Assembly (NCBI RefSeq): GCF_002742645.2
Contig: NZ_CP033875.1
Span: forward strand, 3,202,001-3,266,000
Length of the DNA: 64,000 nt
Direction of reading: 5' to 3'
Source: Caulobacter sp. FWC26
Lineage (GTDB): Bacteria > Pseudomonadota > Alphaproteobacteria > Caulobacterales > Caulobacteraceae
Position numbers and translations under genes: made by a program. Under the pieces are notes generated by a model, which saw nothing but the letters and a program-made list of their open reading frames with translations, was not told where the DNA came from and searched no databases. This document shows positions 1 through 64,000 of the stretch, piece after piece. Positions within the stretch are counted from its first letter, which is position 1; each line of letters starts with the position of its first letter.

Positions 1-594
1 GCCGGTCTTGCGGTCCTCCGACTCGCTGTGCAGCCGGAACTGCTCTTCCCGAACCGCCTGACGCTCCTTAATGCGCTTGAGGCTATCGGCAGCCGAGCCT
101 ACCACGCCGCTGGCCGAACCCGAGCGCGAGATGACGGCGGCCTGGGCCTTCTGGACGCTTTCGTTGACCTTGACGATCTCGATCTCGCGACGAAGCGCCT
201 CGACCTTGGTGTCGGTCTGGGCGATCACCGTGCGCAGCTTTTCCTCGGCCGCGCGCAGCTCGTTCATCTGCGTCGCCTTCTGGCCCGCGTCCTTTTCAAG
301 GTCGGCGATGCGCTGAGCAACTTCCAGAGCCAAGGCCTGGTCGCCCTTGTTCATCGCCGCGCGGGCCGAGGACTCGTACTTGCGCGACTGATCGGTCAGT
401 TGGGCGACCTCGGTCTCCAGCGAACGGCGGCGCGCGACCAGTTTGGCCAGCTCGTCGCGGGCCTTGCCTTGGGCGGTGTCGGCGTCGCGGATCTCCTGGT
501 CCAGGATGCGAAGGGCGTTGGCGTCCACCACGGTCTGCGCGCCGTCATGCGCCGCGCCGCGGAACAGGGCCGAGAGCTTGCTCCAGATCGACAT
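1..594 (-). CDS. PspA/IM30-family protein (YjfJ-like), 3' end outside window
   Basis: The visible 198 residues start MSIWSKLSALFRGAAHD and are almost entirely charged heptad-like sequence, as expected for the long coiled-coil hairpin of PspA/IM30 (ESCRT-III-like) proteins that bind stressed membranes. An amphipathic N-terminal helix is followed by repeated E/K/R/Q-rich helices, with LEVAQRIADLEKDAG in the middle. The ATG at 594 is the first residue of the family-like N-terminus. The reading frame is open to the window edge, so the C-terminus is missing. The next gene downstream of a divergent promoter region is a DUF2170 (YjfI) protein on the same strand, and yjfK, yjfL and yjfM homologues lie on the other strand, so this is the YjfJ member of a Psp-like envelope cluster. 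Family assignment is from sequence; the role in membrane protection is known for the family. Confidence 0.88.
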   Translation of the reverse strand, partial: MSIWSKLSALFRGAAHDGAQTVVDANALRILDQEIRDADTAQGKARDELAKLVARRRSLETEVAQLTDQSRKYESSARAAMNKGDQALALEVAQRIADLEKDAGQKATQMNELRAAEEKLRTVIAQTDTKVEALRREIEIVKVNESVQKAQAAVISRSGSASGVVGSAADSLKRIKERQAVREEQFRLHSESEDRKTG

Positions 595-619
595 TCGAAG
601 TTCTCCGGTCTCTGTCGTT

Positions 620-1291
620 TTAGGCAGCCGCCACGCGGCTCTTTTCGAAGGAATCGCGCAGGTCGCTGGCGGCGGCGATGGCGTTGTCGGCCAGGGTGCG
701 CAGCTCGATGACCAGTGTTTGCAGGGTCGTCTTGGACGAGATCTCTCCCATGAGCTCGTAGTAGTCGCGGCCCTCCACCGTGGTGATGCCGAAGTTCGAC
801 AGCGGCACGATCTTCTGGGCCTTGAGCAGGAATTCGTTGAACGCCGCGCGATCATTCTGTTCGTCGCACGCCCACAGCAAGGTCGAGACGACCAGTTGCA
901 GCGCGCCGCCGCTGACATAGATCGGCAGATCGCCGAACTCGTGCATGACCACCATCAGCACGGGCTCCACGCCCTCGACGACCGTCACGGTCATCTCGTC
1001 CTCGCGCACGAGCGCGCTTTCCACCAGCGCATCGCGCAGGGTGTGGATCGTCCAGGCGGTGTCGATAACGGAGTCCATGTGTCTGACGCCCTTGGGGGGA
1101 TGGGGATTGGTCTGCAGCGTCGGTCCGCGAACCGACTCCACGACGATGGCCTGTACGGCTGAAAGAATGTCGGGCTTGCACGCCGCCGGCGCCCAGACCT
1201 CGATTTTCACGAAGCCGGCGTTCCGACGGGCTTCACGCCACGCTCGGGTTCTTTGAGCGGCCTGAGCGCTTCTCGTCGGTTTAGCAGGCAT
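620..1291 (-). CDS. YjfI-like protein (DUF2170)
   Basis: The C-terminal about 150 residues, from MDSVIDTAW onward, match the DUF2170/YjfI pattern, a small acidic alpha/beta protein always found beside PspA-type YjfJ. The N-terminal about 70 residues (RSAQAAQRTRAWREARRNAG) form a basic extension that resembles short DNA-binding or antitoxin-like helices. Whether it belongs to the mature protein is uncertain. Two nearby starts exist: ATG at 1300, which lies inside a direct repeat, and ATG at 1291, chosen here because it leaves that repeat upstream. A further in-frame ATG at 1078 would give only the DUF2170 core. It is 25 bp upstream of the pspA-like gene on the same strand, so the two are probably cotranscribed. 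The molecular function is unknown. Confidence 0.75.
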   Translation of the reverse strand: MPAKPTRSAQAAQRTRAWREARRNAGFVKIEVWAPAACKPDILSAVQAIVVESVRGPTLQTNPHPPKGVRHMDSVIDTAWTIHTLRDALVESALVREDEMTVTVVEGVEPVLMVVMHEFGDLPIYVSGGALQLVVSTLLWACDEQNDRAAFNEFLLKAQKIVPLSNFGITTVEGRDYYELMGEISSKTTLQTLVIELRTLADNAIAAASDLRDSFEKSRVAAA

Positions 1292-1295
1292 GCGC

Positions 1296-1319
1296 AACAT
1301 GTACGCATAACATGTACGC
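1296..1319. promoter_or_regulatory. 13-bp-period direct repeat in the divergent yjfI/yjfK intergenic region
   Basis: The 11-mer AACATGTACGC occurs at 1296-1306 and again at 1309-1319, each copy containing the palindrome ACATGT. The repeat sits at the 5' end of the DUF2170 gene, and on the + strand a TTGACA hexamer follows at 1320-1325. This placement suggests a regulator site serving both arms of the Psp-like cluster. The regulator is unknown and this is inference from position and repetition only. Confidence 0.4.
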
Positions 1320-1445
1320 TTGACAACCCATCGTTGGGCGTCATCCTGCGGCCGACTTCACCCGAGAGCAAGCCCGCTTTCGGCAGCCCGGCGTCGCCCT
1401 GCAGATAAGCGACCCGGCCCAGTATTCGAGGGCTCGCGGATCGCG

Positions 1446-2093
1446 ATGTTCGGAAAACTCTTCGGCCGCAAGGACGAGCCCTCGCGTCTCGCCCTGCCCA
1501 TCATCCGCAACGTGACGATTGGCCGGACTGTGGTGCTGGACCCGCTGGCCTGGCGACGGCTGGGCGCGGAGACCAAGTTCGCCCTCGACCGCGATACGCT
1601 GGAGATCACGGCGCAAGGCCTGATCCAACTGAACGACGGGGCCTTCGTTCATCGGTTCTACACCGACGACGAGATCCTGTTCCAAGTCGTGTCGGACGAC
1701 CGTGAGGGACAGAAAGCCAACGACTTCACGCTGTTCGCGCCGTGGGCCAGCGAATACCCCGCCGACCGGACGGACCATGAGCTCTGGAACCAACGCCTGC
1801 GGTCTCGCACGTTTCAACCCGAAGGCCTGCCGGCCTACACGCGCCTTTGGTTCGGCGACGACGCGGAGCAGCAGGAACCCGTGACCCTTTGGGAAGACGT
1901 TTATTACGCGCGCGATGCCGACATGCCCGACCGCCGTCTGTTCCAGACCGCTATGCTGTTCCACCGAGACCTGCTCGGGGGTGACGGGCGCGAGCTGCTG
2001 CTGGCTCTGACCCTGGAGCCCGAGGACAGCAAGGACATCAGCCACGAGACCATGATTGGCCTGCCTCTATCGGTGGGCGAGTTCCGAGCCTGA
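1446..2093 (+). CDS. YjfK-like protein (DUF2491)
   Basis: A 215-residue protein beginning MFGKLFGRKDEPSRLALP with the conserved DUF2491 layout: a short basic N-terminus, an ENV-like beta-rich middle (LIQLNDGAFVHRFYTDDEI), and a WEDVYYARD segment near residue 155. DUF2491/YjfK is a cytosolic protein of unknown activity found with PspA-like YjfJ and the DUF350 membrane protein YjfL. The ATG at 1446 was preferred over an upstream ATG near 1320 because the latter adds 42 low-complexity Arg/Ala/Pro residues and overlaps the promoter region. It is the first gene of the rightward arm, followed by yjfL-like and yjfM-like genes. Confidence 0.85.
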   Translation: MFGKLFGRKDEPSRLALPIIRNVTIGRTVVLDPLAWRRLGAETKFALDRDTLEITAQGLIQLNDGAFVHRFYTDDEILFQVVSDDREGQKANDFTLFAPWASEYPADRTDHELWNQRLRSRTFQPEGLPAYTRLWFGDDAEQQEPVTLWEDVYYARDADMPDRRLFQTAMLFHRDLLGGDGRELLLALTLEPEDSKDISHETMIGLPLSVGEFRA

Positions 2094-2161
2094 GTTTTGA
2101 CAATTCACTCGTCCGGTCGCCACGCGCCGGTCGAACGGCCTTCTTGGGGAGAGCCAATCAG

Positions 2162-2575
2162 ATGTTCGACTTCATCGGTTTCAAGGCAGGGGCGGTGGCC
2201 TTCCTGCTGGCCTTCGTGGTAGCCGGCCTGTTCACCATCGCCTTCAAGTACGTCTACCAGTGGGTGACGCCGTACAACGAGCGCGCCTTGATCCGGCAAG
2301 GCAACACCGCGGCCGCCATTGCTCTGGCCGGCGCCTTGATCGGCTATGTTTTGCCGCTGGCCTCGGCGCTGAGCCATACGGTCAGCCTGCCCGAGTTCGC
2401 AGCCTGGGCGACGCTCGCCGGTGTAATCCAGATCGCGGCCTTCACCGGCGTGCGTCTCGTCGCCCTGCCCGACGTCAAGGCGCGCATCGAGAACGGCGAG
2501 GTCTCGATCGGCGTCTATCTGGCGGGCATCTCCATCGCGGTCGGCCTGCTTAACGCCGCCTGCATGACCACCTGA
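2162..2575 (+). CDS. YjfL-like inner-membrane protein (DUF350)
   Basis: A 137-residue protein with four predicted membrane segments (about 7-29, 50-70, 77-98 and 113-133) and the DUF350 pattern of paired helices joined by a charged loop (YNERALIRQGNTAAAIALAG). DUF350 proteins are integral inner-membrane proteins of unknown function that travel with YjfJ/YjfK/YjfM. The ATG at 2162 has GGGGAGA a suitable distance upstream; a TTG six codons earlier overlaps that site and was rejected. It lies 68 bp after the yjfK-like gene and 10 bp before the yjfM-like gene, so it is probably in one transcription unit. Confidence 0.88.
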   Translation: MFDFIGFKAGAVAFLLAFVVAGLFTIAFKYVYQWVTPYNERALIRQGNTAAAIALAGALIGYVLPLASALSHTVSLPEFAAWATLAGVIQIAAFTGVRLVALPDVKARIENGEVSIGVYLAGISIAVGLLNAACMTT

Positions 2576-2585
2576 GGATCTCGTC

Positions 2586-3233
2586 ATGACCGCTCCTCGC
2601 AAGCGCTCCAACTCGCTGAAGCTCAGCACCATGCTGGCCGGCGCGGCCTCGCTGACCCTGGCGGGCTGTGACGATCCCTCGCCACAAGCAAGCTGGGATC
2701 CCAACCGCGGCGAAAAGGTGGAGGCGTTCAGCTACAAGAGCCTCGCCGAATGCCAGGTGGCCAACGAGGTCTCCGACGAGCAGTGCGAAAAGTCCTGGGC
2801 GGCGGCCCAGAAGGACGACGCCGAAAAGGCGCCGCGCTACGAAGCCCGCGCGACCTGTGAAGAGGCCTACGGGGCTGGGAACTGCGTACCCCGCACCGAG
2901 AACGGGCAGAGCTTCTTTGGGCCCATGCTCGCCGGTTTCGTCATCGGCCGCATGCTGGACGGCGGCGGCGGGTACTATCGCGGCACCGGCATGTACCGCC
3001 GGGACGATCGCGATGGCGGCGGCTACTACTCCACCTGGGGCGGACGCCTCGGGCGCGACTATGGCACCGGCAAGACGGTCATCAGCAAGACCAGCATCGA
3101 CCCGCCGGATGTGATCCGCAACGCGCCGCCCAAGGTGCAGACCCGCACCTCTGTCGTCTCGCGCGGCGGCTTCGGCGGCGGGCGCAGCTACGCCAGCAGC
3201 AGCGGCGGCTTCAAGGGCGGCTTCGGCGGCTAA
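2586..3233 (+). CDS. YjfM/YgiB-like lipoprotein (DUF1190)
   Basis: A 215-residue protein with an N-terminal signal sequence ending in a lipobox (LTLAGC, Cys about residue 28), so it is likely a lipid-anchored envelope protein. After the lipobox come the DUF1190 features: two Cys pairs (AECQV..EQC and ATCEEAYGAGNC) and a Gly/Tyr/Arg-rich tail ending in FGGGRSYASSSGGF and FKGGFGG repeats. In E. coli, YjfM is followed by the glutathionylspermidine-synthase-like YjfC; no such gene follows here. It is the last gene of the rightward arm of the Psp-like cluster. Confidence 0.85.
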   Translation: MTAPRKRSNSLKLSTMLAGAASLTLAGCDDPSPQASWDPNRGEKVEAFSYKSLAECQVANEVSDEQCEKSWAAAQKDDAEKAPRYEARATCEEAYGAGNCVPRTENGQSFFGPMLAGFVIGRMLDGGGGYYRGTGMYRRDDRDGGGYYSTWGGRLGRDYGTGKTVISKTSIDPPDVIRNAPPKVQTRTSVVSRGGFGGGRSYASSSGGFKGGFGG

Positions 3234-3379
3234 GTCGTAGCCATCTCGTTTTTGCGATTGACTCGCAATAGCTCAACACGTTTACTTGCGAAGCGTTCGC
3301 AGGAACGTGTCGGGCCGCTCACCGAAGTCGGTTCGCCAGGGCGGGTGTCGGCCCCCTGCCAGGCGAGGAGATTTACGGC

Positions 3380-3877
3380 GTGCGGCCCGACCATTTCACC
3401 GATCTCTTCTCCGACGCCGCTCTGGACCGTTGCGGCCCCGCCGGTCTGGCCGAGGGTGAGCGCGTCCTGCTCTGGATGCTGCGCCAGTGGGCTGCGGCCC
3501 GTGTGCTGCGGGAAGAACCCGGCGCGCGCCTCTCAAAGACCGCTGGAGCCCTGATCTCGCCTCGCCTGGCCAGCGCCTTCATCCTGATGATGAGCGCCAT
3601 TGAGGGGCAGGTTCGTCGCCCGCTGCGCTTCTCGACGCCAGGCTGCCGCAGCTACGTTGACGACGAGCAACGCCTCATCGTGGCCTGTGGCGTCAGCCCG
3701 GCAAGCTCAGAGATGGCCGATCGCCTGATCGAAGGCCTCGTAATCGCGCCCGAAGCCGTGACCTTGATGGCCCGCTACCTGAACGCCGCCTTGGCGCAGG
3801 AAGGCATGGCCTTGCCGATGCGCCTGGACGAGCCGGTGATCGGCAGCGCGCCCCTGCGCCCAAGAACGCTGCACTAG
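3380..3877 (+). CDS. Hypothetical protein, 165 aa
   Basis: A GTG-initiated frame preceded by GGCGAGGAG at good distance. The protein is mainly helical and contains LLWMLRQWAAARVL near residue 33 and VSPASSEMADRLIEGL near residue 110, with no membrane segment or signal peptide. I do not recognise a family. Its codon use matches its neighbours and the frame runs 165 codons in a region with no better alternative, so it is probably a real gene. It follows the Psp-like cluster by about 150 bp and converges on the tyrosine phosphatase gene. No function is proposed. Confidence 0.65.
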   Translation: MRPDHFTDLFSDAALDRCGPAGLAEGERVLLWMLRQWAAARVLREEPGARLSKTAGALISPRLASAFILMMSAIEGQVRRPLRFSTPGCRSYVDDEQRLIVACGVSPASSEMADRLIEGLVIAPEAVTLMARYLNAALAQEGMALPMRLDEPVIGSAPLRPRTLH

Positions 3878-3897
3878 CGCCTTCGGGACGTGGAGCG

Positions 3898-4386
3898 TCA
3901 CTCGCTGGCCCGAGTCCAGCCCTCGTCGATCAGGCGTCGCGCCAGGGCCTGGGCGGCCATGACGACATCGTTCCAGGTCACGTCGAAGCCGGCGTCGGTC
4001 CCGTAGTAGGGATCGATGACCGCACGCCCCGCGTGGCCGTCCACCAGGTTCATCAGCAACCCCACATCGGCGGTTGCGTCAGCCGGGGCGACGTTCAGAA
4101 GGCCGCGCAGGTTGTCGTGATCCAGCGCGTAGATGTGGGCGAAGGTCCTGAAGTCGTCGGGTCGAATCTGACGGGCGCGCAGGCCGCTGATGTCGACGCC
4201 ATTGCGACGCGCCACGGCGATCGCGCGCGCGTCTGGAGCCTCGCCCTTGTGCCAACCGCCGGTGCCGGCGCTGTCGGCGGTGACGTCCAGTCCCAGCCGC
4301 TCGGCCTCCGCGCGAAACGCGCCCTCGGCCAGGGGAGAACGACAGATATTGCCCATGCAAACAAAGAGAACCGCCGCCCGCGCCAT
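3898..4386 (-). CDS. Low-molecular-weight protein-tyrosine phosphatase
   Basis: A 162-residue cytosolic phosphatase. The P-loop CX5R signature is intact near the N-terminus (VCMGNICRSP; nucleophile Cys10, Arg16), and the general-acid loop DPYYG is present near residue 129 (VIDPYYGTDAG). These hydrolyse phosphotyrosine via a cysteinyl-phosphate intermediate. The ATG at 4386 overlaps the TGA stop of the upstream 5-oxoprolinase gene by one base (TGATG), so translation is probably coupled. An earlier in-frame GTG/ATG would add only five residues inside that gene. Substrate is unknown; homologues act on tyrosine kinases of polysaccharide export or on small arsenate-like ligands, but nothing nearby supports either. 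Confidence 0.93.
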   Translation of the reverse strand: MARAAVLFVCMGNICRSPLAEGAFRAEAERLGLDVTADSAGTGGWHKGEAPDARAIAVARRNGVDISGLRARQIRPDDFRTFAHIYALDHDNLRGLLNVAPADATADVGLLMNLVDGHAGRAVIDPYYGTDAGFDVTWNDVVMAAQALARRLIDEGWTRASE

Positions 4387-7300
4387 CACGCCTTCCCCCA
4401 ACCCCCGCCGCCCGGCGTTTCGATGACAATCACATCGCCCGGCGTCACCGCTACGAGGTCGGTTGCGCCCAGGGCTTGAACCTGACCATCGGCGCGCTCG
4501 ACCCGCGCAGATCCCAGAGCCCCGGCCGCCCCACCCTGCAGCCCGAACGGCGCCACCCGGCGGCGGTTCGACAACAGGGTTGCGGTCATGGGTTCGCGGA
4601 AGCCGATCTTGCGAACCACGCCGTCACCGCCCCGGTTCGCGCCCGCCCCACCCGAGCCGCGCCGGATCGAAAAGGCCTGGACCAGCACGGGATAGCGCGC
4701 TTCCAAAACCTCGGGATCGGTCAGGCGGCTATTGGTCATGTGGGTCTGAACCGCATCGGTCCCGACGAAGTCAGGCCCTGCGCCCGAGCCGCCGCAAATG
4801 GTCTCGTAGTACTGTCGGCGATCATCGCCGAACGTGAAATTATTCATCGTGCCTTGCGCCGCCGCCATGACGCCCAGGGCGCCATAGAGGGCGTCGACCA
4901 CCACCTGGCTGGTCTCGACATTGCCCGCCACCACCGCCGCCGGATAGCGCGGGCGCAGCATCGAGCCCTCGGGGATCACCAGCTCGACCGGCCGCAGGCA
5001 GCCGTCGTTCATCGGGATTTCGTCGTCGACCAGCGTGCGGAAGACATAGAGCGCCGCCGCCCGGCAGATCGAGGCCGGGGCGTTGAAGTTGGTCGGGACC
5101 TGATCGCTGGTGCCCGTAAAGTCGACGCGCGCGGTGCGGGCGGCTTGGTCGACCGTGATCGCGACCTTCACCACCGAGCCGTCATCCAGTTCATAGGCGA
5201 AGGCGCCGCTCTTCATCGTCGCCAGCACGCGGCGGACGGCCTCTTCGGCGTTGTCTTGGACATGCGCCATGTAGGCTTCAACCACGTCCATGCCGAATTC
5301 GTCGACCATCCCGGTCAGGGCCTCGGCGCCCCGCGCGCAGGCCGCGATCTGGGCCTTTAGGTCGCCGATGTTCTGATCCGGATTGCGCGCCGGCCAGCGG
5401 CCCGAAGCCAACAGCGCCCGCGTCTCGGCCTCACGGAAGCGGCCGCCTTCGACCAGCAGGAAGTTCTCGATCAGAACCCCCTCTTCCTCGACGGTGCGGC
5501 TGCTGGGCGGCATGGAGCCCGGCGTGATCCCGCCGATATCGCCCTGGTGACCGCGTGCGGCGACGTAGAAGCGGAGCGCGCCCTCCGCGCCAAACACCGG
5601 CATGACAACGGTCACATCCGGCAGGTGCGTGCCCCCATTATAGGGCGCGTTCAGCATATAGACGTCGCCGGGCAGCATGCCTCGACCATCGTCCCGCCGC
5701 GCCTCACGGATCGCCCGCACGCTGTCGCCCATCGAGCCCAGGTGCACGGGCATGTGCGGGGCGTTGGCGATCAGGTTTCCATCGCGATCGAACAGCGCGC
5801 ACGAGAAGTCGAGGCGCTCCTTGATGTTCACCGAATAGGCGGTGTTCTGCAGCGCGAAACCCATCTCCTCGGCCACGGCCATGAAGAGGTTGTTGAACAC
5901 CTCCAGCATCACCGGATCGGCATCCGTGCCGATGGCCTTGCGGCTCGGCAGGGCGACGACCCGCTCAAGCACCAGGTTCAGATGAGCATCGACGGTCGCG
6001 CGCCAGCCGGGTTCGACCACGGTGGTGCCCGTAGCTTCGCGGATGATCGCGGGCCCTGGGACCTCGGCGCCGACCGCCAGCGCTTCACGGTCGAACACCG
6101 GCGTCAGACGGACCTCGCCAGCCATCCGGACCTCGACCGTCGCCAGGGCCACCGGCTCGGCGCAGCGAGCCTCGCCGCCAAAGCTAGGACGCGCCCCGGA
6201 GTTCGGGTGACCGATCGCCTCTACCGACAGGGTTTCGACCACCAGTGGCGTCGTCGGCGAGGTGAAGCCAAAGCGACGCTGGTGGAGCTCTTCGAAGGTC
6301 TCGCGGACGCGGTCATCAAGCAGCGTGACCAGCGGCGTGTCCGTGCCAGCGTACTTGACCCGCAGGCTGGCCACGGTCTCCAGCGACGCCAGCGGAACAT
6401 CCTGCGCGCGCAGCGCGGCTTCCGCCTCGGCGGCGAGGCGTCCGGCGCGCTCGGCCAGATCATCGGCCTCGTCCAGAGGTCGCTCAACCGTCTCCTCGCG
6501 GATCAGCCGCAGGTCCGCCAGCCCCATGCCGTAGGCCGAAAGCACCCCGGCGAAGGGGTGGATCATGACCTTGGTCATGCCCAAGGCGTCGGCCACCAGG
6601 CATGCGTGCTGCCCGCCCGCCCCACCGAAACAGGCCAGGACATAGCGGGTGACGTCATAGCCCCGCTGGATCGAGATCTGTCGCACGGCCTTGGCCATGT
6701 TCTCGACGGCGATGGTGACGAAGCCCTCGGCGACCTCCTGCGGGGTCATCACGCGGCTGGTCGCCGTAGCAATTTGCGCCGCCAGCGCCTCGAAACCGCG
6801 CGTGACAGCCTCGACGTCGAGCGGCTGGTCGGCGCTCGGCCCAAACACCTTCGGGAAGAACTCGGGCCGCAGCTTGCCCAGCATGACGTTGCAGTCGGTG
6901 ACGGTCAGCGGCCCGCCCCGGCGATAGGCCGCCGGCCCCGGAACCGCGCCGGCCGAGGCCGGCCCTACCCGCAGCCGCGCGCCGTCGAAGCTGCAGATCG
7001 AACCGCCGCCCGCCGCCACGGTGTGGATGTTCATCATTGGCGCGCGCATCCGCACGCCCGCCACGACGGTCTCGAAAGCCCGCTCGTACTCGCCGGCATA
7101 GTGGCAGACATCGGTCGAGGTGCCGCCCATGTCGAAACCGATCACCCGGTCGAACCCCGCCTCGGCCGCCGTCCGCGCCATGCCGACCACGCCCCCCGCC
7201 GGTCCGGAGAGGATGGCGTCCTTGCCCCGGAAAGCCCGGGCATCGGTCAGACCACCGTTCGACTGCATGAACAGCAGCCGCGTGTCGTGGCCCAGCGCGC

Positions 7301-7979
7301 CCGCGACCTGGTCGACATAGCGCCGCAGGATCGGCGACAGATAGGCGTCGACCACCGTGGTGTCGCCCCGCCCGACCAGCTTCATCAGCGGGCTGACCTC
7401 GTGACTGACCGAAACCTGGGAAAAGCCGATCTCGCGCGCGATCACCGCGACCCGCGCCTCGTGATTGGTGAAGCGGAAGCCGTGCAGCAGCACGATCGCC
7501 ACGGCGCGGAACCCGGCGTCGTAGGCGGCTTGCAGGTCGCGCCGCGCAGCGTCTTCGTCCAACGGACGGAGCACCTGGCCTTCGACGCTCACCCGCTCGT
7601 CGATCTGGACGACGCGGTCGTAGAGCGCCTCAGGCTTGACGATATGGCGTTCAAACAGTTTAGGCCGCGCCTGGTAACCGATCCGCAGGGCGTCCGCATG
7701 CCCCTTGGTGATGGCCAGGACCGTCGGCTCGCCTTTGCGCTCCAGGAGGGCGTTGGTGGCGACGGTCGTTCCCATCTTCACCGCGTCGATGCGCGCGCCG
7801 TCAGGCAGTAGCGCTCGGACACCCGCCACGGCGGCGTCGGCATAGTGCTCGGGATTTTCCGACAGCAGTTTGTGGGTCACCAGCGAACCATCGGGCCGAC
7901 GCGCGACGATGTCGGTGAAGGTGCCGCCTCGGTCGATCCAGAACTCCCAGCCGCGCGCGGTTTGGTCGGTGGCGGTCAT
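4386..7979 (-). CDS. 5-oxoprolinase, fused HyuA-HyuB (hydantoinase/oxoprolinase) family
   Basis: A 1197-residue fused enzyme. The N-terminal half (about 1-690) carries the HyuA ATPase motifs [10 protein letters not shown] near residue 12 and [10 protein letters not shown] near residue 290. The C-terminal half (about 700-1190) is a HyuB domain with HVGSMG-like, [10 protein letters not shown] and [11 protein letters not shown] motifs. This fused order and length is typical of ATP-dependent 5-oxoprolinase, which opens pyroglutamate to glutamate in the glutathione cycle; split forms act on hydantoins, so substrate is probable rather than proven. The ATG at 7979 was chosen because DRGGTFTD is normally about ten residues from the N-terminus. 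It is followed, with a one-base overlap, by a LMW phosphatase. Confidence 0.88.
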
Positions 7980-8028
7980 GAGATGGCTGGACTCCCTTCG
8001 TGCTCCTCCCTTACCCGCCATCCTTCAT

Positions 8029-8058
8029 CTCGTCATCCCGGCCGCCCGGGATGACGAG
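8029..8058 (-). repeat. Perfect 13-bp inverted repeat, possible terminator of the GDT1 gene
   Basis: The arms CTCGTCATCCCGG (8029-8041) and CCGGGATGACGAG (8046-8058) flank a 4-base loop. It lies just after the stop of the GDT1-family gene and before the oxoprolinase start. No T-run follows, so it may be a dispersed palindromic repeat of the CGTCATCCCGG type common in alphaproteobacterial intergenic regions rather than a simple terminator. Confidence 0.6.
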
Positions 8059-8069
8059 GTTGTAGGCGC

Positions 8070-8645
8070 CTACTTCAAGACCCCCAGCAACTCCGCCGCC
8101 TGCCACAGGCCCAGCAGCAGGAAGATCACCGCCGCACCGATGCGGACATACTTCAGCGGCACCACCTTGGTCGCCGCCTCGCCGAGATATACGGCTGGGA
8201 CGTTAGCCAGCATCATGCCCAGGGTGGTGCCGGCGGCTACCCAGCCGATCGAATGGAACTTGGCCCCCAGGGCGACGGTGGCGATCTGAGTCTTGTCGCC
8301 CATTTCGACCAGGAAGAAGGCGATCGTGGTGGTCAGGAACACGCCGTAGCGACCCGCGCTAGGCGCATCCTCGTCATCGGCCTTGTCGGGGATTAGCGCC
8401 CAGGCGGCCATGGCGATGAACGAGATGGCGATCGCCCACCTGAACCAAACTCCGCTCAGGAAGTCCGACACCCAGTAGCCCGCCGTAGCGGCCAGGGCGT
8501 GGTTGGCGAGGGTCGCCACCAGGATGCCCATGATGATCGGGATCGGCTTTTTGAACCGTGTGGCTAGGATGATGGCCAGAAGCTGGGTCTTGTCGCCGAT
8601 CTCGGCGATGGCCACGACGAGGGTCGAGACGAGCAGGCTTTCCAT
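8070..8645 (-). CDS. TMEM165/GDT1 family Mn2+ (cation) exporter
   Basis: A 191-residue inner-membrane protein with about six transmembrane helices arranged as two homologous halves. Each half carries the diagnostic E-x-G-D-K-T motif (EIGDKT at residues 15-20 and EMGDKT at 114-119), which forms the ion site in the UPF0016/GDT1 family of Mn2+/Ca2+ exporters. The central loop (DKADDEDAPSAG) is acidic. The ATG at 8645 begins MESLLVSTLVVAIAEIGDKT, matching the usual short N-terminus. The leader contains a yybP-ykoY-type aptamer, which responds to Mn2+ and typically controls this family, strongly supporting manganese export as the role. Confidence 0.93.
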   Translation of the reverse strand: MESLLVSTLVVAIAEIGDKTQLLAIILATRFKKPIPIIMGILVATLANHALAATAGYWVSDFLSGVWFRWAIAISFIAMAAWALIPDKADDEDAPSAGRYGVFLTTTIAFFLVEMGDKTQIATVALGAKFHSIGWVAAGTTLGMMLANVPAVYLGEAATKVVPLKYVRIGAAVIFLLLGLWQAAELLGVLK

Positions 8646-8657
8646 GAAAACAATCCT

Positions 8658-8701
8658 CGGGCCGGGCGCATGCCAATAGCGTCGATACCCCACCCGGCCC
8701 G
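8658..8701 (-). promoter_or_regulatory. Expression-platform hairpin between Mn riboswitch and GDT1 start
   Basis: Perfect 9-bp arms (CGGGCCGGG 8658-8666 and CCCGGCCCG 8693-8701) form a hairpin whose 3' end lies about 12 bases upstream of the ATG at 8645. No U-run follows, so control of translation or Rho access is more likely than intrinsic termination. This is inference from position. Confidence 0.55.
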
Positions 8702-8715
8702 GATGACGATCGGCG

Positions 8716-8833
8716 CCATTGGTCTCGCCAAGGAAGCTGCAAGTCCGCTTCCCTTCCCCGCGCCATGATCCAGAAGACCAAGTGTGTTGACGGCGGGGCC
8801 CGCTGATAGGCGCGGGCGGCTACTCCCCAAAGG
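8716..8833 (-). ncRNA. yybP-ykoY manganese riboswitch aptamer
   Basis: On the minus strand the hallmark 5' segment GGGGAGTAG begins at 8828 and the hallmark 3' segment GGCGAGACC ends at 8721, with the conserved GTCAACA in between. The P1 helix can form between CCTTTGG (8833-8827) and CCAATGG (8722-8716), six of seven positions paired. The internal CCGCCCGCGCC...GGCGGGG-like segments give the P2/P3 arms. The yybP-ykoY class senses Mn2+ and switches on exporters, and the downstream gene is a GDT1-family exporter. Motif recognition is by eye; a covariance search would settle the exact borders. Confidence 0.85.
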
Positions 8834-8870
8834 TGGGCGGCGTTTAGCGGTTGAAGAGGATCAGGTCAAT

Positions 8871-8980
8871 CTCCCTTCCCCCTTCATGGGGGAAGGGTCG
8901 GGGATGGGGGTGATGCGGCCGGTCAGCCACATAGGCCGTAGATCACCCCCACCCTGCCCTCCCCCATCAAGGGGGAGGGT
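8871..8980. repeat. Mosaic GC-rich intergenic inverted-repeat element
   Basis: Two hairpins, CCCTTCCCCC/GGGGGAAGGG (8873-8882 with 8888-8897) and CCCTCCCCC/GGGGGAGGG (8957-8965 with 8971-8979), are linked by an outer pairing GGGGGTGAT (8906-8914) with ATCACCCCC (8942-8950). The element sits between the Mn riboswitch region and the 3' end of the DUF2793 gene. A related element is at 25270-25416. It looks like a dispersed intergenic repeat and may also terminate transcription. Confidence 0.7.
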
Positions 8981-9718
8981 TCAGACAGAGGCCGGCGCGT
9001 CGAAGCGCAGGACGTGGATGGCCACGCGCACCTTGCCGCCGACGAAGCTTCCGCCGACCGCCGTCAGCACCACGGGCGTGTCGGCATAGTAGGCCGTCGG
9101 CCCGACGACCCCGACATTGCTGGAATTCTTGGCCACGCCCAGCGAGCCGCCGAACTTGCTGGCCTCGCCCGCGACGCCGCAGTCATAGGCGGCCGCTCCG
9201 GTGATCGCGACCGTGGTTCGCGTCGAAACGGCCAACACGATGGCGCGGTTCGGGATGGCGATGGTGGTCGGGGTCGAGGCGCCTGACAGCGTCAACTCCT
9301 CTTCCAGGAGTTCCAGCCGCGTATTGGCGAGACCGGGTGAGGCTGCGGCGACCGTGCTTCGGAACGTCGCCGACAGCGGCGTCCAGGCCGCGCCATCGAA
9401 CGCGACGATCTGGTTCTCGTCCTTGACCCAGGCGAGGACACCTTCGGCAGGAGCAAGCGGCTCCCAGGCGCCGGCCTCGAAGCGCATCAGGGTTCCGGCC
9501 GGCTGCCCCGTCCATGCCGAGCCAGAGGCGGCGACGGGCAGGATCCAGACGCCGCCGGCGACAGGACTGGCAGGCTGCGCCGCGACCAGGCGGCTTTCGA
9601 CCGCCAACTGAACGAGGCCGTCCAGCCTGGCGAGGCTTTCATTGATGGGGATATGCTTTTGCGCCTGGGCGGCGACCACGTAGGGCAGGCCAAGGCGGGG
9701 CGTGACATCGTCGAACAT
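8981..9718 (-). CDS. DUF2793 domain protein (phage/GTA-type)
   Basis: A 245-residue protein starting MFDDVTPRLGLPYVVAAQAQKH, the conserved opening of DUF2793 proteins (TPRLGLPY...AQAQKH..NE.L..LD.LVQL). These occur in tail or accessory modules of alphaproteobacterial prophages and gene transfer agents. The middle contains repeated WILPV/GAW/AFDGAAW strands typical of a beta-rich tail or fibre-associated protein, and the C-terminal third is Gly/Ala/Val-rich beta sequence. ATG at 9718 has TTGGAG upstream. No other phage gene lies within the window, so this is either a solitary accessory tail gene expressed in trans or a remnant. The function is unknown. Confidence 0.8.
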   Translation of the reverse strand: MFDDVTPRLGLPYVVAAQAQKHIPINESLARLDGLVQLAVESRLVAAQPASPVAGGVWILPVAASGSAWTGQPAGTLMRFEAGAWEPLAPAEGVLAWVKDENQIVAFDGAAWTPLSATFRSTVAAASPGLANTRLELLEEELTLSGASTPTTIAIPNRAIVLAVSTRTTVAITGAAAYDCGVAGEASKFGGSLGVAKNSSNVGVVGPTAYYADTPVVLTAVGGSFVGGKVRVAIHVLRFDAPASV

Positions 9719-9776
9719 GGGCGGCTCCAAGAGCGGGGTTTAAATCCGCTCCAAGCATCGGGCCGCCGTGACGCGC

Positions 9777-9800
9777 GGGGACGGAGCCAGCTCCGTCCCC
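9777..9800 (-). terminator. Stem-loop downstream of nitronate monooxygenase gene
   Basis: The perfect 10-bp arms GGGGACGGAG (9777-9786) and CTCCGTCCCC (9791-9800) surround a 4-base loop. It is 14 bases beyond the stop codon at 9814 on the minus strand. It lacks a U-run, so it is a probable but imperfect terminator. Confidence 0.6.
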
Positions 9801-9813
9801 ATGATCCACCCGC

Positions 9814-10821
9814 CTACTCGGCGGCGAAAGCCAAGTGTTTTCCGGCAGTAAAGGCGGTTTTCGCAGCCAACTCGGCCTTGGCTTGCTCATACTCCGCCGC
9901 GAACTTGGCGACGAGTTCGCCGGCGGTCAGGACGTTGTCGATGGCGCCGATGCCCTGGCCGCAGCCCCAGATGTCGCGCCAGGCCTTGGCTTCCTGGTTG
10001 CCGCCCGAGCCGAAGTTCATCTTCGACGGATCGCTTTCCGGCAGATTGTCGGGATCCAGGCCCGCATTGATGACCGAAGGCCGCAGGTAGTTGCCATGAA
10101 CGCCGGTGAAGAGGTTCGAATACAGAATGTCGTCAGCTTTGCTGTCGACAATCATCTGCTTGTAGCCCTCGACCGCATTGGCCTCCTTCGTGGCGATGAA
10201 GGCCGAGCCGACATAGGCCAGGTCCGCGCCCATGGCCTGGGCCGCCAGGATCGAGCGGCCCGAGGCGATCGAGCCGGACAGCGCCACCGGGCCGTCGAAC
10301 CACTGGCGGATCTCCTGGATCAGCGCGAACGGCGACAGCGTGCCGGCGTGGCCGCCGGCGCCGGCGGCGACGGGGATCAGGCCATCGGCCCCCTTCTCGA
10401 TCGCCTTGCGGGCGAAGCGGTCGGTGATGACGTCATGCAGGGTGATGCCGCCATACGAGTGAATCGCCTGGTTCACGTCCTCGCGGGCGCCCAGCGAAGT
10501 GATGACGAGCGGGACCTTGTACTTCACGCACATGGCGATGTCGTCTTCGAGGCGGTTGTTCGTCTTGTGGACGATCTGGTTCACCGCGAACGGCGCCGAC
10601 GGCATGTCGGGGTTGGCCTTGTCCCAGGCCGCCAGTTCCTCGGTGATCCGGGCCAGCCATTCGTCGAGCTGAGACAGTGGGCGCGCGTTCAGCGACGGGA
10701 ACGACCCGACGATGCCCGCCTTGCACTGGGCGATCACCAGGTCCGGGTTGCTGATGATGAACAGCGGCGAGGCGATGACCGGAAGGCGCAGGCGGTCGCG
10801 CAGGATCGGCGGCAGGGCCAT
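9814..10821 (-). CDS. Nitronate monooxygenase / 2-nitropropane dioxygenase-like flavoprotein
   Basis: A 335-residue FMN-dependent TIM-barrel enzyme. Diagnostic segments are RLPVIASPLFIISNPDLV at the N-terminus, KYKVPLVITSLG, the phosphate/active-site loop AAGAGGHAG near residue 153, GPVALSGSIASGRS, and ADLAYVGSAFIATKEA, which is the FMN-phosphate strand. Family members oxidise alkyl nitronates or similar anions; enoyl-ACP reductase II is a related alternative. The ATG at 10821 follows AAAGGGGAGC at ideal spacing. It is divergent from mutA, and an AACAACTGTT palindrome lies upstream. Substrate is not evident from context. Confidence 0.87.
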   Translation of the reverse strand: MALPPILRDRLRLPVIASPLFIISNPDLVIAQCKAGIVGSFPSLNARPLSQLDEWLARITEELAAWDKANPDMPSAPFAVNQIVHKTNNRLEDDIAMCVKYKVPLVITSLGAREDVNQAIHSYGGITLHDVITDRFARKAIEKGADGLIPVAAGAGGHAGTLSPFALIQEIRQWFDGPVALSGSIASGRSILAAQAMGADLAYVGSAFIATKEANAVEGYKQMIVDSKADDILYSNLFTGVHGNYLRPSVINAGLDPDNLPESDPSKMNFGSGGNQEAKAWRDIWGCGQGIGAIDNVLTAGELVAKFAAEYEQAKAELAAKTAFTAGKHLAFAAE

Positions 10822-10881
10822 GAAGAAGCTCCCCTTTGGAGTTCGGCTTGAGACGCCGAATATCTGATCAGCGATCAGCTT

Positions 10882-10893
10882 AAACAACTGTTT
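10882..10893. promoter_or_regulatory. AACAnnTGTT palindrome upstream of nitronate monooxygenase gene
   Basis: AAACA-AC-TGTTT forms a 12-bp palindrome in the divergent region between the monooxygenase (-) and mutA (+). The same AACAnnTGTT core precedes both MFS genes (18165 and 19617) and the DUF1254 gene (48111), suggesting a shared or paralogous TetR-type repressor. This is pattern-based inference. Confidence 0.4.
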
Positions 10894-10981
10894 GGCCCGG
10901 ATGCAAGGCTTGACGGCCGTAGCGGCAGGGGCGCATCACGGTCGAAAATAGAAAAATGCTGCAGTGCAGGAGAGAGACGCT

Positions 10982-12445
10982 TTGACCGAGGCGATGACGC
11001 CCCTGGCCGAGGACTTCGGCGCCCAAGGCGACGCGGCGACCCGCGCGCGCTGGATGGCCCTGGTCGAGAAGACCCTGAAGGGTCAAAGCTTCGGAGACGC
11101 GCTCACCGTCAAGACGCCGGATGGCCTGACGGTCCAGCCGCTCTACACCGCCGAAGACGGCGTCGCCGTGGCGCGTGATCTTCGCGTTCGCGATACCGAC
11201 CGCCCTTGGGACCTGCGGATGCGCTCGGCGCATCCCGATCCTGCGCGGGCGGCCAAGGACGTGCTGACCGACCTGGAAGGCGGTGCGGCCTCGGTTCTGC
11301 TGCAGATCGATCCGACCGGCGCGAACGGCGTTGCGGTCGGCTCGGCCGAAGACCTCGGCAAGGCCCTGTCGGGCGTTTTGCTGGACCTCGCGCCTGTCGC
11401 GCTGGACGCGGGCTTCCTGGGTCCCAAGGCCGCCGACTGGCTGGCGACCCTGGCCAAGGCTGCGCCGAACGCCCCCCTCGCCTTCCACCTTGATCCGCTG
11501 ACCGCCTTCGCACAGGCCGGCGTCAGCCCCGGCCCGATCGAGAGCCATGTCTTCAACGCCGCGACGGTGGCCAGCCGCCTGTCGACGACCTACGCCAAGG
11601 CCAGCCTGTTCCTGGCCACCGGCCGCGCCGCGCACGAGGCGGGCGGTTCCAATGTCGAGGAACTGGCCCTGATGACGGCCAGCGCTCTCGCCTACGCCAA
11701 AGCGCTGGTGCGTTCGGGCCTGACGCCCCACGAGGCGTTCAGCCGCATCGTCCTAGGCGTCAGCCTGGACGGCGAATACTTCACCGGCGTCGCCAAGGTG
11801 CGCGCGGCCAAGGCCATCTGGGCGCGGCTCACCGAGTCGTGCGGCGCCACCGTCGCACCCACGATTGAGGCCCGCTCCTCGCGGCGCATGCTGGCCAAGG
11901 CCGACGCCTGGACGAACCTGCTGCGTCTAACCTCGGCCGGCTTCGCCGGCGCGGTCGGCGGCGCGGACGCCATCGTGCTGGACGCCTTCACCGACGCGAT
12001 CGGCCTGCCCACCGCCTTCGCCCGCCGCCAGGCCCGCAACACCCAGCTCGTCCTGATGGAGGAGAGCCATCTGGGCCGCGTCGCCGATCCGGCCGGCGGC
12101 GCCTGGTACCTCGACAGCCTGACCGACCAGCTGGCCCGCGCGGCCTGGGCGTCGTTCCAGGCCATCGAAGCCGCCGGCGGGGTCATCAAGGCGCTAGAGA
12201 GCGGCCTCGTCTCTGACGCTGTCGCCAAGACGCGCACGGCCCAGGAGGCCGCCTACGCCGACAAGAGCCGCAAGATCCTGGGCGTCACCGTCTTCCCCAA
12301 CGCCGACGACAAGCCGCCGGAGGTCGAGACGCCCGACCCGTCCGCCTTCGCCGTCCAGGGCCCTGACGTCCGCCTGCCCGGCCCCGACAGCCATTGCCCG
12401 GCCCTGACGCCCGTCCGCTTCGCCGCCGCCTTCGAGGGAGCCTGA
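10982..12445 (+). CDS. mutA: Methylmalonyl-CoA mutase small (beta) subunit
   Basis: A 487-residue protein homologous to the N-terminal substrate-barrel half of the mutase but lacking the C-terminal B12 domain, as is normal for the non-catalytic small subunit. Visible family segments are [35 protein letters not shown], and [28 protein letters not shown], which parallels the same segment in mutB. With MutB it forms the heterodimer converting methylmalonyl-CoA to succinyl-CoA. TTG at 10982 was preferred since AGGAGAGAG lies just upstream; ATG at 10994 is an alternative. It is separated from mutB by four bases, so the pair is one transcript. Confidence 0.93.
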
Positions 12446-12449
12446 GCTC

Positions 12450-14590
<2,141 letters not shown>

Positions 14591-14594
<4 letters not shown>

Positions 14595-15052
14595 CCGCTC
14601 TTCTTGCGGAACAGCCCGCGCTTCTTCCTGGAACGCTCCAGGGCGATGTCGTCGGGGAGGCCGTGGCGGGCCTCGATGTCCTTTTGCAGCGCCTTGGCCG
14701 CCATCAGGTGGCCGGGGAACAGCATGTCGACGACCGAGCCCGCGAACGGCACCGCATCGGTCGCGGTGTCGGCCAGGACATAGGCCAGCATCCGGGCGAC
14801 GGTCGCCATCGACGCGCCCGCGGTGACGGCGTGGTAGACCAGCAACGCGCCGGCGCCGGCGCTATAGAGCGGCCCGACGCCGGGCACCCATGAGAGCACG
14901 CCGTCCAGACCCAGGCCAAACGGTCCCAGCCCGATCAGGCGATCGGACAGGCCCTTGATGCTCTCCGCCGAGCGCCAGGCGCGATGGGCCTTGGCGCGGC
15001 GATCCGCGTGACGGTCTGCGTAGTTGGCGGAAACGGAGATGTCGTCGGTCAT
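14591..15052 (-). CDS. DUF4112 membrane protein
   Basis: A 153-residue protein with the DUF4112 signature: [40 protein letters not shown], then a second hydrophobic segment ([25 protein letters not shown]). It ends in a basic tail ([15 protein letters not shown]). One or two membrane-embedded Gly-rich segments are likely. The family has no assigned function. It is the nearer of two adjacent DUF4112 genes (the other at 15089) of the same orientation, separated by 36 bp, and its 3' end overlaps the stop codon of mutB on the opposite strand by four bases. Confidence 0.8.
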
Positions 15053-15088
15053 GCTTGGCTGAACGCTCCGTCCCTGTTGTCGTTGCCG

Positions 15089-15553
15089 TTAGCCCAGGAA
15101 GACCACTCGCCGCTTTTCCTTGCCGGCCTGGATACGGGCCAGCAGGTCGCGATACTCCTGCGTCGCCTGGACCTCCTTGCGGGTCCCTTCAAAATAGATC
15201 GTGTCGTCCATGTGCTTGGTCAACATGTCGGCCGACCACTTGTGACCCGTGAACAGCACGTCGACCGCCTTGCCCGCCACCGGGATCGAGCCGGCGACCG
15301 TATCGATCAGGATGATGGCGCAGATTTGAATGACAATCATCGGCGCGGCCCGCGCCCGCACGGCGTCGAAGACGATCAGGCTGCCCGCCCCCAGGCTGTA
15401 GAGCTCGCCCGCCCCCGGGATCCAGGTCAGCAAGCCGTCCAGGCCGACGCCCAAGGGGCCGACGCCTACGACGTTGTCGGAGAGCTTCTTCACCCGCTCC
15501 ACATTGGCGCGGATGTTGTGCAGCTCGACATGCGATTTCGCGAAGATCACCAA
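15089..15553 (-). CDS. DUF4112 membrane protein (paralogue of the neighbour)
   Basis: A 154-residue protein with the same layout as its neighbour: KKLSDNVVGVGPLGVGLDGLLTWIPGAGELYSLGAGSLIVFDA, then IVIQICAIILIDTVAGSIPVAGKAVDVLF, and a basic C-terminus (KEKRRVVFLG). The two proteins align over the whole GVGP...GLDG...W(I/V)PG.G.LYS.GAG core, so they are tandem paralogues that arose by duplication and diverged. Start ATG at 15553 has no strong ribosome-binding site. No function is known. Confidence 0.8.
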   Translation of the reverse strand: MVIFAKSHVELHNIRANVERVKKLSDNVVGVGPLGVGLDGLLTWIPGAGELYSLGAGSLIVFDAVRARAAPMIVIQICAIILIDTVAGSIPVAGKAVDVLFTGHKWSADMLTKHMDDTIYFEGTRKEVQATQEYRDLLARIQAGKEKRRVVFLG

Positions 15554-15735
15554 GGGGCTCCGGGGGCGGCAAACAGGATCAATCTGCCTTAAGCCTGGCC
15601 GCGCCGGAAGGGCCGGAGCGCCAGATTCCCGCGTTGCGCGAACAGTGTCGTCGAAAGTCTCGCGCGCGGAGGGAGCCCCTCGCGAAAGGCGGCGTTTGCG
15701 CTTAAGTTAACGCTATTGCTCGCCAGGATTCCCTG

Positions 15736-16053
15736 ATGCTGATCACGACGACGCCCTTTGTCGAAGGCCGCCCCGTCCAGGCGTACAAAGGCGCAATCTA
15801 CGCCCAGTCGATCCTGGGCGCGAATGTGGTTCTGGACCTGATGGCGGCGATCCGCGACTTCATCGGCGGTCACTCCAAGTCCTACGAACGCGTCCTGGCC
15901 CGCGCCCGCGACGACGCCATGAAGAACCTCGTGAAGGAAGCCGAGAAGCTGGGCGCCAACGCCATCCTCGCGGTCGATCTCGATTACAACACCGTCGGGC
16001 CCAATGGCTCGATGATGATGGTTTCGGTTTCCGGGACCGCCGTCGTCCTCTAA
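15736..16053 (+). CDS. YbjQ-like heavy-metal-binding-domain protein (UPF0145)
   Basis: A 105-residue soluble protein with the YbjQ pattern: a leading MLITTTPFVEGRPVQAYKGAIYAQSILGANVV strand-helix unit, a central helix (SYERVLARARDDAMKNLVKEAEKLGANAIL) and VDLDYNTVGPNGSMMMVSVSGTAV at the end. The fold forms ring-like pentamers in known structures; no catalysis is established. Start ATG 15736 is preceded by AGGA. The meaB gene begins 9 bp after its stop, so the two are probably cotranscribed. No direct link to B12 metabolism is known for this family. Confidence 0.88.
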   Translation: MLITTTPFVEGRPVQAYKGAIYAQSILGANVVLDLMAAIRDFIGGHSKSYERVLARARDDAMKNLVKEAEKLGANAILAVDLDYNTVGPNGSMMMVSVSGTAVVL

Positions 16054-16062
16054 TCGGGGGAC

Positions 16063-17043
16063 GTGAACCCCGCGCTCGACATCGACACCCTGGAGCAACG
16101 CCTGGTCGCTGGCGACCGCGCAGCGCTGGCGCGCGCCATCACCCTGGTCGAGAGCCGCCGACCCGATCACCAGACCGCCGCCCGCACCCTGCTCTCGCGC
16201 CTGATGCCGCTGACCGGCCGCGCCCAGCGCATCGGGATCACCGGCGTGCCGGGCGCGGGCAAGTCGACCACGATCGAGCGGTTTGGCTGCAATCTGGTCG
16301 AGGCCGGAAACAAGGTGGCGGTGCTGGCCGTCGATCCGTCGTCGGGCCGCCACGGCGGCTCGATCCTGGGCGACAAGACCCGGATGGAGCAGCTGAGCGT
16401 CCAGCCGAACGCCTTCATCCGCCCCTCCCCCTCCGGCGGCGCCCTGGGCGGGGTGGCGCGCAAGACCCGCGAGGCGATGCTGCTGTGCGAGGCCGCCGGC
16501 TTCGACGTGGTGATCATCGAGACCGTGGGCGTGGGCCAGTCCGAGACGGTGGTGGCGGACATGGTCGACATCTTCCTGGCCGTGCTGATCCCCGGCGGCG
16601 GCGATGAGCTGCAGGGCATCAAGAAGGGCCTGATCGAGCTGGCCGACCTGCTGGTCATCAACAAGGCCGACGCCGATCCCGCCAAGGCCGAGCGCTCGGC
16701 GCGCGACTACCGCAACGCCCTGCATATCCTGACCCCCGCCCATCCGCACTGGACGCCGCCGGTGCTGACGGCTTCGGGCCTGACCGGCCAGGGACTGGAT
16801 GTCCTGTGGACCCAGATTCTGCGCCATCGCGAGGTCATGACCGCCAACGGCGCCCGCGCCGCGCGCCGCGCCGACCAGGACGCCCGCTGGATGTGGGCCA
16901 TGGTCCGCGACCGCCTGGAAGACGCCTTCAAGACCGCCCCTGCCGTGGCGGCGCTGGTTCCTGAGCTGGAGACGGCAGTGCGGCAAGGCGAGGTTCCCGC
17001 GTCGGCGGCGGCCGACAGGCTGCTGGCCGCCTTTGGGTTGTGA
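16063..17043 (+). CDS. meaB: Methylmalonyl-CoA mutase-associated GTPase MeaB (ArgK family)
   Basis: A 326-residue G3E-type GTPase. The P-loop GVPGAGKST is at residues 61-69, a DPSSGRHGGSILGDKTRM segment (switch region) follows, then ETVGVGQSE (switch II) and the base-recognition NKAD. MeaB protects the mutase during B12 loading and turnover. The gene starts with GTG at 16063, nine bases after the YbjQ gene. The mutA-mutB pair just upstream on the same strand is its partner. No B12-binding domain is fused, so it acts on the mutase in trans. Confidence 0.94.
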   Translation: MNPALDIDTLEQRLVAGDRAALARAITLVESRRPDHQTAARTLLSRLMPLTGRAQRIGITGVPGAGKSTTIERFGCNLVEAGNKVAVLAVDPSSGRHGGSILGDKTRMEQLSVQPNAFIRPSPSGGALGGVARKTREAMLLCEAAGFDVVIIETVGVGQSETVVADMVDIFLAVLIPGGGDELQGIKKGLIELADLLVINKADADPAKAERSARDYRNALHILTPAHPHWTPPVLTASGLTGQGLDVLWTQILRHREVMTANGARAARRADQDARWMWAMVRDRLEDAFKTAPAVAALVPELETAVRQGEVPASAAADRLLAAFGL

Positions 17044-17455
17044 GCGATGTTTGCAAGCCCCCTTCCCCTTGATGGGGAGGGGACGTGCTTGAGCGATCTC
17101 GCGCCGTGCGGCTCGACGTGATCCCGAGAAACCCCGCCCCTCGTGCGCGCTCCTAAAGAGTAAGCCGCACGACCAGACAAAGCCTCCCGGGAGCCGAACG
17201 CGGCCCCGCTCAACCTAGCCCCGCCGCCGTGACTCCTCGCGAGAGACCGGTCTGCAAGCAGACCGTTGGGCCGGATCCAAACGCCCTCCCCCGCGACAGG
17301 GATGAGTTCAGTATGGGGCGGTTTTAGCGCCGGGGATAAGTTTGGCCGTAAAAGTGAGAAGCGATTGATTTCGTTGGGATTGGCTTCGCCAATTCCGAGC
17401 GTTCACGGCGCCCAATTCCCTCTCCCGCTGGGAGAGGGAGCTTCGAAAGGGTTCC
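17044..17455. other. Intergenic region, 412 bp, with two short GC-rich inverted repeats
   Basis: Between the convergent meaB and GST genes. It contains CCCCTTCCCC/GGGGAGGGG-type inverted repeats at about 17060-17082 and CCCTCTCCC/GGGAGAGGG at about 17420-17438, of the same style as the elements at 8871 and 25264. I see no coding potential, promoter or tRNA, and the hairpins may serve as convergent terminators. Confidence 0.6.
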
Positions 17456-18085
17456 TCACCCCGCCTGCGCCGCGCGCTCCCACGCCAGGAACTCCGGCGT
17501 CTCCAGCAATCGCTCCGAATAGGCCTGGGCCGCGCCGGCGTCGCCGTAGTCGGCCAGCTTGACGCCATAGGTTCTGAATCGCGTCGCCACGGGCGTGTAG
17601 AACGCGTCGGCGATCGACCACGCGCCCAGCAGGAATGGGCCGTGCGAACGGGCGAGCAAGGCGGTCCAGAGCGCCACGATGCGGCGGACATTCTTCTCGG
17701 CCGCCTCGGAAAGCTCAAACGCTCGCGGCGTTTCATCCAAAGCCATGGGGCATTCGCTGCGCAGCGCCTGGAAGCCTGAGTGCATCTCGGCGCACGCCGA
17801 ACGGCCGAGCGCGCGCAGAGTCGGATCATCCGGCCAAAGCTTCGCGTCCGGGAACTTTTCCGCCAGGTATTCGCAGATCGCCAGCGAGTCCCAGATCACC
17901 AGATCGCCGTCGCGCAGAGCCGGCGCCAAGCGGCTGGGCGAGATACGGCCGATCTCGTCGCCCGTGGCGTCCCCGCGACGAAGCTCGATCTCGATCTCGG
18001 CGAAATCCACGCCCGCCCGTTTGAGCACGAGCCACGGGCGCAGCGACCAGGTGGACCACCGCTTGGTGCCGATCACAAGTTCCAC
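17456..18085 (-). CDS. Glutathione S-transferase family protein
   Basis: A 209-residue GST. The thioredoxin-like N-terminal domain starts VELVIGTKRWSTWSLRPWLVLKRAG (Ser in the WSTWS catalytic region) and contains the cis-Pro segment RISPSRLAPALRDGDLVIWDSLAICEYLAEKF, where the SLAIC motif binds the gamma-glutamyl part of glutathione. An all-helical C-terminal domain follows from about residue 90. GTG at 18085 was chosen because GAGGAG lies about seven bases upstream; a TTG at 18109 is the only earlier option. It is convergent with meaB and divergent from an MFS gene. Substrate is unknown. Confidence 0.9.
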   Translation of the reverse strand: MELVIGTKRWSTWSLRPWLVLKRAGVDFAEIEIELRRGDATGDEIGRISPSRLAPALRDGDLVIWDSLAICEYLAEKFPDAKLWPDDPTLRALGRSACAEMHSGFQALRSECPMALDETPRAFELSEAAEKNVRRIVALWTALLARSHGPFLLGAWSIADAFYTPVATRFRTYGVKLADYGDAGAAQAYSERLLETPEFLAWERAAQAG

Positions 18086-18163
18086 GCCACGCTCCTCACG
18101 CCGTTTCAAAAATGCCGGATAGCGTTTTCGCTTAGCCTGCGTCTAAGCTGCCCTCAACGATTA

Positions 18164-18175
18164 GAACAAATGTTC
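18164..18175. promoter_or_regulatory. GAACAAATGTTC palindrome in the leader of the first MFS gene
   Basis: A perfect 12-bp palindrome GAACA-AA-TGTTC lies 16 bp upstream of the start codon. The surrounding about 30 bp (ATTAGAACAAATGTT plus GGGAGAGAG) is nearly the same as that in front of the second MFS gene (19616-19627). A TetR-family operator is the likely identity. Confidence 0.5.
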
Positions 18176-18191
18176 GAGGGAGAGAGAGTCC

Positions 18192-19526
18192 ATGGCGCAA
18201 GACGCCACGCCGTCGCCCGTCATCGCCCCGGTGTCGACGGCCTATCGCCGCTACGCCCTGTGGGTGCTGCTGATCATCTACACCCTGAACTTCCTGGACC
18301 GGCAGGTGGTCAACATCCTGGCCGAGCCGATCAAGCGCGATCTGGGCCTGGCCGACTGGCAGCTGGGCATGATGACGGGTCTGGCCTTCGCGATCTTCTA
18401 CACGGTGCTGGGCATTCCGATCGCGCGGATCGCGGAGACCAAGAACCGGCCCTACATCATCGGGATCTCGGTCGCGGCATGGAGCGCCTTCACGGTGCTG
18501 TGCGGCTTCGCCCAGAACTTCTGGCAGCTGATCCTGGCGCGGATCGGCGTGGGCGTCGGCGAGGCCGGCTGCACTCCGCCGGCCCACTCGCTGATCACCG
18601 ACTATGTGCCCAAGGAAAAGCGGGCTAGCGCCATCGCCTTCTATTCGATCGGCACGCCGTTGGGCACGCTGGCCGGCATGGCGATGGGCGGGCTGGTCGC
18701 CGACGCCTATGGCTGGCGCGTGGCGTTCATGGTGGCGGGGGCTCCGGGCATCGTCTTCGCCTTGATCGCGGCCTTCACGCTGGTTGAGCCGCGCAAGAAA
18801 CTGGCCGCGGAGATGGCCGCCCGCGCAAGCTCGCAGATCAGTTTCGCTGCGGCCCTGGCGGTGCTGGCCACCAAGAAGACCTTCTGGCTGGTGGCGCTGG
18901 CCGCGTCGGTGAAGGCGTTCATCGGCTATGGCTACGCGCCGTTCATCGCCTCGTTCTTCTTCCGCGTTCACGGCGCGGACATCGCCCAGCTCGCCGGGAT
19001 GTTCGGCCTGAAGTCGGCCGGCTTCCTGGGTCTGGCGCTGGGCCTGATCAACGGGACGGCCGGCGTCATCGGCGCCTGGCTGGGCGGCGTCTTGGCCGAC
19101 CGCCTGGGGGCCAAGGACCTGCGCGCCTACGTCACGGTGCCGGCCATCGCCTCGGTTGTGACCATTCCGATCTTCATTACCGCCGTCAGCCTCGACGCGC
19201 CGATGACCGCCATTGGCCTTCTGTCCGTGAACGCCCTGCTGGCGACCCTGTGGTACGGACCCGTCTACGCCACCGCCCAGAGCATCGTCGATCCGGCGCT
19301 GCGGGCTACGGCGTCGGCGGTGCTGCTTTTGATCATCAACCTGATCGGGCTTGGCCTTGGCCCTGTCGCCGTCGGTCTGCTCAGCGACATCCTCGCTGGC
19401 CCGGTGGGGCTGGGCGAGGCGCAAGGCGTGCGCTGGGCCCTGATGATCTCGGCCACCCTGGGCCTTTTGGCGTTCGCGCTGTTCTGGGCCGCCCGCAAGA
19501 CCATCCGCGACGAGATGGTCAGCTGA
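18192..19526 (+). CDS. MFS transporter, spinster type (1 of 2)
   Basis: A 444-residue protein with about 12 membrane helices. MFS motifs are clear: LNFLDRQVVNILAEPIK in helix 1, the loop 2-3 IPIARIAETKNR in place of G-X3-D-(R/K)-X-G-(R/K)-(R/K), RIGVGVGEAGCTPPAHSLITDY, and KRASAIAFYSIGTPLGTLAG. This set marks spinster-like (MHS/Spns) MFS carriers, common in sphingomonads and Caulobacter near catabolic genes. The substrate is unknown. ATG at 18192 follows GGGAGAGAGAG. The second such gene follows after a terminator and has a closely similar leader, so both are probably controlled by the same repressor. Confidence 0.9.
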   Translation: MAQDATPSPVIAPVSTAYRRYALWVLLIIYTLNFLDRQVVNILAEPIKRDLGLADWQLGMMTGLAFAIFYTVLGIPIARIAETKNRPYIIGISVAAWSAFTVLCGFAQNFWQLILARIGVGVGEAGCTPPAHSLITDYVPKEKRASAIAFYSIGTPLGTLAGMAMGGLVADAYGWRVAFMVAGAPGIVFALIAAFTLVEPRKKLAAEMAARASSQISFAAALAVLATKKTFWLVALAASVKAFIGYGYAPFIASFFFRVHGADIAQLAGMFGLKSAGFLGLALGLINGTAGVIGAWLGGVLADRLGAKDLRAYVTVPAIASVVTIPIFITAVSLDAPMTAIGLLSVNALLATLWYGPVYATAQSIVDPALRATASAVLLLIINLIGLGLGPVAVGLLSDILAGPVGLGEAQGVRWALMISATLGLLAFALFWAARKTIRDEMVS

Positions 19527-19530
19527 TTTA

Positions 19531-19559
19531 GAGGCTCCCCCGTGACGCGGGGGAGCCTC
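19531..19559 (+). terminator. Terminator hairpin after first MFS gene
   Basis: The 11-bp perfect stem GAGGCTCCCCC (19531-19541) and GGGGGAGCCTC (19549-19559) encloses a 7-base loop, six bases beyond the TGA. No long U-run follows, only TCCATTTCTCC. It separates the two MFS genes into distinct units. Confidence 0.75.
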
Positions 19560-19615
19560 TCCATTTCTCCTCTGGCGCTTTGCCTTCCGCTCGGTCACAG
19601 TCCCTCAAACAATTA

Positions 19616-19627
19616 GAACAAATGTTT
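19616..19627. promoter_or_regulatory. GAACAAATGTTT operator-like site in the leader of the second MFS gene
   Basis: It shares AGAACAAATGTT with the site before the first MFS gene. Longer arms CAAACA (19606-19611) and TGTTTG (19623-19628) extend the symmetry here. It lies 17 bp before the start codon. Confidence 0.5.
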
Positions 19628-19644
19628 GAAGGGAGAGAGTCAGT

Positions 19645-21141
19645 ATGGCCGACGCGCGTGCGTCCGGCGGCGACCGGCCGCTTTACTCGAACGGCTACAA
19701 GGCCGCGGTGCTGGGGCTGCTGCTAGCCACCTACACCTTCAACTTCATCGACCGGACGATCATCGCGACCATCGGCCAGGCCATCAAGGTCGACCTGAAG
19801 CTGACCGACACCCAGCTGGGCCTGCTGGGCGGCCTCTACTTCGCCCTGCTCTACACGATCCTGGGCATTCCGATCGCCCGCCTGGCCGAGCGCTTCAACC
19901 GCGTGACGATCATCTCGGTGTCGCTGGTGATCTGGTCGGGCTTCACCGCGCTGTGCGGCGCGGCCGTCAACTTCACCCAACTGGCCCTGTTTCGCTTCGG
20001 CGTCGGGGTCGGCGAAGCCGGCTGCTCACCGCCCAGCCACTCGCTGATCAGCGACTATTACGAGCCCAAGAAACGGGCCACGGCGCTGTCGATCTATTCG
20101 TTCGGCATTCCGCTGGGCACCATGTTCGGCGCGGTGGCCGGGGGCTGGCTGGCGCAGGAGTTCAGCTGGCGCGTGGCCTTCGTCATCGTCGGCCTGCCGG
20201 GCATCCTGCTGGCCCTGATCGTCAAGCTGGTGGTGAAGGAGCCGCCGCGCGGCCATTCCGAGATCGTCGAGCGCCCGCTCGAGGCCGAGGACGTGGTAGT
20301 CGAACCCGCCAAGCCGGCGTTCTCGATGGCCAACGAGTTCAAGGAGCTGTGGGCCGTCACCAAGATCCTGTTCGGTAAGTGGCCGGTGCTGCACATGGTG
20401 CTGGGCGTGACCATCGCCTCGTTCGGCTCCTACGGTTCGGGCGCCTTCGTGCCGTCGTACTTTGTTCGCGCCTTTGACCTGGGCCTCGCGCAGGTGGGCC
20501 TGATCACCGGCCTGATCGGCGGCTTCTCGGCCGGCGTGGGCACCCTGGTCGGCGGCTTCTTGAGCGACTGGGCCGGGAAGAAGAGCGCCAAGTGGTACGC
20601 CCTGACCCCCGCCATCGGCCTGATCCTCTGCACCCCGATCTATATCGCGGCCTATCTGCAGACCGACTGGCAGACGACCGCCCTGATCCTGCTCGTTCCC
20701 GGCATCTTTCACTATGTCTATCTCGCGCCGACCTTCGGCGTGGTGCAGAACTCGGTGGAGCCACGCCGCCGGGCGACGGCGACGGCGCTGCTGTTCTTCT
20801 TCCTGAACCTGATCGCCCTGGGCGGCGGGCCGGTGTTCACCGGCTGGCTGATCGATCATCTGGCGCAGTTCCACTTCAACCATCCGGGCGGCGGCGTGAT
20901 CGCCAGCGTGCTGGGCTCGTTCGGCGGCGAGGCGGGTCAGAACTTCGCCAGCGCCTGCCCGGGCGGCATCGCGCCCAAGGGCGCGTCGGCTGAACTGGCG
21001 GCCCAGTGCAAGACCACCCTGTCGGTGGCCAGCCAGCAGGGCATCATCGTCTCGTTGTGCTTTTACGCCTGGGCCGGCGTTCACTACGCCCTCGCCGCGA
21101 TCGGCATGGTCAAGCACTTCGAGGACCGCAAGGCGGCGTAA
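19645..21141 (+). CDS. MFS transporter, spinster type (2 of 2)
   Basis: A 498-residue carrier paralogous to the preceding gene, with the same signatures: TFNFIDRTIIATIGQAIKVDL, LGIPIARLAERFNR, RFGVGVGEAGCSPPSHSLISDYYEPKKRATALSIYSFGIPLGTMFG. It is about 50 residues longer because of an insert in the last third (GGEAGQNFASACPGGIAPKGASAELAAQCKTT is split here as GGEAGQNFASA and CPGGIAPKGAS), probably an extra periplasmic loop with two cysteines. About 12 membrane helices. Substrate unknown. The ATG at 19645 follows GAAGGGAGAGAG. Confidence 0.9.
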   Translation: MADARASGGDRPLYSNGYKAAVLGLLLATYTFNFIDRTIIATIGQAIKVDLKLTDTQLGLLGGLYFALLYTILGIPIARLAERFNRVTIISVSLVIWSGFTALCGAAVNFTQLALFRFGVGVGEAGCSPPSHSLISDYYEPKKRATALSIYSFGIPLGTMFGAVAGGWLAQEFSWRVAFVIVGLPGILLALIVKLVVKEPPRGHSEIVERPLEAEDVVVEPAKPAFSMANEFKELWAVTKILFGKWPVLHMVLGVTIASFGSYGSGAFVPSYFVRAFDLGLAQVGLITGLIGGFSAGVGTLVGGFLSDWAGKKSAKWYALTPAIGLILCTPIYIAAYLQTDWQTTALILLVPGIFHYVYLAPTFGVVQNSVEPRRRATATALLFFFLNLIALGGGPVFTGWLIDHLAQFHFNHPGGGVIASVLGSFGGEAGQNFASACPGGIAPKGASAELAAQCKTTLSVASQQGIIVSLCFYAWAGVHYALAAIGMVKHFEDRKAA

Positions 21142-21195
21142 GTAATAAGCCTCTTCCCTTGACTCGCGGGGCGGTCGGGCCGAAACGGCCGCCCC

Positions 21196-22506
<1,311 letters not shown>

Positions 22507-22508
22507 GC

Positions 22509-23252
22509 ATGAGCGAACCGCCGGTCCTGCGCCTGAATCCCGCGCTGGATCCGGCGGCGTTCGGCGACGCCTACGCTCGCGACGGCGTCGTCCGCATCCC
22601 CGAGGTGTTCGAGCCTGCGGTCGTCGAGCGTCTGGCCGGCATCCTCGAACAGACGATCGACTGGGACATCATCTGCTCCAACGAGCACGGCGGCGCCGAG
22701 GTGCTCAGCCGGACACGTCGGGCCGATCTGGGCGACCAGGCCGTGGCCGGCCGCCTGCACGCGGCCACCCTGCGGGCGCGCAGCGGTTTTGCGTATGTCT
22801 ATCTCGGCTATCCGATGATCGACGCCTTCGTAGCGGGGCGAGACCCCGGCCACCCGATCCACGCCTTGACCGCCTTCCTGAACAGCCAGGGTTTTGTCGA
22901 GTTCGTCGCCGCCGTCACCGGCGAAGCCGGCGTCACCAAGATCGACGGCCAGGCCACCTGTTATCGTCCCGGCGACTTTCTCACACAGCATGACGACACC
23001 GGCGTCGGCGAACGCCTGGCCGCCTACACCCTGGGCCTGACACGTCAGTGGCGGCCAGACTGGGGCGGCCAACTGCTGTTTCACGACGAGCACGGCGACG
23101 TCACGCGCGGCTTCGCGCCGGCCTTCAACGTGCTGACCCTGTTCAAGGTGCCGCAGCAGCACTCGGTCGCCCCGGTGGCGCCCTATGCCGGCGCCCTGCG
23201 CCTGACCGTCACCGGCTGGCTGCGCAACGACCCGCCGAATGGACGCGGCTAA
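22509..23252 (+). CDS. 2-oxoglutarate/Fe(II)-dependent oxygenase, prolyl-hydroxylase-like
   Basis: A 247-residue protein with a double-stranded beta-helix. The facial triad and 2OG anchor are recognisable: H161-x-D163 in FLTQHDDTG, the second His at 218 in QQHSVAPVAPY, and Arg231 in ALRLTVTGWL. This spacing resembles TPA1/Ofd1-type prolyl hydroxylases. The ATG is two bases after the purB stop, and its end overlaps the next gene by 14 bp, giving a tight purB/oxygenase/glycosylase unit. Substrate is unknown; homologues hydroxylate ribosomal or translation proteins, but nothing here confirms that. Confidence 0.85.
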   Translation: MSEPPVLRLNPALDPAAFGDAYARDGVVRIPEVFEPAVVERLAGILEQTIDWDIICSNEHGGAEVLSRTRRADLGDQAVAGRLHAATLRARSGFAYVYLGYPMIDAFVAGRDPGHPIHALTAFLNSQGFVEFVAAVTGEAGVTKIDGQATCYRPGDFLTQHDDTGVGERLAAYTLGLTRQWRPDWGGQLLFHDEHGDVTRGFAPAFNVLTLFKVPQQHSVAPVAPYAGALRLTVTGWLRNDPPNGRG

Positions 23253-23733
23253 ACGAGGCTTTCCACCGGTCGTCGACGCCCGCACCCGGGTGCTGATTCT
23301 GGGCAGCCTGCCCGGTGACGCCTCGCTGGCGGCGGGACAGTATTACGGCCATCCTCGCAACGCCTTCTGGCGCCTGATGGAGCGCGTCCTCGACGCGCCG
23401 CTCGCCACGCTGAGCTATGAGGCGCGGCTGAGCGCCCTGCTCGCGCACGGCGTCGGGCTCTGGGACGTGATCGGCGAAGCCCATCGGCAAGGCAGCCTGG
23501 ACGCCGCCATCCGCGACCCGGCCGCCAACGACCTTGTCGCCCTGATCGACACCCTCCCGGCGCTGCGGCTGGTGGCCTTCAACGGCGGCGCGGCGGCCAA
23601 ACTGGGGGGCCGGCTGGTCGGAGACCGGGTCGCCACACTGCCGCTTCCCTCGTCCAGCCCTGCCCACGCGGCGCGGTCCTTCGCGGACAAGGCGGCCGTC
23701 TGGCGGCGGATGCGCGAGTCGCTGACGGCCTGA
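23239..23733 (+). CDS. UDG-superfamily DNA glycosylase, family 6-like (hypoxanthine/deoxyinosine)
   Basis: A 164-residue protein of the uracil-DNA glycosylase superfamily. The N-terminal motif GSLPGDASLAAGQYYGHPRNAFW and the C-terminal LPLPSSSPAHA loop match family 6 (HDG), whose members excise hypoxanthine, formed by adenine deamination. The GSLPG Asn/Asp water-activating position and the PSSSPAHA insertion loop are intact. It overlaps the upstream oxygenase by 14 bp, so translation is likely coupled. An in-frame ATG at 23239 is used. Activity on deoxyinosine versus uracil cannot be told from the sequence alone. Confidence 0.88.
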   Translation: MDAAKRGFPPVVDARTRVLILGSLPGDASLAAGQYYGHPRNAFWRLMERVLDAPLATLSYEARLSALLAHGVGLWDVIGEAHRQGSLDAAIRDPAANDLVALIDTLPALRLVAFNGGAAAKLGGRLVGDRVATLPLPSSSPAHAARSFADKAAVWRRMRESLTA

Positions 23734-23740
23734 GGCCAAT

Positions 23741-23772
23741 AAAAAAGGCCGCCCCGAAGAGCGGCCCTTTCG
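23741..23772. terminator. Bidirectional terminator between glycosylase and zeta-subunit genes
   Basis: The stem GGCCGC (23747-23752) and GCGGCC (23761-23766) has an 8-base loop, with an A-run upstream (23741-23746) and a T-run downstream (CTTTC). It can terminate the + strand glycosylase unit and the converging minus-strand gene. Confidence 0.8.
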
Positions 23773-23799
23773 CATGATCGTTCGCTTACGAAGAGGCGA

Positions 23800-24114
23800 T
23801 TACTCGCCCTTGATCTGCTCGCGGGCCTGAGCCAGCAACTCGGCCATCTTCATGCGGACTTCGCCCTCGGAAATCGAGACGCCCGAGCCCTTCAGGTCCT
23901 CGAAGACCTTGCGGAACACGTCTTCGTCGCCCGGCTGTTCGAAGTCGGACTTCACCACGGCGCGCGCATATTCCTCGACCGTCGCCAGACCCATCAGGCC
24001 CGCGGCCCATTCGCCCAGCAGGCGGTTACGGCGCGCGGCCGCCTTGAATTCCAGTTCCTGGTCGTGCGCGAACTTACGTTCGAAACCCTGTTCGCGTTCG
24101 TCGAAGGTGGTCAT
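23800..24114 (-). CDS. F1-ATPase inhibitor zeta subunit (DUF1476)
   Basis: A 104-residue, highly charged, helical protein: MTTFDEREQGFERKFAHDQELEFKAAARRN is split by the conserved FERKFAHD motif, followed by RLLGEWAAGLMG and FRKVFEDL. DUF1476 proteins are the alphaproteobacterial zeta subunits that bind the F1 head and block ATP hydrolysis through their N-terminal helix. The N-terminal inhibitory segment is present. In some genera inhibition is weak, so physiological importance is uncertain. Start ATG 24114; the frame has no better option. It lies downstream of the terminator shared with the glycosylase gene and is divergent from purC. Confidence 0.9.
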   Translation of the reverse strand: MTTFDEREQGFERKFAHDQELEFKAAARRNRLLGEWAAGLMGLATVEEYARAVVKSDFEQPGDEDVFRKVFEDLKGSGVSISEGEVRMKMAELLAQAREQIKGE

Positions 24115-24504
24115 GGAAACCCCAAAGTCGTCCGGAGCCCGAAACACCCAGATTGATCCATCTGGCCGCTACAGGCGCCAATTCAAAAACATTTAGAGCA
24201 TGATGATCGCCGAAACGGGCGTTCGCTTTCGCCAATCATGCGCCTACGCGGGCTGCATATATCGTGGCGCTCGCCGCCGCAATCGGCGGATAAGCCGCAG
24301 GCGACGTTTCATGAGAGGCGTCTGCGGCGCGCCGCGCCCCAGGTTTGCGAACCCGCGCTCATTCGGGTAGGTTTGAGCCGACTTTTTAGTGAGCGGCCTT
24401 GAGTCGAACGCCGCGCGCAGCTATCCGCCGCGCGCGCTTTTCGTTTTCCGGGAGGATCCCGGCCCAGGCGGCGCGCGATTCCGGAAAGGGCCTCGACGAG
24501 AGCC
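24115..24504. other. Intergenic region, 390 bp, divergent zeta-subunit and purC, with one inverted repeat
   Basis: It holds the promoters of two divergent genes. An imperfect palindrome, GCATGAT (24198-24204) and ATCATGC (24235-24241), brackets a segment with GAAACGGGCGTTCGCTTTC; this resembles a dispersed alphaproteobacterial repeat. I see no open frame, tRNA or clear riboswitch in the rest. Confidence 0.6.
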
Positions 24505-25263
24505 ATGACGACCCGTCGCAAGAAGATCTACGAAGGCAAGGCCAAGATCCTTTACGAGGGCCCCGAGCCTGGCACGCTGATCCAGTACTTCAAGGACGAC
24601 GCGACCGCGTTCAACGCGCAGAAGAAGGCCATTCTGGAAGGCAAGGGCGTCATCAACAACCGCATCAGCGAGTACATCATGACTCGCCTGAACGGCATCG
24701 GCGTGCAGAACCACTTCATTCGCCGCCTGAACCTGCGCGAGCAGTTGATCAAGGAAGTCGAGATTGTCCCGCTCGAGGTGGTGGTGCGCAACATCGCCGC
24801 CGGGTCGATCGCCACGCGCCTGGGCCTGACCGAGGGCCAGCCGCTGCCGCGCTCGATCATCGAATTCTACTACAAGGACGACAAGCTCGGCGATCCGATG
24901 GTCACCGAGGAGCACATCACCGCGTTCAACTGGGCCGCCACCCAGGAGATCGACGACATGATGGCCATGGCCCTGCGGGTGAACGACTATCTGTCGGGCC
25001 TGTTCGCCGGCGTCGGCATCACCCTGGTGGACTTCAAGGTCGAGTTCGGCCGCATCTACGAGGGCGACTTCAGCCGCGTCATCCTGGCCGACGAGATCAG
25101 CCCCGACAGCTGCCGCCTGTGGGACACCGTGACGAACGAGAAGCTGGACAAGGACCGCTTCCGCCGCGACCTCGGCAATGTCATCGAAAGTTATACCGAG
25201 GTGGCCCGCCGCCTCGGGATCATGAAGGAAATGCCGACCGTCATTCAGGGCGGCGTCCACTGA
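24505..25263 (+). CDS. purC: SAICAR synthase (phosphoribosylaminoimidazole-succinocarboxamide synthase)
   Basis: A 252-residue enzyme that joins CAIR and aspartate with ATP in purine synthesis. The N-terminus [14 protein letters not shown] is the family signature with nucleotide-binding Lys residues; [18 protein letters not shown] and [12 protein letters not shown] are the later conserved blocks. The ATG at 24505 begins [12 protein letters not shown]. It heads a purC-purS locus; purQ and purL are on the same strand further on. Length and motif order are normal. Confidence 0.96.
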
Positions 25264-25269
25264 AAAACC

Positions 25270-25416
25270 CTTCTCCCATAGGGAGAAGGCGGGGCCCGCG
25301 CTTCCCTGAAGCGTGGGAGGATGAGGGGTTTAACCCCGTCCGGACAGCCCCATAACCCCTCACCCTCCCATGCTGCGCATGGGCCCCTCCCTCTCCCTTT
25401 TGGGAGAGGGTCGCGA
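25270..25416. repeat. Mosaic GC-rich inverted-repeat element between purC and purS
   Basis: It starts with CTTCTCCC/GGGAGAAG, has the outer pair GAGGGGTTT (25323-25331) and AACCCCTCACCC-like sequence (25353-25364), and ends with CCCTCTCCC/GGGAGAGGG (25390-25411). The architecture is that of the element at 8871-8980. It separates purC from purS within an otherwise continuous locus and may attenuate readthrough. Confidence 0.7.
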
Positions 25417-25425
25417 AAAGGTTAG

Positions 25426-25668
25426 ATGATGAAAGCCACCGTCCACGTGTTCCTGAAGCCCGGCGTGCTCGACGTTCAGGGCAAGGCTGTCGAAAACGCC
25501 CTGCACGGCCTGGGCTGGCCGTCGGTCAAGGACGCCCGCGTCGGCCGCGTCATCGAGTTCGACCTCGACGCCAGCGACGCCGAGGCCGCCAAGGCCGAGG
25601 TCAAGACCATGTGCGAGAAGCTGCTCGCCAACACGGTCATCGAAAGCTACCGCATCGACGTGGCCTGA
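25426..25668 (+). CDS. purS: Phosphoribosylformylglycinamidine synthase, PurS subunit
   Basis: An 80-residue small protein (MMKATVHVFLKPGVLDVQGKAVENALHGLGW) with the standard PurS pattern: VFLKPGVLDxQG near the start and CEKLLANTVIESYRI at the end. PurS dimers bridge the glutaminase PurQ to the synthase PurL in the FGAM synthase complex. Two adjacent ATG codons (25426 and 25429) are equivalent options. It follows the intergenic repeat after purC, and the partner genes purQ and purL lie on the same strand at 27940 and 31596. Confidence 0.95.
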   Translation: MMKATVHVFLKPGVLDVQGKAVENALHGLGWPSVKDARVGRVIEFDLDASDAEAAKAEVKTMCEKLLANTVIESYRIDVA

Positions 25669-25682
25669 GGGCGGCCTTCCGC

Positions 25683-26330
25683 TCAGATGTAGAGCGGGAT
25701 AAGGGGAGCCTTGCCAAAGCTGCTTCTGAGCGTCGACAGGCTGGTCCGCCGAATTGGCTCAAGGTCCATCGCGGGATCAATGAGCAGCTGGGTTGAAACC
25801 CCCAGCAGCAGCGAGCCCACCATCAGCGCGGCCGCGTCGGCGTCGAGGTCCTCGCGGATGACGCCCTCGGCCTGGCCGCGCAGCACCATAGCCTCCAGAC
25901 GCTCCTCCGCCGCCTTGTGCGCGGCGGCGAACGGCGCGCGCACGTCGGACATGTCGCCCACCGCGCCCGCCATCATCACGAAATAGGCGCGTAGCTCCCG
26001 GTCCGCCGACAGGGTCAACAGAAACGCGTCCACAAAGCCCAGCACCGCCTCCAGACCATTCATATGGTCCAGTCTGCGGTCGTCCATCTGCGCTTCCAGA
26101 CGCGCTTGCAGACGCACGATCAGCGCCTCGATCAGTCCCTGCTTGGATCCGAACCGCTGGCTGGCCAAACCCCGGCTGTATCCCGCCCGCGCGCCGATGT
26201 TCTCGAAGGTCGCGGCGGCCACGCCCTGCTCGGCGATCAGTTCGGCAGCGGCGCGTAGCAGCTCGGCTTCCGACTGCTGGCGGCGGTCGGACTGGGTGCG
26301 GCGCTCAGGGACCTTAAGGGATGACGTCAT
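25683..26330 (-). CDS. TetR-family transcriptional regulator
   Basis: A 215-residue regulator. The N-terminal helix-turn-helix (about 20-65) contains AAAELIAEQGVAAATFENIGARAGYSRGLASQRFGSKQGLIEAL, recognisable as the conserved TetR DNA-binding unit (shown here as AELIAEQGVAAATF and GARAGYSRGLASQRFG). The C-terminal about 130 residues are the ligand-binding helical domain. It is divergently transcribed from a cytochrome P450, with a palindrome between the genes, so it likely represses the P450-rubredoxin unit and itself. ATG 26330 gives the normal short N-terminus; an upstream longer frame would overlap the palindrome. Confidence 0.9.
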   Translation of the reverse strand: MTSSLKVPERRTQSDRRQQSEAELLRAAAELIAEQGVAAATFENIGARAGYSRGLASQRFGSKQGLIEALIVRLQARLEAQMDDRRLDHMNGLEAVLGFVDAFLLTLSADRELRAYFVMMAGAVGDMSDVRAPFAAAHKAAEERLEAMVLRGQAEGVIREDLDADAAALMVGSLLLGVSTQLLIDPAMDLEPIRRTSLSTLRSSFGKAPLIPLYI

Positions 26331-26344
26331 CTTGCCGAACTTAG

Positions 26345-26370
26345 TTATTTGTTGGACAACAAGCAAATAA
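26345..26370. promoter_or_regulatory. Palindrome TTGTTG-GA-CAACAA between TetR and P450 genes
   Basis: A perfect 14-bp palindrome at 26349-26362 is flanked by TTATTT (26345-26350) and AAATAA (26365-26370). Its place in the short divergent gap between a TetR gene and its probable target marks it as the likely operator. It is inferred from symmetry and context. Confidence 0.6.
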
Positions 26371-26415
26371 TTGAGATGGCCAAAGAGCCATCCTCGGGAG
26401 AACCAGGAGGCCTGC

Positions 26416-27690
26416 ATGACGATCCCCGCCGATATCGCCAAGGACATTGTCGATCCGACCGCCTACGCCGACGGCGACCGCGTCGATCAGGCCTTCGCCT
26501 GGCTGCGCAAGGAGGCTCCGCTGGACATCGCCCAGCCCGAGGGCTTCGATCCGTTCTGGGTCGTCACGCGCCACGCCGACATCCTCGAGGTCGAGCGCCA
26601 GAACGAACTGTTCCACAACGGCGACCGCGCCACGGTGCTGACCACGATCAAGGCCGACCGCAAGGTGCGCGAGATGATGGGCGGATCCCCTCACCTAGTC
26701 CGCTCGTTGGTGCAGATGGATAACCCGGACCATTTCGCCTACCGCAAGATCACTCAAGGCTCGCTGCTGCCGCAGAACCTGCGGGCGCTGGAGGCCCGGA
26801 TCCGCGAGATCGCCCGCGGCTTCGTCGACCGCATGGCCGAGCATGGCGACCGCTGCGACTTCGCCCGCGACGTGGCGTTCCTTTATCCGCTGCACGTCAT
26901 CATGGAGGTGCTGGGCGTCCCGGAGAGCGACGAGCCCCGGATGCTGAAACTGACCCAGGAGCTGTTTGGCAACGCCGATCCAGACCTCAACCGTACCGGC
27001 AAGTCGGTGACCGACGCCGGTGAGGGCGTCGACAGCATCCAGTCCGTCGTCATGGACTTCATGATGTATTTCAATGCGATGACCGAGGATCGCCGGGCCA
27101 ATCCGCGCAACGACCTCGCCACCCTGATCGCCAACGGCAAGATCAACGGCGAGCCGATGGGTCACCTGGAGGCCATGAGCTACTACATCATCGCCGCGAC
27201 GGCCGGGCACGACACCACGTCGTCGACCACCGCCGGCGCGCTTTGGGCGCTGGCCGAGAACCCCGACCAGTTCGCCAAGGTGAAGGCCGACCCGTCGCTG
27301 ATCGCAGGCCTGATCGAAGAGTCGATCCGCTGGGTCACGCCGGTGAAACACTTCATGCGCACCGCCACCGCCGACGCCGAACTGGCGGGCCGGAAGATCG
27401 CCAAGGGCGACTGGCTGTTCCTGTCCTACCCGTCCGGCAACCGCGACGAGACGGTGTTCGACGACCCGTTCAGCTTCAAGGTCGACCGCACGCCCAACAA
27501 GCACGTCGCTTTCGGCTACGGCGCTCACATCTGCCTCGGCCAGCACCTGGCGCGGATGGAGATGCGGGTGCTTTGGGAGGAGCTCTTCGCCCGCCTCGAC
27601 CATGTCGAGCTGGACGGCGCGCCCACCCGCATGGTCGCCAACTTCGTCTGCGGGCCCAAGTCTGTCCCGATCCGATTCAAGATGCACTGA
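26416..27690 (+). CDS. Cytochrome P450 monooxygenase
   Basis: A 424-residue bacterial class I P450. The I-helix A-G-H-D-T-T begins at residue 263, the K-helix E-x-x-R (EESIR) is present, and the heme loop FGYGAHICLGQHLA carries the axial Cys373. ATG at 26416 follows an AGGAGG site. It oxidises an unknown hydrophobic substrate with O2; sequence alone does not give the substrate, though the family resembles terpene, sterol or fatty-acid hydroxylases of soil alphaproteobacteria. A rubredoxin follows after nine bases and a TetR gene is divergent. No ferredoxin or reductase lies nearby. Confidence 0.93.
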   Translation: MTIPADIAKDIVDPTAYADGDRVDQAFAWLRKEAPLDIAQPEGFDPFWVVTRHADILEVERQNELFHNGDRATVLTTIKADRKVREMMGGSPHLVRSLVQMDNPDHFAYRKITQGSLLPQNLRALEARIREIARGFVDRMAEHGDRCDFARDVAFLYPLHVIMEVLGVPESDEPRMLKLTQELFGNADPDLNRTGKSVTDAGEGVDSIQSVVMDFMMYFNAMTEDRRANPRNDLATLIANGKINGEPMGHLEAMSYYIIAATAGHDTTSSTTAGALWALAENPDQFAKVKADPSLIAGLIEESIRWVTPVKHFMRTATADAELAGRKIAKGDWLFLSYPSGNRDETVFDDPFSFKVDRTPNKHVAFGYGAHICLGQHLARMEMRVLWEELFARLDHVELDGAPTRMVANFVCGPKSVPIRFKMH

Positions 27691-27699
27691 GGCGGAGCG

Positions 27700-27879
27700 A
27701 TGAGCGCGGAACCCTTCAAGGTCTGGCAGTGCCGCACCTGCGGCTACATCTATGACGAGGAGCAAGGCGATCCCGCCGAGGGCCTTGCGCCCGGCACGCG
27801 CTGGGCCGCCATCCCCGGCGATTGGATCTGCCCCGCCTGCGGCACGCCTAAGTCGGATTTCGACATGATCGAGCTGTAG
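27700..27879 (+). CDS. Rubredoxin
   Basis: A 59-residue protein, MSAEPFKVWQCRTCGYIYDE and onward, with the two rubredoxin Cys knuckles CRTCGYIYDEEQGD and CPACGTPKSDF binding a single iron. The ATG at 27700 sits nine bases after the P450 stop and is preceded by GGCGGAGCG, so it is almost certainly in the same transcript. The usual P450 donor is a 2Fe-2S ferredoxin; here the only small electron carrier is a rubredoxin, making it a candidate donor. Confidence 0.93.
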   Translation: MSAEPFKVWQCRTCGYIYDEEQGDPAEGLAPGTRWAAIPGDWICPACGTPKSDFDMIEL

Positions 27880-27939
27880 GCGCCTTTAAGCCGTTCGCCC
27901 CACTGACATTCCGCCCGAACGGTGCTACAGGCCCGCGCC

Positions 27940-28602
27940 ATGAAAGCCGCCGTCGTTGTTTTTCCGGGTTCGAACTGCGATCGTGACTGCAAGGTCGCCA
28001 TCGAGCGCTCCGCTGGGGCGCGCGTCGAAATGGTCTGGCACCAGGAGACGGCGCTGCCGGACGACCTGGACCTGATCGTCCTGCCCGGCGGCTTCTCGTA
28101 CGGCGACTACCTGCGCTGCGGCGCCATGGCCGCGCAGAGCCCGGTGATGAAGGAAGTGGTCGCCGCCGCGAACAAGGGCGTGGCGGTCGTCGGCATCTGC
28201 AACGGCTTCCAGGTGCTGACCGAGGTTGGCCTGCTGCCCGGCGCCCTGCTGCGCAACGCCGGCCTGAAATACGTCTGCAAGCCCGTCGAGCTGGACATCG
28301 TCAACGGCCAGACCCGCTTCACGGCCGGCTACGGCGAGCAGCGCCAGGCGGTGATGACCGTCGGCAACGGCGAGGGCAACTACTTCGCCGACGAAGAGAC
28401 GCTGGACCGGCTCGAAGGCGAAGGCCAGGTGGTGTTCCGCTACAAGGAAAACCCCAACGGCTCGGCCCGGGATATCGCCGGCATTATCAACGACAAGGGC
28501 AACGTCCTGGGCCTGATGCCCCACCCTGACCGCGCGTTCGACGCCGACCTGGGTTCGGAGGACGGCGCGGTGCTGTTCCGCAGCATCTTTCAGAGCGCCT
28601 GA
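27940..28602 (+). CDS. purQ: Phosphoribosylformylglycinamidine synthase, PurQ glutaminase subunit
   Basis: A 220-residue class I glutamine amidotransferase. It begins [16 protein letters not shown], has the oxyanion segment [12 protein letters not shown], the nucleophile elbow [10 protein letters not shown] (Cys near residue 86) and the catalytic His/Glu segment [10 protein letters not shown]. It supplies ammonia to PurL with PurS as bridge. ATG 27940 was chosen over an upstream TTG/ATG because the PurQ family begins exactly at [10 protein letters not shown]. It is separated from purS by the TetR/P450/rubredoxin cassette, which is unusual. Confidence 0.96.
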
Positions 28603-28690
28603 GCGCTAGCGCGCGCGTCCTCTATGACAAAAAGTGGGCTCCGGGGCGCTGTTATACTGTAGCAGCCTGTAGATCCGAGGCCTAAGCTCC

Positions 28691-28708
28691 CCCTCCTCTG
28701 CAGGAGGG
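28691..28708 (+). promoter_or_regulatory. Hairpin that occludes the ribosome-binding site of the CocE-type gene
   Basis: CCCTCCT (28691-28697) and AGGAGGG (28702-28708) form a 7-bp stem with a 4-base loop. The 3' arm is itself the strong Shine-Dalgarno of the ATG at 28714. This could lower or regulate translation; it is a structural inference only. Confidence 0.5.
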
Positions 28709-28713
28709 CCCCC

Positions 28714-30669
28714 ATGAGTCTCATCACCACCTTGCGCGGGGGGCTGCTGGCCGCCGCCGCGCTCTGCGCCTTCGGCGCTGTCGCCCACGCCCAGGTCGCG
28801 ACCCAAGTCACGCCGATGACTCCGGACATCGACGGCAAGTTCGTCCAGACCAAGGTCAACTACGACTACGACAAGCGCGTGGTGATGATCCCGATGCGCG
28901 ACGGGACCAAGCTCTACACCGTCATCGTAGTTCCCAAGGGCGGCAAGAGCCTGCCCATCCTGCTGACCCGCACGCCCTACAACGCCGCCGCCCGCGCCGC
29001 CCGCGCCGACAGTTCGCGGATGGTGGCCGCCATGCCGCAGGGCGACGAGCCCTTCGTCGCCGACGGCGGCTATATCCGCGTCTTCCAGGACATCCGGGGC
29101 AAGTACGGCTCGGAGGGCGACTACGTCATGACGCGCCCCCTCAAAGGCCCGCTCAACAGCTCTGAAGTAGACCATTCGACCGACGCCTACGACACCATCG
29201 ACTGGCTGGTGAAGAACGTGCCCGAGACCAACGGCAAGGTCGGGATGCTGGGCAGCTCGTACGAGGGCTTCACCGTGGTGATGGCTCTGGTCAATCCGCA
29301 CCCCGCGCTGAAGGCTGCGGCGCCGATGAGCCCGATGGTCGACGGCTGGATGGGCGACGACTGGTTCCAGTACGGCGCGTTCCGCCAGATCAATTTCGAC
29401 TATTTCAGCGGCCAGACGGCGGTGCGCGGCTCGGGCGGCGGCGTCCAGCGCCAGGGCTATGACGACTATTCCAACTTCCTGCGCGAAGGCTCGGCCGGCG
29501 ACTACGCCAAGAACCACGGCCTGGATAAGCTTCCCTGGGTGCAGAAGCTTTTCGCCCACCCGGCCTATGACAGCTTCTGGAGCGAGCAGGCTCTGGACAA
29601 GACCATGGAAAAGACACCGCTCAAGGTGCCGACCATGTGGATCCAGGGCCTCTGGGACCAGGAGGACATCTGGGGCGCGGTTCACAGCTATCCGGCGCTG
29701 GAGTCGAAGGACACCAACAACGACAAGAACTATCTGGTGCTGGGCCCCTGGCGGCACAGCCAGGTCAATTACGACGGCTACAACCTCGGTCCGTTCAAAT
29801 GGGACGGCGACACCGCCCTGCAGTTCCGCCGCGATGTCCTCAAACCCTTCTTCGATCAGCACCTGAAGGACGGCCCGAAGGCCGACACGCCGCCCGTGCT
29901 GATCTACGACCCTGGCCAGAACAAATGGAACCGCTACGCCAGCTGGCCCCAGGGGGGCGCCGACGGTGCGGGTCCCGGCAAGGTCAGCAAGAACCTCTAT
30001 CTCGGCGCCAACGGCGGGCTCGGGTTCAGCGCTCCGGCCGGCGGCAAGGGCGCGGCCGCCTATGACGAGTACGTCTCCGATCCGGCCAAGCCCGTGCCCT
30101 ACATTCCTCGGCCGCTACAGTTCGCGGATCGCAGCCGCTGGACGCCGTGGCTGGTGACCGACCAGCGCTCTGTCGACGGGCGCCCTGACGTGCTCACCTA
30201 TGTCAGCGAGCCGTTGACGGAGCCGCTCAAGATCGCCGGCGTGCCGAAGGTGAACCTGTTCGCCTCGACCAGCGGCACGGACAGCGACTGGGTGGTCAAG
30301 CTGATCGACGTCTATCCCGATGAAGTTCCCAGCCAGCCCGAATTGGGCGGCTACGAGCTGGCGGTCGGCATGAGCATCTTCCGCGGCCGCTATCGCGAGA
30401 GCTTCAGCGAGCCCAAGGCCCTCAAGCCGAACACGCCGCTGAAGTATCAATTCATCCTGCCGACCGCGAACTACACCTTCAAACCGGGCCACCGGATCAT
30501 GGTGCAGGTGCAGTCCAGCTGGTTCCCGCTCTACGACCGCAATCCACAGACCTTCGTGCCGAACATCTTCCTGGCCAAGCCCGGGGATTATGTGAAGGCG
30601 ACACAGCGCGTGTTCCATGCCGGCGACACGGCCAGCTTCATCGAACTGCCCGTGGTGGACGCGAACTAG
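28714..30669 (+). CDS. CocE/NonD-family serine hydrolase (X-Pro dipeptidyl-peptidase S15 / acylase type)
   Basis: A 651-residue secreted enzyme. The N-terminal signal peptide (MSLITTLRGGLLAAAALCAF, cleavage after AHA) is followed by an alpha/beta-hydrolase domain with the nucleophile motif GSSYEG (Ser182 just before Tyr) and a C-terminal jelly-roll domain (S15 C-terminal type, from about residue 440: NLFASTSGTDSDWVVKL). Family members are X-Pro dipeptidases, cocaine esterase and glutaryl-7-ACA acylases. The strong ribosome-binding site AGGAGGG can pair in a hairpin. It separates purQ from purL; no functional link to purines is evident. Confidence 0.88.
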   Translation: MSLITTLRGGLLAAAALCAFGAVAHAQVATQVTPMTPDIDGKFVQTKVNYDYDKRVVMIPMRDGTKLYTVIVVPKGGKSLPILLTRTPYNAAARAARADSSRMVAAMPQGDEPFVADGGYIRVFQDIRGKYGSEGDYVMTRPLKGPLNSSEVDHSTDAYDTIDWLVKNVPETNGKVGMLGSSYEGFTVVMALVNPHPALKAAAPMSPMVDGWMGDDWFQYGAFRQINFDYFSGQTAVRGSGGGVQRQGYDDYSNFLREGSAGDYAKNHGLDKLPWVQKLFAHPAYDSFWSEQALDKTMEKTPLKVPTMWIQGLWDQEDIWGAVHSYPALESKDTNNDKNYLVLGPWRHSQVNYDGYNLGPFKWDGDTALQFRRDVLKPFFDQHLKDGPKADTPPVLIYDPGQNKWNRYASWPQGGADGAGPGKVSKNLYLGANGGLGFSAPAGGKGAAAYDEYVSDPAKPVPYIPRPLQFADRSRWTPWLVTDQRSVDGRPDVLTYVSEPLTEPLKIAGVPKVNLFASTSGTDSDWVVKLIDVYPDEVPSQPELGGYELAVGMSIFRGRYRESFSEPKALKPNTPLKYQFILPTANYTFKPGHRIMVQVQSSWFPLYDRNPQTFVPNIFLAKPGDYVKATQRVFHAGDTASFIELPVVDAN

Positions 30670-30673
30670 AACG

Positions 30674-30710
30674 AAAAAGGGCCGGCGGTCGAACCGCCGG
30701 CCCTTCTTAC
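30674..30710 (+). terminator. Intrinsic terminator after the CocE-type gene
   Basis: The stem GGGCCGGCGGT (30679-30689) and ACCGCCGGCCC (30693-30703), with a 3-base loop, is flanked by AAAAA before and TTCTT after. It can end transcription from both the hydrolase (+) and the Gln-rich gene (-). Confidence 0.88.
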
Positions 30711-30726
30711 GCCGAGAGAGGAGCCG

Positions 30727-30891
30727 TCAGCGTTCGCCGCGTTGGGCTTCGTCCTGCTGGTTGTCCTGCCCGCCTGGATTGCGGCCCTGCTCGGTCTTTT
30801 GCTGACCGCCCTTCTGCTGTTGTTGCTGACCGGGCGTCTGGCGCTGCGGATCGTTCTGCTGTTGCTGAGGATTGCGGTTCTCTTCGGCCAT
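30727..30891 (-). CDS. Small Gln-rich, low-complexity protein
   Basis: A 54-residue hydrophilic protein, MAEENRNPQQQQNDPQRQ and onward, made largely of Gln, Asn, Pro, Gly and charged residues; intrinsic disorder is likely. ATG 30891 has GAGAAG a few bases upstream. Longer frames from 31044 add Arg-rich sequence that does not look coding. It is convergent with the CocE-type gene across a terminator. No family or function is known to me; it may be a stress-related disordered protein, which is a guess. Confidence 0.55.
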   Translation of the reverse strand: MAEENRNPQQQQNDPQRQTPGQQQQQKGGQQKTEQGRNPGGQDNQQDEAQRGER

Positions 30892-31263
30892 CAGGCTTCT
30901 CCGTTGCGTGCCGCGCGCTTGAAGCGCACGAAAGACGAACGGCCTCGCGTGGACAGCGTTCCTCCGGCCAAGCTGCCTTAGTGCGGCTAAGCTTCCGTTT
31001 TTTCGAGATTTTTCACCCTCAGGCCTCGCTCGCAGCAGGATCATGGGCGCGCCCGGTAGCGAAGCCTGCCCAGCGGAATGGATCGCCTTGCTAAAGGCCT
31101 GGCGCGCGAAGATCTTCGCCTAAGGCGGGAGGGTTAAGGTTAAGCCGCACCGCTTGGGCGAGACGCCTGGAACATTTCGCCCCGATGCGCAACAGCTTGA
31201 CCGTGAGCAAGAAACTGGGGGGCTGCGGCGGGAGCCTTCTCGACGCGCAGAGTTAACGAGACC
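30892..31263. other. Intergenic region, 372 bp, divergent Gln-rich gene and small TM gene
   Basis: I see no open frame that looks coding on either strand. It contains a GGTTAAGGTTAAG direct repeat near 31135 and a GTTAACG segment near 31253, both possible half-sites of a global regulator such as CtrA, but without the full TTAA-N7-TTAA spacing. No tRNA or hairpin of note. Confidence 0.5.
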
Positions 31264-31536
31264 ATGTCCGATCCCGAGTTTCGGTTTCCCGAGACCTATG
31301 TCAGCGGCGTTCCCGTCTGGTCGCGACGCCGCAAGCGTTCCGGCCCGCATCCGCTGATCAGCACGCTGGTCGTGCTCCTGGCCCTGTTCGGTGCGGTGAT
31401 GATCGGCGTCTCTCTGCGTATGGGCTCGGTCGAGAAGGGCGGCGCCGTCGTCGACGGCTGGATCGCCATGGCCAAGGCCCAGTGGGATGAGGCCGCCGGC
31501 CAGACCAAGGAAAGCCAGGCCTCTCCGAAGCGATAG
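31264..31536 (+). CDS. Small single-span membrane protein, unknown function
   Basis: A 90-residue protein with an Arg/Lys-rich N-terminus (VWSRRRKRSGPHP) followed by one transmembrane helix (about 32-52, LISTLVVLLALFGAVMIGVS) and an acidic/Lys C-terminus, so it is probably an N-in inner-membrane protein. It is 59 bp ahead of purL on the same strand. No recognised domain. The ATG at 31264 lacks a strong ribosome-binding site. Confidence 0.65.
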   Translation: MSDPEFRFPETYVSGVPVWSRRRKRSGPHPLISTLVVLLALFGAVMIGVSLRMGSVEKGGAVVDGWIAMAKAQWDEAAGQTKESQASPKR

Positions 31537-31595
31537 GCCGGTAATCACCTGACGCCTGTGGCGGAATCTGATCGACCGGGTTAGAAGGCGCGCCC

Positions 31596-33803
31596 ATGAG
31601 CACGCCCCAAAAGCCCATGGCCGAGATGGCCGCCGAGTTCGGCCTGAAACCCGCCGAATATGACGTTGTCCTCAAGCGCCTGGGCCGTGAGCCCAACCTG
31701 GTGGAGCTGGGCGTCTTCTCGGTGATGTGGTCCGAGCACTGCTCGTACAAGTCCTCGAAGAACCAGTTGAAGAAGTTCCCGATCGACGGGCCGCGCGTGA
31801 TCTGCGGCCCGGGCGAAAACGCCGGCGTCATCGACATCGGCGACGGCGACGCGATCATCTTCAAGATGGAAAGCCACAACCACCCCTCGTACATCGAGCC
31901 CTATCAGGGCGCGGCGACGGGCGTGGGCGGCATCATGCGCGACGTCTTCACGATGGGCGCGCGGCCGATCGCGCTCTTGAACGCCCTGCGCTTCGGCGAT
32001 CCCAGCCATCCGAAGACCAAGCGTCTCGTCGACGGCGTGGTCGCCGGCATCGCCGGCTACGGCAACTGCGTGGGCGTACCCACGGTCGCGGGCGAGACCA
32101 ACTTCCACAAGGGCTACAACGGCAACATCCTGGTCAACGCCATGTGCGTGGGCCTGGCCAAGGCTGACAGCATCTTCTATTCGGCCGCCCCGGGTCCTGG
32201 TCTGGCGGTCGTCTATTTCGGCTCCAAGACCGGCCGCGACGGCATCCACGGCGCGACCATGTCCTCGGCCGAGTTCTCCGAGGACTCCGAGGAGAAGCGC
32301 CCCACCGTCCAGGTCGGCGACCCCTTCGCCGAGAAGCTCCTGATCGAGGCCACCCTTGAGCTGATGGCCACGGGCGCGGTCGCCGCCATCCAGGACATGG
32401 GCGCGGCGGGCCTCACCTCCTCGTCGGTCGAGATGGCCGGCAAGGGCGGCGTCGGCATCGAGCTGAACATGGACATGGTCCCGCAGCGCGAAGAGGGCAT
32501 GTCGGCCTATGAGATGATGCTGTCGGAAAGTCAGGAGCGCATGCTGGCGGTCCTGAAGCCCGGCCGCGAGAAGGATGGTCACGCCATCTTCGAAAAATGG
32601 GGCCTGGACGCCGCCGTCATCGGCTACACCACCGATACCGGCCGCCTGGTGCTCAAGCATCATGGCGAGACGGTCTGCGACGTGCCGCTGGCCCCGCTGT
32701 TCGACGACGCGCCGCTGTACGACCGCCCGTGGGTGCAACCGGCGCTGCAGCCGCGCCTCGACCCGGCCGCCATCCCGGCCCCGATCGATTGGAACGAAGC
32801 GGTTCTGAAGATCATCGGCTGCCCGGACATGGCCTCCAAGCGCTGGCTGTGGGAGCAGTACGACCGCCACGTCATGGCCGATACGCTGGAAGACAGCGCC
32901 ACCGGCTGCGACGCCGGCATCGTCCGCATCCACGACACCGGCAAGGCCATCGCGGTCACCAGCGACTGCACCCCGCGCTACGTCCAAGCCGACCCCTACG
33001 AGGGCGGCAAGCAGGCCGTGGCCGAAGCCTGGCGCAACCTGACGGCCGCCGGCGCCCTGCCGATCGCCATCACCGACAACCTGAACTTCGGCAGCCCCGA
33101 AAAGCCCGAGACCATGGGCCAGATCGTCCGCGCCACCGACGGCATGGCCGAGGCCTGCCGCGCGCTGGACTTCCCGGTCGTGTCGGGGAACGTGTCGCTC
33201 TACAACGAGACCAACGGCGTCGCCATTCCGCCGACCCCGACCGTCGGCGCCGTGGGCCTGCTCGAGGACTACGATCTACGCACCGGCTTCGGCAATGTGG
33301 CAGAGGGCGATACGCTGGTGCTGATCGGCGCCACGCGAGGCGAGCTCGGCGCCTCAATCTACCTGCGCGAAATCCTGGGTCGCGAGGACGGCGCCCCGCC
33401 GCCGGTCGACCTGGCTCTGGAGCGCAAGAACGGCGACTTCGTGCGCGGCCTGATCAGCTCGGGTCTGGTCGCCGGCGTCCACGACCTTTCCGACGGCGGC
33501 CTGCTGGTCGCTGCGGCCGACGTGGCCCTGGCCAGCAAGGTCGGGATTACCCTGAACGCCACCAGCCAAGCGCACGCCCACGCCTATCTGCTAGGCGAAG
33601 ACCAGGCCCGCTACCTGATCGCCACGCCCGACCCGGACGCGGTGCTGGAAGCGGCCAAAGACGTTGGCGTGCACGCCAACATCGCCGGTGTCGCCGGCGG
33701 TGAGGCGTTCGCGTCGGACGGCCTGTTCAGCGTCTCGCTGGAAGTCCTCCGCACGGCGCACGAGGCCTGGCTGCCGGGCTACATGAACGCGCCGAAGGCG
33801 TAA
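31596..33803 (+). CDS. purL: Phosphoribosylformylglycinamidine synthase, PurL subunit (small type)
   Basis: A 735-residue ATP-dependent synthase subunit of the short type, which needs separate PurS and PurQ. Conserved blocks: [11 protein letters not shown] near residue 45, MESHNHPS near 92, the AIR-synthase-like [12 protein letters not shown] region, and [16 protein letters not shown] near residue 628. It converts FGAR plus ammonia to FGAM. Start ATG 31596 gives the usual N-terminus. Its partners are purS at 25426 and purQ at 27940 on the same strand. Confidence 0.96.
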
Positions 33804-33831
33804 GCATCGATTGGGGAGCACGCGGCGGCTC

Positions 33832-35589
33832 TTAAGCCGCGTGCGACCGCCCCGACCACCGCGCCACCGCCTCCAGCAGCTTCGTCGGGCTGATCGGCTT
33901 GCCCAGGTGGTCGTCCATGCCAGCGGCCAGGCAGCTGGCGACCTGTTCGGGCAGGACATTGGCCGTCATGGCGATGATCGGGGTGGAGACGCCGCGCGCG
34001 CCTTCCAGGGCCCGGATCTCGCGGGTTGCGGTCAGGCCGTCCATGACGGGCATCTGCACGTCCATCAGCACCAGGTCGTACTGCCCCTGGCGCATCGCCT
34101 CAACGCCGGCCACGCCGTCATTAGCGGTCTCGACGGCGACGCCGAAGGGCTCCAGCATCGCGCAGATCAGCTCGCGATTGACGACGTTGTCCTCGACGAG
34201 CAGCAACCGCACATCGGCGTCGGCGTTGAGGGGCGAGGTGTCCTGGGCCTCCTGGGTCGGCAGCTCGGCGAGTGGTCCGCGCACCTCGAACCAGAAGGTC
34301 GACCCCTCCCCTTCGACGCTATCGACGCCGATGCGGCCATCCATCCGCTCGATGATCCGCCGCGAGATCGCCAAGCCGAGGCCCGTCCCGCCGAAACGAC
34401 GCGAGACGGCCGCGTCGGCCTGCGAGAAGCGGTCGAAGATGCTCTCGCGGTGTTCCGGCGCGATCCCAATGCCAGTATCGGTCACCTCGGCCCCTAGAAC
34501 CGCTTCACCCCCTTCGACCGTTTGAACGAGGGCCACGGTGATGGCGCCGTTGGCGGTGAACTTCACCGCATTGGACAGGAAATTCAGCAGCACCTGGCTG
34601 AGCCTTGGCCCATCCAGGTTCATCGGCCGAAGATCGCGCGGAACCCTCACATCGACGGTCAGCCCCTTGGCCTCGGCGCGCTCGGTCACCAGGGCGGCGC
34701 AGGATGAGGCCATGGCGGCCGGGTCAAACGGCGCTGGGTCCAGCTCCAGGCCGCCGGCCTCCAGGCGCGAGAAGTCCAGCACATCATTGACGACGCTCAG
34801 CAGGGTGTTGCTGGCCTCGAGGATGTGGCCGACCTGCCGGGTGGCGGTCTTGTCGAGGTTGCGCGAGCGGCGCAGCACTTCGGCGAAGCCGATGATTGCG
34901 GTCAGCGGCGTACGCAGCTCGTGGGTCATGTTGGCCAGGAAGTCCGACTTGGCCGCCGAGGCCGCTTCGGCCATTTCCAGAGCCTTGGCGATATCCAGCT
35001 CCAGGCGCTTTCGCTCGGTGATGTCGCGCGAGGTGACCAGCAGGATTCCCGATCCGTCGCCAAGCAGGGAGTAGGTGCTTTCCAGCCAGATCACCGAGCC
35101 GTCCTTTCGGATGCTTTCGTAGTCGGTGCTGACGGGCGCGGCACCGGGAGTAAGGCCGCGAATGATGCCCTGCACGCGCTTGAAATCGGCGTCGCTGACC
35201 ATGGCTTGCGGCGGCAACGCCATGAATTCTTCCAGCGTGTAGCCGCTGATGCGCGCGATGCTCGGCGAACTGTAGAGTCTTTCGCCCTTGGGGGACCACA
35301 GGGCGACGTGGTCAGTCAGGTTGTCGCCTAAAAGCCGGTAGAGCCGGTCAATCTCACGATACTTGGCGAGAGCCGCCTCGGCCTCTTCGATCGCCTTTTG
35401 CTTGGCCTCGACATTGGCCCGGAGGTCGGCATGCATGGCGTCAAGGCGCGCGCGTTGGCTGGCCAGCCAGTAGGCCAGCGGCGCGGCGATCATCAGCGAG
35501 AGAACCAGGGTGGTGACGGGCACGTAGGCCTGGGGATCGTTCAGCAGCAGGATATTGACGATGAAATCCAGCGCCATGGCGACGCCCAC
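33832..35589 (-). CDS. Hybrid sensor histidine kinase (PAS-HisKA-HATPase-REC)
   Basis: A 585-residue inner-membrane kinase. Transmembrane helices lie near residues 1-16 and 24-44, followed by a coiled coil (45-80), a PAS domain (about 85-195), HisKA with the phospho-His223 in [10 protein letters not shown], a HATPase_c with DTGIGI and GGTGLGL, and a C-terminal receiver with Asp510 ([11 protein letters not shown]). Signal therefore flows within one protein to the REC and probably to a separate histidine phosphotransferase. Start is GTG 35589 or ATG 35577; the frame remains open upstream to 35670 with hydrophobic codons that would complete the first helix. Input signal unknown. Confidence 0.9.
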
Positions 35590-35768
35590 GATCAGGCACG
35601 CCGCAGGCGCGGCGCGAACAAGTCGGACTCTGATGGCCGGCGAGATGATCGTCAGGCTCCTGAGAACGTCTCACGCTAGAAGACGATACTCAGATTAAGG
35701 ACAGGTGACGCCTTAAACCAGACCGGCGACAATCAGCCGCGCCAGGACGCCCCGCCCAAAGGCCTGCT

Positions 35769-36698
35769 TCAGGGACGGGCCGGCGGAGCCAGGCTATCCA
35801 GTCCGCGCTCCAACGCCAGGCTGGCCTGGACCACGGTGGCGATCGAGCGCTTGAAGAAGTCCTGAGGGATCGTCGCGAAGTCGTCGGCCGGCTTGTGATA
35901 CTCGGCGTGATCCTCGACCCCGAAATAGACCCACGGCACGCCCTTCTCCGCGAAGGCGTAGTGGTCGGACTGGTTGGTCCAGTTGTTGTGCGCGCCGTCG
36001 GCGTTGGTGTCGTGGCCCAGCTTGAGCGACACCGGAGCCGTCGCCGCGACGCTCTCTAGGATGGGGCGCAGCGCGGGATTGGGCGAGGCGCCCGCCGCGT
36101 AGAGCTCATTCTTGGCGTTCTTGCTGAGCATATCGAAGTTGATGTTCAGCGCGATCGCCTCCAACGGAACAGGCGGCGCGGCGACAAAGGCCCTCGCGCC
36201 GCGCAGGCCGCTTTCTTCGGCGTCGACCACCGCCAGGATCACGTCGTGCGTCGGAGGATTGGCCTTGAAGGCTTCGGCCACCGCCAGCAGACCCGCAACG
36301 CCCGAGGCGTTGTCGTCGGCGCCGTTGTAGGTCTCGCCGTTGCGGAGCCCCAGGTGGTCGTAGTGAGCCGTGACGACCATCGCCTTGCCCGCCTTGCTGC
36401 CCTTGATCAGCGCCACGAGATTGACGCCGCGCACCGTCGAACCGTCGCGCCGGGTGAAGTCGAAACCTTGCTCGAAAGACTGCCCCGCCGGCGAGAGGCC
36501 GATCTCAGCAAACCGCGACAGGATGTAGGCCCGCGCCTTCTCCGATCCGGGCGAACCGACGCCCCGTCCCTGCATGTCGTCGGCGGACAGGATACGGACA
36601 TCCTCGAGCGCCTTGTCGCCCGGGGCCGCCCAGGCGGGCGAGGCCAAGGCCATGACGGCGGCGACAAGCAGACTCAGCGGGCGGCGGGAAAGGGTCAT
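35769..36698 (-). CDS. Secreted M28-family zinc aminopeptidase
   Basis: A 309-residue protein with a signal peptide (MTLSRRPLSLLVAAVMALAS, cleavage near AWA) and a zinc-dependent aminopeptidase domain. The five metal ligands are recognisable: His in VTAHYDHLG, Asp in YNGADDNASG, Glu pair in VVDAEESG, Asp in NINFDMLSK, and His in EDHAEYHKPADD. It cleaves N-terminal residues from periplasmic or external peptides. ATG 36698 was chosen over an upstream frame start because the signal peptide begins there. Divergent from BolA. Confidence 0.92.
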   Translation of the reverse strand: MTLSRRPLSLLVAAVMALASPAWAAPGDKALEDVRILSADDMQGRGVGSPGSEKARAYILSRFAEIGLSPAGQSFEQGFDFTRRDGSTVRGVNLVALIKGSKAGKAMVVTAHYDHLGLRNGETYNGADDNASGVAGLLAVAEAFKANPPTHDVILAVVDAEESGLRGARAFVAAPPVPLEAIALNINFDMLSKNAKNELYAAGASPNPALRPILESVAATAPVSLKLGHDTNADGAHNNWTNQSDHYAFAEKGVPWVYFGVEDHAEYHKPADDFATIPQDFFKRSIATVVQASLALERGLDSLAPPARP

Positions 36699-36863
36699 GG
36701 CGGTTACATGCCCCGCACCACACAGGATGTTCAATTAGTTCTCGGCCCATACGACAAGTGCGCTTATGACAAGCGCTGTCAGGTCGCGACGGCGTGTATG
36801 GCCGTTCTTAAGGAATCTCGGCCACATAGGCCGCTCAAGGATCGGAGTGTCGTTCCCGTGCCC

Positions 36864-37094
36864 ATGTCCCACGCCGAACTGGAAGCCCGCCTGACCGCGG
36901 CCTTTCCGGACGCCGAGATCGTGCTGACCGACCTCGTCGGCGACAACGATCACTGGAAAGCGCGAATCACCTCGTCGGCCTTCAAGGGCCTGCCGCGCGT
37001 GCGCCAGCACCAACTGGTCAACAAGGCCTTGGCCGACGTGCTGGGCGGAACCCTACACGCCTTGGCCCTCGAAACCGCCGCGCCCGCCGAGTAA
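36864..37094 (+). CDS. BolA-family protein
   Basis: A 76-residue protein, [19 protein letters not shown] then [30 protein letters not shown], matching the class II KH-like BolA fold. The conserved H (DHWKARI) and the RVRQHQ motif, with the invariant His that ligates a shared 2Fe-2S cluster, are present. BolA proteins pair with CGFS monothiol glutaredoxins in iron-sulfur trafficking, and a CGFS glutaredoxin is encoded 950 bp downstream on the same strand. The ATG at 36864 was used; a GTG two codons earlier is possible. Confidence 0.92.
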
Positions 37095-37108
37095 GGAGCC
37101 GCCGCCCC

Positions 37109-37999
37109 TTGCGCTATCGCCCCTTCGGAGCCACGGGAATCGCGGTGTCGGCGCTGACCCTGCGCCTGGCCGACAGCTCGCGGCTGCGGGCGAGCGACTG
37201 GCGCGCGCTGGTGTTCACGGCGCTGGAAAACGGCATCAACAGCTTCCAGATCGACGGCGACGCTCCCGAAATGCTGCAAGGCGTAGGCGAGGCGTTCGCA
37301 TCCGTCGAGCGCAGGCTGCTGTTCCTGACGTGGCGCGTGCGTCAGGACTCCAACCAGCTTGGCCAGCAGACCCTGGATGGCTTGCGCCGCTGGGCCTACG
37401 AAGGCCTTGGGCTGGATTATCTCGATCTGCTCCTGATCAACGATCCGCAGGCGTCGTCGCTGCCGATGAACTTCGAGGCCGGCCTCCAGGCCCTGTGGAG
37501 CGCGCGGGCCCTGGGCGGACTAGGCATCGCCAGCCGGGGCGATATCCATCCAGGCTTGCTGGCCAACGGGCTGGTGACCGCCGTGTCGTCGCCCTACAAC
37601 CTGTCTTCGGGTTGGGCGGAGCGCCATCGCATCCGCCTAGCCTCGCAGAACAACTTCGCGGTGATCGGCGAGGATTTCTGGCCGCAGGCCTTGCGCGAAC
37701 TCGCCGACCAGGCGCCGCGCCGCCCCTCGTTCTGGCAACGGCGCACCGACCCGCTGGCCGACGTGGGCGGCTATGAGTTCCTGAGCAAGACCCCGGGCTG
37801 GAGCGGCGAGGACATCTGCCTGGGCTACGCCCTGACCGAACCGTCTCTGGCCACCGTGCGGATCACCGCCGACACCCGCCAGGAGGTCGAGCGTCTCGCC
37901 GAGGTCGTCGAGCGCGATCTGCCCACCGGCGTCTGCGCTCAGATCGAGATGGCCCGCTTCTCGGCTCAGGAACGCGAGAAGGCGGCCCGTCGCCCTTGA
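37109..37999 (+). CDS. Aldo-keto reductase-like protein with degraded active site
   Basis: A 296-residue protein that follows the AKR barrel order: [18 protein letters not shown] (cofactor loop 1), [72 protein letters not shown]. The catalytic tetrad D-Y-K-H is largely missing: Asp49 is present, but the Tyr position holds Glu/Met, the Lys position is Arg (TWRVR), and the His position is Asn (LINDP). It is probably a non-catalytic binding protein. TTG start 37109 follows AAGGAG. It lies between BolA and the CGFS glutaredoxin, so a role in cluster or redox handling is possible but unproved. Confidence 0.78.
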
Positions 38000-38048
38000 C
38001 CCCGGCGCGCGCGGCGCCTAGCTGACAGGCTTCGCCTAGGAACTCGCC

Positions 38049-38390
38049 ATGACCGACGCCGCCGCCTCCCCCGCCCTGGACTTCATCGCCAAGACCGTCG
38101 CCGACCATCCGGTGGTGGTGTTCATGAAGGGCGTGCCGGACCAGCCCCGCTGCGGCTTCTCGTCGGTGGTCGTGCAGATTCTGGATCACCTGGGCGTCGA
38201 GTTCGTCGGCGTCGACGTGCTGCAGGATGACGATCTGCGCCAAGGCATCAAGACCTTCACCGACTGGCCGACCATCCCGCAGCTCTATGTAAAGGGCGAG
38301 TTCGTCGGCGGCAGCGACATCGTCCGTGAGATGTTCCAGTCGGGCGAGCTGAAGACTTTCCTGACCGAACAGGGCGTCATCGCCGCCTAA
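38049..38390 (+). CDS. grxD: Monothiol glutaredoxin, CGFS type (Grx4/GrxD family)
   Basis: A 113-residue glutaredoxin with the monothiol active site CGFS at residues 35-38 (DQPRCGFSSVV), the cis-Pro segment WPTIPQLYVKGEFVGG and the GGSDIV glutathione-binding turn. It ligates a labile 2Fe-2S cluster with glutathione in homodimers or with BolA proteins, and transfers it to targets. It follows BolA and the AKR-like gene on the same strand with intergenic gaps of about 50 bp, suggesting one transcription unit. Confidence 0.95.
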   Translation: MTDAAASPALDFIAKTVADHPVVVFMKGVPDQPRCGFSSVVVQILDHLGVEFVGVDVLQDDDLRQGIKTFTDWPTIPQLYVKGEFVGGSDIVREMFQSGELKTFLTEQGVIAA

Positions 38391-38406
38391 AGCCGGCCGC
38401 CTCGGC

Positions 38407-38826
38407 ATGAGCCGCCTGTTCGTCCCGCCGTCGGACGCCTACACCCTGACCTTCACGCCCAAGGCGTCGGACATCGACGCCAACGGCCACGTCAACAACG
38501 TGGTTTATCTGGGCTGGGCGCAGGACTTGGCCATCACCCATTGGGACGCCTGGACCTCGCCCGAGGAACGCGCGCCCTGGAGCTGGGTCGCCCGTCGCCA
38601 CGAGGTCGACTATCGTCGCGAACTGCTGCCCGGCGAGATCGCCACCGGCTACACCTGGGTTGGCGAACTGAAGGGCCCGCGCTTCGAGCGCTACGTCCGC
38701 ATCGACGGTCCGGACGGCGAGATGTGCGCCCAGGCGCGCACCGACTGGGTGCTGATCGACATCGCCGCCAAGCGCCCGGCGCGCGTGCTGCCCTGGATGA
38801 TCGAGCGCTTCACGCCGAAGGGCTGA
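38407..38826 (+). CDS. Acyl-CoA thioesterase, 4HBT hotdog family
   Basis: A 139-residue hotdog-fold protein. The catalytic segment DIDANGHVNNVVYLGWAQD carries the Asp-x-Asn-Gly-His motif characteristic of 4-hydroxybenzoyl-CoA thioesterase/YbgC enzymes, and a VDYRRELLPGEI strand follows. It hydrolyses acyl-CoA esters; the substrate is unknown. It follows the glutaredoxin gene by 16 bp, so it may belong to the same transcript, but there is no evident functional link. Confidence 0.9.
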   Translation: MSRLFVPPSDAYTLTFTPKASDIDANGHVNNVVYLGWAQDLAITHWDAWTSPEERAPWSWVARRHEVDYRRELLPGEIATGYTWVGELKGPRFERYVRIDGPDGEMCAQARTDWVLIDIAAKRPARVLPWMIERFTPKG

Positions 38827-38838
38827 GGCGCGCCGGCG

Positions 38839-39213
38839 TCAGGACTTGGACGCGATAGGGTTGGCGATGATGATCCGATCTCGCCGCGATAGACCCAGTT
38901 CCGCGTAGCTGAACTTAAGGGCGACCTCCCCCTTTGGACCTTTGCACGTCTCAAGTCGCCGACGCGCAAAGGCGACCACCGCGCGGCTCCGATCGCGGTC
39001 CACTCGGAACACGAAATCGGCCTTGCTGGCGCAGCCTTGCGACCGCACGCGCACCGTCAGGGCGTCACGACCTGGCGTGACCGAGATCAAGGGCTCCAGC
39101 TCGGGATAACGATCATCTCCCGCCAAGGTCAGCGCCGGCGTGGTCGCGCACCCGGCCAGCGCCATCGCCGCCCCGGCCAGCAAAACACCTCTGCGCGAAG
39201 CGACGCTGCTCAT
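38839..39213 (-). CDS. Small lipoprotein, paralogue of the gene at 42769
   Basis: A 124-residue protein. A signal sequence ends in the lipobox MALAGC (Cys about residue 22), so it should be membrane-anchored. The mature part contains PELEPLISVTPGRDALTVRVRSQGCASKADFVF and DRIIIANPI at the end. A second protein in this window (42769-43149) shares LEPL, RV.S.GC...DF and NP at the same spacing. No known domain is recognised. ATG 39213 was chosen over 39246, which precedes the lipobox by an unlikely 33 residues. Confidence 0.68.
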   Translation of the reverse strand: MSSVASRRGVLLAGAAMALAGCATTPALTLAGDDRYPELEPLISVTPGRDALTVRVRSQGCASKADFVFRVDRDRSRAVVAFARRRLETCKGPKGEVALKFSYAELGLSRRDRIIIANPIASKS

Positions 39214-39294
39214 CACCCTCTGTACGAACCACCGTGTTGCGCCCAAGATCGCTCACCGCTGGCTTCATGGCCAGCCTTCGAGGGACGACAAGCC

Positions 39295-40427
39295 GTGCGC
39301 CAGGCTTTGGGCTTTTTCGCCGCCTTGGCGACCGCTGCAATGGTCGCTCCAGCTGCCGCCGCCCCGAAACAGCCTGTGCTGGACAAGGAAATCGAACGGC
39401 TGATGACGGCGGAGAAGATCCCCGGCGTCGCCGTGGCTGTCGTCGAGAAAGGCAAGGTCACCCACGTTGTCACCAAGGGCGTCCGCAACGCCGCCGGCGA
39501 CCCGCTGACGCCAGACACCATCATGTACGCCGCCTCGATCACCAAGGCGGCGTTCAGCTACTACGTGCTTATGCTGGCCGATGACGGCAAGGTCGACCTT
39601 GATAGATCGGTCGCCGAGATCCTGCCCAAGCCCCTGCCCGCCTATCCCAGATACGCCGACCTGGCGTGGACGAGCGCTGGAAGACGATCACGCTGCGGCG
39701 CCTGCTCACCCACAGTTCCGGCCTCGCCGACCAGCGGTTCTATGACCCGGAAAACCGGTTTCGTTTCAATCTCGAGCCGGGGACTCGGTACGCCTACTCG
39801 AACGAGGGGATCAATCTGGCCCAGTTCATCATCGAAGAGGGTCTGGGTCTCAAGGTCGGCGACGAGATGAACCGCCGCCTGTTCCAGCCGCTGGGCATGA
39901 CGAACTCGAGCATGATCTGGAGGGAGGACTTCAAGCAGAACCTCGCCGACGGTCAGCAAGCCGACGGCCGGTGGGAGGCCCACGACGATCGCTCCAGCGT
40001 GAAGGCGGCTGGATCGCTGGACACCACGATCACCGACCTGGGCAAGCTGGCGGCGGCCATGGTCTCAGGATGGGGATTGTCGGCCAAGACCCGCGCGGAA
40101 CTGGACAAGGGCAGCTTTCCGATCGTCAGCCGCAGCCAGTTTCCGCCGTTTCTGATCCGCGATAATCCCGACAACGCCAGGATCGGGCTGCAAGCCGGGA
40201 TCGGGGTGGTGGTGTTCGACGGGCCGAGAGGCCGCGCCTTCTACAAGGGCGGCCACAACGACATCACCGACAACCACATGACCTGTGTAACCAAAGAAAA
40301 GCGCTGCGTCGTCGTTCTGACCAATAGCGGCGTCGGTCAGCGGATCATCCCTGCGGTTGTCAAGGCGGCGCTGGGCGACATCGGTTCGCCTTGGGATTGG
40401 GAGTACGGCGCCGCGCCGAAACCCTGA
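39295..40427 (+). pseudogene. Serine hydrolase (class C beta-lactamase type) split by a frameshift
   Basis: The first part (GTG 39295 to about 39666) encodes a signal peptide (LGFFAALATAAMVAPAAAA), then VPGVAVAVVEKG and the SxxK motif ASITK (Ser81, Lys84). The second part (39666-40427) continues in the next frame with LLTHSSGLAD, RYAYSNEG (the YxN motif), a domain end FDGPRGRAFYKGGHND and WDWEYG. The join is at DLA, GCG 39664-39666, where one base appears missing relative to the expected open frame. It is either a true disabling mutation or a single-base sequencing error. Penicillin-binding or esterase activity is not inferable. Confidence 0.75.
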
Positions 40428-40431
40428 GGCC

Positions 40432-41388
40432 TTAGCCCCAGGGACCAGCGTCATGCGACCCGCCGCTCAGCGGAACGCTGGAGGGCGCCGCTGAAACCGC
40501 CGTCGGTCGACGCGCGCCGCGCTCCACACCCAGGCGCATCAGGGCCTCGACGCGATTATGGGTCGCCGGGTGGGTCGAGAACAGGTTGTCGGCGCCCTTC
40601 CCGGCCAGCGGGTTGATGATGAACATGTGGGCGGTGGCCGGATTGCGTTCGGCCTGGACGTTCTCGTAGCCGCCGCGAGCATAGGCCTCGATCTTCTCCA
40701 GCGCGCGGGCCAGAGACTCGGAGTCGCCGGCGATCTGCGCGCCGATCCGGTCGGCCTCGTATTCGCGGGCGCGGCTGATGGCCATCTGGACCAGCATGGC
40801 CGCGATCGGGGCCAGGATGGCGATCAGGATCGCGCCGACCAGCCCGCCCAGACCACCGCCATTGCCCTCTTCGTCGCGTGAGCCACCGAAGAAGAAGGCG
40901 AAGTTGGCCAGGGCCGAGATCGCGCCGGCGATGGTCGCCGTCACGGTCATCACCAGGGTGTCGCGGTTCTTCACGTGCGCCAGCTCATGGGCCATGACGC
41001 CGCGGATCTCTTCGCGGGTCAGAAGCTGCAAGAGGCCGGTGCTGGCGGCCACGGCGGCGTGGTCAGGATCACGGCCGGTGGCGAAGGCGTTGGGCTGGGC
41101 GCTGTCGATGACCGTGATGCGGGGACGCGGCAGGCCGGCCGAGCGGGCCATCTCGACGGTGTCGATCACATAGTTGCGGATCAGCGGCTCGGGATGGGTC
41201 TCGTCGACCTCGACCGCGCCATAGGTCCGCAACACGATCTTGTCGGCGTTCCAGTACGAAAACGCGTTCATGGCCAGGGCGAAGACCAGCGCGATCATCA
41301 TGCCGGTCGCGCCGCCGATCAGGAAGCCGGCGCCCATGAACAGGGCCGTCAGGCCCGCCAGCAGCATGTAGGTCTTGAAGTGGTTCAT
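40432..41388 (-). CDS. htpX: Membrane metalloprotease HtpX
   Basis: A 318-residue inner-membrane zinc protease. Two N-terminal helices (about 5-25, 30-48), the zinc motif HELAH at 134-138 (with catalytic Glu135), the third ligand Glu downstream in [10 protein letters not shown], and two further membrane helices (about 147-170, 180-200) match HtpX. It degrades misfolded inner-membrane proteins and is classically part of the heat-shock response. It is cotranscribed with a zinc-ribbon gene 9 bp upstream; the shared promoter resembles sigma-32 (see findings). Confidence 0.94.
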
Positions 41389-41397
41389 CGTCTTTCG

Positions 41398-41715
41398 TCA
41401 GTCGAAGATGTCGAACAGGTCGAAGCGCTTTTTCTTGTGATGGCCATAGGAGCCGTGGCGACGGTAGTCGTCATCGTCGTGACGCTTGCCGCTGTGGCCG
41501 TGGTGGCCGTGATCGTGATGATGATCGGGACGGCTGTAGGGTTTGGGCTGACCGTAGATCGCCTGGGTCTCGTCGCGCTCCATGGCCATCAGCTTCTCAA
41601 GCTCGCCCCGGTCCAGCCAGACGCCCCGGCAGCGCGGGCACATGTCGAACTCGACGCTGGCGCGTTGCACGGCCTGCATCGAGGCGTCGCAGTTGGGGCA
41701 CATCAGAAGCGGCAT
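41398..41715 (-). CDS. Zinc-ribbon protein with His-rich tail (zf-TFIIB type)
   Basis: A 105-residue protein starting MPLLMCPNCDASMQ, with the CPNC...CPRC zinc ribbon (Cys6/Cys9 and Cys27/Cys30) and the WLDRGELEKL segment of the zf-TFIIB family. A long His/Asp-rich tail (HHHDHGHHGHSGKRHDDDD) probably binds metal, followed by KKKRFDLFDIFD. Function unknown. Start ATG 41715 is preceded by GGAGG. It is 9 bp upstream of htpX and shares its heat-shock-like promoter, so a role in metal or protein stress is plausible. Confidence 0.88.
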   Translation of the reverse strand: MPLLMCPNCDASMQAVQRASVEFDMCPRCRGVWLDRGELEKLMAMERDETQAIYGQPKPYSRPDHHHDHGHHGHSGKRHDDDDYRRHGSYGHHKKKRFDLFDIFD

Positions 41716-41743
41716 ACGGAACCTCCGGTCCAAAAAGGATGCT

Positions 41744-41819
41744 CGGGTGTTCTCGACGACAGGCGGCGCCTTTTGGGGAGGGGGGCTAGGCAGCCGGACC
41801 CAGACATCGAGAACACCCG
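41744..41819 (-). promoter_or_regulatory. Long leader hairpin (13-bp arms) of the zinc-ribbon/htpX operon
   Basis: Perfect 13-bp arms, CGGGTGTTCTCGA (41744-41756) and TCGAGAACACCCG (41807-41819), enclose a 50-base loop. The 3' arm ends about 29 bases before the ATG of the zinc-ribbon gene at 41715. The loop contains a GC-rich sub-hairpin. It could regulate translation or mRNA stability; no known riboswitch class matches by eye. Confidence 0.5.
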
Positions 41820-41882
41820 ATGCGGTCCGACATCACGAGCACTTGCATTGCTCGCCAGAGGGGCCCGGTCCCGCTGAACCGC

Positions 41883-41911
41883 AATTAGGGTCCCTCGCGA
41901 CGCGGTTCAAG
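41883..41911 (-). promoter_or_regulatory. Sigma-32-like heat-shock promoter for the zinc-ribbon/htpX operon
   Basis: On the minus strand, CTTGAA (41911-41906) and CCCTAATT (41890-41883), separated by 15 bases, agree well with the sigma-32 consensus (CTTGAA / CCCCATnT). Transcription would start near 41876, giving a leader of about 160 bases that contains the hairpin at 41744-41819. The target operon encodes HtpX, a known heat-shock protease. Confidence 0.55.
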
Positions 41912-41924
41912 ACCTTTGCGCAAC

Positions 41925-41956
41925 AAAAAAGACCCCGGATTGCTCCGGGGCCTTTT
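41925..41956 (-). terminator. Intrinsic terminator of rpsD
   Basis: The stem CCCCGGA (41933-41939) and TCCGGGG (41944-41950) with a 4-base loop is followed on the minus strand by a TTTTTT run (the A-run at 41925-41930). It lies about 25 bases beyond the stop codon of rpsD. Confidence 0.9.
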
Positions 41957-41979
41957 CCGTATCTGTTCGGATCCGACGC

Positions 41980-42597
41980 TTACGAAGCGTAGAATTCGAC
42001 GACGAGGTTCGGTTCCATCTTCACCGGATACGGAACTTCCGACAGTTCCGGAGCGCGGACGAAGGTGGCCGACAGGCTCTTGGCGTCGACCGAGACGTAC
42101 TCGGCGAAGTCACGCTCGTTCGAGGCGACGGCTTCGAGGACCAGAGCCATGTTGCGCGACTTTTCGCGGACCTGGATCACGTCGCCGGCCTTGCAGCGGT
42201 ACGACGGGATGTTCACGCGCTTGCCGTTCACGGTCACGTGGCCGTGGTTCACGAACTGGCGGGCGGCGAACACGGTCGGCACGAACTTGGCGCGATAGAC
42301 GATGGCGTCCAGGCGCGACTCGAGCAGGGCGATCAGGTTCTCCGAGGTGTTGCCCTTGCGACGGGCGGCTTCCTCGTAGGTGCGCGAGAATTGCTTCTCG
42401 GTCAGGTTACCGTAGTAGCCCTTCAGCTTTTGCTTGGCGCGCAGCTGCAGACCGAAGTCCGAAACCTTGCTCTTACGACGCTGGCCGTGTTGGCCCGGGC
42501 CGTACGAACGCGAGTTGACCGGGGACTTCGGACGGCCCCACAGGTTTTCACCCATGCGGCGGTCGATCTTGTACTTGGCGCTATGGCGCTTCGACAT
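41980..42597 (-). CDS. rpsD: 30S ribosomal protein S4
   Basis: A 205-residue S4. It starts [27 protein letters not shown], has SYGPGQHGQ and [14 protein letters not shown], and the S4 RNA-binding domain ([25 protein letters not shown]). S4 nucleates 16S rRNA folding; in many bacteria it also regulates its own operon. Here it stands alone, with a terminator immediately downstream. The ATG at 42597 was used; an extended frame from 42651 overlaps its promoter region. Confidence 0.97.
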
Positions 42598-42768
42598 AGT
42601 CAGTCTTTCAAAACGATCCGGGCCGGCTCCCCCGAGAGGGTGCGATTGCAACGGCGGCGTCGGGTCAATCCGTCATAAAGGTATCGCCCCGCGCGGCGAG
42701 CCGGCGGGTTGAAGCGGTGGCTTATGGGGGAGCGGCGGCGGCGAGTCAATCTCCGCCACCCTTGGGGG

Positions 42769-43149
42769 TTAAGGCCTCACCAGCGGATTACGCACGCGAA
42801 TCTTGCCGCCGCGCTCGACGCCGAACGCATCCAGCGGATAGCGCAGCTCAACGCCGTCGGCGATCAGGGCGCGGCAGTTGTCGGGTCGCTTGCGTACGAA
42901 CGAGAACCCCGTGAGCCCGTCGCGGCGCTGCGTCTCGACCGAGAAGTCCTCCTGACGGGTGCAGCCATTGGAGGTCACGCGCACCACCAGATCGGCGCCG
43001 TCGACCCGCGCGGCCATGAGGGGTTCCAGCGGCTGATTGCTTCCCTGCGCCGTGATAGACTCATGCCGAACGTCGTCGGCGTCGATGATCACACAGGCCG
43101 AGGTGCTCAGGCCCAGGGCGATGACGGCGGCAAGCGATGCGAGTTTCAT
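42769..43149 (-). CDS. Small secreted or lipoprotein, paralogue of the gene at 38839
   Basis: A 126-residue protein with an N-terminal signal (MKLASLAAVIALGLSTSACV; STSAC is a possible lipobox with Cys19). The mature region contains LEPLMAARVDGADLVVRVTSNGCTRQEDF and ends GKIRVRNPLVRP. The spacing of LEPL, RV.S.GC and NP-ending matches the protein at 38839, so both belong to one small family, probably envelope-associated. I do not recognise a named domain. It lies between rpsD and fghA on the same strand but with gaps of about 170 and 80 bp. Confidence 0.68.
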   Translation of the reverse strand: MKLASLAAVIALGLSTSACVIIDADDVRHESITAQGSNQPLEPLMAARVDGADLVVRVTSNGCTRQEDFSVETQRRDGLTGFSFVRKRPDNCRALIADGVELRYPLDAFGVERGGKIRVRNPLVRP

Positions 43150-43228
43150 GCTGGTGTCCCCTCTTGTTGGTCAGCTTGACCGTGAGAGGACCGCTCGCCG
43201 CCTGAACCCAGGATGAATTACGAAAAAG

Positions 43229-44062
43229 TCACAACCGAGCCGCGTGGAACGCTACGTGATCGGCGATGAAGCTCGTGATGAAGAAGTAGCTGTGGTCGTA
43301 GCTCTCTTGCCGGCGAACCGTGACCTTGCGGCCGGCCTTGGCGGCGGCGGCTTCGATCAGCTCGGGCTTCAGCTGGCTCTCCAGGAAATTGTCCGAGAGG
43401 CCCTGGTCGATCAGGATGTCGTCGAAGCTCGTCCCCTTGCCGTCCTCGATCAGGGCGCAGGCGTCGTAGGGGCGCCAGGCGGCGCGGTCCGGGCCGAGAT
43501 AAGCGCTCAGCGCCTTGTCGCCCCACGGGCAGTTCAGCGGCGAGACGATCGGCGAGAACGCGCTGACCGACTTGAAGAGCTCGGGGTGCTTCAGCGCGAT
43601 GGTGAGGGCGCCATGGCCGCCCATCGAGTGCCCGAAGACGCCCTTGCGCGCCCCGTCCAGCGGGAAGGCGCTCTCAACCGCCGCCAAGAGGTCGCCGGTG
43701 ACGTAGGAGTGCATCATGAAATGCGGCGCCCACGGCGCCTGGGTGGCGTCGACATAGAAGCCCGCCCCCTGCCCCAAGTCATAGGCCGGATCGTCGGCGA
43801 CACCTTCGCCGCGCGGTGAAGTGTCCGGCGCGACAATGGCGATCCCGTGCTGGGCGGCGTGGGCGTAGACCCCCGACTTCACCGTGAAATTGTCCTCGGT
43901 GCAGGTCAGGCCCGACAGCCAGACGAGATAAGGGAACGGCCCCTCGCCATCCGGCGTCCACACCGTGAACTTCATCGGCGTGCCGGTGCTGGTGCTGGCG
44001 TGCTTGCAGTAACGCAGCGTTCCGCCATGGACGCGGTGGGTGGAGAGGGTTTCGACGGTCAT
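43229..44062 (-). CDS. fghA: S-formylglutathione hydrolase
   Basis: A 277-residue alpha/beta hydrolase of the esterase D type. The nucleophile elbow GHSMGG holds Ser146; the Asp (DQGLSDNF region near 222) and His (QESYDHSYFF near 255) complete the triad. The N-terminus KFTVWTPDGEGPFPYLVWLSGLTC includes the oxyanion and glutathione-recognition loop. It hydrolyses S-formylglutathione to formate and glutathione, the second step after AdhC. The ATG at 44062 overlaps the stop codon of the upstream unknown gene (TGATG), so translation is coupled; adhC is the first gene of the three. Confidence 0.95.
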   Translation of the reverse strand: MTVETLSTHRVHGGTLRYCKHASTSTGTPMKFTVWTPDGEGPFPYLVWLSGLTCTEDNFTVKSGVYAHAAQHGIAIVAPDTSPRGEGVADDPAYDLGQGAGFYVDATQAPWAPHFMMHSYVTGDLLAAVESAFPLDGARKGVFGHSMGGHGALTIALKHPELFKSVSAFSPIVSPLNCPWGDKALSAYLGPDRAAWRPYDACALIEDGKGTSFDDILIDQGLSDNFLESQLKPELIEAAAAKAGRKVTVRRQESYDHSYFFITSFIADHVAFHAARL

Positions 44063-44661
44063 CAGTGCTTTCCAATCACCCGAACAAACTTCTGATTCCA
44101 AAAAATGTAGAGCGCCTTGAGACACTTGATGTCCAACCGCGCGAATATCTCACCTGGTCGAGGATCAAAAAAACTCACCCATTGAGAGGCATCGGAGTTT
44201 GGATAGATCAACAATGAAAGGTCCCGTGCAGCGTAGGCTTTGGAGCACTTTTCATTGATAGCTTTTTGCATCTGCCCCAGCAGGTCAGCGCGCGCCCGCT
44301 CCAAGCCGGCTTCAGAGTAATTTCCGATCGGGTGGGTACCTTCAGCCTGCTTCGCGAAGCGCTTTCCATCCTTCGATGGGCAAGCTTCCGTCACCTCCAA
44401 GAGCATTTCGCCACGCCCATCCAAGATCGTGAAATCTGGCCGATCGCCATGGATTACGCTTACCGGAAACTCCAATGCTCCAGCCTCGACGAGATTGAAA
44501 ATGAGCCGTCGAGCTAAGTAGGCTTCGCTTGCGATAGTGGTCCGCCGGCCAAGGCCTGTTCGCGGACCATTGACCAAGCCCACCTCCCCAAATTGCCGTT
44601 CTAGATCAGCAGGCGAAGTAGCCGCAGTAGCCACCAACCTCGCCTGCGGATCAAACGCCAC
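44062..44661 (-). CDS. Unknown protein between adhC and fghA, PD-(D/E)xK-like motif, AT-rich
   Basis: A 199-residue protein with no recognised family. The sequence RPDFTILDGRGEMLLEVTEAC (residues about 74-94, written here as RPDFTILD and LLEVTEA) resembles the PD...(D/E)xK nuclease pattern, but the last motif position is Thr rather than Lys, so that is only a weak hint. The codon use and base composition are clearly lower in GC (roughly half A+T by eye) than in flanking genes, a sign of transfer. The start codon directly follows the adhC stop and its stop overlaps the fghA start, so it is embedded in the formaldehyde operon. Confidence 0.7.
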   Translation of the reverse strand: MAFDPQARLVATAATSPADLERQFGEVGLVNGPRTGLGRRTTIASEAYLARRLIFNLVEAGALEFPVSVIHGDRPDFTILDGRGEMLLEVTEACPSKDGKRFAKQAEGTHPIGNYSEAGLERARADLLGQMQKAINEKCSKAYAARDLSLLIYPNSDASQWVSFFDPRPGEIFARLDIKCLKALYIFWNQKFVRVIGKH

Positions 44662-45771
44662 CTAGAACGTCACCACGGTCCGGATGCTCTCACCGGCATG
44701 CATGAGGTCAAACGCCTTGTTGATCTCTTCGAGCGGCAGGACGTGGGTGATCATCGGGTCGATCTGGATCTTCCCGTCCATGTACCAGTCGACGATCTTG
44801 GGCGTGTCGGTGCGGCCGCGCGCGCCGCCGAAGGCGGTGCCGCGCCACACCCGGCCGGTGACCAGTTGGAACGGGCGGGTGGAGATCTCCTTCCCCGCCT
44901 CGGCCACGCCGATGATGATGCTCTCGCCCCAGCCGCGATGACAGGCTTCCAGCGCCGTGCGCATGACGCCGGTGTTGCCGGTGGCGTCGAAGGTGTAGTC
45001 GGCGCCGCCGTCGGTCAGGGCCACCAGATGCGCGACGAGGTCGCCCGAGACATCCTTCGGGTTGACGAAGTGGGTCATGCCGAACTTGCGGCCCCATTCC
45101 TCACGGTCCGGATTGATGTCGACGCCGACAATCATGTTGGCGCCGACCAGCTTCAGACCCTGGATGACGTTCAGGCCGATGCCGCCCAAGCCAAAGACGA
45201 TGCAGTTGGCGCCCGGCTCGACCTTGGCGGTGTTGGTCACCGCGCCTACGCCCGTCGTCACGCCGCAGCCGCAGTAGCAGGCGGTCTTGAACGGCGCGTC
45301 ACGACGGATCTTGGCGACCGCGATCTCGGGCAGGACCGTGTAGTTCGAGAAGGTCGAGCAGCCCATGTAGTGGTAGATCGGCTGGCCCTTGTAAGAGAAG
45401 CGGCTCGTGCCGTCGGGCATGAGCCCCTTGCCCTGGGTGGCGCGGATCGCCGTGCACAGGTTGGTCTTGCCCGACAGGCAGCTTTTGCACTGGCGGCATT
45501 CAGGCGTGTAGAGCGGGATCACGTGGTCGCCGACCGCCACGCTGGTCACGCCAGCCCCGACCTCGACCACCACGCCCGCGCCCTCGTGGCCCAGGATCGA
45601 GGGGAAGATGCCTTCGCTGTCGAAGCCGTCCAGGGTGTAGGCGTCGGTATGGCAGACGCCGGTCGCCTTGATCTCGACCATCACCTCGCCGGCCTTGGGC
45701 CCTTCAAGGTCGACCTCGACGATCTCCAGCGGCTTCTTGGGTTCGAACGCGACAGCGGCGCGGGTCTTCAT
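44662..45771 (-). CDS. adhC: S-(hydroxymethyl)glutathione dehydrogenase / class III alcohol dehydrogenase
   Basis: A 369-residue zinc-dependent dehydrogenase. The catalytic zinc ligands are Cys40 (GVCHTDAYT), His62-Glu63 (GHEGAG) and Cys near 170 ([10 protein letters not shown]), and the structural zinc uses Cys92, 95, 98 and 106 ([16 protein letters not shown]). The Rossmann segment [13 protein letters not shown] follows. It oxidises the glutathione adduct of formaldehyde with NAD+ to S-formylglutathione, which FghA then hydrolyses. ATG 45771 follows GGGGAG. It is divergent from a LysR regulator and is the first gene of a three-gene operon. Confidence 0.96.
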
Positions 45772-45887
45772 CGGGCATCTCCCCTGGTATCTTGAGCCGT
45801 CTTGGTACGCCCGCTCGGTCGCGCCGATAATCCCGAAGGGCGCAAAACATTGTTGCACACACGGAATAATCGGCGCATCCCCGCTAT

Positions 45888-46760
45888 ATGAGCCGCTGGG
45901 ACGGGATCGACGAGTTCGTGGCGACGGCCGAGGCCGAGAGCTTCTCTCACGCCGCGCGTCGGCTGGGCCTTTCAACCTCAGGGGTAAGCCGTGCGGTCGC
46001 CACGCTTGAGGAACGACTGCAGACCCGTCTGCTCTATCGCACCACACGCAGGGTCAGCCTGACCGACGCCGGCCGCGCCTTCCTCGCACGCGCCCGTCGG
46101 TTGATCGCCGAGCGTGACGAGGCCTTGGCGTCTGTGGGCGAGGACGACGGCGAGCCGCGGGGCCTGCTGCGGATGACCTGCTCCATGGCCTACGGAGAGC
46201 GCTTCGTGGCGCCAGCGGTGAACCGCTTCATGCTGGTTCATCCCAAGCTGTCCATCGAGATCGACCTCGACGACGCGGTCCGCGACATTGTCAGCGAGGG
46301 TTTCGACCTGGCGATCCGCTTTGGCCGCCTCACCGACAGCCGCCTGATCGCCAAGCGCCTCGCCTCGCGCACCCGTCGCCTATGCGCGGCGCCGTCCTAT
46401 CTCGCGCAGGCGGGAACGCCGCAGACGATCGCCGATCTCGCGCACCACGCCTGCATCCTGGGGGCGGCGGAGACCTGGCCGTTCCGGGATGGTGAGCGCG
46501 AGATCGCCTTCAAGCCGCAAGGACGCTGGCGCTGCAACAGCGGCCAGGCCGTACTGGACGCAGCCTTGCTGGGGTTCGGGGTCTGCCAGCTGCCGAACTT
46601 TTACGTCGACAGCGCCATCGCCGAGGGCCGCTTGGTCCCGCTGCTCGAACCCAACCGGCCAGCCGACGAAGGCGTATGGGCGGTCTACCCGCACTTGCGG
46701 CTTCTGCCGGCCAAGGTCCGGCTTCTGGTCGAACATCTGGAAGTCGCGCTGGGCGGCTAA
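45888..46760 (+). CDS. LysR-family transcriptional regulator
   Basis: A 290-residue regulator. The N-terminal winged HTH ([39 protein letters not shown]) and the C-terminal periplasmic-binding-like effector domain are present. ATG 45888 comes almost directly after an AT-rich stretch with no clear ribosome-binding site, consistent with a leaderless or weak start. It is divergent from adhC (117-bp gap containing ACATTGTTGCAC), so it is a good candidate for controlling the formaldehyde operon; the effector is unknown. Confidence 0.9.
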
Positions 46761-46766
46761 CGCCCT

Positions 46767-46799
46767 CTCCGATCTGCTTGCGCGCGTCAGATCGGAGAA
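46767..46799. terminator. Convergent stem-loop between LysR gene and DUF1254 gene
   Basis: The perfect 11-bp arms TCTCCGATCTG (46767-46777) and CAGATCGGAGA (46789-46799) flank an 11-base loop. It lies just after the LysR stop and just beyond the 3' end of the converging DUF1254 gene. No long T-run, so it is a symmetric terminator candidate. Confidence 0.7.
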
Positions 46800-46811
46800 G
46801 GCTGGAACACT

Positions 46812-48098
46812 CTAGGCCTTCACCACCGCCGGGAAGCGGAAACGCCCGTCCAGCATCTCGGGTCTTGGCAGATAGGCCCGCAGGTAAAGCGCGAAGGGGC
46901 CGGACTGGGGCGCAGGCAGCCAGTTGGCGGTCTTGTCGCCGCCCGGATCGGTGCGCCCGATCCACAGGTCCAGCGTCCCGTCGGCGTTGCGCTTGAGCCC
47001 TTGGGTGCGGTCACCGATCGTGTAGCGATGCAGCGGGTTGTCGGTGAAGAAGAACTGGCCGTCAGCAGTGGCCTCATACATCGACAGCGACCAGAACCCG
47101 TCCAGCGGCAGTTGCGCCGGCATGGTCAGGCGATACGGCCCGTCGCCCGTGAAGGTCCCCGAGCCGTCGTCGCCGGCGGCCTTCATGTACATGGCTTCGG
47201 CTACTGGCAGAGCGCCCAGCCCCTGCAGGGCGACGATGGCGCGATAGAGATAGTCCTGGCCGTAGTCGCCGAGATTGGCGCGCGGATACGACCAGCCGTT
47301 CACGAAGGTCTGCCGCCCCCGGGCGAAGATGGTGATCATGCGCGCCTGCTCGACGCCGCCGGCGGCGGCGGCTTCGTCGAACGGACCGGCGCCCAGGAAG
47401 GCGGCGGTGCGCTTCAGGATCTTCAGATCGGTCGGCGGCGCGGGGTCGCTGGCCAGCAGAGCCCGGGCGGTCGCGAAATAGTCGGCGGGCTTGGCGTCGC
47501 GCGCCGCATAGGCGGCGACAGGCCCCGGCGTCGCGCCCTTGAGCAGGAAGCCGTCCTGGGCCTTATGCGCGGCCGGCAGGTCATCGCCCCCGTCGGTCAG
47601 GGTGCGGATCAGAAGCCAGGCGTGCGGCGTGGCGATGCGCGTGGGGTTGGGCCCCGTGGACGCCTGGCCAGGGCCGACCAGGGTGAAGGTTCCGCCCTCG
47701 CCGCCGACGGTTCGCGTGCCCAGCACAACGTTGTTGTTGGTGAACATGTCCATCACCGCCACCGAATAGTAGCGCTTGCCCAAGGGCGGGATGGTCAGGG
47801 TCGCCGGCCCCTTGGTCAGGTCCAGGAAGGCCGAGGAGTACAGCGTATCGTTGTTGGGCGTGGTGACCCAGCGGGCCTTGTGGTCCGACAGGGTTCGCGT
47901 GTGAGTCAGGGTGTTGATCGCCGCGCCGGGGCTCTTGAGCAGCCGCGCGCGGGTCGTGGCCATCTCGATCAGCGGCAGGGCGTAGAGATAGGCGTCCCGC
48001 GCCGCCGTCGCGTCGCCTTCTGCGGCCTGGACCGCCGAGACGAAAGCGGGCGACAAGCCCAGCGCGCCGGCCATGGCCAGCAGTTCCCGACGGTTCAT
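46812..48098 (-). CDS. DUF1254/DUF1214 secreted protein
   Basis: A 428-residue protein with an N-terminal signal (MNRRELLAMAGALGLSPAFVSAVQA), Tat-like RR included. The N-terminal DUF1254 part (AYLYALPLIEMATTRARL and THTRTLSDHKARWVTTPNNDTLYSSAFLDL) is joined to a C-terminal DUF1214 part (FWSLSMYEATADGQFFFTDNPLHRYTIGDRT). Such proteins are widespread in alphaproteobacteria; function is unknown, though they often sit near catabolic genes. An AACAGATGTT palindrome lies 12 bp upstream of the ATG at 48098. Confidence 0.88.
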   Translation of the reverse strand: MNRRELLAMAGALGLSPAFVSAVQAAEGDATAARDAYLYALPLIEMATTRARLLKSPGAAINTLTHTRTLSDHKARWVTTPNNDTLYSSAFLDLTKGPATLTIPPLGKRYYSVAVMDMFTNNNVVLGTRTVGGEGGTFTLVGPGQASTGPNPTRIATPHAWLLIRTLTDGGDDLPAAHKAQDGFLLKGATPGPVAAYAARDAKPADYFATARALLASDPAPPTDLKILKRTAAFLGAGPFDEAAAAGGVEQARMITIFARGRQTFVNGWSYPRANLGDYGQDYLYRAIVALQGLGALPVAEAMYMKAAGDDGSGTFTGDGPYRLTMPAQLPLDGFWSLSMYEATADGQFFFTDNPLHRYTIGDRTQGLKRNADGTLDLWIGRTDPGGDKTANWLPAPQSGPFALYLRAYLPRPEMLDGRFRFPAVVKA

Positions 48099-48110
48099 GC
48101 CGCCCTCCCC

Positions 48111-48120
48111 AACAGATGTT
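48111..48120. promoter_or_regulatory. AACAGATGTT palindrome upstream of the DUF1254 gene
   Basis: The AACA-GA-TGTT core lies about 12 bp before the ATG at 48098. On the minus strand the flanking CCTCAAACA also matches the second MFS leader. It belongs to the motif set at 10883, 18165 and 19617. Confidence 0.4.
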
Positions 48121-48179
48121 TGAGGACAGTTGAACGCGAGACGCCGCGCGGCGCAAGCACCGCGCGACGCTGATCGGGT

Positions 48180-48596
48180 TCAGGCGGCGTGGGCGTGACG
48201 CGCGGCGTGAACGACGCTTTCCAGCGTGATGATCGTGGCGTCCACGCGATCATGCGCGTCCGAGCCGATCACCTTCTTGGCGGCGGCGGACGACAGGGCT
48301 CCGCGAAGATGACCCAGAGCGCGCGGCGGGGCGATCAGGACCACCTGATCGACGGTGTTGTGCGCCAGCACGGCGTCGACGCGTTTGGCCAGATTCGTCA
48401 GGAACGCCTTCTCGGCGCGGTCGTGGGCGTCGCCACTGTGGGTGATGTGGCTGGGCGCGCCGTGGTCGTGGTGCTCCTTGACGTCCGAGAGCCACTCGGG
48501 GCGGTCATGCAGCGGCCCGTCGATGCGCCGCTGCTCCAGCAGGCGAGCGCGGCGGCCGTCGGCGACAACGACCAGGGTGATGGCGTCAGGGTTCAT
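48180..48596 (-). CDS. Host attachment protein family (baeRF-like)
   Basis: A 138-residue protein starting MNPDAITLVVVADGRRARLLEQRRIDGPL, with KEHHDHGAPSHITHSG and DQVVLIAPPRALGHLRGALSSAAAKKV, matching the host-attachment (PF10116) family, distantly related to archaeal release-factor-like baeRF proteins. The family's name comes from a plant-attachment phenotype in rhizobia; biochemical role is not settled. The ATG at 48596 follows AAGGAG. Single gene; the flanking genes are not obviously related. Confidence 0.85.
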   Translation of the reverse strand: MNPDAITLVVVADGRRARLLEQRRIDGPLHDRPEWLSDVKEHHDHGAPSHITHSGDAHDRAEKAFLTNLAKRVDAVLAHNTVDQVVLIAPPRALGHLRGALSSAAAKKVIGSDAHDRVDATIITLESVVHAARHAHAA

Positions 48597-48689
48597 GGAA
48601 GGCTCCTTGCTGGATCACGACCATGAAGGTGCGCCGCTTTAGGCCGGCGACGGATGATCAAGGTCAAATCCGCGCGGGCCGCCGCGCCC

Positions 48690-49487
48690 TTAAGGAACGT
48701 CGTTCTTGACCGCCTTCTCGGCCAGCTTGGCCAGCACCCGGCCGCGCCCGCGGCTGAGCGCGGTGATCACGCCCCGGAAGGTGCGGACCTCCTGATCCGA
48801 CAGGCGGGCGCGCGCCAGCGGAACCCGCAGGTTGCGCACCATCGACGGCTTCTTCTCCGGCGGATGGTAGAAGCCCGCCTTCTCCAGCTCGTCCTCGAGA
48901 TGCTCGTACAGCCCCAGCAGCGCGGCCTGATCGGCGGGCTCCTCGACATTCTGCTCGAACTTCTTCCAGGGCCGATCGTCCTGGGTCATCTTCCATTCGT
49001 AGGCGTTGATCGACACCGCCTGAGCCAGGTTCAGTGACCGGAAGCGCTCGTCGATCGGGATCGACACGATGGCCTGGCAGAGCGCGATGTCGTGGGTCTC
49101 CAGCCCCGCCCGCTCGCCGCCGAACAGCAGCCCCACGGCGCGCCCCTGGGCGACCTCGTCAGCCAGGTGACCGGCGCTTTCTCGCGGCGTGTAGACCGGC
49201 AGGCGCGTCTCGCGTGGCCGGGCCGTAGTGGCGTAGACCAGCTTGAGGTCGGCGATCGCCGCTTCCAGGTTGTCGAACACCTTGGCGTCGTCCAGCGGCC
49301 AGCTGGCGCCCGAGGCGCTGGCCCAGGCCCGCTCTTGCGGCCAGCCGTCGCGCGGCCGCACCAGACGCAGGTCCGAAAGCCCGAAATTGGCCATCACCCG
49401 CGCCACCGAACCGATGTTCTCGGCCAGTTGAGGCTCGTTGAGGATCACGCAGGGCGGAATGGGCTTGAAGTCGGCGGCGTCGGTCAT
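48690..49487 (-). CDS. SpoU-class RNA methyltransferase (TrmJ-like)
   Basis: A 265-residue SPOUT methyltransferase. The N-terminal motif CVILNEPQLAENIGSVARVMANFGLSDLRLV, the middle VGLLFGGERAGL and the C-terminal IVSIPIDERFRSLNLAQAVSINAYEW are the three SpoU motifs that bind S-adenosylmethionine via a trefoil knot. TrmJ-type enzymes 2'-O-methylate position 32 of tRNA; other SpoU targets cannot be excluded. ATG 49487 was chosen over 49523. It is followed, in the other direction, by the second hybrid kinase. Confidence 0.88.
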   Translation of the reverse strand: MTDAADFKPIPPCVILNEPQLAENIGSVARVMANFGLSDLRLVRPRDGWPQERAWASASGASWPLDDAKVFDNLEAAIADLKLVYATTARPRETRLPVYTPRESAGHLADEVAQGRAVGLLFGGERAGLETHDIALCQAIVSIPIDERFRSLNLAQAVSINAYEWKMTQDDRPWKKFEQNVEEPADQAALLGLYEHLEDELEKAGFYHPPEKKPSMVRNLRVPLARARLSDQEVRTFRGVITALSRGRGRVLAKLAEKAVKNDVP

Positions 49488-49529
49488 CCGCGTCCTTTGC
49501 CGCCGACCGGCGGCAGGATGCAAGCGGTT

Positions 49530-52013
49530 CTAGCGCCGCGCCCGCGCCAGGGCCTCCAGCAACCGCGCCGGATGCAGCGGCTTGGCCAGGTGCAGATCCG
49601 CTCCTGCGGCGTGGGCGGCGGCCACGTGCTCCTCCATGGCGTTGGCCGTCAGCATCACGACCAGGATGGGCTCGGACGCCGCCGCCTTCTCCCGCGCCCG
49701 GATCGCCCGCGTCGCCGACAGGCCGTCCATCACCGGCATCTGCATGTCCATCAGCACTGCGTCGAAACGACCGGGCTCGAAGGCGTCCAGCGCCGCCTTA
49801 CCGTCCTCGACCACGGTCAGATCCACACCAAAAGGTTCGAGCACGATCTCGACCACCTTGCGGTTGGTGGGATGGTCCTCGGCCACCAGCACCCGCAGCC
49901 CCTCCAGCGAAATCTCGCGGGGCTCCTCGGCGACCGCGTCGGCGACCCGTTCGCAGCGGGGCAGCGGAAGGCGCACCTCGAACCGCGCGCCTTGCCCCGG
50001 TGTCGCCTCGGCCGTGATCGATCCCTGCATCATCTCCGCCAGGGCCGCACAGATGGACAACCCAAGGCCCGTACCGCCGAACTGACGGGTAATCGACTGG
50101 TCGGCCTGCACGAAGCGCTTGAACAGGCGGTCACGAACCTCCTGGTCGAAGCCGACGCCGGTGTCGCGGACGACGAAGCACAGGGCCTCGCCCCGGCGAT
50201 CCACATCCAGGGAGACCTCGCCCTGGTGCGTGAACTTCACTGCGTTGGCCAGAAGATTGGAGAGGATCTGGCTGATGCGGCCGGCGTCACCGTCATAGGT
50301 CCCCTCAGCCTCGGACGAGACCGACCAGCGCAGGCTCAGATTCTTGGCCTCGGCCGCCGCGGCGTGCAACTCGGCCATCCCCCGCACCAGTTGGACCAGA
50401 TCGAACGGTGCTGGATTGAGCTGGAACTGGCCGGCCTCGATCTTGGACACATCGAGAATGTCGCCCAGCACCTGCTCCAGCAGCCGCCCGGACGAAGTCA
50501 CCAGCGCCGCCAGTTCGCGGCGCCGCTGAGGATCCTGCTCCTCGGCCAGACGGTCGCCGAGGGCGATCACACCGTTCAGCGGCGTGCGCAGTTCGTGGGA
50601 CATGTTGGCCAGAAAGACCGACTTGGCCTGGTTGGCGCGCTCAAGTTCGGCCGTGCGCGCCGCCACCCGCTGCTCGAGCGAGCGCAGCAGTTCCTCGTTG
50701 CGTTCGCGCTGGCGGCGCAAGGCGCGGGCCAGGGAGCCGATCTCGTCCGGCCGCGCCTCGAACGGTAGAGCCGCCTCCGGATCGCCCTGCTGCTGGGCCT
50801 CGGCCAACGCTTCCAGCGGCGCGCCAACCATCTGATGGGTCAGGCGGCGCAGGAGCAGCACCTGCAGCAATACCCCCAGGAACCCGAACAGCAGGACCCA
50901 GGACGCCGTCTTCAGCGAAGACCAGACGAGATCGCTTGAGGGAAAGCTCATCAGGAACCACCAGTCGGGCTCCACCAGGCGGCCATACGCCACCAGCCGC
51001 TGACCATCGGGAGACAGCACGACGCCGACGTCGCGCCTTTCAGCCCGAATTCGGCCAACCAAAGCCTTCAGCGCATTGTTGCGCTCGAACCGGTAGAGGG
51101 CGTCCACATCCACGACGCCGTTGCGCGCCAGACCTTGTGCGACCACGAGTTCGCCATCGCTGGAGACAATCATGTTGGAACCGCCCGGCAAAGCTTCGGC
51201 GACCGCGCGCAGCAGGTAAGAGTCCAGCGACAGGCTTGTGCCGAAGGCCCCCATGAACCGCCCCTTGTAGTAGAAGGGCGTCATGCAGGCGGCGTTCAGG
51301 CCTCGACCGGTGGGGTCGGAGATCAGACGCCTGAGCTTGGTGCATTTCATCACCCGGTCCGGATTGTTCTCCGGAAGTGTCAGGGTGACCATCTCTTCGT
51401 TCGAGATGTCCAGCGTGTTGGGCGCATCCCGCCGATAATAGAGCAGCTTGTCGGAACGCTTGGGGCCGTACATCACCAGGCGGGTCTGCGGCGTGAAGAA
51501 GTAAAAGTTGTCGTAGTGCCGGATCTGCGCCTCGCCGGTCGCCGCGACCACATCGGCTGCCGCCACAAACAGGGTCTGTTCGGCGCGGCTCATGGCGTCG
51601 GCGTCGCGAAGATAGCCGCCCAGCCCATGGACGTAGCGGCTGCCCACCCGCACGCCGTCGAACAACGCCGGCGCCGACCGCCGCGTGCCGTCGCTCGATT
51701 TGGGATAGAGCCGTTCGAATTCGGCGAGGTCGCCCGCGCCCCCCGCGAGATCCAGGCGGCGAGTCAACGCCTCCGCCGCCGCATCATGGACCCTCACGAG
51801 GTCGGAAAATAGTCGGTCCTCGGTTTTCACCCGTTCGCCCACATACTCGGCGAGATGTCGCTTCTGCGTGTCCGCCGCGCTTTCCCGCACGAAGATGAAG
51901 GCCGCCGCCGTGGCCACGCTGGTCACGACGATCGACAGGATCGCGACCATCGTCAAAAGCCGGCGCGCCAGTGGCGCGGTCACTCCAGCAGTGGCCCCCG
52001 ATCCGTTGTCCAA
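49530..52013 (-). CDS. Hybrid sensor histidine kinase with periplasmic dCache-like sensor
   Basis: An 827-residue kinase. Membrane helices lie near residues 18-43 and 368-389; between them is a periplasmic sensor domain of about 320 residues with the HYDNFYFFTPQTRLVMYGPKR and FYYKGRFMGAFGTSLSL segments typical of double-Cache sensors. A HAMP linker and coiled coil follow, then HisKA (His473 in NMSHELRTPL), HATPase_c (DTGVGFD, GGTGLGLS) and a C-terminal receiver (Asp756 in LMDMQMPVMDG). TTG start 52013 with GGGAG upstream. Ligand unknown. Divergent from icd. Confidence 0.9.
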   Translation of the reverse strand: MDNGSGATAGVTAPLARRLLTMVAILSIVVTSVATAAAFIFVRESAADTQKRHLAEYVGERVKTEDRLFSDLVRVHDAAAEALTRRLDLAGGAGDLAEFERLYPKSSDGTRRSAPALFDGVRVGSRYVHGLGGYLRDADAMSRAEQTLFVAAADVVAATGEAQIRHYDNFYFFTPQTRLVMYGPKRSDKLLYYRRDAPNTLDISNEEMVTLTLPENNPDRVMKCTKLRRLISDPTGRGLNAACMTPFYYKGRFMGAFGTSLSLDSYLLRAVAEALPGGSNMIVSSDGELVVAQGLARNGVVDVDALYRFERNNALKALVGRIRAERRDVGVVLSPDGQRLVAYGRLVEPDWWFLMSFPSSDLVWSSLKTASWVLLFGFLGVLLQVLLLRRLTHQMVGAPLEALAEAQQQGDPEAALPFEARPDEIGSLARALRRQRERNEELLRSLEQRVAARTAELERANQAKSVFLANMSHELRTPLNGVIALGDRLAEEQDPQRRRELAALVTSSGRLLEQVLGDILDVSKIEAGQFQLNPAPFDLVQLVRGMAELHAAAAEAKNLSLRWSVSSEAEGTYDGDAGRISQILSNLLANAVKFTHQGEVSLDVDRRGEALCFVVRDTGVGFDQEVRDRLFKRFVQADQSITRQFGGTGLGLSICAALAEMMQGSITAEATPGQGARFEVRLPLPRCERVADAVAEEPREISLEGLRVLVAEDHPTNRKVVEIVLEPFGVDLTVVEDGKAALDAFEPGRFDAVLMDMQMPVMDGLSATRAIRAREKAAASEPILVVMLTANAMEEHVAAAHAAGADLHLAKPLHPARLLEALARARR

Positions 52014-52219
52014 GCCTGCTCCCTGGCCCGTCCGTTAGGCCCCTCTTTGGGGCCATTCACCCAAAACCGCACACTCGAACGCTGAAGTTACAGTCGGCGC
52101 CGTACCGATCGGCTTTTCCCCCGCGACGCAACAGTCTATAGCCTCCCGGTCCGCGCCGCGTGCTGGCCCTGTGCGCCAGAACGCCGCAGGCGCGCCACCG
52201 CCAGAGGAACATCCCCGCA

Positions 52220-53431
52220 ATGGCCAAGATCAAAGTCGCCAATCCCGTCGTCGACATGGACGGCGATGAAATGACCCGCATCATCTGGAAGCTCATCAAG
52301 GACAAGCTGATCTTCCCGTACCTCGACCTGGAACTCGACTACTACGACCTGTCGGTCGAGAACCGTGACGCCACCGACGACCAAGTGACGATCGACGCGG
52401 CCAACGCGACCAAGAAGCACGGCGTCGCCGTCAAGTGCGCCACCATCACGCCGGACGAAGCCCGCGTCGAAGAATTCAAGCTCAAGAAGATGTGGAAGTC
52501 GCCGAACGGCACGATCCGCAACATCCTGGGCGGCGTGATCTTCCGCGAGCCGATCATCTGCCAGAACGTGCCGCGGCTGGTGCCGGGCTGGACCCAGCCG
52601 ATCATCGTCGGCCGCCACGCCTTCGGCGACCAGTACCGCGCGACCGACTTCAAGTTCCCGGGCAAGGGCACGCTGTCGATCAAGTTCGTCGGCGAAGACG
52701 GCCAGACCATCGAGCACGAAGTGTTCAAGGCGCCGGACGCCGGCGTCGCCATGGCGATGTACAACCTCGACGAGTCGATCCGCGACTTCGCGCACGCATC
52801 GTTCGCCTACGGCTTGAACCGCGGCTATCCGGTCTACCTCTCCACGAAGAACACGATCCTCAAGGCCTATGACGGCCGCTTCAAGGACATCTTCCAGGAG
52901 ACCTACGACGCCGAGTACGCCGAGAAGTTCAAGGCCGCCGGCATCCACTACGAGCACCGTCTGATCGATGACATGGTGGCGTCGGCCCTGAAGTGGTCGG
53001 GCGGCTATGTCTGGGCCTGTAAGAACTACGACGGCGACGTGCAGTCGGACATCGTCGCCCAGGGCTTCGGGTCGCTCGGCCTGATGACCTCGGTGCTGAT
53101 GACGCCGGACGGCAAGACCGTGGAAGCCGAAGCCGCCCACGGCACCGTGACCCGCCACTACCGCCAGCACCAGAAGGGCGAGAGCACGTCGACCAACTCG
53201 ATCGCCTCGATCTTCGCCTGGACCCGTGGTTTGGCCCACCGCGCCAAGCTGGACGACAACCAAGAGCTGGCCAACTTCGCCGCCACCCTGGAAAAGGTCT
53301 GCATCGACACCGTCGAGAGCGGCTACATGACCAAGGACCTGGCCCTGCTGGTCGGCGACAAGCAAGGCTGGCTGACGACCGAAGGCTTCCTCGACAAGAT
53401 CGACGAGAACCTGAAGAAGGCGATGGCCTAA
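52220..53431 (+). CDS. icd: NADP-dependent isocitrate dehydrogenase
   Basis: A 403-residue enzyme of the homodimeric, mitochondrial-like type. It begins [34 protein letters not shown] and has [46 protein letters not shown] and [14 protein letters not shown] blocks. It converts isocitrate to 2-oxoglutarate and CO2 with NADP+ in the TCA cycle. The ATG at 52220 was chosen over an upstream CTG-like frame because the family starts MAKIKV. A strong terminator follows 30 bases after the stop. Confidence 0.96.
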
Positions 53432-53458
53432 CCGCATAGGCCTGACCTGAGATCGAAG

Positions 53459-53490
53459 ACGCCCCGGAGGATCGCCTCCGGGGCGTTTTT
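53459..53490 (+). terminator. Intrinsic terminator of icd
   Basis: The stem GCCCCGGAGG (53461-53470) and CCTCCGGGGC (53475-53484) with a 4-base loop is followed by GTTTTT (53485-53490). It is 28 bases beyond the icd stop. Confidence 0.93.
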
Positions 53491-53572
53491 CGTGGGCGCC
53501 CGTCCCGCGCGAGCGGCCTTGCGATGAGGCCCGGGACCTGTGATCTATCGACATTAACCTTTCGGAGGCGGC

Positions 53573-54151
53573 ATGACTCTGCAGAAGCGGATCTGGGACC
53601 TGATCGTTCTGGCGATCTTCGTCTTCGCCGCCGCCTTCGCGACGGCGCCGTGGTTCGCTTTTCGGGCCCTGAAGGCGGCAGCTCAGTACGAAGACGTCCA
53701 AGCCATCGGCGAACTGGTCGACTTTCCAGCCGTGCGCCGCAGCCTGACCGCCCAGTTGGTTGTCGACGCGCCCGCCGCCAAGCCGGAGGCGCCGTCACTG
53801 TGGCGGGATCCAATGAGCGTCTTCAAGAAGGCCATCGAGCCGATCGCGCCGCCGGAACCCAAGGTCGACCGCTACCTGACCGTGGCCGGCGTTTCGGCCC
53901 TGACGCGGGGCTATGCGCCGGGCAAGGCGCCATCCGCCGCAGCGCGCGACGATACGCTCGCCGGCCAGATCCGCGACACCTTGCGCGGTCCCTACCCCGC
54001 CATCGCCTATTGGGATCCCAACCGCGTGCGGATCGCGGTAAAGCGGCCGGACGCCAGCCGCAAGGTCACGATCTTCACTTTCGAACGCAAGGCGCTGTTC
54101 ACCTGGAAGCTGGTGCATATCCGCTTGCCCGGTGACGAGCGCCAGGGATGA
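53573..54151 (+). CDS. DUF2939 single-span membrane protein
   Basis: A 192-residue protein with an N-terminal membrane anchor (LIVLAIFVFAAAFATAPW) and the DUF2939 core (YEDVQAIGELVDFPAVRRSLTAQL), a proline/alanine linker, then VSALTRGYAP and a C-terminal VTIFTFERKALFTWKL strand. The family is of unknown function. Start ATG follows CGGAGGCGG. It overlaps or abuts the next gene depending on which start codon that gene uses. Confidence 0.85.
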   Translation: MTLQKRIWDLIVLAIFVFAAAFATAPWFAFRALKAAAQYEDVQAIGELVDFPAVRRSLTAQLVVDAPAAKPEAPSLWRDPMSVFKKAIEPIAPPEPKVDRYLTVAGVSALTRGYAPGKAPSAAARDDTLAGQIRDTLRGPYPAIAYWDPNRVRIAVKRPDASRKVTIFTFERKALFTWKLVHIRLPGDERQG

Positions 54152-54161
54152 ACCCGCGCCC

Positions 54162-55106
54162 GTGACCGCGCTTGTTCTGGATGTCACCGCCCGCGTCTGG
54201 CCGTTCTTTCTGCTGGTCGCCGTCGGCGTCGCCCTGACACGTCTGCGCCTGCTTGACGCGCGGATGGCCCAGGGCCTGTCGACCTATGTCTATTGGGTCG
54301 GCTTTCCCGCCCTGCTCGTGCATTCGCTCGCCCGTCTGGGGCGTCCCGAGCCCGAGCTTTGGGCCGGCCTCGCGGCCTATGCCGGCGTGGGACTTATGGT
54401 GATGGGCGCCCTGATGGCCTGCGGCCGCCTGCTGGGCTGGAGCCGGGACGAGCGGGCCGGGGCTGCCATGGCGTCAGGCATCGGCAACAGCGCCTTCCTG
54501 GCCCTCCCCGTCACCGCCGCCGTGCTGGGCGCCGAAACCGCGCGCCTGGTGGCTGGAGCGGTGGCGGCCGACTTTGTCGTGCTGGCGGCGGTGGGCGTGG
54601 CCCTTCTGGGCTGGGCGTCAGGGCGCTCCATCTGGCGCGCTATGGCGCAGGCCTTCTGGAACCCGGTGGTGGCGGCCGCCCTGCTCGGCCTGCTTCTGGC
54701 GCTGCTGGACTTCGCCCTGCCCGAACCTCTGGACCGCGCCATCGGCATGGCCGCCGCGTCAGGCAGTCCGGTCGGCCTCGTGGCGCTGGGCGCGGCGCTG
54801 GGCCTGAGACAGGCCGAGGAAGCGCCCGCGCCGACCCGCACGCCGATCCTCTTGGCGGCGCTGGCAAAGCTCTTGGCCTTTCCGCTGCTGGCCTGGCTGG
54901 TGATCGGCCTGACGCCCGCCCCGGCCGCGTTCCAGGCCGGTGCGACCTTGGTGGCGGCGGCGCCGACGGCGGTGAACGTCTTCATCCAGACCCGCGCCTA
55001 CGGCGTCTGGCCACGCGGCGCTGCGCGGATCGTGGCGCTGACGACAGCGGTTTCGATCGTCTCGCTCTCGCTTTTGTCGATCCTGCTGACAGCCCTTGTC
55101 ACCTAG
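54162..55106 (+). CDS. AEC-family (auxin efflux carrier-like) transporter
   Basis: A 314-residue inner-membrane carrier with about ten helices in two five-helix halves. RVWPFFLLVAVGVALTRLRLLDARMAQGLSTYVYWVGFPALLVHSL and the ASGIGNSAFLALPVTAAVLG hinge are typical of AEC carriers; an internal helix break (N-S-A-F/P) is present. Substrates of bacterial members include organic acids and malonate. GTG at 54162 is preferred (AGGGATGA upstream, no overlap with DUF2939); a GTG at 54132 overlaps that gene by 20 bp. Confidence 0.88.
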   Translation: MTALVLDVTARVWPFFLLVAVGVALTRLRLLDARMAQGLSTYVYWVGFPALLVHSLARLGRPEPELWAGLAAYAGVGLMVMGALMACGRLLGWSRDERAGAAMASGIGNSAFLALPVTAAVLGAETARLVAGAVAADFVVLAAVGVALLGWASGRSIWRAMAQAFWNPVVAAALLGLLLALLDFALPEPLDRAIGMAAASGSPVGLVALGAALGLRQAEEAPAPTRTPILLAALAKLLAFPLLAWLVIGLTPAPAAFQAGATLVAAAPTAVNVFIQTRAYGVWPRGAARIVALTTAVSIVSLSLLSILLTALVT

Positions 55107-55138
55107 GGCGCTAAGGTCCTCCCCAGGAGGACGCACGG

Positions 55139-55516
55139 ATGATCAGCTACATCACCATCGGCGCCAGCGACCCGGACCGGGCCGGCGCCTTCTATGACGC
55201 AGCCCTCGGCGCGCTGGGCAGCCAGCGCCTGTGGCGGCAGGGCGACTGGATCGGCTATGGCCCCGATCCGGAGCACGCCACCGTCATGATCTGTTCGCCC
55301 GAGAACGGCGAGCCGGCCAAGGCTGGCAACGGCGTCATGATCGGTCTGAAAGCCGACTCACCCCAGCAGGTTGACGCCTTTCACGCCGCCGCCCTGGCCC
55401 ACGGCGGCGCCTGCGCCGGTGCGCCGGGTCCGCGCCCGGCCTATGGCGAAGGCTACTACCTGGCCTATGTCCGCGATCCCGACGGCAATAAGCTCGCAGC
55501 GTTCTTCAAGGGCTGA
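55139..55516 (+). CDS. VOC/glyoxalase-family protein
   Basis: A 125-residue metal-binding fold protein. It starts MISYITIGASDPDRAGAFYDAALGALG and ends YLAYVRDPDGNKLAAFFKG, the two beta-alpha-beta-beta-beta repeats of the vicinal oxygen chelate superfamily. Substrate is unknown; fosfomycin or glyoxalase activity cannot be told apart by eye. It follows an AEC carrier by 32 bp on the same strand, so cotranscription is possible, and is preceded by CCAGGAGG. Confidence 0.9.
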   Translation: MISYITIGASDPDRAGAFYDAALGALGSQRLWRQGDWIGYGPDPEHATVMICSPENGEPAKAGNGVMIGLKADSPQQVDAFHAAALAHGGACAGAPGPRPAYGEGYYLAYVRDPDGNKLAAFFKG

Positions 55517-55562
55517 CGTGGCAAGCGTCCGCCGCAGATCGGCGGACGCCATCGCCTCAAGA

Positions 55563-56441
55563 CTAGGGTGACAGAGGCAAGAACAGATCGGTCACCGCCT
55601 CGTGCTCCGGAACGTCCGGAAAGAAGCTGACCCGCTGGGCGAAGAACGGCGCATCGCGCGGCTCGCGTCCGCTGCGTGGCAGCCACTCGCCATAGAGGAA
55701 CCGCGAGGCCGCGCGCAGGTCGTCGCTGGACCCGACCTGCCGCAACACGGCGCATGGCCCGCCGGGGATCACGCCCGCCGTCACGCCGTCCGCGTTGGGC
55801 GCGACCCGCGCAGTCGCCGCGCACAGGTCCATCCGATACTGCTCGACCGGCGTGTCGTCTGGATCATCGTGGAACACGTTGAACGTCGCGCTGACACGCG
55901 GCGGCAGGCCAGCGGCGCGGCGCCAGGCGATGAAACGACGGATCGTATCGCCCAGCAGGGCCGGATCGCCTTGGTGCCGCAGGACGGCGACAGGCGTGTC
56001 GGGAAAGTCGACGATGCGGACATCGCCGTCGCTGAAGGTCATGGTCTGTCTCCTGGCTTGAACCAGCGGCGACTGCGCCGCATGCCAAGGCTCCCAGCGC
56101 GGTTCTCGACGGAACGCCGACGGGCTCTGGTCGAACAGCCGGCGGAAGGCGCGGCTAAACGCTTCGGGCCCCTCGTAGCCGCTGTCGAGCGCGATCCCTA
56201 GCACCCCGTCCTGGTCGCGAAAGGCCAGGCGATAGGACGCCCGCTTCATCCGCGCCAGCTGGACATAGGCGGCGACCCCGATCCCGAACAGGCCCGAGAA
56301 CTGACGCTGGAAATGGTGCCGCGAAAAAGCCGCGACCGCCGCTAGGACCTCGACGCTCAGGTCCTCGTCTAGGTGCGCGTCGATATGCTCGAGCACCCGG
56401 CGCATCCTGGCGTGATAGTTTTTGGCGACGTCCGGGTTCAT
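55563..56441 (-). CDS. AraC-family regulator with GyrI-like effector domain
   Basis: A 292-residue regulator. The N-terminal AraC DNA-binding domain (about 12-110) contains FSRHHFQRQFSGLFGIGVAAYVQLARMKRA and GYEGPEAFSRAFRRLFDQSPSAFR, a Rob-like arrangement with the HTH first. The C-terminal domain (about 125-292) is of the GyrI/BmrR effector-binding type (DFPDTPVAVLRHQGD, PNADGVTAGVIPGGPCAVL). It probably senses a hydrophobic or cationic ligand. ATG 56441 follows AAGGAGG. It lies downstream of the VOC gene, convergent with it. Confidence 0.9.
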   Translation of the reverse strand: MNPDVAKNYHARMRRVLEHIDAHLDEDLSVEVLAAVAAFSRHHFQRQFSGLFGIGVAAYVQLARMKRASYRLAFRDQDGVLGIALDSGYEGPEAFSRAFRRLFDQSPSAFRREPRWEPWHAAQSPLVQARRQTMTFSDGDVRIVDFPDTPVAVLRHQGDPALLGDTIRRFIAWRRAAGLPPRVSATFNVFHDDPDDTPVEQYRMDLCAATARVAPNADGVTAGVIPGGPCAVLRQVGSSDDLRAASRFLYGEWLPRSGREPRDAPFFAQRVSFFPDVPEHEAVTDLFLPLSP

Positions 56442-56518
56442 CCGCACCTCCTTGGCGGAGACAGACCTAAGGCTCCCCACCGGCGGGAACCTGACCGATC
56501 GTGCGGTTCTGCGCGCCC

Positions 56519-56556
56519 ACAAAAAAGCCCACCGCTCCGCAACGGAGGGTGGGCCT
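56519..56556 (-). terminator. Intrinsic terminator of alaS
   Basis: GCCCACC (56527-56533) and GGTGGGC (56548-56554), extended by CTCCG/CGGAG, form a stem with a 3-base loop and one bulge. On the minus strand it is followed by a TTTTTT run (56526-56521). It lies about 27 bases after the alaS stop. Confidence 0.9.
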
Positions 56557-56583
56557 TGTTGTTCGGCGTCAGCGCCTTGAGCC

Positions 56584-59226
<2,643 letters not shown>

Positions 59227-59584
59227 GAGCGTCTCAAGTCTTGCGTACCGGTCCGGCGAGCGGCCGGAAGTCGGCCGCTGCATAGCGCGGTTTTCGGCGA
59301 AGGGGAAACAGGCTTGGAGATGGGGGCGCGGGTTGGAGCGGAAAAGGACCTGTTTGGCGCAGTCCGCCCCAGCCGCCCTCGCCGCGTCGCGGCATCAACG
59401 GGCGACGGGCGACGGGCGACAGGCGACAGGCGACAGGCGACAGGCGACAGGCGACAGGCGAAATTGGTGAAGCCGAGGTCGGCGCAAGTCGGGCGTTGCC
59501 CAAGCCTCGATCGCCGCAGTTCGGCGCGACCGACTTAGATCGATAACGGGGACCGACCTTCGCGCAGTCCGCGCGCAGTTCGCG
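59227..59584. other. Intergenic region, 358 bp, upstream of alaS and downstream of OsmC gene
   Basis: The minus-strand alaS leader/promoter region. Apart from the heptamer repeat at 59401-59461 it holds no coding frame, tRNA or T-box-like structure that I recognise. Confidence 0.6.
59401..59461. repeat. Heptanucleotide tandem repeat (about 8.7 units)
   Basis: Consecutive units of GGCGAC(G/A): two GGCGACG followed by six GGCGACA and a partial GGCGA, from 59401 to 59461. It lies about 175 bp upstream of the alaS start in non-coding DNA. Slippage at a 7-bp unit could change spacing of regulatory elements; copy number would be expected to vary between strains. Confidence 0.95.
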
Positions 59585-60004
59585 TCACCCCGATGTGTCC
59601 TTTTCCCGCCGCTGGATAGTCCCCTCAAGCCTGGTCGCGAGCGCGACCGTATTGGAGATCGTGCCGTACTTGCGAACATTCCTATGCAGTAGTTCCAGCC
59701 GCTGATCGCTCTCATCGGTATCGATGATCAGGCTATAGTCGACCGAGACGATCATCGGTGGAACGTCCTGACGAACCGCGTGCAGGCGGACCTCCACGCC
59801 ACGAAGATCAAAGTCGAGCATTGGGGTGACGCGCTCAATGCCCTTGATCATGCAGGCGGCGATCGCGGCCAGGAAGAGTTCAGCGGGATTGAAAGCGTCC
59901 GGGCGGCCGGCCAAGTCTGTGTCCAGCACCACCTCAGCCCCCTTGGCCTGGGCCACAGAGCCGTGCTGGTCCACACGGCGTGCGGTAACGCGGTACTCAA
60001 GCAT
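59585..60004 (-). CDS. OsmC/Ohr-family protein with a single cysteine
   Basis: A 139-residue protein. It has the OsmC core (DTDLAGRPDAFNPAELFLAAIAACMIKGIERV) with the peroxidatic-position Cys51 in AIAACM and the HRNVRKYGTISNTVA segment, where the second, resolving Cys of classical OsmC/Ohr is replaced by Gly/Thr. It contains no other Cys. It may therefore be a non-peroxidase subgroup or use an external thiol. ATG 60004 follows AGGAGG. It is between alaS and recA on the same strand but separated by about 270 bp from recA. Confidence 0.88.
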   Translation of the reverse strand: MLEYRVTARRVDQHGSVAQAKGAEVVLDTDLAGRPDAFNPAELFLAAIAACMIKGIERVTPMLDFDLRGVEVRLHAVRQDVPPMIVSVDYSLIIDTDESDQRLELLHRNVRKYGTISNTVALATRLEGTIQRREKDTSG

Positions 60005-60154
60005 GAGCGTCCTCCTGTTAGCGTAGAGATTAGCTCCGCCTCGGCGGGCTTACTATTGGAGGTGAACTTGGGTCGAAACCCGACCTTCACGCTGCATGCC
60101 GCCCCCAATCAAGCCGAGGAACAACTGTCCAGCCTCCCGCCCCTGAAAGAGTAG

Positions 60155-60182
60155 GCCGCCTGGCATGGGGTCCAGGCGGCCT
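60155..60182 (-). terminator. Probable recA terminator
   Basis: The perfect 10-bp arms GGCCGCCTGG (60155-60164) and CCAGGCGGCC (60173-60182) surround an 8-base loop. On the minus strand TACTCTTTC follows. It is about 95 bases beyond the recA stop. Confidence 0.7.
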
Positions 60183-60277
60183 GATCGCGACCTTCGCGGC
60201 GGTCCGCCGCGGGCGTGTTGAAGGCGGGGAACGCCCGCGAGTGCGGGCAAAGGCCGCGAAACCTTCGGAGGGACGAC

Positions 60278-61348
60278 CTATTCCTCGTCGCCCTCCTCGG
60301 GACCGCCGACCAGAAGCTCTTCCTCGATTTTCTGGGACGACTTGCGGACGGCCGCCTCGATGCTGTTGGCGATATCAGGGTTGTTCTTCAGGAACTCGCG
60401 GACATTGTCGCGGCCCTGGCCGATGCGCTGGCTGCCGTACGAGAACCACGAGCCAGCCTTGTCGATGATCCCGGCCTTGACGCCCAGATCGATCACTTCG
60501 CCCAGCTTCGAAATGCCCTCGCCGTACATGATGTCGAACTCGACCTCGCGGAAAGGCGGGGCCACCTTGTTCTTCACCACCTTCACGCGGACGTTGTTGC
60601 CGATGATCTCGTCGCGGGCCTTCACTGAGCCGGTGCGGCGGATGTCCAGGCGCACCGAGGCGTAGAACTTCAGCGCGTTGCCGCCGGTGGTGGTCTCCGG
60701 GCTGCCGTACATCACCCCGATCTTGTGGCGGATCTGGTTGATGAAGATGACGATGGTGTTGGCCTTGTTGATCGAGGCGGTCAGCTTGCGCAGCGCCTGG
60801 CTCATCAGTCGCGCCTGCAGACCCGGCAGGCTGTCACCCATCTCGCCTTCGATTTCGGCCTTCGGCGTCAGCGCTGCGACCGAGTCGACGACCACAATGT
60901 CCACGGCGCCCGACCGCACCAGGGTGTCGGTGATCTCAAGCGCCTGCTCGCCGTTGTCAGGCTGAGAGACCAGAAGGTTGTCGAGATTGACCCCCAGCTT
61001 GAAAGCGTAGGACGGGTCCAGCGCGTGTTCGGCGTCGACGAAGGCGGCGGTGCCGCCGGCCTTCTGGACCTCGGCCACGACGTGCAGGGCCAGGGTGGTC
61101 TTACCCGAGCTTTCCGGGCCGTAGACCTCAATGATCCGCCCCTTCGGCAGACCGCCGATGCCGAGCGCGATGTCGAGGCCCAGCGAGCCGGTCGAAACCG
61201 ACTCCATCTCGACCTTGCCCTTTTCGCCCAGCTTCATCACCGAGCCCTTGCCGAACGCGCGGTCGATCTGGGCGAGAGCCGCCTCTAGCGCGCGTTGCTT
61301 ATCGCCTTCTTCCTTGGCCACGAGTTTCAAAGCCGCCTGACTAGTCAT
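60278..61348 (-). CDS. recA: Recombinase A
   Basis: A 356-residue RecA. Walker A is GPESSGKT at residues 77-84; DALDPSYA-type and [21 protein letters not shown] (Walker B and L1), [12 protein letters not shown] (L2) blocks follow, with an acidic tail (GGPEEGDEE). It catalyses strand exchange and LexA co-protease activity. The ATG at 61348 was chosen; a longer frame from 61510 runs through the promoter. A GTTC-N7-GTTC SOS box lies about 110 bp upstream. Confidence 0.97.
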
Positions 61349-61455
61349 GATTGATCCGCCTTCTATTCCATGATTCCGGCCGCCCGATTGGCGCTTCCCG
61401 CGCCCCGCCTCAGCAACCTGTGGAACATGGTGAATGCGTACATGCTTTGTTCCAT

Positions 61456-61470
61456 GTTCGCAAGATGTTC
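61456..61470. promoter_or_regulatory. LexA (SOS) box of recA
   Basis: GTTC (61456-61459), seven bases GCAAGAT, and GTTC (61467-61470) exactly fit the alphaproteobacterial LexA direct repeat GTTC-N7-GTTC. It lies in the recA/EAL intergenic region, where it would repress recA until DNA damage. Confidence 0.88.
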
Positions 61471-61576
61471 CCTTACCCAGAAACGTCCGTTTTTGTCGCA
61501 CTGCCATCACGAGCGCGCTTTTACCGATTTTGGGTATGCCGTTCGGACCGCCTGAAACCGCTCCTTAAGCCCCGTC

Positions 61577-63220
61577 ATGGCAGTTTCACCGAGAAATAGG
61601 GGAAACGCCGCCTTGTCTCTGGATCCGCGCCGTCTGCTTGGGCTGGCCTTTGCGAGCGCCGACCTGTTGGTCGAGCTGCAGGGTGGAAAGGTGCGCCTAG
61701 CCCTGGGCGCCGCCCAGAAAGTGATGGGCAAAAGCGAGTCCGCGCTGACCGGGAAGGCCTGGGTCGACCTGTTCCACGCCGATGATCAGCCGCTGATGGA
61801 AGCCATGCTCGGCTGCGCCGACGATGGCGTCCGGCGTGGTCCGGTGGTGCTTCGTCTGGCGGGCCCGGGGGAGCGCAATGTTCGCGTGGTCCTGCGGGCC
61901 CTGCCCGACAACGGAGGGCGCGTCTCGGCCGCTCTCACGGCCGCCCAGCCGGCGAGTCCGCCGCTCAGCGCCAGTTCGCTGCAACCACGCGAGTCGTTCG
62001 ACGACATCGCTCAGGGACTGTTCGAGGCCGCGCGCGTCACCGGCATCGAGCTGGAACTGGCGATGGTGGAGTTCTCCGGCCTGGCCAACATGCGCCAGGG
62101 CCTTTCACCTGCCGAGGCCGCCGCCCTCGATGTGCGTGTGGCCAGCGCGCTTCGCGCCGAGGCCCACGCCGGCGCGGCCGCCACCAAGCTTTCCGAAGAC
62201 CGCTTCGCCGTGCTGCGTCAGCGCGACGACCGCCCAGAGAACATGATCAAGCGCCTGACCCGAATGGTCAGCGCCGAAGCCAGCGCTCATCTGGTCCCGC
62301 TGGAAAGCGGCGGCGGCTCGGCCCGCGCGTTGCGGGCGCTACGCTATGCGCTCGACGACTTCCTGCGCGAGGGGCTCAAGGACACCCCGCCGATGAGCCT
62401 GTCGGAGGCGATGAACCGCTCCGTCAAGCGCACTCTGGCCCGTGCCGGCGCACTGGGCGTCGCGGTGAGCCAGCGCCGATTTACCCTCGCCTATCAGCCA
62501 GTGGTCTCGCTGGCGACGGGCCTGGCGCATCACCACGAGGTCTTGGTGCGGTTCGAGGACGGCGGCAGCCCGTTCGCGCTGATCCGCATGGCCGAAGAGT
62601 TCGACCTGATCGAGGAACTGGATCACTCGATCGTCGAACAGGTGGTCAAGAAGCTGGCCAACGACCAGGAGCGCAAGCTTAAGCTGGCGGTCAACATCTC
62701 GGGCCAGACGATCGGCAACGAGAGCTTCATCGACCATGTGAGCCGCCTGCTGTCCCGCTATGACGGGGCCAAGGGCCGCCTGATTTTCGAGATCACCGAG
62801 ACCCGCGCGATCGACAACCTGACCCTCGCGAACCAGCACATCCAGAGCCTGCGCGCGCTGGGCTCGCTGGTGTGTCTGGATGATTTCGGCGCGGGCTCGT
62901 CGTCCTTCGCCTATCTGCAGCAGCTGAGCCTGGACATCGTGAAGATCGACGGCCGCTATGTCCGGGAACTGGCCGACAATGGCCGTGACGGCGCCCTGGT
63001 GCGCCGCCTGGTCGAGCTGTGCCGCGACCTCAAGGTTCGCACCGTCGCCGAGATGGTCGAGACCGCCGAGGTCGAGGAAATCGTGCGCAACGTCGGCGTC
63101 GACTTCGCCCAGGGTTGGCTCTACGGCAAGCCTTCCGACAAGCCGTCCCCCGCCCTGCGCACCACCGCCACGGTCACGCCGCTGGCGCGACGCGCGGGCG
63201 CCAGCGACAGCTGGGGCTGA
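61577..63220 (+). CDS. EAL-domain protein with N-terminal PAS-like and degenerate GGDEF-like regions
   Basis: A 547-residue cytosolic protein. The N-terminus (about 15-125) is PAS-like, the middle (about 140-270) has helical sequence with no intact GGDEF, and the C-terminus is an EAL phosphodiesterase domain. The EAL triplet is EVL (321-323), with Asn373 (NISGQ), Glu405 (EITET), DDFG with Asp435/436, Lys456 (KIDG) and Glu492 (AEMVET) all present. Most metal and general-base residues are thus retained, so it may still cleave c-di-GMP, though the Ala-to-Val change makes it non-canonical. Divergent from recA; ATG 61577. Confidence 0.85.
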   Translation: MAVSPRNRGNAALSLDPRRLLGLAFASADLLVELQGGKVRLALGAAQKVMGKSESALTGKAWVDLFHADDQPLMEAMLGCADDGVRRGPVVLRLAGPGERNVRVVLRALPDNGGRVSAALTAAQPASPPLSASSLQPRESFDDIAQGLFEAARVTGIELELAMVEFSGLANMRQGLSPAEAAALDVRVASALRAEAHAGAAATKLSEDRFAVLRQRDDRPENMIKRLTRMVSAEASAHLVPLESGGGSARALRALRYALDDFLREGLKDTPPMSLSEAMNRSVKRTLARAGALGVAVSQRRFTLAYQPVVSLATGLAHHHEVLVRFEDGGSPFALIRMAEEFDLIEELDHSIVEQVVKKLANDQERKLKLAVNISGQTIGNESFIDHVSRLLSRYDGAKGRLIFEITETRAIDNLTLANQHIQSLRALGSLVCLDDFGAGSSSFAYLQQLSLDIVKIDGRYVRELADNGRDGALVRRLVELCRDLKVRTVAEMVETAEVEEIVRNVGVDFAQGWLYGKPSDKPSPALRTTATVTPLARRAGASDSWG

Positions 63221-63260
63221 CCGGCCCTCCCCGCGTGGGAAGGACCGATCAGAACCTCAC

Positions 63261-64000
63261 TCAGGCCTTGCCGCCCTTGGCGACGATGTAGTCGTCGACC
63301 ACGCGTTCCAGCACGGTCAGAGGCGTCATGCCCGACAGCAGGCCCGCGTCGTGGAACTCGCGGATGTCGAACTTCTTGCCGAGCGCCTTCTGGGCCTTGG
63401 CGCGGGCGCGGAGCCAGACGATCTTGCCGATCATGTAGCTGCAGGCCTGGCCGGGCCACACCACGTAGCGCTCGATTTCGGTCGTCGCGCCGCTTTCCTC
63501 ATCGCCCATCGTCTCGGCCATGTACTTGATGGCCTGCTCGCGGCTCCACTTCTTGTAGTGCATGCCGGTGTCGACCACGAGGCGCACGGCGCGGAACAGG
63601 GCGTCGTGCAGCATGCCGATCTGGCCGCGCGGATCGTTTTTGTAGATGCCCATCTCGACGGCGAGCTGCTCGGAATAGAGCGCCCAGCCCTCGGCGTAAC
63701 CCGAGAAGCCGATGATCTTGCGGATCAGCGGCAGGCCCTTGGCCTCGTTCGACAAAGACAGCTGCAGATGGTGGCCCGGAACCCCTTCGTGCACCGTCAG
63801 GGTGGTCAGGGTGTACTTGGCCTGCTCCTTGGTGTCGCGCAGGTTGATCCAGTAGATCCCCGGGCGCTTCCCATCCAGCGAGGGCGAGTTGTAGTAGCCG
63901 CCCGGCGCGCCGGCCTCGATGGCCTTGGGCACGCGACGGATCTCCAGCGGCGCCTTGGGCAGCTGGCCGAAATAGGCCGGCAGCTGCTTTTCGATCCACT
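63261..64000 (-). CDS. DUF885-family peptidase-like protein, 5' end outside window
   Basis: The visible 246 residues run from WIEKQLPAYFGQLPKAP through YTLTTLTVHEGVPGHHLQLSL, whose HEGVPGHH is the HExxxH-like zinc motif of the DUF885 (PF05960) family, to YVVWPGQACSYMIGKIVWLRARA and LTVLERVVDDYIVAKGGKA at the C-terminus. Many members carry a signal peptide and are secreted or periplasmic; that part is outside the window. The family is related to M3-like or M32-like zinc peptidases, and some are lipoproteins; no substrate is known. It is convergent with the EAL gene across 40 bp. Confidence 0.88.
   Translation of the reverse strand, partial: WIEKQLPAYFGQLPKAPLEIRRVPKAIEAGAPGGYYNSPSLDGKRPGIYWINLRDTKEQAKYTLTTLTVHEGVPGHHLQLSLSNEAKGLPLIRKIIGFSGYAEGWALYSEQLAVEMGIYKNDPRGQIGMLHDALFRAVRLVVDTGMHYKKWSREQAIKYMAETMGDEESGATTEIERYVVWPGQACSYMIGKIVWLRARAKAQKALGKKFDIREFHDAGLLSGMTPLTVLERVVDDYIVAKGGKA

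Follow-up and report, generated by a model that had tools for sequence, protein, structure and literature searches.

An optional AT-rich gene at the 3' end of adhC in Caulobacter sp. FWC26, with a predicted nuclease-like fold and features suggestive of a free-standing homing endonuclease

In the window analyzed here, a stretch of 64,000 nucleotides from Caulobacter sp. FWC26 (contig NZ_CP033875.1, positions 3,202,001 to 3,266,000), three genes on the minus strand follow one another without a gap: adhC (44662..45771), encoding S-(hydroxymethyl)glutathione dehydrogenase, a gene for 199 amino acids with a GTG start which we have named X (44062..44661), and fghA (43229..44062), encoding S-formylglutathione hydrolase. 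The products of adhC and fghA both match curated equivalog models (TIGR02818, E 1.5e-183, and TIGR02821, E 4e-117, respectively); the adhC start was set at 45771 (ATGAAGACCCGC), within a longer mechanical open reading frame. The stop codon of adhC (TAG, 44662-44664) abuts the GTG of X without any spacer, and the stop codon of X (TGA, 44062-44064) has one base in common with the fghA start codon (ATG, 44060-44062), giving TGATG. X is AT-rich, with a GC content of 0.54 as opposed to 0.66-0.67 in the adhC and fghA flanks, and a GC3 of 0.575 as opposed to 0.92 in adhC and 0.90 in fghA; this GC3 is the lowest among 50 mechanically chosen open reading frames of at least 150 amino acids in the window (median 0.84, SD 0.10). 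These data agree with a previous sequence-only reading, which had described an insertion at this position and on this strand, starting at the adhC stop and overlapping the fghA start, different from its flanks in composition, and with both flanks still translationally coupled. Comparison with the homologue in a second strain, Caulobacter sp. UNC358MFTsu5.1 (G034, record L003), gave a pN of 0.22 and a pS of 0.79 over 197 aligned codons, and judged by these values X behaves as a real protein-coding gene.

Searches with X gave zero matches to Pfam, NCBIfam, PADLOC or PHROGs models, in line with its earlier description as an unknown gene. When each of 72 aligned sequences, X of the window included, was scanned against Pfam, DUF29 (PF01724) was detected in five and nothing else scored better than E 0.024. 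The DUF29 part is fused C-terminally in one clade of the family (P0078, P0079, P0080, P0082, and P0084), which includes the members found after gltD; X of the window differs in being without it. No paper joining DUF29 and a nuclease was found in the open-access subset of the literature. Sequence searches of solved structures produced a single chance titin row (E 0.97) with query A1, and with query A3 the DUF29 part (3fcn, E 8.5e-6) together with four rows at E of at least 0.12.

The AlphaFold model of X is confident (pLDDT 94.5) and predicts an alpha-beta-beta-beta-alpha-beta core, which is the core order of PD-(D/E)xK nucleases. Six residues (P66, P75, D76, E89, T91, and K138) are invariant across the 72 sequences. 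The acidic pair on adjacent strands that characterizes these nucleases is present as D76, in the PD motif formed by P75 and D76 (codons at 44434..44439, minus strand), and E89, in the triplet E89-V90-T91 (44389..44397, minus strand), and E46 of the first core helix, residues 42-59 (44524..44526, minus strand), is conserved in at least 90% of the sequences. The lysine two residues past the second acid is absent and the invariant T91 is found there instead, so that E-x-T replaces E-x-K; a candidate substitute for this lysine is K138 (44248..44250, minus strand), at the end of a long helix spanning residues 120-139. Variants of the PD-(D/E)xK fold with other residues or with a relocated lysine exist. 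As T91 replaces the lysine, and K138 is on a later helix, X is here termed PD-(D/E)xK-like and not a member of the superfamily. The nuclease-like fold suggested by the sequence-only reading is therefore upheld by the modelled core, whereas the PD...ExE motif on which it had been based gives way to PD...ExT with a distant invariant lysine. Among solved structures, PA4535 (PDB 1y0k, whose title states function unknown) resembles X at 13% identity and with a Z in the middling range of the tool. The intron-encoded I-Ssp6803I is a bacterial PD-(D/E)xK homing endonuclease; its structure (PDB 2ost) was retrieved by Foldseek, though weakly (2ost_C, E 1.2, prob 0.16), and it differs from X in being shorter (138 residues in the chain) and in giving no sequence match.

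A comparison of Caulobacter genomes showed most of the fghA loci read to be without X. In Caulobacter, fghA was found in 37 of 41 genomes (38 matches), and among the best 30 of these 38 loci X was present in two (L007 and L020) and missing from 28. Counted with the adhC stop, the distance from adhC to fghA in the 28 X-less loci was 2-12 nt in seven cases and 132-223 nt in 17; three had longer inserts and one had no adhC in the stretch. The five genomes closest to the window by fghA (G008, G031, G003, G001, and G033; 91-95% identity) all were without X. Each of the 17 junctions of 132-223 nt (L008-L012, L014, L015, L021-L025, L027, L029-L031, and L033) folds much more stably than its base shuffles (z from -4.0 to -13.4) and contains palindromic elements of several kinds, the sequence of which differs by strain; given these elements, the slot just past the adhC stop attracts inserts. 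Two other genes were seen in this slot. In L016 (G027) a GC-rich gene for 115 amino acids, whose product looks secreted and by eye resembles a TonB C-terminal domain, overlaps adhC at its stop and fghA at its start. In L115 (G815; 898-1497, minus strand) an AT-rich gene of 199 amino acids that is unrelated to X (GC 0.40, GC3 0.35) abuts the adhC TAG with its GTG and the fghA ATG with its TAA; its product contains the sequence RNEFIH, by eye a HEPN-like RxxxxH motif, and had no Pfam and no PADLOC match.

The wider distribution of X was addressed by searching samples of genomes from successively larger groups; it should be noted that these draws overlap and that each is a sample of a larger group. 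Counting the window genome, X or a relative was present in 2 of 101 relatives and in 3 of 299 genomes sampled for the family, 7 of 398 for the order, and 8 of 385 for the class, and a search of the family of G906 gave 2 of 105 genomes; at the stricter limit of 1e-5, the only match in 398 genomes of the phylum was the window's own. The third match in the family (G309; 45 amino acids, E 6.8e-4, in an open frame of 57 amino acids, below our length limits for rechecking) was dropped as weak, as were the matches in G342 and G677 (E 2e-4 and 1e-3). Eight solid loci were obtained for the order, seven from the search of the order plus G034, of which five carry X directly after adhC and three after a gene for a VWA/CoxE protein. 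The adhC-site members are those of the window, G034, G906 (Hyphomonadaceae UBA5336), G944 (Hyphomonadaceae BRH_c29), and G750 (Parvularcula mediterranea), which span three families; the position of X relative to the adhC stop ranges from an overlap of 1 nt to a spacing of 3 nt, and the AdhC proteins of the X-bearing hosts are 76-93% identical in amino acids to that of the window. At this site fghA is immediately 3' of X only in the two Caulobacter strains, and in three of the five loci other genes intervene, among them one that is VOC-like by eye. The VWA-site members are G744, G792, and G840, where the upstream gene was called by PF05762 in G744 and by similarity in the other two. In G792 and G840 the VWA stop and the X start share one base, and in G744 they are 35 nt apart; downstream comes a gene for a methyltransferase (assigned by eye) or one that is trypsin-like. 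At both sites the upstream gene is constant while the downstream gene varies.

Empty versions of the VWA slot were sought in 30 loci, out of 58 genomes with the VWA gene, in addition to G744. Three loci without X have the trypsin-like gene 38, 49, or 55 nt past the VWA gene, as against 663 nt in the X-bearing G744, an exception being the X-less L101 with 807 nt; the methyltransferase gene followed immediately in the X-less G736, and after 631 and 661 nt in the X-bearing G792 and G840, with 957 nt in the X-less L082. Other X-less VWA loci showed neither of these two downstream genes, including that of G780, which belongs to the genus of G792. The search of the class added five solid matches, L051 to L055. 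The DUF29-fused members L052 and L053, from different families of the class, are located 3 and 8 nt past gltD, respectively; in L052 the stop of X overlaps the gltB start, and in L053 the gltB start was placed by eye only. L051 lies beside a uppP-like gene (by eye), and L054 and L055 beside other genes. Two further family members are carried by conjugative Bradyrhizobium plasmids (L050, 5923-6669, on pNK6a, and L073 on pBq12S5), where they have common upstream and downstream genes (90% and 83% identity), pNK6a having a transposase in addition. The proposal that ties X to the formaldehyde operon of this one strain is not supported in that form, as homologues follow adhC in another Caulobacter strain and in two further families, and others follow VWA/CoxE or gltD genes. 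The test for an old gene that came with it gave a divided result: homologues in the same operon do occur across distant genera, but their composition is not matched to that of their hosts, X being AT-rich in eight out of eight (GC3 0.43-0.62).

The acquisition of X is supported by its AT-richness in all eight hosts and by its absence from the five closest fghA relatives, in line with the sequence-only reading; a "one-off" event is not supported. In a tree of 59 AdhC proteins, a non-random sample composed of the best-matching loci and the other X-bearing loci, the distribution of X over its five hosts takes five changes, which is no better than the shuffled mean of 4.9, and well-supported branches alone force three of them. 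In a tree of 31 VWA proteins the three X-bearing genomes need two changes, which are also forced. In the tree of X itself the VWA-site members group in a single clade (SH-aLRT 98), and another branch (98) allows all adhC-site members to be put on the same side of it; numerous metagenome members without an assigned site lie between the two groups. In synonymous codons of the window and G034, X was saturated (ratio 0.96, shuffle P 0.29), whereas eight of nine other genes were below saturation (ratio 0.43-0.87, P at most 0.007), the ninth being marginal (ratio 0.88, P 0.06). This shuffle-based ratio, which gives weaker support, replaced a plain dS comparison (X saturated, adhC 0.30, fghA 0.44) that was dropped as misleading, since the ceiling is lower at a GC3 near 0.95. 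For the pair G792 and G840, X was not saturated (ratio 0.86), so that a single arrival in their common ancestor is possible. Transfer of adhC together with X in one long tract was rejected, as the window AdhC protein is 99.7% identical to that of the X-less G008 and no foreign stretch was found in the adhC DNA. On the other side of X, the first 200 bases of fghA (43863-44062) are 99% identical to the X-less G008 and later blocks 74-98%; the fghA 5' end beside X is possibly a recombination tract.

A clear doubling of the end of the upstream gene was found in one of the eight loci. In G840 the end of the VWA gene is present twice, as RAMRELSR-stop before X and as GAMRELSR-stop after X, the two copies being alike in 19 of 30 bases, with synonymously different codons; the upstream VWA gene is intact and the far copy ends 1 nt before the next gene. 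Among the stop-ended octamers of all loci examined (30,300), 43 match GAMRELSR in at least six of eight positions. VWA gene ends account for 39 of these and the G840 place itself, seen in four loci, for the other four; the best of the remaining octamers scores five. The doubled end is likely to be an insertion scar. A non-coding leftover would not keep the peptide while its codons change, and two VWA alleles therefore seem to have met in G840, where X may have entered together with, or next to, a 3' end of its target gene that came from elsewhere. The best doubled-end matches in the window and in G034 scored 13 and 17, values that 5 and 0 of 300 shuffles attained, respectively; they are not scars, as they lie within fghA coding sequence and are present in X-less relatives; L006 scored 12, reached by 10 of 300 shuffles.

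The constant upstream gene and variable downstream gene, the empty alleles, the scattered hosts, the nuclease-like fold, and the repair-like scar lead us to suggest, as a tentative best explanation, that X is an optional nuclease gene acting like a free-standing homing endonuclease. X would be a horizontally mobile single gene in a fixed slot at the adhC 3' end, expressed by the host operon through read-through and stop-start coupling. Its product would cut an X-less allele within or close to the upstream gene's 3' end, after which repair using an X-carrying copy would place X at the same junction; cleavage, target, and cleavage-driven spread are all inferred. Only insertions that leave the downstream start codon usable would persist, and we propose that this selection accounts for the overlaps on both sides of X. 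Two traits of free-standing homing endonucleases are present, namely the optional position between conserved genes (28 of 30 Caulobacter fghA loci being empty) and the occurrence at one site in separate lineages, with the clades of X following the site.

In phage systems, optional endonuclease genes that stand free between two conserved genes can cleave one of the two (PMC6083498; PMC2988022), mobE depends on promoters upstream of the neighboring gene, and in T4 neighbor-gene promoters are used and one-sided events with illegitimate repair occur (PMC2988022). The seg and mob genes of T-even phages and F-CphI of a cyanophage are, like X, optional genes between two conserved genes (PMC2988022; PMC6083498). 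They differ from X in being phage enzymes with GIY-YIG, HNH or Endo VII motifs, whereas X is a chromosomal bacterial gene for a putative nuclease with a PD-(D/E)xK-like fold. A phage origin of X was rejected, with no match in phage records (two queries) or in viral contigs (two scans). A broader proposition, to which we lend more guarded credence, is that free-standing homing endonucleases with a PD-(D/E)xK-like fold make up a chromosomal family in Alphaproteobacteria, every clade of which is directed at the 3' end of a single conserved housekeeping gene (adhC, VWA/CoxE, perhaps gltD), inserts into the operon with stop-start overlaps, can leave a doubled target end, and has an E-x-T site with the lysine moved to a helix. 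Within the open-access subset of the literature, a scope too narrow to prove novelty, no paper on coupled inserted genes and homing was found, nor was any paper on X found by title among those on adhC, fghA, Caulobacter, and formaldehyde. If the homing explanation is true, selfish nuclease genes parasitise gaps in bacterial housekeeping operons much as such genes do in the T4 genome, which would account for some of the odd orphan genes that are AT-rich and perfectly coupled in translation, and would provide, in the laboratory genus Caulobacter, a directly testable enzyme with the adhC 3' end as candidate target.

The main rival, which we consider a serious but rather unlikely alternative, is that X is cargo, a single-gene defence or abortive-infection nuclease in a permissive hot spot where a steadily expressed housekeeping gene supplies transcription and translation. 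The HEPN-like gene of G815, a genome from the family of G906, occupies the same slot, its start and stop abutting the flanking genes, family members are found on two conjugative plasmids, in one case near genes annotated with a caspase domain, and a nuclease-like fold would suit an effector. PADLOC, however, matches none of X, the plasmid member (L050:5923-6666), P0084, P0063, or the HEPN-like gene, no travelling partner gene is found beside the eight chromosomal copies within the flanks read, and the return of each clade to one junction is unexpected for cargo. No paper on single-gene defence in operon hot spots was found in the open-access subset of the literature. Were this alternative true, the adhC-fghA junction would be an insertion slot for single-gene effectors.

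Improbable in our view is a passive spread, in which the upstream 3' end and X would enter by transformation or transduction, recombine through the conserved upstream gene, and be joined illegitimately on the other side, without any self-made cut. This would explain the constant upstream and variable downstream neighbors as well as the doubled VWA end in G840, and the conservation of adhC among the X-bearing hosts would favor it, but alone it explains neither the repeated arrival of X nor its nuclease-like fold, and the window adhC is native to its lineage, so that short tracts would be required. Quite improbable is a long-standing partnership in which X would function together with adhC and fghA, for example on formaldehyde-damaged nucleic acid, and would have been retained there through selection but lost in most lineages: five members directly after adhC in three families and purifying selection on X speak for it, but X is AT-rich in every host read, patchy both among the relatives of the window and in the family of G906, missing from the closest fghA relatives, and not followed by fghA in three of five adhC-site loci, and formaldehyde detoxification is not the common denominator, since other clades follow VWA/CoxE and gltD genes, all of which makes a formaldehyde function of X unlikely.

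Some minor observations concern the more distant members of the family. One of the plasmid members is annotated as "syntaxin-like protein", and the plasmid copy in L073 reads in two frames. A weak relative in L056 (2469-3275; IQVTE motif, E 2e-4) is fused to a domain which by eye is nucleotidyltransferase-like, and adjoins a HEPN-like gene.
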